This document shows positions 1 to 35,950 of a stretch of 35,950 nt of DNA, in pieces. The notes under the pieces were generated by a model. That model was given only the letters and a program-made list of their open reading frames with translations, was not told where the DNA came from and searched no databases. The position numbers and the translations under genes were made by a program. Within the stretch, counting starts at the first letter, position 1, and each line of letters begins with the position of its first letter. This stretch comes from Crocinitomicaceae bacterium (GTDB taxonomy: Bacteria; Bacteroidota; Bacteroidia; Flavobacteriales_D; Crocinitomicaceae): the NCBI GenBank assembly GCA_020832365.1, contig JAFIEX010000008.1, positions 1 through 35,950 of the forward strand, in the 5' to 3' direction.

Positions 1-47
1 CTTTCTTTAATATATGGATTATAAACTTTTAACTGTGTCATTTTCAT
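1..47 (-). CDS. possible 5' end of a CDS leaving the window (MKMTQLKVYNPYIKE...)
   Basis: Minus-strand ATG at 47..45 with an open frame to the window edge; only 15 codons visible. Confidence 0.3.
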   Translation of the reverse strand, partial: MKMTQLKVYNPYIKE

Positions 48-369
48 TATTGTTTTTCTGATTTTTTTTCAAGAATCGAACACTAAATTAACTATTTAAT
101 GTAAATAAAACATCACCTGGACACCATCCTACTCTTTTATGCGCTGTTCAAACTTTAAAACTATATTGTTTTAAAAAGGTTAAATCATTGTATAAGTTAG
201 CACAACCGCTTTTAAATTTTTAAAAACCAAGTTATTTCGATTGTATTGATATATTATTTTGTAGTTAAAATTAGTTTTTCATTCACGTTAACTATGCTAA
301 TTTAATTTTAGTTCGAAGGGTTTCATAGAGTAAAAGCTGTTAAAAGATTTATCTAATCAATCCTCTCTC

Positions 370-1701
370 CTACTCAAATCTTAAAGATTCTTTATACAAA
401 TATTTTTTCTGAATAGACCCAAATGGTCGATAGATGTAATATACTTCATTATCATAAACAGCCACTTTTTCAACATAGCGATAAAATAACGTCATGACTG
501 AAGACAATGAGCCATCATGGGGGTGCAATTCTCTGATATGGCTGTAACCCGCTTTATCATAAAGAAGGTAGGCCTTTTCTGTTATAGGGTCTTGCAAAAC
601 AACTCTTCTCCAACCAGTTTTTCGTTTATCCAGGTGGTAATTAATTGCGATGCTATCCACCAACTCAATCTCGCTATCAATGGTAAACTTATACAATTGA
701 TTTTTATAATGATCGCTGATATAAGCAGTGTCACATTGCCTAAAAAATGGCACGAATGGCGGCTCATAGTATAAGGAGTTTGTGAAAACAGCTGCCCCAA
801 CCCAAACTTCACGATCAATTCCAGATGCAATCTCCATGTCCCATGCCCAAAGTTTGGTGCGCACATCAACATACTTGTATTCTGCCCTGTAGTGCTCCAT
901 TATTTCAGCATCCTCGACATAAAGTAAGTTTTTATAACTGCTATCTTTTTTATCCACAGCAAAGTAATCTACAGCCGGATAAAGCGGATTATAATTTGAG
1001 AAAAATACTTTTTCAGAGTATTCTGATGCTATTGGTTTAATTTTTTCTTCGTAATAAGTTTGGTCAATTTTTTGTATTCCAATATCTCCAACAGTATGTA
1101 CCAAATAATTTGCATCTTCTGTCTTTAAATATATTCTACCTAAATAGTCTTTTTCCAAATGACTTGCTAGCGATGGACAACGCATTACTCTATCTGTATT
1201 ACCTTCTTTACGCAGGATTATCTTTGCTGATTTAGGAAGTTTTTTTTCATAAACCAATAGTACCAACTGTCCCAAAGTATCCATTTCAAAATCTGCGACA
1301 TGCTCTTCCTCACTACTGTATACAATAGCTGGTTGGTAATAGGCGCGAATATCAACAACATCTAAATCCTGACCAGTAAATTGAATGTAAAAATTTAAGT
1401 TCACCAATCCTCTTTTAATATTTTTTTCTGTTATTCTGAAGAGTGTATCTATTGGCAAATAATACTTAGAATTAATGCGAATATGTAAGTTTTCTCCAGC
1501 CGAAACATTCCATTTATATTCATCATTACTTCTAACAGAATCAGCAAAATAAAGCACTTTACCTTTACTAATAGTTACATAAAAATCTTCCATAAGAACC
1601 TCTTGTTTGGGATCATTGAAATTCCATCGAAATGTGATTTCTTTCTGTCCTAGTACAAAGACAGAAAACAATTGAATGATGCACACTACTCCCCACTTCA
1701 T
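370..1701 (-). CDS. secreted hypothetical protein, 443 aa
   Basis: Long ORF with N-terminal signal peptide (MKWGVVCIIQLFSVFVLGQ); no family recognised. Confidence 0.8.
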   Translation of the reverse strand: MKWGVVCIIQLFSVFVLGQKEITFRWNFNDPKQEVLMEDFYVTISKGKVLYFADSVRSNDEYKWNVSAGENLHIRINSKYYLPIDTLFRITEKNIKRGLVNLNFYIQFTGQDLDVVDIRAYYQPAIVYSSEEEHVADFEMDTLGQLVLLVYEKKLPKSAKIILRKEGNTDRVMRCPSLASHLEKDYLGRIYLKTEDANYLVHTVGDIGIQKIDQTYYEEKIKPIASEYSEKVFFSNYNPLYPAVDYFAVDKKDSSYKNLLYVEDAEIMEHYRAEYKYVDVRTKLWAWDMEIASGIDREVWVGAAVFTNSLYYEPPFVPFFRQCDTAYISDHYKNQLYKFTIDSEIELVDSIAINYHLDKRKTGWRRVVLQDPITEKAYLLYDKAGYSHIRELHPHDGSLSSVMTLFYRYVEKVAVYDNEVYYIYRPFGSIQKKYLYKESLRFE

Positions 1702-1841
1702 AATACTAATTTAAAAATTTAGTCTATCAATCACAAATGAGATGCATTAGAAAATAATTTCCATAACTTAAATTTTTTTTTGTAAATAAACTTTAACCTT
1801 TTTTACTTTTTACAATGCATTGAACAGCATAAATTTGTCTA

Positions 1842-2567
1842 ATGGTGCGATGTGCTTGGATATTAATGATTCTCTATTTGATTAGTAGTCAACTTTATGC
1901 ACAAAAATGTCAACAGGTGCATTTACATGGCCAAGTTATAGATAGTACAAATTTCACAGATTATAGAAAATGTATCTTTAAGAATCATAGTGCCAATAGT
2001 GGTATTCACATTAAAGAAAACGGCAATTTTAGAGGTATTGCTAAAGAAGGTGATTTGCTTTCCTTAGCCTGTCGTGATTGTGAAAGTATTAGTTTTTATG
2101 TCACAAACCAAGATGGGAATTGCAACATGGATACTATATTAACCATCATTAATCAAAAAGTTCAAGAATTCGAAGATGTGAGTGTTTATCCTAGTTACAG
2201 CTTACAAGCTATAGGTGCGCAAAGAAAAGTACTTGCTCTGGAAACAGCACCAAAAATGGGTACATTAGAAAGTATTCAAAGTCCTATAACGGCAATTTAC
2301 AATAGGTATAGTAAACAAGCGAAGACCAAAGAAAAAATTCGAGATTTACAGTTTGCTTTTCAAAAAGAGAAAATTTTAACGCAATATGTGCATACTTATT
2401 TATCGCATCAATTCCTCAAAATCCCTGCTCATTTGGTAGATGCTTTTATCGCTTTTATTGACGTAGATTTAGAATTTCTTAGAACTTCTAATGAGTATAG
2501 TCTGATGCTTGAAATTCAAAAGCAAAGTCTTGTTTTCTTAAAACTTTATCAAACAGATAAACCATAA
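1842..2567 (+). CDS. secreted hypothetical protein, 241 aa
   Basis: ORF with signal peptide (MVRCAWILMILYLISSQLYAQ); divergent from 370..1701; 3' end overlaps the convergent regulator gene. Confidence 0.75.
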   Translation: MVRCAWILMILYLISSQLYAQKCQQVHLHGQVIDSTNFTDYRKCIFKNHSANSGIHIKENGNFRGIAKEGDLLSLACRDCESISFYVTNQDGNCNMDTILTIINQKVQEFEDVSVYPSYSLQAIGAQRKVLALETAPKMGTLESIQSPITAIYNRYSKQAKTKEKIRDLQFAFQKEKILTQYVHTYLSHQFLKIPAHLVDAFIAFIDVDLEFLRTSNEYSLMLEIQKQSLVFLKLYQTDKP

Positions 2568-3568
2568 TTTCCCATCATTTGCTTCAGTCGTCTTTGTATT
2601 TCTTCTCGCATAAAAGCAGGTTGAATTATTTCTAAGGCACCTCCATAACTTAAGATTTCACGATAAAGTTCTTCTGATACGGAAACAAATAAAGAAAAAG
2701 TCACACGTTTTTTCCCCTCTTTCTCTTTTAACTGACTATTATGAAATGGTTGAGAATCAATATATTTTGCCGCAATTTTTTCAGCTTTAAAGATGATTTT
2801 CTGAGGCGCTGCATTATTGGCAGTTATTCCGATAGCGTGTTTGAAAAATAAATCTGGATCAAAATCATGGGGTTTATGACCGTTTTCATTTGAAACTGCA
2901 ACATCATCCATTCGATCTAAAGCATAAGTAATGATTGCCTCTTTCACATGGTCATAGGAGATTAAATACCAGCGATTGCGATATTCTTTCAGCAAAAGCG
3001 GCGTTACCATCCTTCTTTTCCTTTGTTGTGTTAAAAAACTTTCATATTCAAAATAAACAACGACATTAGCTTGAATGGCGTCTAACAAATCTTTTAAAAA
3101 CTCACTTCCGGTGTTCACTGTACCTGTTTCAAACTGAATAATATTTTCATGAACTCCACCTGTTTGCTCATCTGAAGCACTAATTCGATCGATAATTTTC
3201 CCCAGGCTGAACTCGAATTCTTTGAACAACTCCGCATCTTTAAATTGCGATAAAGTGGACGCGGCAAATTTTATAGCATCTAATTCGTCGCGAGTAAGCG
3301 GTATCTCATTAATAGAGAAATTTGGGTCTGCGTAATAATATCCCTTAAATTTTTTACTATATCTAATAGGAGCATCATGTTCCATTCGCATGGCAAACAA
3401 ATCCTTTTCGATAGTAGAATCGCAAATGTGCAAACCATCTGGAGAACCAAATAAATTTTCCTCGCAAGCGTGTCTTAAATCTTGCTTGGTAGGATAAGGT
3501 TTATAATTATTTCTTAAACATTTATCTATGATTCTGTAACGAATGAGCGCGTTTTTAATATGTGGCAT
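2549..3568 (-). CDS. WYL-domain transcriptional regulator
   Basis: N-terminal HTH-like region and WYL-type core (VYFEYES...RRMVTPLLLKEYRNRWYLISYD). Confidence 0.85.
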   Translation of the reverse strand: MPHIKNALIRYRIIDKCLRNNYKPYPTKQDLRHACEENLFGSPDGLHICDSTIEKDLFAMRMEHDAPIRYSKKFKGYYYADPNFSINEIPLTRDELDAIKFAASTLSQFKDAELFKEFEFSLGKIIDRISASDEQTGGVHENIIQFETGTVNTGSEFLKDLLDAIQANVVVYFEYESFLTQQRKRRMVTPLLLKEYRNRWYLISYDHVKEAIITYALDRMDDVAVSNENGHKPHDFDPDLFFKHAIGITANNAAPQKIIFKAEKIAAKYIDSQPFHNSQLKEKEGKKRVTFSLFVSVSEELYREILSYGGALEIIQPAFMREEIQRRLKQMMGNYGLSV

Positions 3569-3641
3569 AATAATAAATTTTAAAAAAGCGATTAAATTAA
3601 AGTTTTTGCGCTTACTAACGTTATTTTTGTGAACAAATTAA

Positions 3642-4265
3642 TTGAAGGATATGAAGAAGCATTTGATTATAGTTACTTTATTGGTATTAGGATTAATATA
3701 TGCTTGCACTAACAGCAATTCGCCAGAGGAATTGAGAGAAAAATTAATTTCTGGAGAGTTTGACGCTTATCATTCACTTCCCCAATTACCTTGTGACAGT
3801 CTGACTATTGATGAGAAAGGCAAATATCATTTAGGAGATACGCTTTTTACTGGAGTCTGCTTTACAAATTATGAAAACATAGCAGCTAAACTAGAAATAC
3901 GACAAATATTTCAAGGAGAACTGCATGGTTATAGAATGATGTTATCACCAAAAGGAGATACTTTATCGCTAAATTTGTATAATCATGGCAAATTAATTAG
4001 AGCTTCCATTGGTGAAAACGAGCGAGTTAATTGTGACTCTTTGGAGGTTTTTACCAATGATCAGGGTAAAGAAGTACGTTTTTATTTTGGAGAGCCATAT
4101 ACAGGTATCTGCGAACGCTATTACTCAGATATAGATACTACAGCTATTTACATGCGTGCCAATTATCGCAATGGATTACCAGAAGGCGATTTAATTATTT
4201 TTGATAGAGCTGGTAACGAGATATTGCGAGAAACATTTGTGAGAGGTGAAAAACTAGGGAATTAG
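3642..4265 (+). CDS. lipoprotein with MORN-like (YwqK-type) repeats
   Basis: Lipobox-like LGLIYAC; repeated 'YFGEPYTGICERYY...YRNGLPEGDLIIFDRAGNE' type motifs. Confidence 0.7.
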   Translation: MKDMKKHLIIVTLLVLGLIYACTNSNSPEELREKLISGEFDAYHSLPQLPCDSLTIDEKGKYHLGDTLFTGVCFTNYENIAAKLEIRQIFQGELHGYRMMLSPKGDTLSLNLYNHGKLIRASIGENERVNCDSLEVFTNDQGKEVRFYFGEPYTGICERYYSDIDTTAIYMRANYRNGLPEGDLIIFDRAGNEILRETFVRGEKLGN

Positions 4266-4506
4266 TAAAGTTAATTTTGGGTATTAGCTTCTAATTCTGT
4301 GCAACTAAATTCCATTTTACTCCTCACACCTGAAAACCGTCAATTCTAAACATTTTTTTTTAATTTGATAATCAGCAACTTAACACTTATACTGTAGCTA
4401 AATTAATAAGGACTCAAATAATTTCGAGGATTAAATGACATATGACTTGTAATTTGGAGTTATTTTTAAAGACTTGACAAGGATAAATCAGTTCATGTTT
4501 TTACTG

Positions 4507-4535
4507 TTGCTTTTTTTGGAATTATTTTAACTTTG
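4507..4535 (+). promoter_or_regulatory. candidate Bacteroidetes sigma-A promoter for purM
   Basis: TTG (4507-4509), 18-nt spacer, TAACTTTG (4528-4535), matching TTG/TTTG-N17..23-TAnnTTTG. Confidence 0.55.
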
Positions 4536-4551
4536 TAGCTTAAATAGAAAT

Positions 4552-5724
4552 ATGGCAGACCAACGATACAATCAGCGCGGTGTTTCCGCTGGAAAGGAAG
4601 ATGTGCACAATGCTATCGCAAATTTGGATAAAGGGCTGTTTCCGAAAGCTTTTTGTAAAATTGTCCCCGACATGCTCACAGGCTCTGAAGACCACTGTGT
4701 AGTTATGCATGCTGATGGTGCAGGCACCAAATCATCCTTGGCATACATGTATTGGAAAGAAACAGGTGATTTAAGTGTATGGAAAGGCATTGCCCAAGAT
4801 GCTTTAATCATGAATTTGGACGACTTGCTTTGTGTTGGCGCGACAGATAATATTTTGGTATCTTCAACCATCGGCAGAAATAAAAATGTAATTCCAGGTG
4901 AAGTTATTGCTGCTATCATTAACGGAACAGAAGAATTATTGGCAGACTTAAGAAGCCTAGGTATTGGCATTTACGCCACTGGAGGAGAAACTGCGGATGT
5001 AGGAGATTTAGTTCGCACAATTATTGTAGATTCTACCGTTGTATGTAGAATGAAAAGAGCAGATGTAATTTCAAACCATCGCATTGCTCCTGGAAATGTC
5101 ATTATAGGCCTTTCTTCCTTTGGTCAAGCAAGCTATGAAAAAGAATACAATGGTGGAATGGGGTCAAATGGATTAACTTCTGCAAGACATGATGTTTTTA
5201 GTCATGAGCTGGCCAAAAAATACCCAGAAAGCTTTGACCCAAGCATACCGAAGGAACTGGTTTATAGTGGAAATTTTGATTTAACAGATGCTATTGCTGA
5301 AATTCCTTTAGATGCAGGTAAAATGGTACTTTCACCTACTAGGACTTATGCGCCAATCATTGTTGAAATATTAAAAAAATACCGTAAAGACATTCATGGA
5401 ATGGTGCATTGCAGTGGTGGTGCTCAAACTAAAGCATTACATTTTGTAGACAATGTACACATCATCAAAGACAGCCTCTTCCCTACTCCTGTATTATTTC
5501 AAAAAATTCAAGAAGCATCAGCTACTGATTGGAAAGAAATGTACAAGGTATTCAATATGGGACACAGAATGGAGTTGTATGTACCAGAGGAAATAGCAGC
5601 AGATATTATTAAAATTTCAGAAAGTTATAATGTTGCTGCACAAATTGTTGGTCGTGTTGAAGAAAGTCAAAATGGTAAAAAGTTAAGCATCCGTAGCGAA
5701 TACGGAGAATTCATTTACAATTAA
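4552..5724 (+). CDS. purM: phosphoribosylformylglycinamidine cyclo-ligase (AIR synthase)
   Basis: AIR synthase motifs (HADGAGTKSSLAY, DALIMNLDDLLCVGA, ATGGETADVGDLVRT). Confidence 0.92.
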   Translation: MADQRYNQRGVSAGKEDVHNAIANLDKGLFPKAFCKIVPDMLTGSEDHCVVMHADGAGTKSSLAYMYWKETGDLSVWKGIAQDALIMNLDDLLCVGATDNILVSSTIGRNKNVIPGEVIAAIINGTEELLADLRSLGIGIYATGGETADVGDLVRTIIVDSTVVCRMKRADVISNHRIAPGNVIIGLSSFGQASYEKEYNGGMGSNGLTSARHDVFSHELAKKYPESFDPSIPKELVYSGNFDLTDAIAEIPLDAGKMVLSPTRTYAPIIVEILKKYRKDIHGMVHCSGGAQTKALHFVDNVHIIKDSLFPTPVLFQKIQEASATDWKEMYKVFNMGHRMELYVPEEIAADIIKISESYNVAAQIVGRVEESQNGKKLSIRSEYGEFIYN

Positions 5725-5728
5725 TCAA

Positions 5729-6811
5729 ATGCAAGATTTATTAAAAAAATTAGAAGCAATTCACTATCGTTTTAAAGAAGTTGGTCAATTAATTACTGAC
5801 CCTGCTATCATATCTGATATGCAACGTTATGTGAAGCTTAATAAAGAATATAAAGATTTAGAAGAGCTCGATCAAATTTACCATAATTACAAAAATGTTT
5901 TGGATAACATAGCTTCTTCAAAAGCAATACTAACAGAGGAGGACGATCCAGAAATGAGGGAAATGGCTAAAATGGAGCTAGATGACTTGGAACATCAGCG
6001 TCCTGAGCTCGAAGAAAGAATTAAATTCATGCTTATCCCTAAAGATCCTGAGGATGATAAAAATGCCATTTTAGAATTACGTGCTGGAACAGGTGGTGAT
6101 GAAGCTTGTATTTTTGTAGAGGATGTATACCGCATGTATTCTATGTACTTCAAAGAAAAGGGCTGGAGTATTGAAGTAATCAACTCTAACGAAGGTGGAA
6201 CAAAAGGATACAAGGAAATTGCACTGAATATCACAGGTGAAGGAGTTTATGGCACATTGAAATTTGAATCAGGTGTACACCGAGTGCAGCGAGTTCCTGA
6301 AACAGAATCTCAAGGTCGCGTGCATACTTCAGCTATTACAGTGGCTGTTTTGCCAGAGGCTGAAGAAGTGGACGTGGAACTTAACATGACGGATGTTAAG
6401 AAAGATACTTTTAGGGCGTCAGGTGCCGGTGGTCAGCACGTTAACAAAACAGAATCTGCTATTCGTTTGACACACATTCCATCTGGAATCGTTGTCGAAT
6501 GTCAGGACGGAAGATCACAGCATAAAAACTTAGAAAAAGCGATTTCTGTGCTCCGCTCTAGATTGTACCAACAAGAATTAGAAAAAAAGCAATCAGAACG
6601 CGCTGAACAGCGTAAATCATTGGTTTCCACAGGTGATAGATCTGCAAAAATCAGAACCTATAACTATCCGCAAGGAAGAATTACTGATCATCGCATTAAC
6701 AAAACAATGTATAACCTTCCAACTTTTATGAACGGCGATATACAAGAAATGATTGATGCGCTAAAATTGGCAGAAAATGCCGAAAAATTAAAAGGCCAAG
6801 AGGTTATTTAG
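5729..6811 (+). CDS. prfA: peptide chain release factor 1
   Basis: GGQ motif (RASGAGGQHVNKTESAIRLTHIPSGIVVECQDGRSQHKN) and RF-1 N-terminal region; 4 nt after purM. Confidence 0.96.
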   Translation: MQDLLKKLEAIHYRFKEVGQLITDPAIISDMQRYVKLNKEYKDLEELDQIYHNYKNVLDNIASSKAILTEEDDPEMREMAKMELDDLEHQRPELEERIKFMLIPKDPEDDKNAILELRAGTGGDEACIFVEDVYRMYSMYFKEKGWSIEVINSNEGGTKGYKEIALNITGEGVYGTLKFESGVHRVQRVPETESQGRVHTSAITVAVLPEAEEVDVELNMTDVKKDTFRASGAGGQHVNKTESAIRLTHIPSGIVVECQDGRSQHKNLEKAISVLRSRLYQQELEKKQSERAEQRKSLVSTGDRSAKIRTYNYPQGRITDHRINKTMYNLPTFMNGDIQEMIDALKLAENAEKLKGQEVI

Positions 6812-6830
6812 TTTTTTAGTGCTCATGATT

Positions 6831-6860
6831 AAACTGAAGAGCGTTTACAGTTTATTTTTT
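6831..6860 (+). terminator. possible weak rho-independent terminator after prfA
   Basis: AAACTG ... CAGTTT followed by ATTTTTT. Confidence 0.35.
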
Positions 6861-6973
6861 CTATCCTAAGGTTATAAAATGTCTATACCTTTATTCCTTT
6901 TCTTGAAAATACGTTTAGGTATTAATTTAAAGCTAAGACTTAAAGAATAAACAGAAAAAAATTACTCTTTAGG

Positions 6974-7003
6974 TTGTAACTATTGTTAGCTTCACTCGTC
7001 TAT
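6974..7003 (+). promoter_or_regulatory. candidate ECF-sigma-dependent autoregulatory promoter
   Basis: TGTAAC (6975-6980), 16-nt spacer, CGTCTA (6997-7002), with ECF-like AAC / CGTC elements just upstream of the ECF sigma gene. Confidence 0.5.
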
Positions 7004-7008
7004 TAACT

Positions 7009-7497
7009 GTGAAAAGGTCTGAATACAATCAATTAGTGACTCAATGCAGTGATGGTTTGTACCGATATGCTTTAAAATTAACTGGCTCTGAGCAACACGC
7101 GCAGGACTTAGTTCAAGATGCTTATGAGAAAATTTGGTTGAAAAAATCAGAAATTAATTTTGAAAAAGGAAAATCCTATTTATTTCGAACCGTTCATAAT
7201 CTGTATATTGATTTTTACAGAAGGACCAAAATTATCAGGTTTGAAGGTGAAGATAAAGCAAAAAACGAAGTAACTTCAAACACCCTAACTATCGATTTAA
7301 ATGAGATATTAGAAAATGCTCTAAACCAATTAAATGAAATACAAAAATCAGCAGTCCTTTTGAGAGATTTTGAAGGGTACAATTATACTGAAATTGGTGA
7401 ACTATTAAACTTGAGTGAATCACAAGTGAAGGTCAATATATTCAGGGCAAGAAAAAAACTTCAAGAGATAATCGGTAAAATTGAAACAGTGTTATGA
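7009..7497 (+). CDS. ECF-type RNA polymerase sigma factor
   Basis: Sigma70 r2 (YALKLTGSEQHAQDLVQDAYEKIWL) and r4 (YNYTEIGELLNLSESQVKVNIFRARKKLQEII); GTG start. Confidence 0.9.
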   Translation: MKRSEYNQLVTQCSDGLYRYALKLTGSEQHAQDLVQDAYEKIWLKKSEINFEKGKSYLFRTVHNLYIDFYRRTKIIRFEGEDKAKNEVTSNTLTIDLNEILENALNQLNEIQKSAVLLRDFEGYNYTEIGELLNLSESQVKVNIFRARKKLQEIIGKIETVL

Positions 7498-8558
7498 AAA
7501 TTACATTAGAAAATTACGAAGCGTTTTTACTTGACTCCCTTGAAAGTAATTTATCACCAGAGGACACTGCTGATTTAAGGTATTTTCTGGCAAAACATCC
7601 TGAATTAAAGATTGATGAAGATTTAACAATTCACCGTTTATATCCATCAGATGATATCACACATCCAAATACCAAAAACTTATTATTCGATCAAATAAAC
7701 GAACATAACTACCACCATTTTTACATTGCATATTGGGAAGATGAATTATCCAAAAAAGATAAAAATACAGTTGAACATTGGCTAAATGAACATCCTGAAT
7801 ACTTGAAGGAATTTGAAAAATACAGTAACTGTTTATTGGCTCCAGATATGAATATCATTTATCCCAATAAAGAGTTACTTTATCAAAATATTGGTATTAA
7901 CAAGAGATTATTATATAAAATAGGGACTGCAGCAAGTTTCATTGGATTTCTTGTATTATACTTACTCTTCAATAATTCAGTGGAATTAGCCCCAAAGTAT
8001 GTTCAACTTGAGAATGAAATCTACAAATTGAAAATAGAAAGTCAAGTTAATGAAAATATTTCTGAAAACCCATTTAGCATTGCTCCTTTGGATACTGATA
8101 GCATCGAAAAGTCTGACGGTTTCAAAAAAAATCAAATAAATGGGACAACAACAATGATAACTCCTGAAAATTTTACCCCTTCCTTTAATTCAATTATTGA
8201 TTTAAATGAAAGCAACGATATTCTAAACCCTTTAACAGCATTAAATATACCCATGCCATTCAATGAGATCAACTTAGAATACATCGATTTCTCATTTTAT
8301 GGAGCTGAGTTCATAGCGTCTTCTGACCTAGCATACAAATCCAACAACGTAATAAGTGGAATAGTTCAAAGAGGGCTTGCTGCTTATCGCAAACCAAAAA
8401 TGCCAGAAAATATTCCAGAAATACCAGCTTCTATAAAATCATTTCCTAAAAGAATCCAACAGGCCAGTTATTTGGCGCAAGATGAAGTAGATGTGAAGGT
8501 TATCAGATTTCGTTTCATGGGAATTAACGTTGAACACACAAAAGTGATAGAAGATTAA
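7494..8558 (+). CDS. putative membrane anti-sigma factor with duplicated N-terminal module
   Basis: ATGA overlap with the sigma gene; single TM (IGTAASFIGFLVLYLLF); two related ~60-aa N-terminal repeats. Confidence 0.7.
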   Translation: MKITLENYEAFLLDSLESNLSPEDTADLRYFLAKHPELKIDEDLTIHRLYPSDDITHPNTKNLLFDQINEHNYHHFYIAYWEDELSKKDKNTVEHWLNEHPEYLKEFEKYSNCLLAPDMNIIYPNKELLYQNIGINKRLLYKIGTAASFIGFLVLYLLFNNSVELAPKYVQLENEIYKLKIESQVNENISENPFSIAPLDTDSIEKSDGFKKNQINGTTTMITPENFTPSFNSIIDLNESNDILNPLTALNIPMPFNEINLEYIDFSFYGAEFIASSDLAYKSNNVISGIVQRGLAAYRKPKMPENIPEIPASIKSFPKRIQQASYLAQDEVDVKVIRFRFMGINVEHTKVIED

Positions 8559-8610
8559 GAATAATTTGTTTTATCAAGCAATTTTATAGAAATTTGTTGT
8601 AAATCATTAC

Positions 8611-11085
8611 ATGAGATTAAAAGGTTGCATTCTTCTTATCATTCTCATAGTTAAATCTTTCCATTCATTTGGACAGATGAACCTAGTTGTTGATACAACA
8701 TTCAATTATGCATGCAATGGCATTCCATGCAACTATAGTGGACCTTCTATTTTAATTAATGAAATTATGGTATCTCCTAACACCGGTGATGGTTCTATTT
8801 CTGGTGGCGTCCCCCCTTCTCTAGGAGTTGGAGATGGAGAGTGGATAGAGTTGTACAATCCAGATTTATGTGAAGCAATCGATATTTCATGCTACTATTT
8901 AGGCAATTTCACTTTTGAAGGAAGTGGAGGTTTTTTACTTCCGCAAGGCACAGTAATCCCTCCTTCAGGTTTTTGTTTAATTCGAGGTGTGAACGCTCCG
9001 TCTGTTCCGCCAAATTTATTGGTTCAAAATGGAGGAAGAGTGGTTGAAATTGTTGTTCCTCCAAGCTTAAATGCTCCTGGCGTGTGCAGTTCTGGCAATA
9101 GAGTTTGGTTTCCTAATGCTGGAGGTTGGTTTGCCTTTTATGACAGCAACGGAGTTCCACAAGATGCCGTGCGATGGGGAAGTTCAAACACGGCTGATTT
9201 AGGAGGCACTCCGTGTATTGCTCAAGGTCTTGGATGCAGCGCTCCAATGGTTCCTCTTGTTAGCTACAACAATATTCCTGCTAATCGAAAAACACATGCC
9301 AGCACAATGGACGCAAGTGATCATAAAGACTTAAGCATTCGAAGAATTCCAGATGGCGGCAACTGGGCTGGAATTGGAGCGCCAACTTTTGCTAATTGTA
9401 ATGCTCCTTGTATCCCTCCAGGGGCGAGTTCTTGCAATGGCTCTGCAACTGTTCAAGTAACTGGTGGCACTCCACCATTTTCCTTTCAGTGGAACGATCC
9501 AGACAATCAAACTACACAAACAGCATCGGATTTGTGCGCAGGAACTTATACTGTAACTGTAACAGATGCAAATGGTAATACACAAAATACTAATGTTAAA
9601 ATCCATAATTTTATTCCTACGGTAAATTTTTCAGCGGGCGATACACTATGCCTAAACCATGGGGATTTTTTCTTTCAAGAATACTCCCCAATTGGGGGGC
9701 CAAACGACGTGGTTACTTTCATTGGCAACGGAATAAATAATAATATTTTTAATAGTCAAGCTGCTGGTGTTGGCACCCATGAAATAACATATATCTTCGA
9801 GGATGAGTTTAAATGTACCAATTCTGACATAGACTCAATCACGGTTATAGCGCTTCCTGAAACAAGTATCACTAATATTAATAATCCTTATTGCGTAGAT
9901 GAAACCGATGCTGGTTTAATCTTATCACCTTCAAATGGCACTTTAGGAGGTAATGGCACTCTGAATAATATTTTCAACCCTTCTTTGGCAGGAGTTGGAG
10001 AACATCAAGTTTATTTCTATTTCCAAAATGGGGATGGTTGTACAGATACCACTTTTGCAACGATCAGTGTTGTGGATTTGCCCAATATTTCGATACTAGG
10101 ACCAAATGAGTTTTGCTTGAACGATGGCCTATCCCCTTTATCCGCTGTGCCTGCTGGAGGAGAGTTCAGTATTCAGCAAACTCCGTTATCAGCTGTCAAC
10201 CCGGCTTCACTTGGTGTTGGGCAACATGAAATTGTCTATGCTGTAACAGACAATAATGGATGTTTCAATGAAGCAAGTAAAACAATCACTATTCATCCCA
10301 TACCAACTATTGAATTTGATCCAGAATATAGCGAAGGATGTCCCCCCTGGACAGTTTCTTTTTCTGCCAATGCACCTACTGCTGTTAATTGCTTTTGGAC
10401 ATTGGGCAATGATACATTAGTTCAAACATGTGGAACAGTCACTCATTCCTTTTTATCAGGTTGTCATGATGTGCAATTTGAAGTAATCGATATAAATGGA
10501 TGCACCAATACCAGTAAGGTTCAAGATATTGTATGTGTTTTCCCTCAACCTGAAGCGAATTTTGCTTACTCCCCTGATCCACTTACTGAGTTTTTTACTG
10601 AAGCCAAGTTTATTAACCTTTCGCAAGATGCTGATATTTTCTGGTGGACTTTTGAAAATGGGGTTCCTGGCCAAAGTATTGATACACACCCGACAGTTCA
10701 GTTCCCAGAGGAGATGTCTGGAAATTATCTGGTTACTTTAGAAGTAACCTCTGAATTTGGGTGTACAGATGCTGTGAGCCGCCTAGTACCTGTTCTTTCA
10801 GATGTATTGATCTACGTGCCAAATACATTTACACCTGATGGTGATGCATTTAATAATCTTTGGGAATACAGTATTGAAGGAATCTCCCCTACTTCTATTC
10901 AAATTGAGATATATAATCGATGGGGAGAGCAAATCTGGCAAAGCAACGAACTCAATGAGTTTTGGGATGGAACATTCAATGGTAAATTAGTGAAACAAGG
11001 CACCTATGTATGGAGAATAACAGCTAGTGATAATCATACAGCTGAAAAGTTTCTTTGGACAGGGCATGTGAATGTTCTGTATTAA
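8611..11085 (+). CDS. T9SS type B sorted multidomain surface protein (lamin-tail-like, SprB-like, PKD-like)
   Basis: Signal peptide; LTD-like INEIMVSP...GEWIELYNP; SprB-like CNGSATVQVTGGTPPFSFQWND...LCAGTYTVTVTDANG; C-terminal VPNTFTPDGDAFNNLWEY...IEIYNRWGEQIW...FWDGTFNGKLVKQGTYVWRI...GHVNVLY. Confidence 0.9.
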   Translation: MRLKGCILLIILIVKSFHSFGQMNLVVDTTFNYACNGIPCNYSGPSILINEIMVSPNTGDGSISGGVPPSLGVGDGEWIELYNPDLCEAIDISCYYLGNFTFEGSGGFLLPQGTVIPPSGFCLIRGVNAPSVPPNLLVQNGGRVVEIVVPPSLNAPGVCSSGNRVWFPNAGGWFAFYDSNGVPQDAVRWGSSNTADLGGTPCIAQGLGCSAPMVPLVSYNNIPANRKTHASTMDASDHKDLSIRRIPDGGNWAGIGAPTFANCNAPCIPPGASSCNGSATVQVTGGTPPFSFQWNDPDNQTTQTASDLCAGTYTVTVTDANGNTQNTNVKIHNFIPTVNFSAGDTLCLNHGDFFFQEYSPIGGPNDVVTFIGNGINNNIFNSQAAGVGTHEITYIFEDEFKCTNSDIDSITVIALPETSITNINNPYCVDETDAGLILSPSNGTLGGNGTLNNIFNPSLAGVGEHQVYFYFQNGDGCTDTTFATISVVDLPNISILGPNEFCLNDGLSPLSAVPAGGEFSIQQTPLSAVNPASLGVGQHEIVYAVTDNNGCFNEASKTITIHPIPTIEFDPEYSEGCPPWTVSFSANAPTAVNCFWTLGNDTLVQTCGTVTHSFLSGCHDVQFEVIDINGCTNTSKVQDIVCVFPQPEANFAYSPDPLTEFFTEAKFINLSQDADIFWWTFENGVPGQSIDTHPTVQFPEEMSGNYLVTLEVTSEFGCTDAVSRLVPVLSDVLIYVPNTFTPDGDAFNNLWEYSIEGISPTSIQIEIYNRWGEQIWQSNELNEFWDGTFNGKLVKQGTYVWRITASDNHTAEKFLWTGHVNVLY

Positions 11086-11143
11086 AAACCTCTTTGCTAC
11101 TTGACAATTGCCCTATGTTTTAAAAACACAGATGCAAAATAAG

Positions 11144-11193
11144 AAAGGATTACTAAATTCGACGAAATAAGAATGATTGATGGCTAATCCTTT
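11144..11193. terminator. candidate long-loop hairpin terminator between convergent genes
   Basis: AAAGGATTA (11144-11152) / TAATCCTTT (11185-11193), 9-bp stem with 32-nt loop, T-rich 3' flank on + strand. Confidence 0.4.
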
Positions 11194-11228
11194 TTAAAAA
11201 TAACACACCAATAAGTAAGATAAATAAA

Positions 11229-11429
11229 CTATTTAGTGAGTATTCTAATACTATCTCTTGCCATAATAAGGTCATCCATTATTACATGTACATCACCGTT
11301 ACACATGTCTAACTTCAGTTGAAGATGTTGTAATTCAGCAGCTGTATTTTCAACAGATTGAATCAAATACACATTCCAGATGAGCAGGATAAGAAGAATT
11401 ACACCAAGACCAAAAAGAATGTATCGCAT
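11229..11429 (-). CDS. small single-TM hypothetical protein, 66 aa
   Basis: Short ORF with N-terminal TM (MRYILFGLGVILLILLIWNVYLI), 9 nt from the neighbouring small membrane gene. Confidence 0.55.
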   Translation of the reverse strand: MRYILFGLGVILLILLIWNVYLIQSVENTAAELQHLQLKLDMCNGDVHVIMDDLIMARDSIRILTK

Positions 11430-11438
11430 TACATTTAT

Positions 11439-11633
11439 TTATTTGTTTGTGTTCTTGCACTGGTCTTCTGGTTTAGCACCGCAAAGACCACAAGTTGCTC
11501 CTTCTTCCTGTAATAAAGGATTGTTACTAGAGCAAGTACCTGCAAATTCACCACCTTTTTTTGCCCATATTTTGATTGCGATTCCCGCGAATCCAAGAGC
11601 CAATAAACCGAAAGCTATCAAAAATAAATCCAT
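11439..11633 (-). CDS. small membrane-anchored four-cysteine protein, 64 aa
   Basis: N-terminal TM (LFLIAFGLLALGFAGIAIKIWAKK) and C-x13-C-x2-C-x7-C tail. Confidence 0.65.
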   Translation of the reverse strand: MDLFLIAFGLLALGFAGIAIKIWAKKGGEFAGTCSSNNPLLQEEGATCGLCGAKPEDQCKNTNK

Positions 11634-11732
11634 GACTATTTAGTTTAATACAAAAATAAAGATTATGCTTCATTTAAAAGACTTTAGCCTCTAAATAAAT
11701 TATAAATAGCTCGAAATATCTTTTTTTGATGC

Positions 11733-12251
11733 TTAATTTTTTAAAATCAACCAAGAACCGAAAAGAATAATTGGAAGAAAGGCATAATTACCTATTTCAT
11801 AAAAAACATTATCCAATGGACTAATTAAAATTAATAGAATTAGCAGTATATACGAGATTGAAAACAACAAAAAGAACAATCTTTTACGATTTATATTTTT
11901 ACCAAAATCCATTAAATTATTTTTTTCTATTGTTAGAAACCAAAACTGCAGAAATAATCCACCGAAATATAGCGGATAAGAATTTGCAAAAACAGCGGAA
12001 TTAAATAAAGCTACTAAATGTATAATTAAAGGAAACGACAAAAACACTAAAAATATTTTTTTTGCCAAAAAACGGAATTGATCATTTCGATATAAATTTT
12101 TGATCACTAATGCATGCAGAAACGCAGTACCGCCAAATGTTAGCAAAACAAAGTTATTCATAAAGCTAATACTATTAAACAATAGTACAACCAATGAAAT
12201 TACTATTAAAAGCAACGTTAAATACTTGTACCAACGAAAAAAACGGTCCAT
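11733..12251 (-). CDS. polytopic membrane hypothetical protein, 172 aa
   Basis: Multiple hydrophobic segments; starts 5 nt after the transglutaminase-like gene. Confidence 0.7.
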   Translation of the reverse strand: MDRFFRWYKYLTLLLIVISLVVLLFNSISFMNNFVLLTFGGTAFLHALVIKNLYRNDQFRFLAKKIFLVFLSFPLIIHLVALFNSAVFANSYPLYFGGLFLQFWFLTIEKNNLMDFGKNINRKRLFFLLFSISYILLILLILISPLDNVFYEIGNYAFLPIILFGSWLILKN

Positions 12252-12256
12252 ATTAT

Positions 12257-13225
12257 TTAAATTTTCATTTCACTAATACGAATATCACTTTGATACCTTC
12301 CACCAGGATAAGGATCATTGTAATCAAAATTCAACCAAATGAATCCCTTATGGTCTTGGTAGTAACGAATTGGTCGATTGCCAATTTGTTCTGGAAAAAG
12401 AACAGTTTTCATAATATGCGCAATATTATCAAAGTCTTTTTTGTCCCCAACTTTTACTTCAGGATATAAATGTCCAAAAGTAGATCCATCTGGCCTAACA
12501 ATATTAGTTCTAATAAGACGAACTTCACCTCCTATTGCCCTAATAGCAGCGGCCATTAATATTGAGTAGTCATCACAGTCACCTTTGAAATAATCATTGA
12601 ACTGCAACTGTAATATGGTTTCGCTTGCTTTTGAAAAATAATCTTCACCAATTGGGTCAAAAACATAAACCCATCTAGACTGTATTTCTTTAAAGATAGA
12701 AAAATACTGTAAAATTCTTCTATCACGGATGAGTCTATCATAATCTCGAAAGTGCTTCGTCGCTGCGTTTCGAGCAAAGTTTACCACAATAGAATCATTA
12801 TAGTTAATCGCATTTCGCAATTCTTGTTCTTGGCGAAAAACTTCGTTTCTATTAAAAAATCTTTTCTCTAAGCTTTCATCCCCAATGTTATAAAGTATTT
12901 TATTGTAATCTTTATACAGATTTTCTAAAGTGTAAACTCCGGAAAAATTAAGAATGGTCAAAACTATTAATAAGGTCAATGAACTAATAATAAAAATATC
13001 CTTGAATTTAGAAACAATTAAAAACAAACCAATCGTGACAACAGAGAAAAGGAGAACATGGTCAATTCTTGTCCCACTGCTTCCAATTGGTAAAATGATT
13101 GATGGCATAAAACGATACAATAATATGAAGAGTGGAAAGGCCAAGACTATTGTAATAAAAGCGATCAATAGTACGGAAGTAGTATCCGAAGGCTTTATCT
13201 TTCTGTTGTGTATCCAATTTTTCAT
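12257..13225 (-). CDS. membrane protein with transglutaminase-like domain
   Basis: N-terminal TM segments; candidate catalytic triad: C in KGDCDDYSIL, H in FGHLYPEV, D in WLNFDYND. Confidence 0.8.
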   Translation of the reverse strand: MKNWIHNRKIKPSDTTSVLLIAFITIVLAFPLFILLYRFMPSIILPIGSSGTRIDHVLLFSVVTIGLFLIVSKFKDIFIISSLTLLIVLTILNFSGVYTLENLYKDYNKILYNIGDESLEKRFFNRNEVFRQEQELRNAINYNDSIVVNFARNAATKHFRDYDRLIRDRRILQYFSIFKEIQSRWVYVFDPIGEDYFSKASETILQLQFNDYFKGDCDDYSILMAAAIRAIGGEVRLIRTNIVRPDGSTFGHLYPEVKVGDKKDFDNIAHIMKTVLFPEQIGNRPIRYYQDHKGFIWLNFDYNDPYPGGRYQSDIRISEMKI

Positions 13226-13230
13226 TATGC

Positions 13231-13257
13231 AAAAAAAAGCCCCTTGAAAGGGGCTTT
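13231..13257 (-). terminator. rho-independent terminator of the gyrA-TPR unit (minus strand)
   Basis: AAAGCCCCT-TGAA-AGGGGCTTT perfect stem, followed on the minus strand by an 8-T tract. Confidence 0.85.
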
Positions 13258-13272
13258 CAATTTAAAATTAAT

Positions 13273-14478
13273 TTAATTTCCAGTAGCCTCTTCTGCCCTT
13301 CTTTTGTACTCTAAGGCTTTTTCAGTATTACCAGCTTTTCTATGAACTTGAAACAAAACCTGCAAGACTCCTGCCTCATTTGGATATTGAGCGATAAATA
13401 ACTCTAATGGTTCAATTGCTTTGCGATACATCTCTTCACTTTTTTCAATTGTTTCATTGTACCTTGGGTCATTAAAATTCATTTGATTAGCCTCCAAGGT
13501 TAATTTCTCTCCTTTACCCAAATAGAGCACTCCTAAATTATAAGCAGCATCAGTATTATTTTGATCTATTTCAAGTGCTTTGATAAGATTTTTCTCTGCT
13601 TTTCCGTATAAAATTTCGATGTCATCAAAAACTTGAGAGAAATTTGGGTCTGAAACTTGCATTCCTTTAAGTTTAGCAGAAAGTTCATCACCAGCAGCCA
13701 AATAAATACTTCCCATAGATGCAAACAACATTGAATTATTCGGGTCAGATGCAGCAGCAGCATCAAAAAACTCTTCTGCTCTTTTCATGTCTCCCATATC
13801 TAAAGCGATATTAACGCCTTGAATAGTTAAATCAGTACTATTGGGAAACATGTTAGTTACTTGTTCAATAAAAGTTAGCGCCTCTTCTAGTTTTTCTTTC
13901 TCCTTAAAACGCGTAATGGCATTCTGTGCTGAAACAAGTGCATTATTTTTTAGATCATCGTCTTCAATATCCAACATTTTTCGCAATTCAAAAGCTCCTG
14001 CAAATCCTGCAAAAGCTAATTCAAAATTTTCTTGCTCAAACATCATTGTACCAATCATAGTGGCCTGTTGTACCTTTTGATTCACAAAATCTTCTGCATC
14101 TCTTTTGAATTTTCGATTGTCTCTTGCAATAGCTAAAGATTTTTTGATCATTTCCATAGTTTCTTCAGATTGCAAATCCTTCAAATCTTCATTATCAGGA
14201 AGAGATGAAAGCTCAATCAATCCAAAGTAAATTTTGGCATTGTACAAATGTGCTTTTGGATCTTCCTTCGTAGCAGCATCTTGCATTGCTGGGTCAATAA
14301 ACCCTCTTGCGGACTCTAATGCTTTTCTGGCATCATCAAACTTTTGAAAAATAAAAGCTTTTTCATATTTTTGATATTCAACCGCAGCTGAAACAACGTT
14401 TGTCTTTTGAGCTGCTAAAGAAGAAATAGCAGCAAAACTTAGTGATAATATCCAAAACTTTAATCTTGTAATTCTCAT
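13273..14478 (-). CDS. tetratricopeptide repeat protein with signal peptide
   Basis: Signal peptide (LKFWILSLSFAAISSLAAQ) and TPR-like repeats (DAAYNLGVLYLGKGEKL..., NTEKALEYKRRAEEA); 10 nt after gyrA. Confidence 0.85.
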   Translation of the reverse strand: MRITRLKFWILSLSFAAISSLAAQKTNVVSAAVEYQKYEKAFIFQKFDDARKALESARGFIDPAMQDAATKEDPKAHLYNAKIYFGLIELSSLPDNEDLKDLQSEETMEMIKKSLAIARDNRKFKRDAEDFVNQKVQQATMIGTMMFEQENFELAFAGFAGAFELRKMLDIEDDDLKNNALVSAQNAITRFKEKEKLEEALTFIEQVTNMFPNSTDLTIQGVNIALDMGDMKRAEEFFDAAAASDPNNSMLFASMGSIYLAAGDELSAKLKGMQVSDPNFSQVFDDIEILYGKAEKNLIKALEIDQNNTDAAYNLGVLYLGKGEKLTLEANQMNFNDPRYNETIEKSEEMYRKAIEPLELFIAQYPNEAGVLQVLFQVHRKAGNTEKALEYKRRAEEATGN

Positions 14479-14488
14479 AGTTTATTTT

Positions 14489-17029
14489 TTAATCATTATT
14501 TTCTATTAAATCATCATTTTCCATGCCAGAATTATCTAACCCATCATCTGTGATTTCATCTTCATCTGATTTAGGGACTTTGGCAACCGCAGCAATTTCA
14601 CCTCCCTTCTTGAGGTTAATTACTTTAACACCTTGTGCCGCCCTTCCCATAACTCGAACAGAGTCTAAAGGAATTCTAATTGTAATTCCAGATTTTGTAA
14701 TGATCATCAAATCGTCTTCATCAGTTACATTCTTTATGGCTATTAAGTTTCCAGTTTTTTCAGTAACATTTAAAGTTTTTACACCTTTACCTCCTCTATT
14801 TGTAATTCTGTAAATAGGTTCTCCTGTTTCAGGGTCATTAATAAACGAACGTTTTCCATAACCATTTTCAGAAACAACCATTATGGTGCTTTCACTATTA
14901 GGGTCTGCACAAATCATACCGATTACTTCATCATTTGTTGTAGTCATTGTAACACCTTTAACTCCTATTGAGTTACGGCCTACTGTACGCACTGTTGATT
15001 CGTTAAATCGAATAGCATAACCCGATTTTTTAGCGAGAATTATCTCGTTATTTCCGTTGGTTAACTTCGCCTCTAATAGCTCATCTCCATCATTAATATT
15101 AATTGCGTTAATTCCATTTGTTCTTGGTCTGGAATAAGCTTCTAATGAAGTTTTCTTAATGATTCCCTTTTTGGTGCACATTACAATGAAGTTGTTGTTA
15201 ACATAGTCTTCATCTTTCAAGTCATTAACAATGATGTAAGCTTTAATCTTATCGTCTTGCTCAATGTTAATTAGGTTTTGAACAGCACGACCTTTTGAAG
15301 TTTTACTTCCTTCAGGTATCTCAAAGACCCTCATCCAGAAGCACTTACCTTTTTCTGTGAAAACCAATAAATAATTATGATTAGTTGCTACAAAAATAGA
15401 TTCTAAGAAATCTTTATCCCTAGTAGTTGAACCTTTAGAGCCTACCCCTCCCCTTTTTTGTACTTTGTATTCAGAGAGGTTGGTGCGTTTGATGTAACCA
15501 GCATGAGAAATCGTTACAACCACTTCCTCATCTGGAATAAGATCTTCAATACGCATTTCAGAGGCCGCATATTCAATCTGCGACCTTCTAACGTCTCCAT
15601 ATTTATCTCTAATATAGGCCAATTCCTCTTTAATAATCTCCATTCTTCTAACTTCGTTAGCAAGAATATCTTTCAAATCAGCAATTGTTTCCATTAACTC
15701 CGCATATTCAGAACGAAGTTTATCCTGCTCAAGTCCAGTCAATTGTCTTAGACGCATATCAACAATTGCTCGAGACTGAATTTCAGAGAGGTTAAATCGC
15801 TCAATCAGTCGTTCTCTAGCTACATCTGGACTTGGGGATTTCTTAATAATTTCAATTACTTCATCTATATTGTCGGATGCAATAATTAAACCCTCTAAAA
15901 CGTGAGCTCGTTCTTCAGCTTTTCGCAAATCATATTGCGTTCTTTTGATTACTACCTCATGTCTGAACTCCACAAACTTTTCAATCATTTGTTTTAAGTT
16001 CAATAGATAAGGTCTACCATTAACCAGAGTGATGTTATTAACTGAAAATGAGGTTTGTAAAGCAGTATACTTGTATAATTTATTTAAAACCACATTAGGA
16101 ATTGCATCTCGTTTGAGTTCATAAACTATACGCATTCCATTTCTATCCGATTCATCTCTAATATCAGAAATACCTTCTATTTTATGTTCGTTAACTAAGT
16201 CGGCGGTTTTCTTGATCATATCCGCCTTATTAACGAGATAAGGTATTTCAGTAACAATAATTTGCTCTCTTCCTGTTTTTGATTCTTCAAATTCGGATTT
16301 TGCACGAATTACAATCCTACCCTTTCCTGTTTCAAAGGCCTGTGTTACACCGTCATAGCCATAAATTGTCCCACCAGTCGGAAAGTCAGGTGCTTTGATG
16401 TACTGCATTAACCCTGCTGTATCTATTTCTCTATCATCGATATAAGCAATGATGCCTTCACAAACTTCCGTTAAGTTGTGAGGAGGCATATTAGTAGCCA
16501 TACCTACAGCAATTCCGCTGGCACCATTAACTAACAAATTAGGTATTTTGGTTGGCAAAACAGTAGGCTCTTGCAAAGAATCATCGAAATTATTCTGGAA
16601 ATCAACAGTTTCTTTTTCCAAGTCTGCCAACATTTCTTCTGCAATTTTTCGCAAGCGTGCTTCAGTATATCGCATTGCCGCGGGACTATCACCATCCACT
16701 GAACCAAAGTTACCTTGGCCATCGACAAGGGGGTAGCGTAATGACCAATCTTGCGCCATACGAACCATAGTGTCGTATACAGAACTATCTCCATGTGGAT
16801 GGTACTTTCCTAAAACCTCACCAACAATCCTAGCGGATTTTTTGTGCGGGCGATTAGAAAAAACACCTAAATCTTGCATTCCGTAAAGCACTCTTCTGTG
16901 AACTGGCTTGAAACCATCTCTAACATCGGGCAATGCTCTTGAAACAATAACCGACATCGAATAATCGATATAGGCGGATTTCATTTCATCCTCAATGTTG
17001 ATTTGAATTATTCTTTCCCCTTCTGCCAT
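14489..17029 (-). CDS. gyrA: DNA gyrase subunit A
   Basis: [66 protein letters not shown]; beta-pinwheel C-terminal region. Confidence 0.96.
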
Positions 17030-17119
17030 ATGATATAGTTAATTAAAATTTTGTGAGTAAAAAAATCAATTTTCGAAATTAATTATAAAATTCTTGTTGA
17101 TGGCATTTATTTGACATAA

Positions 17120-17153
17120 TTATACACAAAAAAGTGTGTAAAATTGTGGATAA
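17120..17153. promoter_or_regulatory. paired DnaA-box-like sites in the gyrA/clpC intergenic region
   Basis: TTATACACA (17120-17128, +) and TGTGGATAA = TTATCCACA on the minus strand (17145-17153), both matching TTATNCACA. Confidence 0.4.
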
Positions 17154-17154
17154 G

Positions 17155-17189
17155 TTTGTAAGCAATGGAATTAAAAATAAGTATATTTG
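17155..17189 (+). promoter_or_regulatory. candidate sigma-A promoter for clpC
   Basis: TTTG (17155-17158), 23-nt spacer, TATATTTG (17182-17189). Confidence 0.5.
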
Positions 17190-17227
17190 GTTCATTCAAT
17201 TAATTGAAACGAAAAATTAGACATTAT

Positions 17228-18418
17228 ATGGAAGCGAAATTTTCGGCAAGAGTAAAGGACGTAATTAGTTTTAGTCGTGAAGAAGCTTTGCGCATAGGTA
17301 ATTCACACATTGGTGTGGAGCACTTACTATTGGGTATGCTTCGGGAGGGAGAAGGACTTGGGATTAGAATTTTAAAAGAGTTTAATCTAGACTTAAACGA
17401 TCTCCGAACAAAATTAGAACAATATTTAATAAAAAATACTACCAAACAGATTAATCAGGAGAACATTCCTCTGGTAAAACAAGCTGAGCGCGTATTAAAA
17501 GTGACTTATTTAGAAGCTAAATTATTCAAGAGTCCAGTTATCGGTACTGAGCATTTATTGTTATCTATCTTAAAGGAAGATAATAACCTTGCTTGTAAAA
17601 CACTAAATCGATATGGTATTATTTATGACAATGTAAAAGATGAATTAGAAGCAATGATAGAAGACGCTCAAACAAAAATGGAATTTCCTGGATCTTCGGA
17701 TGAAGGAGGAGATACAGGTTTTTCAGGAAGATCAGCACAAGGAGGAAGTGGAGGTCAACGCACTTCAGACGCAAAGTCTAAAACTCCTGTTTTAGATAAC
17801 TTCGGAAGAGATTTAACAAAATTAGCAGAGGCAGATAAGTTGGACCCCATTGTTGGGCGTGAAAAAGAAATAGAGCGTGTAAGTCAAATACTTTCTAGGC
17901 GTAAAAAGAATAATCCTATTTTAATAGGAGAGCCTGGAGTTGGGAAAAGTGCCATAGCAGAAGGATTAGCGCTTCGCATTGTTCAAAGAAAGGTTTCTCG
18001 AGTATTGTTCAATAAGCGTGTTGTTTCTTTGGATTTAGCCTCTTTAGTTGCAGGCACAAAATATCGTGGGCAATTCGAGGAAAGAATGAAAGCTGTAATG
18101 TCTGAAATAGAAAAAAACCCAGATATTATTTTGTTCATCGATGAAATTCATACTATAATTGGAGCAGGTGGAGCAAGTGGCTCATTGGATGCTTCCAATA
18201 TGTTTAAACCTGCATTGGCAAGGGGCGAACTGCAAGCAATCGGTGCAACAACGCTAGATGAATACAGACAATACATTGAAAAAGATGGCGCACTTGAAAG
18301 ACGTTTCCAAAAAGTAATTATTGAGCCAACTACAATTGAGGAAACTGAACAAATATTAAACAATATTAAAGAGCGCTACGAGGAACATCACAGTGTAACT
18401 TATACACCGAGGCTTTAA
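17228..18418 (+). pseudogene. clpC: ClpC ATPase, N-terminal part (Clp-N and D1) ending at a frameshift
   Basis: Clp-N repeats, Walker [15 protein letters not shown], Walker [16 protein letters not shown]; frame lost after [11 protein letters not shown] at 17228 is likelier than the TTG at 17204 in the ORF track. Confidence 0.85.
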
Positions 18419-19764
18419 AAGCCTGTGTTTCATTAACCAATAGATACATTTCTGATCGCCATTTACCTGATAAGGCAATTGATGCTTTAGATGAGGTGGG
18501 TTCTAGGGTGCACCTCACCAATATAAATGTACCGCAGGAAATTCTTGATCTTGAACAGCAAATTGAAGAATTCAAAGAAAAAAAGAATGCGGTAATCAAA
18601 GCACAGCAATATGAAAAAGCTGCTGAATTTAGAGATAAAGAAAAGCAATTACAAGAAAAGCTAGAAACGGAGAAACAAAAATGGGAAGAAGAAACTAAAG
18701 CCCATAGGGTTACTGTTACTGAAGAGCATGTTGCAGATGTTGTAGCGATGATGACTGGTATTCCTGTTCAAAGAATTGCAGAAAAGGAAAGTGGCAAATT
18801 AGCCAAAATGTCTGAAGAAATTAAAGGACAGGTTATTGGTCAAGATGAAGCAGTACAGAAGGTCGTTAAGGCTATTCAGCGCAATAGAGCAGGATTAAAA
18901 GACCCTAACAAACCCATAGGCTCATTCTTTTTCCTAGGACCAACAGGAGTTGGGAAAACACAATTAGCCAAAGTTTTAGCGCGTTACATGTTTGATACGG
19001 AAGATGCGCTTATTAGGGTTGACATGTCTGAATACATGGAAAAATTCTCTATTTCTAGATTAGTTGGAGCGCCTCCAGGTTATGTAGGTTACGAGGAGGG
19101 GGGACAGTTAACTGAAAAAGTTAGACGAAAGCCCTACTCCATTGTATTATTAGACGAAATTGAAAAAGCACATCCAGATGTATTCAATCTTTTGTTACAG
19201 GCATTGGATGATGGACACATGACTGATGGTCTTGGAAGAAAAATAGATTTTAAAAATACAATTATCATCATGACTTCCAACATTGGAGCTAGGCAACTAC
19301 AAGATTTTGGAACAGGTGTCGGCTTTGGAACTGCTGCTAAAGTTGCTGCTTCTGAAGATGATCAAAAAGCTGTAATTCAAAATGCGTTAAGAAAGGCTTT
19401 CTCTCCTGAATTTTTAAATAGGATTGACGATATGATTTTATTTAAGTCACTCTCTCGCGAATCTATACATTCTATTATCGATTTGGAGTTGAAAAGTTTA
19501 TACAAAAGAATTGAAGAGCTTGGTTACCTTATTAAAATGACGGATGAGGCTAAAGATTTTATTGTAGAAAAAGGTTACGATGAAAAATTTGGTGCTAGAC
19601 CTTTAAAAAGAGCTATTCAGAAATATGTTGAAGATCCGCTTGCGGAACAAATCATTAATGCAACGATTAAATCTGGAGACGCTATAATACTGTCTTTAAA
19701 TGAGTTAAAAGACGGACTAGATACATCTGTTGAAAAACCAAAGAAGTCTAAAAAAGAAGATTAA
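18409..19764 (+). pseudogene. clpC: ClpC ATPase, C-terminal part (D1 end, UVR, D2), -1 frame relative to the upstream part
   Basis: From 18409 the frame reads [36 protein letters not shown], continuing ClpC; UVR region; D2 Walker A GPTGVGKTQLAKVL. Confidence 0.85.
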
Positions 19765-19779
19765 TTGTTTTATAGCTAC

Positions 19780-19811
19780 AAAAAAGGAGCGAAGTATCGC
19801 TCCTTTTTTTT
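19780..19811 (+). terminator. rho-independent terminator after clpC
   Basis: AAAAAAGGAGCGA-AGTA-TCGCTCCTTTTTTTT; 7-bp GC-containing stem extended by A/T pairs, with T tract. Confidence 0.85.
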
Positions 19812-19827
19812 CTTATCTATTTTGTAC

Positions 19828-20733
19828 ATGAAAAGTTTTGTTGTTGTCATAATTATTTTAGCAGCCATTTGCCTCTCTTTTTACCCGAATTCTGGAGACT
19901 CAGCGACAAGTGTTATGCCAGTAATTCCTCAAGCCATTTTCATCAATGGAGGACATCAAAGTTTCAAGGATATAATTAATAACGATCGAGATATATCAAT
20001 TTTCGTAAAACAATTATATCATACAGACCAATTGCCGCATAAATCGGCACTTTATTATAAAAATGCGCCTGATTTTTCGATTTATTGGAAATCATATTCG
20101 GCTTATTGGAGTGCAATAAAATTACAACCTAATAGCGAACAAATAGAATTAATATTCAATTGCAAGTTGTTCCAAGAAGATAGTAAACAAACCTTTGAAT
20201 TATATTCAATAAACACTGATAATTTTAACCCTCAAAGCCCGCTATTCCGAGGTGAAGGAGTGCTTCTTGCTTATAAAACCTCTCCCAATACTGGAGAAAT
20301 CGTCCTTTATATTCACGATTACCCTTGTTGCAATAGCGCTGGTCATAATATTGTGCTGCTCAGAGTGATTGAAGGTGTATGTAAAGCAAGAAAGCGCTTT
20401 TTTGTTGCTCGAGATAGAGATGATATAAAAGGTCCATTTTTTCCTGAAATAGTTAATTTTCCGGAAAAAATTCATCAGTTAAAGGAGCCGAAAGAGCTGC
20501 TATGGAGTCCTGAAAAAGTTGAAAAAAATGCTTTTATTGGCCAAAGTGATAAAAATCTTATTGGTCAATTTAGAAAAGGTTCTTATTATTATGTTCTTAA
20601 TCAATGGGATAAAAGTTGGCAATATGTGCTTTTACTTAATGGTATCAATGATGAACCAAGTGCTGTATTAAATCCTGTAAATTTCAAAAATAGACCCGTC
20701 TTCGGATTTATAGCTGTTGAAAATTGGGAATAA
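19828..20733 (+). CDS. exported hypothetical protein with SH3-like C-terminal region
   Basis: Start at ATG 19828 (MKSFVVVIIILAAICLSFYPN signal/TM) rather than TTG 19765, which would read through the terminator; SH3-like call is tentative. Confidence 0.65.
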   Translation: MKSFVVVIIILAAICLSFYPNSGDSATSVMPVIPQAIFINGGHQSFKDIINNDRDISIFVKQLYHTDQLPHKSALYYKNAPDFSIYWKSYSAYWSAIKLQPNSEQIELIFNCKLFQEDSKQTFELYSINTDNFNPQSPLFRGEGVLLAYKTSPNTGEIVLYIHDYPCCNSAGHNIVLLRVIEGVCKARKRFFVARDRDDIKGPFFPEIVNFPEKIHQLKEPKELLWSPEKVEKNAFIGQSDKNLIGQFRKGSYYYVLNQWDKSWQYVLLLNGINDEPSAVLNPVNFKNRPVFGFIAVENWE

Positions 20734-20798
20734 CAAGATTTTTTAATAGATAATTGCTATTTTATAGCTTTAACTTTTAATTTCGCTAAAAAAAGACT

Positions 20799-21614
20799 AT
20801 GTCTGTACACAAAAATGTTAAGAGAGTCACTACTCATGTTCTTCAAGAAATGAAAAACAACGGAGAAAAAATTTCTATGTTGACTGCTTACGATTTTTCC
20901 ATGGCTAGAATTGTAGATACAGCCGGAATGGATGTTATATTGGTAGGAGACTCTGCTTCTAACGTTATGGCTGGTCATGAGACAACTTTGCCTATCACAT
21001 TGGAGCAAATGATCTATCATGCATCCTCTGTAGTAAGGGCCGTTCAAAGAGCTTTGGTTGTTGTAGATATGCCATTTGGTTCCTATCAGGGAAATTCAAA
21101 AGAAGCCTTATCTAACGCGATTAAAATAATGAAGGAATCTGGAGCTCATGCTGTTAAAATGGAAGGAGGACAAGAAATAATTGAGTCTGTAACTAGAATT
21201 CTTACAGCTGGTATTCCTGTTATGGGACACCTTGGATTAACACCACAGTCAATTTACAAGTTCGGGACCTACATCGTTCGAGCAAAAGAGGATGCTGAGG
21301 CAGATAGACTAATTGAAGATGCTAAAGCACTAGAGGATGCTGGTTGTTTCGCTATTGTTTTAGAAAAAATCCCTGCCATGCTTGCCGAAAAAGTCGCTAA
21401 ATCAGTTTCCATTCCTATTATTGGTATTGGCGCTGGCGGAGGTGTTGACGGTCAAGTATTAGTCGTACATGACATGTTAGGAATCAACAATGAATTTAAT
21501 CCAAGATTTTTAAGAAAATATCACAACTTGTATGAAGAAATGATGGGAGCTTTTCAAAGATACATAGAAGACGTTAAAAGTCGAGATTTCCCGAATGAAT
21601 CTGAACAATATTAA
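20799..21614 (+). CDS. panB: 3-methyl-2-oxobutanoate hydroxymethyltransferase
   Basis: [88 protein letters not shown]. Confidence 0.96.
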
Positions 21615-21621
21615 TGATCAT

Positions 21622-22308
21622 ATGATTGAGGTTTTATTTGAGGATAACCATATTATAGTTGTCAACAAAAAAGCGGGTGACATCACACAAGGAGATAAAA
21701 CAGGCGATACTCCCCTACCCGATAAAGTAAAAGATTGGCTTAAAAAGAAATACAATAAACCAGGAAACGTATTTTTAGGCGTGGTACATCGTTTAGATAG
21801 ACCAACATCAGGCATTGTTATTTTTGCTAAAACTAGTAAAGCATTGACTCGTTTGAATGAAATGTTTCGATCAAAAAATGTAAGTAAGACTTATTGGGCG
21901 GTTGTTGAAAACAAGCCAAGTATTCTAATAGGAAAATGTGAGGATTTATTAGTTAAAAATGAAAAACAAAATAAAAGCTATGTCACCAAAGATGTTCAAA
22001 ATAAAAATGCTAAAAATGCAATTCTGAATTATAAGCTTTTGTCTTCTTCTATTAATTATCATTTACTTGAAGTAAACTTGGAAACAGGAAGGCATCATCA
22101 AATTCGCGTGCAACTTGCTAATATTGGCTGTATAATAAAAGGAGATGTAAAATATGGGGCTAGACGCTCGAATAAGGACAAAAGTATATCATTACATGCA
22201 AGAAAAATTGATTTTTCTCACCCAATTAGTAAAACACTAATCAGTATTACGGCCCCGCTGCCTAAAACGGAAGATTGGCGGTTTTTTGACAATACACTAA
22301 GTGAATAG
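21622..22308 (+). CDS. RluA-family RNA pseudouridine synthase
   Basis: GVVHRLDRPTSGIVIFAKTSKAL (catalytic HRLDRPTSG) and LETGRHHQIRVQLANIG; start set at ATG 21622, with the ORF also open to 21595. Confidence 0.92.
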   Translation: MIEVLFEDNHIIVVNKKAGDITQGDKTGDTPLPDKVKDWLKKKYNKPGNVFLGVVHRLDRPTSGIVIFAKTSKALTRLNEMFRSKNVSKTYWAVVENKPSILIGKCEDLLVKNEKQNKSYVTKDVQNKNAKNAILNYKLLSSSINYHLLEVNLETGRHHQIRVQLANIGCIIKGDVKYGARRSNKDKSISLHARKIDFSHPISKTLISITAPLPKTEDWRFFDNTLSE

Positions 22309-22413
22309 TCAGGGTTTCAGCTAAACTTAATACAAACTTAAAAGTATAACCCTAATTCGATTTTACTTTTTTTTCACGGCTCTGAATATTTCTTGATGTT
22401 CACTTTCATTGCC

Positions 22414-22447
22414 TTAGAGTTGATTTTTTTTTTAAAATCAACTCTAA
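22414..22447. repeat. perfect 14-bp inverted repeat with a T6 loop
   Basis: TTAGAGTTGATTTT - TTTTTT - AAAATCAACTCTAA, no T tract after the stem on either strand. Confidence 0.85.
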
Positions 22448-22550
22448 AATGTCATTATTTTTATATTTAATTGCTAAAAGTTGCTGAATAATATTTATTT
22501 CTTAAACATAATTCAACTACCTTCGTTAATTATACACAAACTTATATACC

Positions 22551-24182
22551 ATGGTAACAATCATCAGTCTTTTTCTTATCTTTAGTGGGTTATTAGCTGC
22601 TATAGTGCATGCTAGAAATAATGAGGTAAATGTTCGCACTATTAATTATTTTATTTTTGGAATTGGCGCTGTTTTGCTGTCAGCAGATTTTTTCGAAATT
22701 GAAGGAGACCTCAATCCCTATTTATTCCCTTCTGTTCTAGTTTCAATTATTGCGATTCACTTTGTTATAAGTGAAATTACAAAACAGAAAACGAGTTTCT
22801 TTTGGATTTTCTTACCGATCATTTTCGCACTTCTTTTAGGTTATTTTTTCCCTTTTACCAGTTTTTCGTTTCTAGGATATTTCATTGATACAAATGAAGA
22901 AGTCTTACTTATTGCCTTGTTAGCATCAGTAACCCCTTTTCTAACCCACTTAGCTAAGCTTGGAATTAGTAACTTAGTAATTCGTTTTGGAAGTATAATT
23001 TGGGCTGAGAATGAAGAAAATTATTTAGAAAGTCTTGTGAGTTACGCATTTATTGGTGGTGTTGCAGCGCTAGGAACATTTTTAATTGGTCCTTTGGGTT
23101 TTATTATAGCTGCAACTTTTTACCTATCAGCAACATTTGTATCTCGAAACAAATTAGGTTTTAAAAATGATATTTTCCTTTCAGCTAGTGGAGCACTATG
23201 GCTAATTGTTTACACGATTTTATTGTTGCAACTTGGCGGCTTTAAGCAACTTAATTTCTTAAGAGGTGAAGTCCTTGAAGGAGCATTTGTCGCTGGGTTT
23301 ATGGTTATTGCTTATCACTTATTTTTACAGTTAGCGCGATTCAACCGAGGTAATTGGAAATATATATTTACTTTTTTAGCCTTACTATTACCCTTGCTAA
23401 GCGTATTAGTAATTGGATTTGCATACAATGCATTTGAGCGATTGGGAGGAGTTCTTTCTTTAGGGGGAATGCTTATTAGTATGGCTATTTTAAGCGTGAC
23501 ATTTGCTTTATTCAAAAACGCCAATTTTGTTCCATTAAAAATATTCTCTGTAGGATTGATTTTTTTTGTAACACCATTTATTTTACCAGTAGAGCAAGTA
23601 TCATCCATTTCATTGGAATCTTTAGGTATCAAACAAAGCGATACCGCAAAAGATGATGATAAAACAGTTTCCCTTGACTTCCAGGAAATACTGGGTAGTT
23701 GGTTAATAGATGAAGAGGTGTCTAAAGTGTTTTTTGAGCTTGGTCCAGAAGATGGCAGAACAAAAGGAGAGTTTAAAACTTTCCGCGGGGAAATGACAAT
23801 TAAAGAAGAAATAACAAATAGCAATATCACTGTAATTTTGCCTGTAAAAGCACTTACAACATATATTTCTGTGCGTGACCAAGAATTAATGACTGATGAG
23901 TATTTTGATGAGCAAAATTTTCCAGAAATGCAATTTCAGAGTAAAAAGTTGGTTAAAAAAGACACGCATTATGAGTGGGAAGGCTCGTTTACCATGCTAG
24001 GAATAACTAATCCGCTTACGGTGGAAATGTCGTTAATTGGTGTCGGTGAAGAAAATGGGCAGAAGGTAATCGTATTAAGTGGCTCTTCAAAATTAGATAG
24101 AACTACTTTTGGGATGAGCCCATCTAGTAAAATTGGCAACGTGGTCGATTTTAATTTTGATGTTAAAATGAACTTAGATTAA
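22551..24182 (+). CDS. polytopic membrane protein with C-terminal YceI-like domain
   Basis: About ten N-terminal hydrophobic segments; C-terminal YceI-like LMTDEYFDEQNFPEMQFQSKKL...YEWEGSFTMLGITNPLTVEMSL...LDRTTFGMS. Confidence 0.8.
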   Translation: MVTIISLFLIFSGLLAAIVHARNNEVNVRTINYFIFGIGAVLLSADFFEIEGDLNPYLFPSVLVSIIAIHFVISEITKQKTSFFWIFLPIIFALLLGYFFPFTSFSFLGYFIDTNEEVLLIALLASVTPFLTHLAKLGISNLVIRFGSIIWAENEENYLESLVSYAFIGGVAALGTFLIGPLGFIIAATFYLSATFVSRNKLGFKNDIFLSASGALWLIVYTILLLQLGGFKQLNFLRGEVLEGAFVAGFMVIAYHLFLQLARFNRGNWKYIFTFLALLLPLLSVLVIGFAYNAFERLGGVLSLGGMLISMAILSVTFALFKNANFVPLKIFSVGLIFFVTPFILPVEQVSSISLESLGIKQSDTAKDDDKTVSLDFQEILGSWLIDEEVSKVFFELGPEDGRTKGEFKTFRGEMTIKEEITNSNITVILPVKALTTYISVRDQELMTDEYFDEQNFPEMQFQSKKLVKKDTHYEWEGSFTMLGITNPLTVEMSLIGVGEENGQKVIVLSGSSKLDRTTFGMSPSSKIGNVVDFNFDVKMNLD

Positions 24183-24190
24183 ATTTGATT

Positions 24191-26419
24191 TTACTCAAAA
24201 TCTTTAAACTTTATTGACCGATTACCAATGGTAATAGAAGATTTATCTATGGTTTTATTCAATCTATCGATAACAAGTACAGCCTCCTCTCTGGTTAAAA
24301 TTTTTCCTGCCCAAATGTTAAGTTCATCCTGTAATTGCTTCATTACTGCATATGTACGATAGGCACTTAATAATTGATTACTGGTCCATTTGTATTGTTT
24401 CGCTTTCTCCTGAATAGTTTTATTGGGAGCAAGGAAATTCGATTTAACTGGATCCGTAAAACTTTGAACAATCCATTTTATTTCCCGATCTACTAATAGA
24501 AATACCCCTGTTGTTCTTAGAGATTGAAACTCCTCAGAAAACTTAGCATTGTTCCTCTCTTCCTTTGTTGATCCAGGATAATTGGCTATTTCATTTTGGG
24601 CAAGCGCAACGATCACACCATTTTTACCCATCTCTCCTATTCCTCCACCTTTTGCATTTATTTTAAAAGGTTTGTTTTTATCCAGCATTGCTTCAAAAAA
24701 TTGACGAATCGCCAAAGAATCGTTTTGTGTTAAAAGTGGTCCGTCCAATTCGAATTTATCTGAAGCAAATTGATCTATTATATTCAGTTGAATTTTCGCA
24801 TTGAAAAAGGGCTTAGCATCCAAAATATTAATGTGCAACATGACTTCGTCTACTTGGTCACTCGTATGACTATATGGTATAGCAATCAAACGAATTTCAA
24901 ATTGCTCGGATTGAGCAGATTGAGAAAAAGTAAAAGTTTGTGTAAGCAAATCAAAAGTAGCGCCATCTTCAAATGTAAAAAAACCGTCTTTTTCCCAAAA
25001 CGGCATCCACCTTCTGCCGATTAAATCTAGCATTCTACTTTTTTGTTGTTCTTTTTCTTGCTGTAAATCAATTGCAATTTGTTTTTCCTCTTTCAAAGTT
25101 TTTATTTTCTTTTCCAATGCTTTCAGTTGGTTATAATAACTGATTAGCTTTTCTTGACTTTTTTTACGATACTTTTTGCCTGATTCTGTTTTTAACTTTC
25201 TATCTTTCGTTGTTATCGGATTCATTCTCGCGTCACTAAGTTCTTTTTCTAGCTTGTTAATTTGAAGCAATTTATCTTTTCTTTTTTTGTCAGTATATTG
25301 AATTTGGTAATCATACCCTCGTTTACCACTAATTTTTTCTTCCAAAACGTTTATATCAAGTTGCACCCTATTTATAAAAGTATAATAGGTAGCCTTTCCA
25401 GTGAAACTAGAATCAGGGGATAAAAAACGAGACTCTGTTGAACCAAAAAGAGGATAACTCCAACCATTTTTTTCAATTACTACTGTTGTTTGTTTTTCGC
25501 TATTATATCCCCAAACATCTAAATGTACCTTGGTAACCCTCTCCTCTCCGAAAGTTTCAAAATTGCGAATGGCATATCTAAGCGGTTCAATTTTCTCCTT
25601 ATTCTTTTTCTTTTTCTCGTCTAGAATAATTTGCGTATCGTAGGGAAATAATCCAACGGCTTTAGGGAGTCCTTTGTTCCATCTGCCTCTCTCATCTTTT
25701 TCGCGTTCCTCAAAAAGTCCCGAAGTACTAGAACCATCACCAGCAGCAACCAAAACATTTATAAAAAGATCTGCTTGTCCGCCAAGAGAAAGAAATATTT
25801 CCTTAGCGCGATTTTCAACAAAAGCATTTGTAGCGTAATTAAATGCTTCAATTACTTGCCTTCTCTCTTGAATTGTCCATTTGCCAAATCCATCTAACAT
25901 AGCCAATCGGTCATTGAATGCTAAACTTGGGTTCCAAATATTGATCAACTTAGGATTTATTTCCAATTTATCATCTTTTCTTCTTATCGCAACTTCAGGT
26001 AACTGAGAAAGAATTTCCTCTTCAAAGCGATTAAATGCTCCAGACAAACCTTCTTTTTCTAAATTATTTTTACGGTATGCATGCAAAAGTTTGTTTAACT
26101 CCCATACTGCTTGTTTATTGGCAGCCTCAGCCAAAACTCCTTTTGGAGCCTTACTAATCTCGGAGGATAAAATCTTCAGTAAGGCAGGTTCGTTAATGAT
26201 TAAAAGCTCGATTGAATCATAATTGATTTCACCATTTGGAAGGTAGATCATGGGGCCTCGATAGTCCAAATATCTTCCTATGTTTAACTCTAAGATAGGA
26301 CTTTTCCTAACTGTATGGAATAGATAGGCCTTATCATTACCTGATAGAAAATGATCTTCTTGTGAAAAAGAACAAAAAACGATTAGTAAGTATAAAAGAA
26401 AAATGTAAAACTTTGTCAT
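24191..26419 (-). CDS. large secreted hypothetical protein with lysine-rich coiled-coil region
   Basis: Start at MTKFYIFLLYLLIVFCSFSQ (26419) gives a clean signal peptide; charged heptad-like segment LEKKIKTLKEEKQIAIDLQQEKEQQKS. Confidence 0.75.
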   Translation of the reverse strand: MTKFYIFLLYLLIVFCSFSQEDHFLSGNDKAYLFHTVRKSPILELNIGRYLDYRGPMIYLPNGEINYDSIELLIINEPALLKILSSEISKAPKGVLAEAANKQAVWELNKLLHAYRKNNLEKEGLSGAFNRFEEEILSQLPEVAIRRKDDKLEINPKLINIWNPSLAFNDRLAMLDGFGKWTIQERRQVIEAFNYATNAFVENRAKEIFLSLGGQADLFINVLVAAGDGSSTSGLFEEREKDERGRWNKGLPKAVGLFPYDTQIILDEKKKKNKEKIEPLRYAIRNFETFGEERVTKVHLDVWGYNSEKQTTVVIEKNGWSYPLFGSTESRFLSPDSSFTGKATYYTFINRVQLDINVLEEKISGKRGYDYQIQYTDKKRKDKLLQINKLEKELSDARMNPITTKDRKLKTESGKKYRKKSQEKLISYYNQLKALEKKIKTLKEEKQIAIDLQQEKEQQKSRMLDLIGRRWMPFWEKDGFFTFEDGATFDLLTQTFTFSQSAQSEQFEIRLIAIPYSHTSDQVDEVMLHINILDAKPFFNAKIQLNIIDQFASDKFELDGPLLTQNDSLAIRQFFEAMLDKNKPFKINAKGGGIGEMGKNGVIVALAQNEIANYPGSTKEERNNAKFSEEFQSLRTTGVFLLVDREIKWIVQSFTDPVKSNFLAPNKTIQEKAKQYKWTSNQLLSAYRTYAVMKQLQDELNIWAGKILTREEAVLVIDRLNKTIDKSSITIGNRSIKFKDFE

Positions 26420-26613
26420 AATATATTTTTGACCGGTTGTATAACACAAGAAAACCAATTAGTTACGATGAAACTATAAAACAAAGTTGTTGATTTAATT
26501 AAAATAAAAAACTCATCCTAATTAATAGTTTTCAACTAATGTTAGTGAATCAAAAGATTTAATTTAGTTAAAGATGAATATTTTCTAAAGAAAACTATTA
26601 AATTTAACAACGA

Positions 26614-28293
26614 ATGGAGCGATTTATCAACATAGTGCTATTAGATAAAGAAGAAAAACATCTTCATGCGCTACAACTTATTTTAAGGGGTTCGGGGAAT
26701 AATGTGAGTGTTGCAGATTCGACAAGTGAACTAATTAAGTTGGTTAGTAAAAAACATGTAGGTATCGTTTTCATAAATATGGATTTATTAAAAAGCCAAG
26801 ATAAAGATTTAATTGAAATAGTTAAAAAGAAGACCATTTCAGCCGCGACACACGTTATCATTATTGCTGACTCTAATGACAGTGCGTCTAAATTGATTAA
26901 AGGATTGAAATTCGGTGCGGCGGATTTTGTTGTATATCCATTCCATCCAAACCTCGTTAAAGCCAAGGTAGATGTATTAAAAAATTTATATTTCAAAGAT
27001 GTTCGAATCATGCAGTTGCTCAAAAATATTTTCCCAGAGCAAGTGCTTTTAGAGTTAGATAAAACAGGAAGATTTAAGCCGCGAAGAAATGAAAATGCAA
27101 CAGTTTTGTTCACCGATTTTATTGGTTTCTCACAACTATCAAAAACAATGAAACCATTAGAGATTGTTGCTGAATTAGATTTTTTCTTTAATAAATTCGA
27201 TGAAATTGTTAAACGCTACAAGTTAGAAAAAATAAAAACAATTGGAGATGCATACATGTGTATTTCAGGGGTTAATGATGACAATGGCTTGCCAGAGGTT
27301 AGGGCTACATTAGCTGCTATTGAGATGCGTAATTTTGTGCAATCAAAAATGAAAAAAAAGCCCAATTGGAAAATACGCATTGGGTTGCATGCTGGCCCGC
27401 TGGTCGCTGGAATAATTGGAAGCAATAAAATGACTTTCGATGTATGGGGAGACACGGTAAATATCGCATCTAGAATAGAGCATTCTGCTGAAAATAATCA
27501 AATTGCCATTTCAACAGAAATAGCTCATAGAATAAGTGATTATATTAATATAGCCTATCAAGGAAAAAGAGAAATTAAACATGGGGCAAAGCTAGAGGTG
27601 TTTAAAGTTTTGGATATAAAAGAGGATTGGTCATTGTTTCAAGAAGGATTACTCCCAAATAGTAAACTTCGAGAAAAGTGCGACTTACAGGGTATGGATT
27701 TTGATCACGCTAAAAGGTATATCGTAAAGAAACTGCAACGCAACCTACCGAAGCACTATTTCTATCATTCGCATCGTCATACTTTGAATGTTGAGAAATC
27801 TGCGGTTCGTATTGCGAAGCTCGAAGGAGTTAACCGATCAGATATATTACTACTTCGAACTGCTTGTTTATTGCATGATGTTGGATACATCTTTGAATAC
27901 CAATTCAATGAAAGCCTTTCTATTGAATTTGCAAAAGAAAAGCTTCCTAAATTTGGTTATTCAAATGAAGAGATTGAAGTAATATGCAAAATGATTAATG
28001 CCACAAAATTAGACGTGGAGCCAGTTAGTTTATTGGAAAAAATAATATGTGACGCAGATCATGACTATCTCGGTCGTGCTGACTATCAAATAATCGCTAA
28101 TGATCTTAGAAAAGAGCTGGAAGCAATTGGAAAATTCATGAGTGATCTTGAATGGGTTGATTTTCAATTAGACTTTTTGCAAAAACACAATTTCTATACA
28201 AATACAGCGCAAAATATTAGAGGAGCTGGAAAAAAAAATAGAATTCAGGATTTGTTATTCTTGAAAGAGGAACTAAAAAGAAAACATAGCTAA
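26614..28293 (+). CDS. degenerate receiver domain + class III adenylate cyclase + HD domain protein
   Basis: Receiver-like N-terminus; cyclase NATVLFTDFIGFSQLSKTM, KIKTIGDAYMCISG, TFDVWGDTVNIASRIE; HD-type HRHT...LLHDVGY...CDADHDYLG. Confidence 0.9.
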   Translation: MERFINIVLLDKEEKHLHALQLILRGSGNNVSVADSTSELIKLVSKKHVGIVFINMDLLKSQDKDLIEIVKKKTISAATHVIIIADSNDSASKLIKGLKFGAADFVVYPFHPNLVKAKVDVLKNLYFKDVRIMQLLKNIFPEQVLLELDKTGRFKPRRNENATVLFTDFIGFSQLSKTMKPLEIVAELDFFFNKFDEIVKRYKLEKIKTIGDAYMCISGVNDDNGLPEVRATLAAIEMRNFVQSKMKKKPNWKIRIGLHAGPLVAGIIGSNKMTFDVWGDTVNIASRIEHSAENNQIAISTEIAHRISDYINIAYQGKREIKHGAKLEVFKVLDIKEDWSLFQEGLLPNSKLREKCDLQGMDFDHAKRYIVKKLQRNLPKHYFYHSHRHTLNVEKSAVRIAKLEGVNRSDILLLRTACLLHDVGYIFEYQFNESLSIEFAKEKLPKFGYSNEEIEVICKMINATKLDVEPVSLLEKIICDADHDYLGRADYQIIANDLRKELEAIGKFMSDLEWVDFQLDFLQKHNFYTNTAQNIRGAGKKNRIQDLLFLKEELKRKHS

Positions 28294-28294
28294 C

Positions 28295-28828
28295 TTATTG
28301 ATTTTGATACATTTCATGGTATTTTTTGGTGAGGTAAGCGAGTAAAACTCTCATGCTATCGAAAGCCTCCTCAGTTGCGTTTGAAATAGTTTGTCCTTTC
28401 ATCTTAAATAAAAGCTTCATGTATAAGGCATTTAAACAAACTTCAACAGGATGAATATTCCCAAGGTCACTTTTCGCTCTAAAAGCTGATATGTGCTGAT
28501 CTGCTCGCGCATTCAAATCTTTGTACTTTTCATCATTGAGCACAGTCAGTAAGGTATTGTGTAAATAAATTAATTCATTGGTTACTTCAAGAACTTCAGA
28601 AACATGCCCTTTCTTTTCGAGTTTGTTGGTTTTCATTTCTGCAACTAAAGAACTGTACCATTCTATCATGGTGGGCATTAAAGATGGGCTTGCTACTTGC
28701 GGCGCAATGAATTCATTTTCTATACGACTTATATCAAAATCAAATGATCTCAATAAGTCCTCAATTTGATACATCAATATCAAAAACTCAGCAACATTTT
28801 TTTTCTTTTTTTCTTGAATTATAAACAT
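28295..28828 (-). CDS. DUF4924 family protein
   Basis: FIIQEKKKKNVAEFLILMYQIEDLLRSFDFD N-terminus resembles this Bacteroidetes family. Confidence 0.65.
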   Translation of the reverse strand: MFIIQEKKKKNVAEFLILMYQIEDLLRSFDFDISRIENEFIAPQVASPSLMPTMIEWYSSLVAEMKTNKLEKKGHVSEVLEVTNELIYLHNTLLTVLNDEKYKDLNARADQHISAFRAKSDLGNIHPVEVCLNALYMKLLFKMKGQTISNATEEAFDSMRVLLAYLTKKYHEMYQNQ

Positions 28829-28832
28829 AGGA

Positions 28833-29501
28833 CTATAGATTCAGTCCCATTTGGTCCTGATTTGTATCAACTGCATCAAGGTCTGCGTCAAAATCTTCTT
28901 TAATTTCCTTTTCCCGATTATTTAAAAACTTTATGAATTGTTCTGTTACATCAAAAGCGTTTGAAATATAGGTTATTTGTCCACCTTTTTGGTAAAAGAA
29001 TAACATATCAATTCCATTTTTTTCAGAAAACTCTCTGCCTGCCTCGGAAATTTTGTTCATTAAAGCGGTTTGATATTTGATGGATTCCCTTTGCAATTCC
29101 CCACCTCTTTGTCTTTCAAAGTTTGCTATAGATTCTTGTTTTCTCATAGCTTCCTCTTGTATTTCATCTAACTGATAACCAGTTATTTCCCCTGCTTCCA
29201 TTCTTTGACGAATTTTATTTTCATAGGCTTGATAATTTTCATACCTTGAACGCAATTGTCTTTCAAATTCTTTCTCCTCGGCTCTCAACATAGAGTCTAT
29301 AGAACGGTAAAAATTAAAACCCGTAGCAATTGAATCTTGAACGTAATAGGCAATTGCTAAACCATCTGTTGAATCTGATTTTACTTTTCTTTGCACAATT
29401 ATTTGCCCATCTTCGTCAGCAGCTGTTTTATTACCACACGAAGAAATTGTAGATATTAAAGTTATACCTAATATAAATATGTTTAAAGTTCTAATTTTCA
29501 T
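28833..29501 (-). CDS. OmpH/Skp-family lipoprotein
   Basis: Lipobox ISTISSCGNK; OmpH-like coiled coil with GREFSEKNGIDMLFFYQKGGQITYISNAFDVTEQFIKFLN; start MKIRTLNIF at 29501 preferred over 29537. Confidence 0.8.
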   Translation of the reverse strand: MKIRTLNIFILGITLISTISSCGNKTAADEDGQIIVQRKVKSDSTDGLAIAYYVQDSIATGFNFYRSIDSMLRAEEKEFERQLRSRYENYQAYENKIRQRMEAGEITGYQLDEIQEEAMRKQESIANFERQRGGELQRESIKYQTALMNKISEAGREFSEKNGIDMLFFYQKGGQITYISNAFDVTEQFIKFLNNREKEIKEDFDADLDAVDTNQDQMGLNL

Positions 29502-29511
29502 TTTATTAATG

Positions 29512-29778
29512 TTAGTCGTTTTGTTTTTCAGCTTCATTATTTTTATTTCTAAAGGCCTTATCCCAATCTTCTCTCATCGCTACAAATCTAGGTAAGCATT
29601 TTTTCAAAAAATCTTCGTTAATCATTGCCTTGACATCACCTAAACCCATCAGATCAGTTTCTCCAATCTTATATACTTGCTCAAATTGCCCTAATTCGAT
29701 TTTAACAATATATTTAGCATTGTAAGAGAAAATTTGAATTTTATATCTCGGGTGTGCTATTTCTTCTAAAACTCTCAT
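29512..29778 (-). CDS. small conserved hypothetical protein, 88 aa
   Basis: MRVLEEIAHPRYKIQIFSYNAKYIVKIELGQFEQVYKI...; upstream of the OmpH gene in the same orientation. Confidence 0.65.
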   Translation of the reverse strand: MRVLEEIAHPRYKIQIFSYNAKYIVKIELGQFEQVYKIGETDLMGLGDVKAMINEDFLKKCLPRFVAMREDWDKAFRNKNNEAEKQND

Positions 29779-29860
29779 GCTGCAAATTTGACAAAAATAT
29801 TATTCTTAATTAAAAACCAGCTGATAAAATTAACATTTCTTATTTGGTTTCAAAGCAAAA

Positions 29861-31219
29861 TCAATTGCCCTCCTTCTTTTCGAGTATTACCAATATATTA
29901 TCATGAGATAACCTACGCTTTAACCAATTCGTTAATTTTTGTCTTTTTAACTCTTTATTTTCTAAATTCCCTGTTGATTTAAAATAAACAAAATAGGTTA
30001 GGTTTCCTTCTGTAGTTGTTGAATCTGTAAAAAGATATGATTCACTAAAAGAACAAGCAACAATCTCAGGGAATATTGGCTGTATCTCTTTTAGAAGAAA
30101 TTCGCCATATTTTTTTCTTTTTTGAATACTGTCTATTTCGTATTCTTTGCGTTTTAGTTTTTGATAAAAAACATCAATTTCATTTCTTAAATTAGCTATT
30201 TCAAAGTTTTTTTCATCCGTTTCTTTAAATGCTAACCCTTGATTTATATTAATTTTAGCTCCCTTTAACTGAAAATCTAGAGCCTTTAATTTAACAGCCT
30301 CTTTTTGGGATTCTGTAAAGGTCGTGCCTCCATAAACCAATAATATAAATTTCTCTCGAGCATCTACTTCACTATCTAACAAATAGTTCTCTTCAAAAAA
30401 TGAAATATTAGAAATAAAACGATTGGCATTTTCCTTAAATTTTTCTTGTTGCACTAGTTGATAACCAAAATAAATACTTGGCAGCAGAACAATCATAATA
30501 ATACTCCAAATCCATCTGTTGACGTTTCTTTTTTGCTCTGGTTCAACAATCGTTCGAATTGGAAACTTTAAAATTTGGGAAACCAATAATGCCGATAATG
30601 CTATAAATACCGTGTTAATAGTAAATAGATACAAAGCACCAAAGAAGAAATCAAATTGACCAGTAGCCAACCCATATCCTGCTGTACATAGTGGTGGCAT
30701 CAGAGCCGTTGCAATAGCAACCCCAGGAATAACATTTCCTTTTTGTTTACTCGTGATAGCAATAATACCAGCTGTTCCACCAAACAAAGCGATAAGCACA
30801 TCATAAATACTTGGACTAGTTCTAGCCAGCAGTTCTGAATAGGCAGTAGATATTGGGCTCAAAGCGAAGTATGTTGTTGAAGCAATTAAACTCGCAACAA
30901 CAGCAAAAGTGAAATTCTTTACTGACTGTCGCAGTAATGCAAAGTCGTAGGTTGCGATACTATAGCCCATTCCATTAATTGGTCCCATTAATGGAGAAAT
31001 AAGCATGGCACCAATGATCACAGCTGTGGAGTTCATATTCAGACCTACAGATGCTACAATTATAGCAAACATTAAAATCCACAAATTGGTACCTTTGATA
31101 GCGATATCCTTTACAATATTCTCATGGACTTTATCTAATTTATCTAAATCAGATTCCAAGTCGAAATATTTGGTTACTTCTTCTATGAAGTTATGTAACC
31201 TTTGACTTTTCATTGCCAT
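29861..31219 (-). CDS. DUF389 domain-containing membrane protein
   Basis: AVIIGAMLISPLMGPINGMGYSIATYDFALLRQSVKNF; IPGVAIATALMPPLCTAGYGLA. Confidence 0.9.
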   Translation of the reverse strand: MAMKSQRLHNFIEEVTKYFDLESDLDKLDKVHENIVKDIAIKGTNLWILMFAIIVASVGLNMNSTAVIIGAMLISPLMGPINGMGYSIATYDFALLRQSVKNFTFAVVASLIASTTYFALSPISTAYSELLARTSPSIYDVLIALFGGTAGIIAITSKQKGNVIPGVAIATALMPPLCTAGYGLATGQFDFFFGALYLFTINTVFIALSALLVSQILKFPIRTIVEPEQKRNVNRWIWSIIMIVLLPSIYFGYQLVQQEKFKENANRFISNISFFEENYLLDSEVDAREKFILLVYGGTTFTESQKEAVKLKALDFQLKGAKININQGLAFKETDEKNFEIANLRNEIDVFYQKLKRKEYEIDSIQKRKKYGEFLLKEIQPIFPEIVACSFSESYLFTDSTTTEGNLTYFVYFKSTGNLENKELKRQKLTNWLKRRLSHDNILVILEKKEGN

Positions 31220-31388
31220 TTACAATTTATTAAAATTTTCTATTACAAATGTATGATTTTGAACGTACTTAGATTATATGTTTTTCAAACCTTTTCAACA
31301 ATAGCACAAAGAAAGAGTAAATTAGTACTTCACAGTGCTGAAAAATTCGTTTGAATAATCTAAATTTTCGGCATGCGAAGTTGAACCA

Positions 31389-31793
31389 CTATAGCGCGGA
31401 GGTAATTGTAATAGCAGCAATCAGAAAAATGGCTGCAGTTATACTCTCGGCTCGTTGTTTTGGAGATTTTACTTGAGCAATTGTTATTAAAAAAGTAGGA
31501 TAAGCTAGTGCGGTACCCAATCCTAAAAGTGCAGAAATAATTAACAGAAAAAGAAATGCTGATGTGAAAGGGAAAAACAAAATAGCAAACCCCTGTAGGA
31601 ACTTACCCCAAAATATCATTTTCTTTTTAGAAAAGTGATTGAACATTTTACCAGTAAAAAGCTGTCCAACGCACCAAAAAGCTGGATAAACTGCTGCTAT
31701 TAACCCATTACTTTCAATGTCAAAATTCAAATCAAATTCATCATCCAGTTCAACTTTGACGTCTTTGATGAAATTGTTAATGATTTTTTTCAT
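31389..31793 (-). pseudogene. MFS transporter remnant (TM7-10-like region)
   Basis: GLIAAVYPAFWCVGQLFTGKMFNHFSKKKMIFWGKFLQGFAILFFPF...LGLGTALAYPTFLITIAQVKSPKQRAESI; both ends shorter than an intact MFS. Confidence 0.75.
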
Positions 31794-31846
31794 TTAATAA
31801 AATTTTTGTATATTTGCAGTGTCAGACTTGCGAGTCGGGCAAGCCT

Positions 31847-31880
31847 CAGGGAGTTATCATTCAACAATGACAACTCCCTG
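31847..31880. repeat. long quasi-palindromic hairpin, 9+5 bp with one mismatch and CAAC loop
   Basis: CAGGGAGTT-A-TCATT-CAAC-AATGA-C-AACTCCCTG read directly. Confidence 0.85.
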
Positions 31881-32042
31881 TTGTATTTTATAGGTATAAA
31901 GTTTTCTATCGAAAATAAAATATACTTTACTAAAACTGTAATCTTTGTTATTTATCAAAATGCTTTCAGCTCTTTTTAATGCATTCTCTTTATTGATTTT
32001 TAAATCATTATTAATGCAATGGACTTTTGTTGAGACGAAGTG
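31857..32042 (-). pseudogene. orphan coding remnant without a visible start (HFVSTKVHCINNDLKINKENALKRAESILINNKDYSFSKVYFIFDRKLYTYKIQQGVVIVE*)
   Basis: 62-codon open frame bounded by stops, between the two MFS fragments; not MFS-like. Confidence 0.35.
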
Positions 32043-32106
32043 TTAGCGTTTGATATGACATTGTTCCACTTTTTCGGACGCTTCAAATCCACATATTCAG
32101 TATCAA

Positions 32107-32313
32107 CTAAAAAATCAGGGTTTTTTGAAAAGTGGTTGGTATAAATACATTTTCTAGTTGTCTTTTATCGTCCGAAATTTGCTTCTTTTCCACAAATACA
32201 TTCGTACCCTTTACCCAAATAATTGATAATACTAAACCAATAATTGCAATCATTATTCCCAAATAGAAAGGGTACGGAACAACACCGAAGCTAATTTCGA
32301 TATAGCCAGTCAA
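32107..32313 (-). pseudogene. MFS transporter remnant (TM6-like and central loop)
   Basis: LTGYIEISFGVVPYPFYLGIMIAIIGLVLSIIWVKGTNVFVEKK...LENVFIPTTFQKTLIF*; upstream TMs absent (in-frame stop about 10 codons earlier). Confidence 0.7.
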
Positions 32314-32357
32314 AAAAGTGAAATGATAAACATTCTACAAAAGTTATAATTTAATTC

Positions 32358-34637
32358 TTAAAAAGTGTAACGCAAGTTTAACATTACATTAATTCCAGGA
32401 CTAGTAACATCGAAAGCGCGTAAAATAGAAATATGATCAATATATGATTCATTAAGCAGATTGAACCCGGAAATCCCAAGTTCTAACTTCCTTTTGTCCA
32501 TAATAAACGCATAACTCAAGGTGGAGCGCAATAAATTATAGCCTTCTGTTTGCTGTTCTCCAGTACCAGGTCTGCTTTGTAAAAACACGCGTTCATAACC
32601 CATTTCAATATTGAAAGGACTGTCTTTAAAAGGTTGAAAACGGATATCTAGCCCTGCTCTATCTGCAGGAACAAATGTTAAAAATCCACTATTTGTTATA
32701 TCCAATCCTCGAACAACGTTTCCAAGTAAGTGTATTGCCAAACGCTCGTTTCCAAGCGGCTTGAATGTAAATTCTACCTCTCCACCATAAAGAAAGGCAT
32801 TTGTTTGTTGAAACTCCCAAATATTTAGTCCTGTATTTGTTGTATCGCCACTGTCTAAAAAATAGATATAATTATCTACAAAATTACCAAAGGAACTAAT
32901 TGCAACGGTAGTGAATTTTGTGTTCCTTAACCAGGTCAAGTCCCCTTGAGCACTCTGCTCTCTGCGAAAATTTACATTTCCTACTTCAAATCTATTGGTA
33001 CCAGGGTGAGGACCATTCGAAAGCAACTCAGCAACATCTGGAGAACGGAAACCCGACGAAAAGTTCAATTTCCACATATTTTGTTGATTTGGTTGAAAAG
33101 TATAGCCCAACGAACCCGTTAAGCCAAAGAATGTAAGGTTTAATTTCCTATCTGCGGGGTCGCCAGGTAAAACATAACCTTCTTCAATAATATTCTCCTG
33201 ATTAGCATTAGCAAGCATTGGCCTATAATCAAAACGGAAACCCGCTTGAATAGTATTCATTTTGTTGGGTTTAAAAGTTCCAACAGTATAAATAGCATTT
33301 TCAAAATAAGTAGCATTCGGAATTAATATTTCTTCGGCTTCTATATGATTGCTCATATCTAAAAAAGCACCTTGCCATCCGTAAGTCCCTGAAAATTTCC
33401 CGTTAGGCTTGTGCAAAAAACGAATATTGTAAAAAAGATGATTCTGCAATAAACCAAGGTCTATTTCGTCAAAGTCATCTTCTATTTCTTTTCGATCATT
33501 ATGATGAAATACCACATCAGCTTGAGCTGTCCATTGGTCATTTATTCTATATTGTTGCAACAAAGAAACGATATGATCAGTTACATCCTGAAAAGGCAAC
33601 TGCATGCTTCTATCTCCTCTAAAAGTTGCAAGACTCTCTCCTTCCTCCATCTCATCATCCTCTATGATCCCCAAGAACTGCTGATTAAATGAATAGGCCA
33701 ATCTTGCTTTATAATCCCCCGATTGATAGCCAGTATGCAGTCGAATGGTACTTGTATTAAACCTACTATTTCCGATTAGACGGTTATTTCCATCATAATA
33801 GTCTGCATGATTTTCATAAGCAGCATCAACAGCAAAATAATAGCCATTATCCCATCTTTTTCCAATAGACCCGTAAGTTCTAACACCGCTAGATACAGTA
33901 TTTAATGTTGTACCAATATTTCCAGACCACTCTGAGCGATAAAGATAGTGTTGATCATCATTCATGACAAGTACACCACCTAGAGCTCCTGAGCCATAGA
34001 GCAAAGATGCAGGGCCTTTAATGATGTCAATACTTCCAATACCTAAATCATTTAATCCCAAGCCATGATCTGCACCCCATTGATGGTTTTCTAATTTTCC
34101 TCCTTGATATATTGTTGCAACTCTGGAAAATCCTAAACCACGAATAAAAGGTTTAACAATACCATGCCCCATTTCAGCAGCATTAACCCCCGGCTCCCTC
34201 TGGATCAACCCCATCATCCCAGAAGGAGACCCTTTCATCGTTATTCCTTTTGCATCCAAAGTATGTATATTGTATGGTGTCCTATCCGTTAGCCCCATGG
34301 ATTCACTGACAATGGCAATTTCTTCAAATTGGAAAACATCCAAATAAATGGTTATTTTTCTCTCAACAACCATTTCTCGGTCTACTTCTATGGTCTCGTT
34401 ATGGCTTTGAAAACCTGCTCTTTCTATTAGCAATTGATAAGATCCATTCGAAACTGAAAATTCAAACGTACCCAACCTATCGGTCTTAACTTCCCAAATT
34501 TTACCTGTTTTGTGCAGAGTAACCTTTGCTCCTTCTAATAAATCATTGGTTTCAGACTGCACGACACCAACAATTTTACTTTGTGAGAACCCATAAATAT
34601 TTACAAAAACGAATAACGCAAAAACATAATTCTTCAT
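32358..34637 (-). CDS. TonB-dependent outer-membrane receptor with carboxypeptidase-regulatory-like N-terminal domain
   Basis: CarboxypepD_reg-like N-terminus, plug DIIKGPASLLYGSGALGGVLVMND, C-terminal beta-barrel ending LNLRYTF. Confidence 0.93.
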   Translation of the reverse strand: MKNYVFALFVFVNIYGFSQSKIVGVVQSETNDLLEGAKVTLHKTGKIWEVKTDRLGTFEFSVSNGSYQLLIERAGFQSHNETIEVDREMVVERKITIYLDVFQFEEIAIVSESMGLTDRTPYNIHTLDAKGITMKGSPSGMMGLIQREPGVNAAEMGHGIVKPFIRGLGFSRVATIYQGGKLENHQWGADHGLGLNDLGIGSIDIIKGPASLLYGSGALGGVLVMNDDQHYLYRSEWSGNIGTTLNTVSSGVRTYGSIGKRWDNGYYFAVDAAYENHADYYDGNNRLIGNSRFNTSTIRLHTGYQSGDYKARLAYSFNQQFLGIIEDDEMEEGESLATFRGDRSMQLPFQDVTDHIVSLLQQYRINDQWTAQADVVFHHNDRKEIEDDFDEIDLGLLQNHLFYNIRFLHKPNGKFSGTYGWQGAFLDMSNHIEAEEILIPNATYFENAIYTVGTFKPNKMNTIQAGFRFDYRPMLANANQENIIEEGYVLPGDPADRKLNLTFFGLTGSLGYTFQPNQQNMWKLNFSSGFRSPDVAELLSNGPHPGTNRFEVGNVNFRREQSAQGDLTWLRNTKFTTVAISSFGNFVDNYIYFLDSGDTTNTGLNIWEFQQTNAFLYGGEVEFTFKPLGNERLAIHLLGNVVRGLDITNSGFLTFVPADRAGLDIRFQPFKDSPFNIEMGYERVFLQSRPGTGEQQTEGYNLLRSTLSYAFIMDKRKLELGISGFNLLNESYIDHISILRAFDVTSPGINVMLNLRYTF

Positions 34638-34832
34638 GCCTTTAAATTAAATTTTAGGCAAATCTAAATATTTATTTTACAACATCAGATATGCACTATG
34701 TTTTTTTTTGAACAAACAATGAAAATATAAATTAACCGATTAAAAATATGTTTACCCATAATTGATTAAAATTCAATAAAAGCATTACGCAAAGCAGAGA
34801 ATTTATTAAATTAGCCAACCAAATTAATTTAA

Positions 34833-35950
34833 ATGGCTAAAACAACTTTGAAAAAAGTAAAAAACAAAATTAATATCGAAGCTTTTGTATTAGAGCGTGC
34901 GTTTGAACTCATGTGCACTGCAAAAACCTTAGCAGAGAAATATGAGAGGCATAAAGAAGTTACAAGTAAATATGTGCACGCAACATCACGTGGACATGAG
35001 GCCATTCAGTTGGCACTTGGAATGCAGCTGTTACCTCAAGATTGGGTAGCCCCGTATTACCGTGACGATAGTATACTTTTAGGTATCGGGATTACTCCGA
35101 AGGAATTGATGCTGCATATTTTTGCCAAAAAAGATGAACCATTCTCTGGCGGTAGAACCTATTACTCGCATCCTTCATTGAACAGGTCTGATATGCCCAA
35201 GATTCCTCATCAATCTTCTGCAACCGGTATGCAGGCCATTCCAACAACTGGAGTTGCAATGGGTATTCAGTATAAAGAAAAGCAAAACTTAGCTGAAAAT
35301 TTCAATGGAAAAAACCCTGTTGTTGTTTGTTCTATTGGTGATGCTGCATGCACAGAGGGTGAGTTTTCTGAAGCCTTGCAAATGGCAGCTTTGAAACAAT
35401 TACCCATTTTATATTTAGTACAAGACAATGACTGGGATATTTCTGCGAATGCTGAAGAAACAAGGGCACAAGACATCACTCACTATGCAAAGGGCTTTAA
35501 AGGCATTGAGGTCAGAACAATTGATGGAAGTGACTTTGTTACATCCTACGAAACTATCAAAGAGGTAATTGACCTTATTCGTGCAGAGAGAAGACCGTTC
35601 CTTGTTCATGCGAAAGTACCATTGCTTGGACATCACACGTCTGGTGTAAGAAAAGAATGGTATCGCGATGATTTAGAAGAACATTTCACACGTGATCCAT
35701 ATCCAAAATTAATACAGACATTATTAGAAAATGGTATTGATGACGCTTTTGTTGTTGATACAGAAAGCCGCATTAAGGAGATTATTGATCAAGTCTATGA
35801 AGAGGCTAAAACTGCGCCAGATCCAACGCCTGAGTCTGTAACAGATTATATTTTTGCTCCTACTCCAATCACCGAAGAAAAAGGTGTAAGAGAACCAGCA
35901 GGAAAGAAAAAGACCGTGATGGTGGATTGCGCACTATTCGCTGTCCGTGA
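34833..35950 (+). CDS. 2-oxoacid dehydrogenase E1 component (TPP-dependent), truncated by window end
   Basis: HATSRGHEAIQLALGMQL...VAPYYRDDSILL; TPP motif CSIGDAACTEGEFSEALQMAALKQLPILYLVQDNDWDIS; continues after the alpha-like region (KKTVMVDCALFAVR), so possibly an alpha-beta fusion. Confidence 0.9.
   Translation, partial: MAKTTLKKVKNKINIEAFVLERAFELMCTAKTLAEKYERHKEVTSKYVHATSRGHEAIQLALGMQLLPQDWVAPYYRDDSILLGIGITPKELMLHIFAKKDEPFSGGRTYYSHPSLNRSDMPKIPHQSSATGMQAIPTTGVAMGIQYKEKQNLAENFNGKNPVVVCSIGDAACTEGEFSEALQMAALKQLPILYLVQDNDWDISANAEETRAQDITHYAKGFKGIEVRTIDGSDFVTSYETIKEVIDLIRAERRPFLVHAKVPLLGHHTSGVRKEWYRDDLEEHFTRDPYPKLIQTLLENGIDDAFVVDTESRIKEIIDQVYEEAKTAPDPTPESVTDYIFAPTPITEEKGVREPAGKKKTVMVDCALFAVR

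Follow-up and report, generated by a model that had tools for sequence, protein, structure and literature searches.

The receiver-cyclase-HD gene and its surroundings

The window analysed here is a 35,950-nucleotide stretch of DNA from a Crocinitomicaceae bacterium (positions 1 to 35,950 of contig JAFIEX010000008.1, assembly GCA_020832365.1). A first-pass annotation made from the sequence alone had proposed that one of its genes joins a receiver-like domain, a class III cyclase and an HD domain in a single protein (Table 1). Two of the checks that the annotation had named, a Pfam search and structure prediction, agree with this proposal. The 559-residue protein matches Response_reg at residues 7-119 (38.3 bits, cut-off 30.2), Guanylate_cyc at residues 157-328 (143.8 bits) and HD at residues 388-483 (41.3 bits), each above the curated cut-off, and folds were predicted for both the receiver and the HD domain. 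The receiver is connected to the cyclase by a helix and an LLxNIFP segment (residues 112-154) which are well conserved among orthologs. The upstream gene (24191-26458) points away from the receiver-cyclase-HD gene, and the downstream DUF4924 gene (28295-28828) converges on it, ending 2 bases past its stop codon; the receiver-cyclase-HD gene is a single-gene unit.

Two other observations concern the window. A ClpC-type chaperone (Clp_N, AAA, AAA_2 and D2-small) is split over two forward-strand ORFs in different frames (17204-18418 and 18496-19764), the second frame being open upstream of its listed start, which indicates a frameshift or an assembly error. A further forward-strand gene (22551-24182) encodes a putative multi-spanning membrane protein with a YceI-like domain at its C terminus.

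Table 1. Coordinates of the receiver-cyclase-HD gene, its predicted domains and its diagnostic residues in the window
Feature	Position	Strand	Basis
Receiver-cyclase-HD gene	26614..28293	+	ATG start, 559-aa ORF
Pseudo-receiver domain, residues 6-120	26629..26973	+	Pfam Response_reg; predicted beta-alpha fold
Asn55 codon, phospho-acceptor position	26776..26778	+	38-ortholog alignment: Asn 24, Asp 8, Ser 6
Tyr108 codon, position of the conserved receiver Lys	26935..26937	+	38 orthologs: Lys 17, twelve residue types in total
Connecting helix and cyclase-transducer-like segment LLKNIFPEQVLLEL, residues 112-154	26947..27075	+	Predicted helix 112-139, 142-151
Class III adenylate cyclase catalytic domain (predicted), residues 155-335	27076..27618	+	Pfam; invariant residues; Foldseek
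HD domain, PDE-like, residues 361-547	27694..28254	+	Pfam HD; model pLDDT 96; Foldseek
Y384-H385-xxx-H389, class I PDE-like YHxxxH motif	27763..27780	+	Y384, H385 and H389 invariant in 37
H421-D422, HD metal motif	27874..27879	+	Invariant
D480-A-D482, distal metal-binding aspartate	28051..28059	+	Invariant
Q518 in QLDFL	28165..28167	+	Invariant; resemblance to the purine-contacting Gln of PDEs by motif only

Distribution of the three-domain fusion

Orthologs were sought in genome contigs with an alignment as the query, which found relatives where a single-protein query gave no matches; 38 distinct orthologs, those of named loci among them, were aligned. Among 59 relatives sampled, the full-length protein is present in 22 of the 35 genomes of the same family, three more of which carry partial or split copies, and in two genomes from one other family of the order. 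The nearest named relatives are Fluviicola, Crocinitomix and other Crocinitomicaceae bins. The matches listed for 396 genomes spread across the phylum include no other full-length fusion, a basis on which rare cases could be missed; receiver-cyclase proteins without an HD domain are common in the same sample. The architecture is thus conserved in part of the Flavobacteriales, and a general spread over the Bacteroidetes, the range in which the first-pass annotation had suggested looking, was not borne out. The neighbourhoods of 20 orthologs revealed local synteny only, with no partner gene conserved across genera, so that no pathway can be named from gene context. We found no description of a bacterial cyclase-HD fusion in the open-access literature searched; as most subscription papers lie outside it, this is weak evidence of absence.

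Conservation of the cyclase domain

The cyclase carries the residue set of class III adenylate cyclases: the metal-binding pair D168 and D212, the adenine-selecting K208 and D276, and the transition-state residues N283 and R287. The metal-binding aspartates and the Lys/Asp pair for ATP specificity, both of which had been read from the sequence initially, are invariant in the 38 orthologs, as is N283; R287 is found in 37 of 38 (Ile in one). The best Foldseek matches of the domain are adenylate and guanylate cyclases, with TM scores of up to 0.9 on the target. By its residues, the domain appears to be an intact cyclase of the adenylate type. Elsewhere in the genome of the window there are cyclic-nucleotide parts, comprising three class III cyclases in all and three cNMP-domain proteins, one of which is clearly Crp-like (a cNMP domain with an HTH); no class I or class II PDE was found in this genome by Pfam.

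Pycsar systems consist of a PycC cyclase adjoining a PycTM or PycTIR effector, and their antiphage signals are cCMP and cUMP. Membership of the present gene in this group was considered and rejected: PycC profiles reach at most 55.6 bits, as against 143.8 bits for Guanylate_cyc, the ATP residues are kept, and the scanned flanking genes include no effector.

Probable decay of the receiver domain

A phosphorylatable receiver has an acceptor Asp, a Lys, a Thr/Ser and two acidic residues. We found that four of these five phosphotransfer residues have been lost from this copy (Asn55 at the acceptor, Lys12 at the second acidic position, Ala85 at the Thr/Ser and Tyr108 at the Lys), leaving D11 as the sole remaining pocket residue. 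The initial reading of Asn55 as occupying the phospho-acceptor position holds in the alignment, where it falls in the acceptor column, and in the Lys region, read as VVYPF, the conserved position is indeed Tyr108. With a Response_reg match above cut-off, a predicted fold and Asn55, the domain has the features of an aspartate-less pseudo-receiver. It is the least conserved of the three domains (mean identity of this copy to its orthologs 32%, compared with 50% for the cyclase and 48% for the HD domain), yet it has been retained and keeps its predicted fold.

The orthologs suggest how this state arose. In a tree built without the receiver, the earliest-branching pair (L028 and L029) retains the Asp, the Lys and the two acidic residues of a canonical receiver, which makes it most likely that the receiver decayed from a working, phosphorylatable one; parsimony on the same tree requires at least 10 changes at position 55. 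As position 55 is restricted to Asn, Ser or Asp while position 108 drifts freely, a small polar residue here may have a structural role, as in the RitR receiver, where Asn53 hydrogen-bonds within the pocket (PMC4395418). One set of closely related copies, L017 and L019/L042, differs by Asn or Asp at position 55 with Lys108 kept, and forms a natural comparison pair.

We consider it very improbable that the receiver is still regulated in the two-component way, for instance through Asp57 or a partner, and that the protein works as a usual response regulator whose output is a cyclase. Asp55 is kept in eight of the 38 orthologs and Asp55 together with Lys108 in five, and in the L172 and L163 clusters receiver, receiver-cyclase and HD genes lie together, all of which would fit such regulation. 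It would also fit the acidic residue two positions past Asn55 (Asp in 23 and Glu in seven orthologs, or 30 of 38), which is what we found on the question, raised by the first-pass annotation, of a conserved acceptor Asp nearby. In known receivers, however, the acceptor lies elsewhere than at Asp57, and 15 orthologs have Glu, Ser, Gln, Asn or Gly at this place; Asp57 or Glu57 may have an unusual role. Further evidence against two-component control comes from this copy, in which other residues stand in for the acceptor Asp, the Lys, the Thr/Ser and one of the acidic residues, and from the want of a constant partner gene. The claim that the protein is not controlled by a histidine kinase thus stands for this copy, whose pocket residues are lost, but not for the family, given the orthologs with Asp, those with both Asp and Lys, and the canonical L028/L029 pair.

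Residues and fold of the HD domain

Residue counts for the HD domain cover the 37 of 38 orthologs that reach this region. Fourteen residues are invariant among them: Y384, H385, H389, H421, D422, N432, E433, T464, D480, D482, R488, Q518, H525 and R536. The H...HD...D metal site of the HD superfamily, which the first reading had recognised, is complete (H389, H421-D422 and D480), and the invariance of the metal residues together with H385, N432, E433, T464, R488 and Q518 points to a catalytic rather than a relict domain. The dinuclear HD-GYP or PgpH type of c-di-NMP phosphodiesterase was rejected: the extended H...HD...H...HH...D motif is absent, and the stretch from D422 to D480 has no conserved His, which makes this type unlikely under the motif described in PMC8177086.

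Comparisons of fold and of sequence relate the domain to two groups of enzymes. The best Foldseek match of the HD model is YpgQ (TM 0.66-0.73), specifically YpgQ with ADP, with other HD hydrolases of this kind also ahead of a long series of class I PDEs, including human PDE5, PDE10 and PDE4 (TM on query 0.56-0.68). A class I PDE-like fold is accompanied by an invariant YHxxxH...HD...D motif; we take YH-xxx-H to be the class I PDE form and HDxxH to be that of YpgQ-like proteins. At what is presumably the Arg position of the YpgQ-like HxxRV motif, most members have Asn. The HD sequence alone matches PDE9A (E = 5e-4) in two short stretches, the first slightly out of register, and a profile of 31 relatives matches YedJ (3gw7), 2pq7, 3djb and YpgQ (5dqv) first in the PDB and PDE5 and PDE9 weakly. 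Matches to repeat proteins and EF-hands in the PDB searches were treated as chance or low-complexity. Pfam reports HD, and not PDEase_I (PF00233), for the 559-residue protein; in relatives, the PF00233 match is largely confined to the first 46-70 positions of the profile and nearly always falls short of the cut-off, as does that of one family member at 7e-4. Even so, five of the seven PDEase_I matches in the 396 genomes are members of this HD family, beyond which there is almost no class I PDE signal in the Bacteroidota sample.

This kind of domain can hydrolyse cyclic mononucleotides, since the plant YpgQ-like HD proteins ATCN-PDE1 and BDPDE1 act on cGMP and cAMP (PMC8431786). YpgQ, by contrast, is a (d)NTP pyrophosphohydrolase with a mononuclear H...HD...D site (PMC8177086). 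As YpgQ cleaves (d)NTPs and the closest PDB profile matches are YedJ and YpgQ, the assignment of a PDE role to the HD domain rests on weak similarity, fold and association with cyclases.

Association of the HD family with cyclases

The HD domain also exists by itself or joined to other modules, and at 11 of 37 loci of this unfused form a class III cyclase lies within 6 kb of the HD gene, as compared with 0.33 expected (P about 1e-14); by genus the association is seen in nine of 26, as compared with 0.28 expected, the genera not being fully independent. The loci were chosen by similarity to the HD part, and the expectation follows from how many cyclases each genome has. At L166 the HD gene was confirmed; L150 and L161 owe their inclusion to the HD match, although their neighbouring cyclases had come to notice before retrieval; and the cyclase counted at L155 is weak, PycC-like and 4.5 kb from the HD gene.

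The association takes several forms. Receiver, receiver-cyclase and HD genes occur together in several genomes of the same class (L162, L163, L165 and L172), and these gene sets are the fused protein taken apart; at L178, two cyclase genes and an HD gene stand in a row. A second fusion of about 1300 residues, in which a propeller/Y_Y_Y sensor precedes cyclase and HD domains, occurs in most of the family's genomes, and the cyclase-HD core exists also as a 460-residue short form. In the genome of the window, the sensor-cyclase-HD copies are interrupted where contigs C229, C294 and C264 end. On these contigs (L002, L004 and L003, respectively, of genome G000), two different sensor-cyclase genes run into the same terminal sequence at a contig end, and one HD piece begins at such an end; a repeated cyclase-HD region broke the assembly. 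Taken with the PDE-like fold, fusion and gene neighbourhood link the HD family to cyclases, a link that lay beyond the reach of the first reading.

Members of the HD family are also fused to other modules. They are N-terminal in proteins ending in PycTM (profile match 7e-33; L151 5902-7071, L152 5902-7098 and L155 5286-6497), and are joined to a YitT/DUF2179 membrane protein (L161, L162 and L172) or to TPR proteins (L170 and L177). In the proteins of L161, L162 and L172, a five-TM YitT part and DUF2179 follow the HD domain, making each a candidate cyclic-nucleotide-controlled membrane protein. At L161, L162, L165 and L172, the HD protein encoded close to the class III cyclase has 486 residues.

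These fusions bear on what the HD domain does. Fusion to modules that lack a cyclase would suit a cyclic-nucleotide sensor, which would bind cAMP with slow or no hydrolysis and feed back allosterically on the cyclase; we regard this as improbable, because 37 orthologs share every metal-binding residue and the polar residues around them without change, which exceeds what the mere binding of a ligand should require. Somewhat less improbable, and still unlikely, is a YpgQ/YedJ-like (pyro)phosphohydrolase, whose action on NTPs, dNTPs or alarmones would control the substrate of the cyclase or couple cAMP to nucleotide status. The PDB profile matches, the top fold match to ADP-bound YpgQ and the cleavage of NTPs and dNTPs by YpgQ at the same mononuclear site favour this explanation, but the partners of the family, namely several types of cyclase, fused or adjacent, and Pycsar TM effectors, suggest a cyclic mononucleotide; the Asn that most members have at the presumed Arg position of the HxxRV motif likewise speaks against this explanation.

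A putative enzyme of cAMP turnover

The reading that we prefer, with a probability of roughly 0.5, is that the protein is a soluble bifunctional enzyme of cAMP turnover, in which a cyclase and an HD domain hydrolysing cyclic mononucleotides are balanced by the receiver. From knowledge of the family, the class III domain would homodimerise and convert ATP to cAMP. The HD domain fused to it, which is related to both YpgQ-type enzymes and class I PDEs, would hydrolyse a 3',5'-cyclic nucleotide, with cAMP from its own cyclase as the likeliest substrate; on the evidence of motif, fold and association, we consider hydrolysis of cAMP or another cNMP by this domain an even bet. Synthesis and hydrolysis in one chain would need regulation. 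The receiver fold, most likely once a phosphorylated switch, may in this copy serve as a phosphorylation-independent module for dimerisation or protein binding, and might use the long connecting helix to set the balance of the two activities. This is a guess in line with known pseudo-receivers (PMC12632262). We infer that the two activities could coexist and that the protein may be a self-limiting second-messenger protein, as first suggested.

For the phylum, we tentatively propose, at somewhat less than even odds, that this HD family is the missing cyclic-mononucleotide PDE of the Bacteroidota, which seemingly lack class I PDEs; that it was fused behind a cyclase in the Crocinitomicaceae as a one-chain cAMP synthase/hydrolase balanced by a pseudo-receiver; and that it was reused before Pycsar membrane effectors. 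If so, the conserved fused pair and the widespread unfused form near cyclases would name a likely off switch for cyclic nucleotides in this phylum. The HD-PycTM fusions further prompt the question of whether the HD domain serves to sense or to remove cCMP and cUMP, the antiphage signals.

Comparison with known systems

With Pycsar the protein shares a cyclase of class III type, and HD relatives are N-terminal in HD-PycTM proteins; it differs in keeping the ATP-selecting residue pair and in having no effector gene among its scanned neighbours. The aspartate-less receiver of RitR (PMC4395418; PMC12632262) likewise has an Asn (Asn53) at the phospho-acceptor position of a folded receiver, but RitR is a response regulator of a different kind, whereas here the output is predicted to be an enzyme pair. 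In receiver-class III cyclases (CyaC type and the REC-AC proteins of Bacteroidota), a receiver also precedes the cyclase via a helical linker; these proteins are without an HD domain, and their receivers score 76-85 bits (L163 and L172) compared with 38 here.

The HD part resembles YpgQ-like HD proteins (ATCN-PDE1 and BDPDE1, PMC8431786; B. subtilis YpgQ) in its fold and its mononuclear-type H...HD...D site. Those proteins stand alone, however, and YpgQ acts on NTPs and dNTPs, while the present domain has the class I PDE-like YHxxxH.

In overall logic, the counterpart is CAPE (combined adenylyl cyclase with phosphodiesterase) of Marchantia and other streptophytes (PMC5159850, PMC8115329), in which a class III adenylate cyclase and an HD-superfamily cNMP PDE occur in one chain; in the present protein both kinds of domain are present, the PDE role being putative. 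In both, the level of cAMP could be set by making and hydrolysing it in the same protein. CAPE is large and probably membrane-bound, with an N-terminal class I PDE and a C-terminal cyclase, whereas the present protein is bacterial, is without a membrane segment, has the order receiver-cyclase-HD and uses a smaller, YpgQ-like HD family. A bacterial cyclase-phosphodiesterase fusion would parallel both the plant CAPE proteins and the GGDEF-EAL proteins of cyclic di-GMP signalling.
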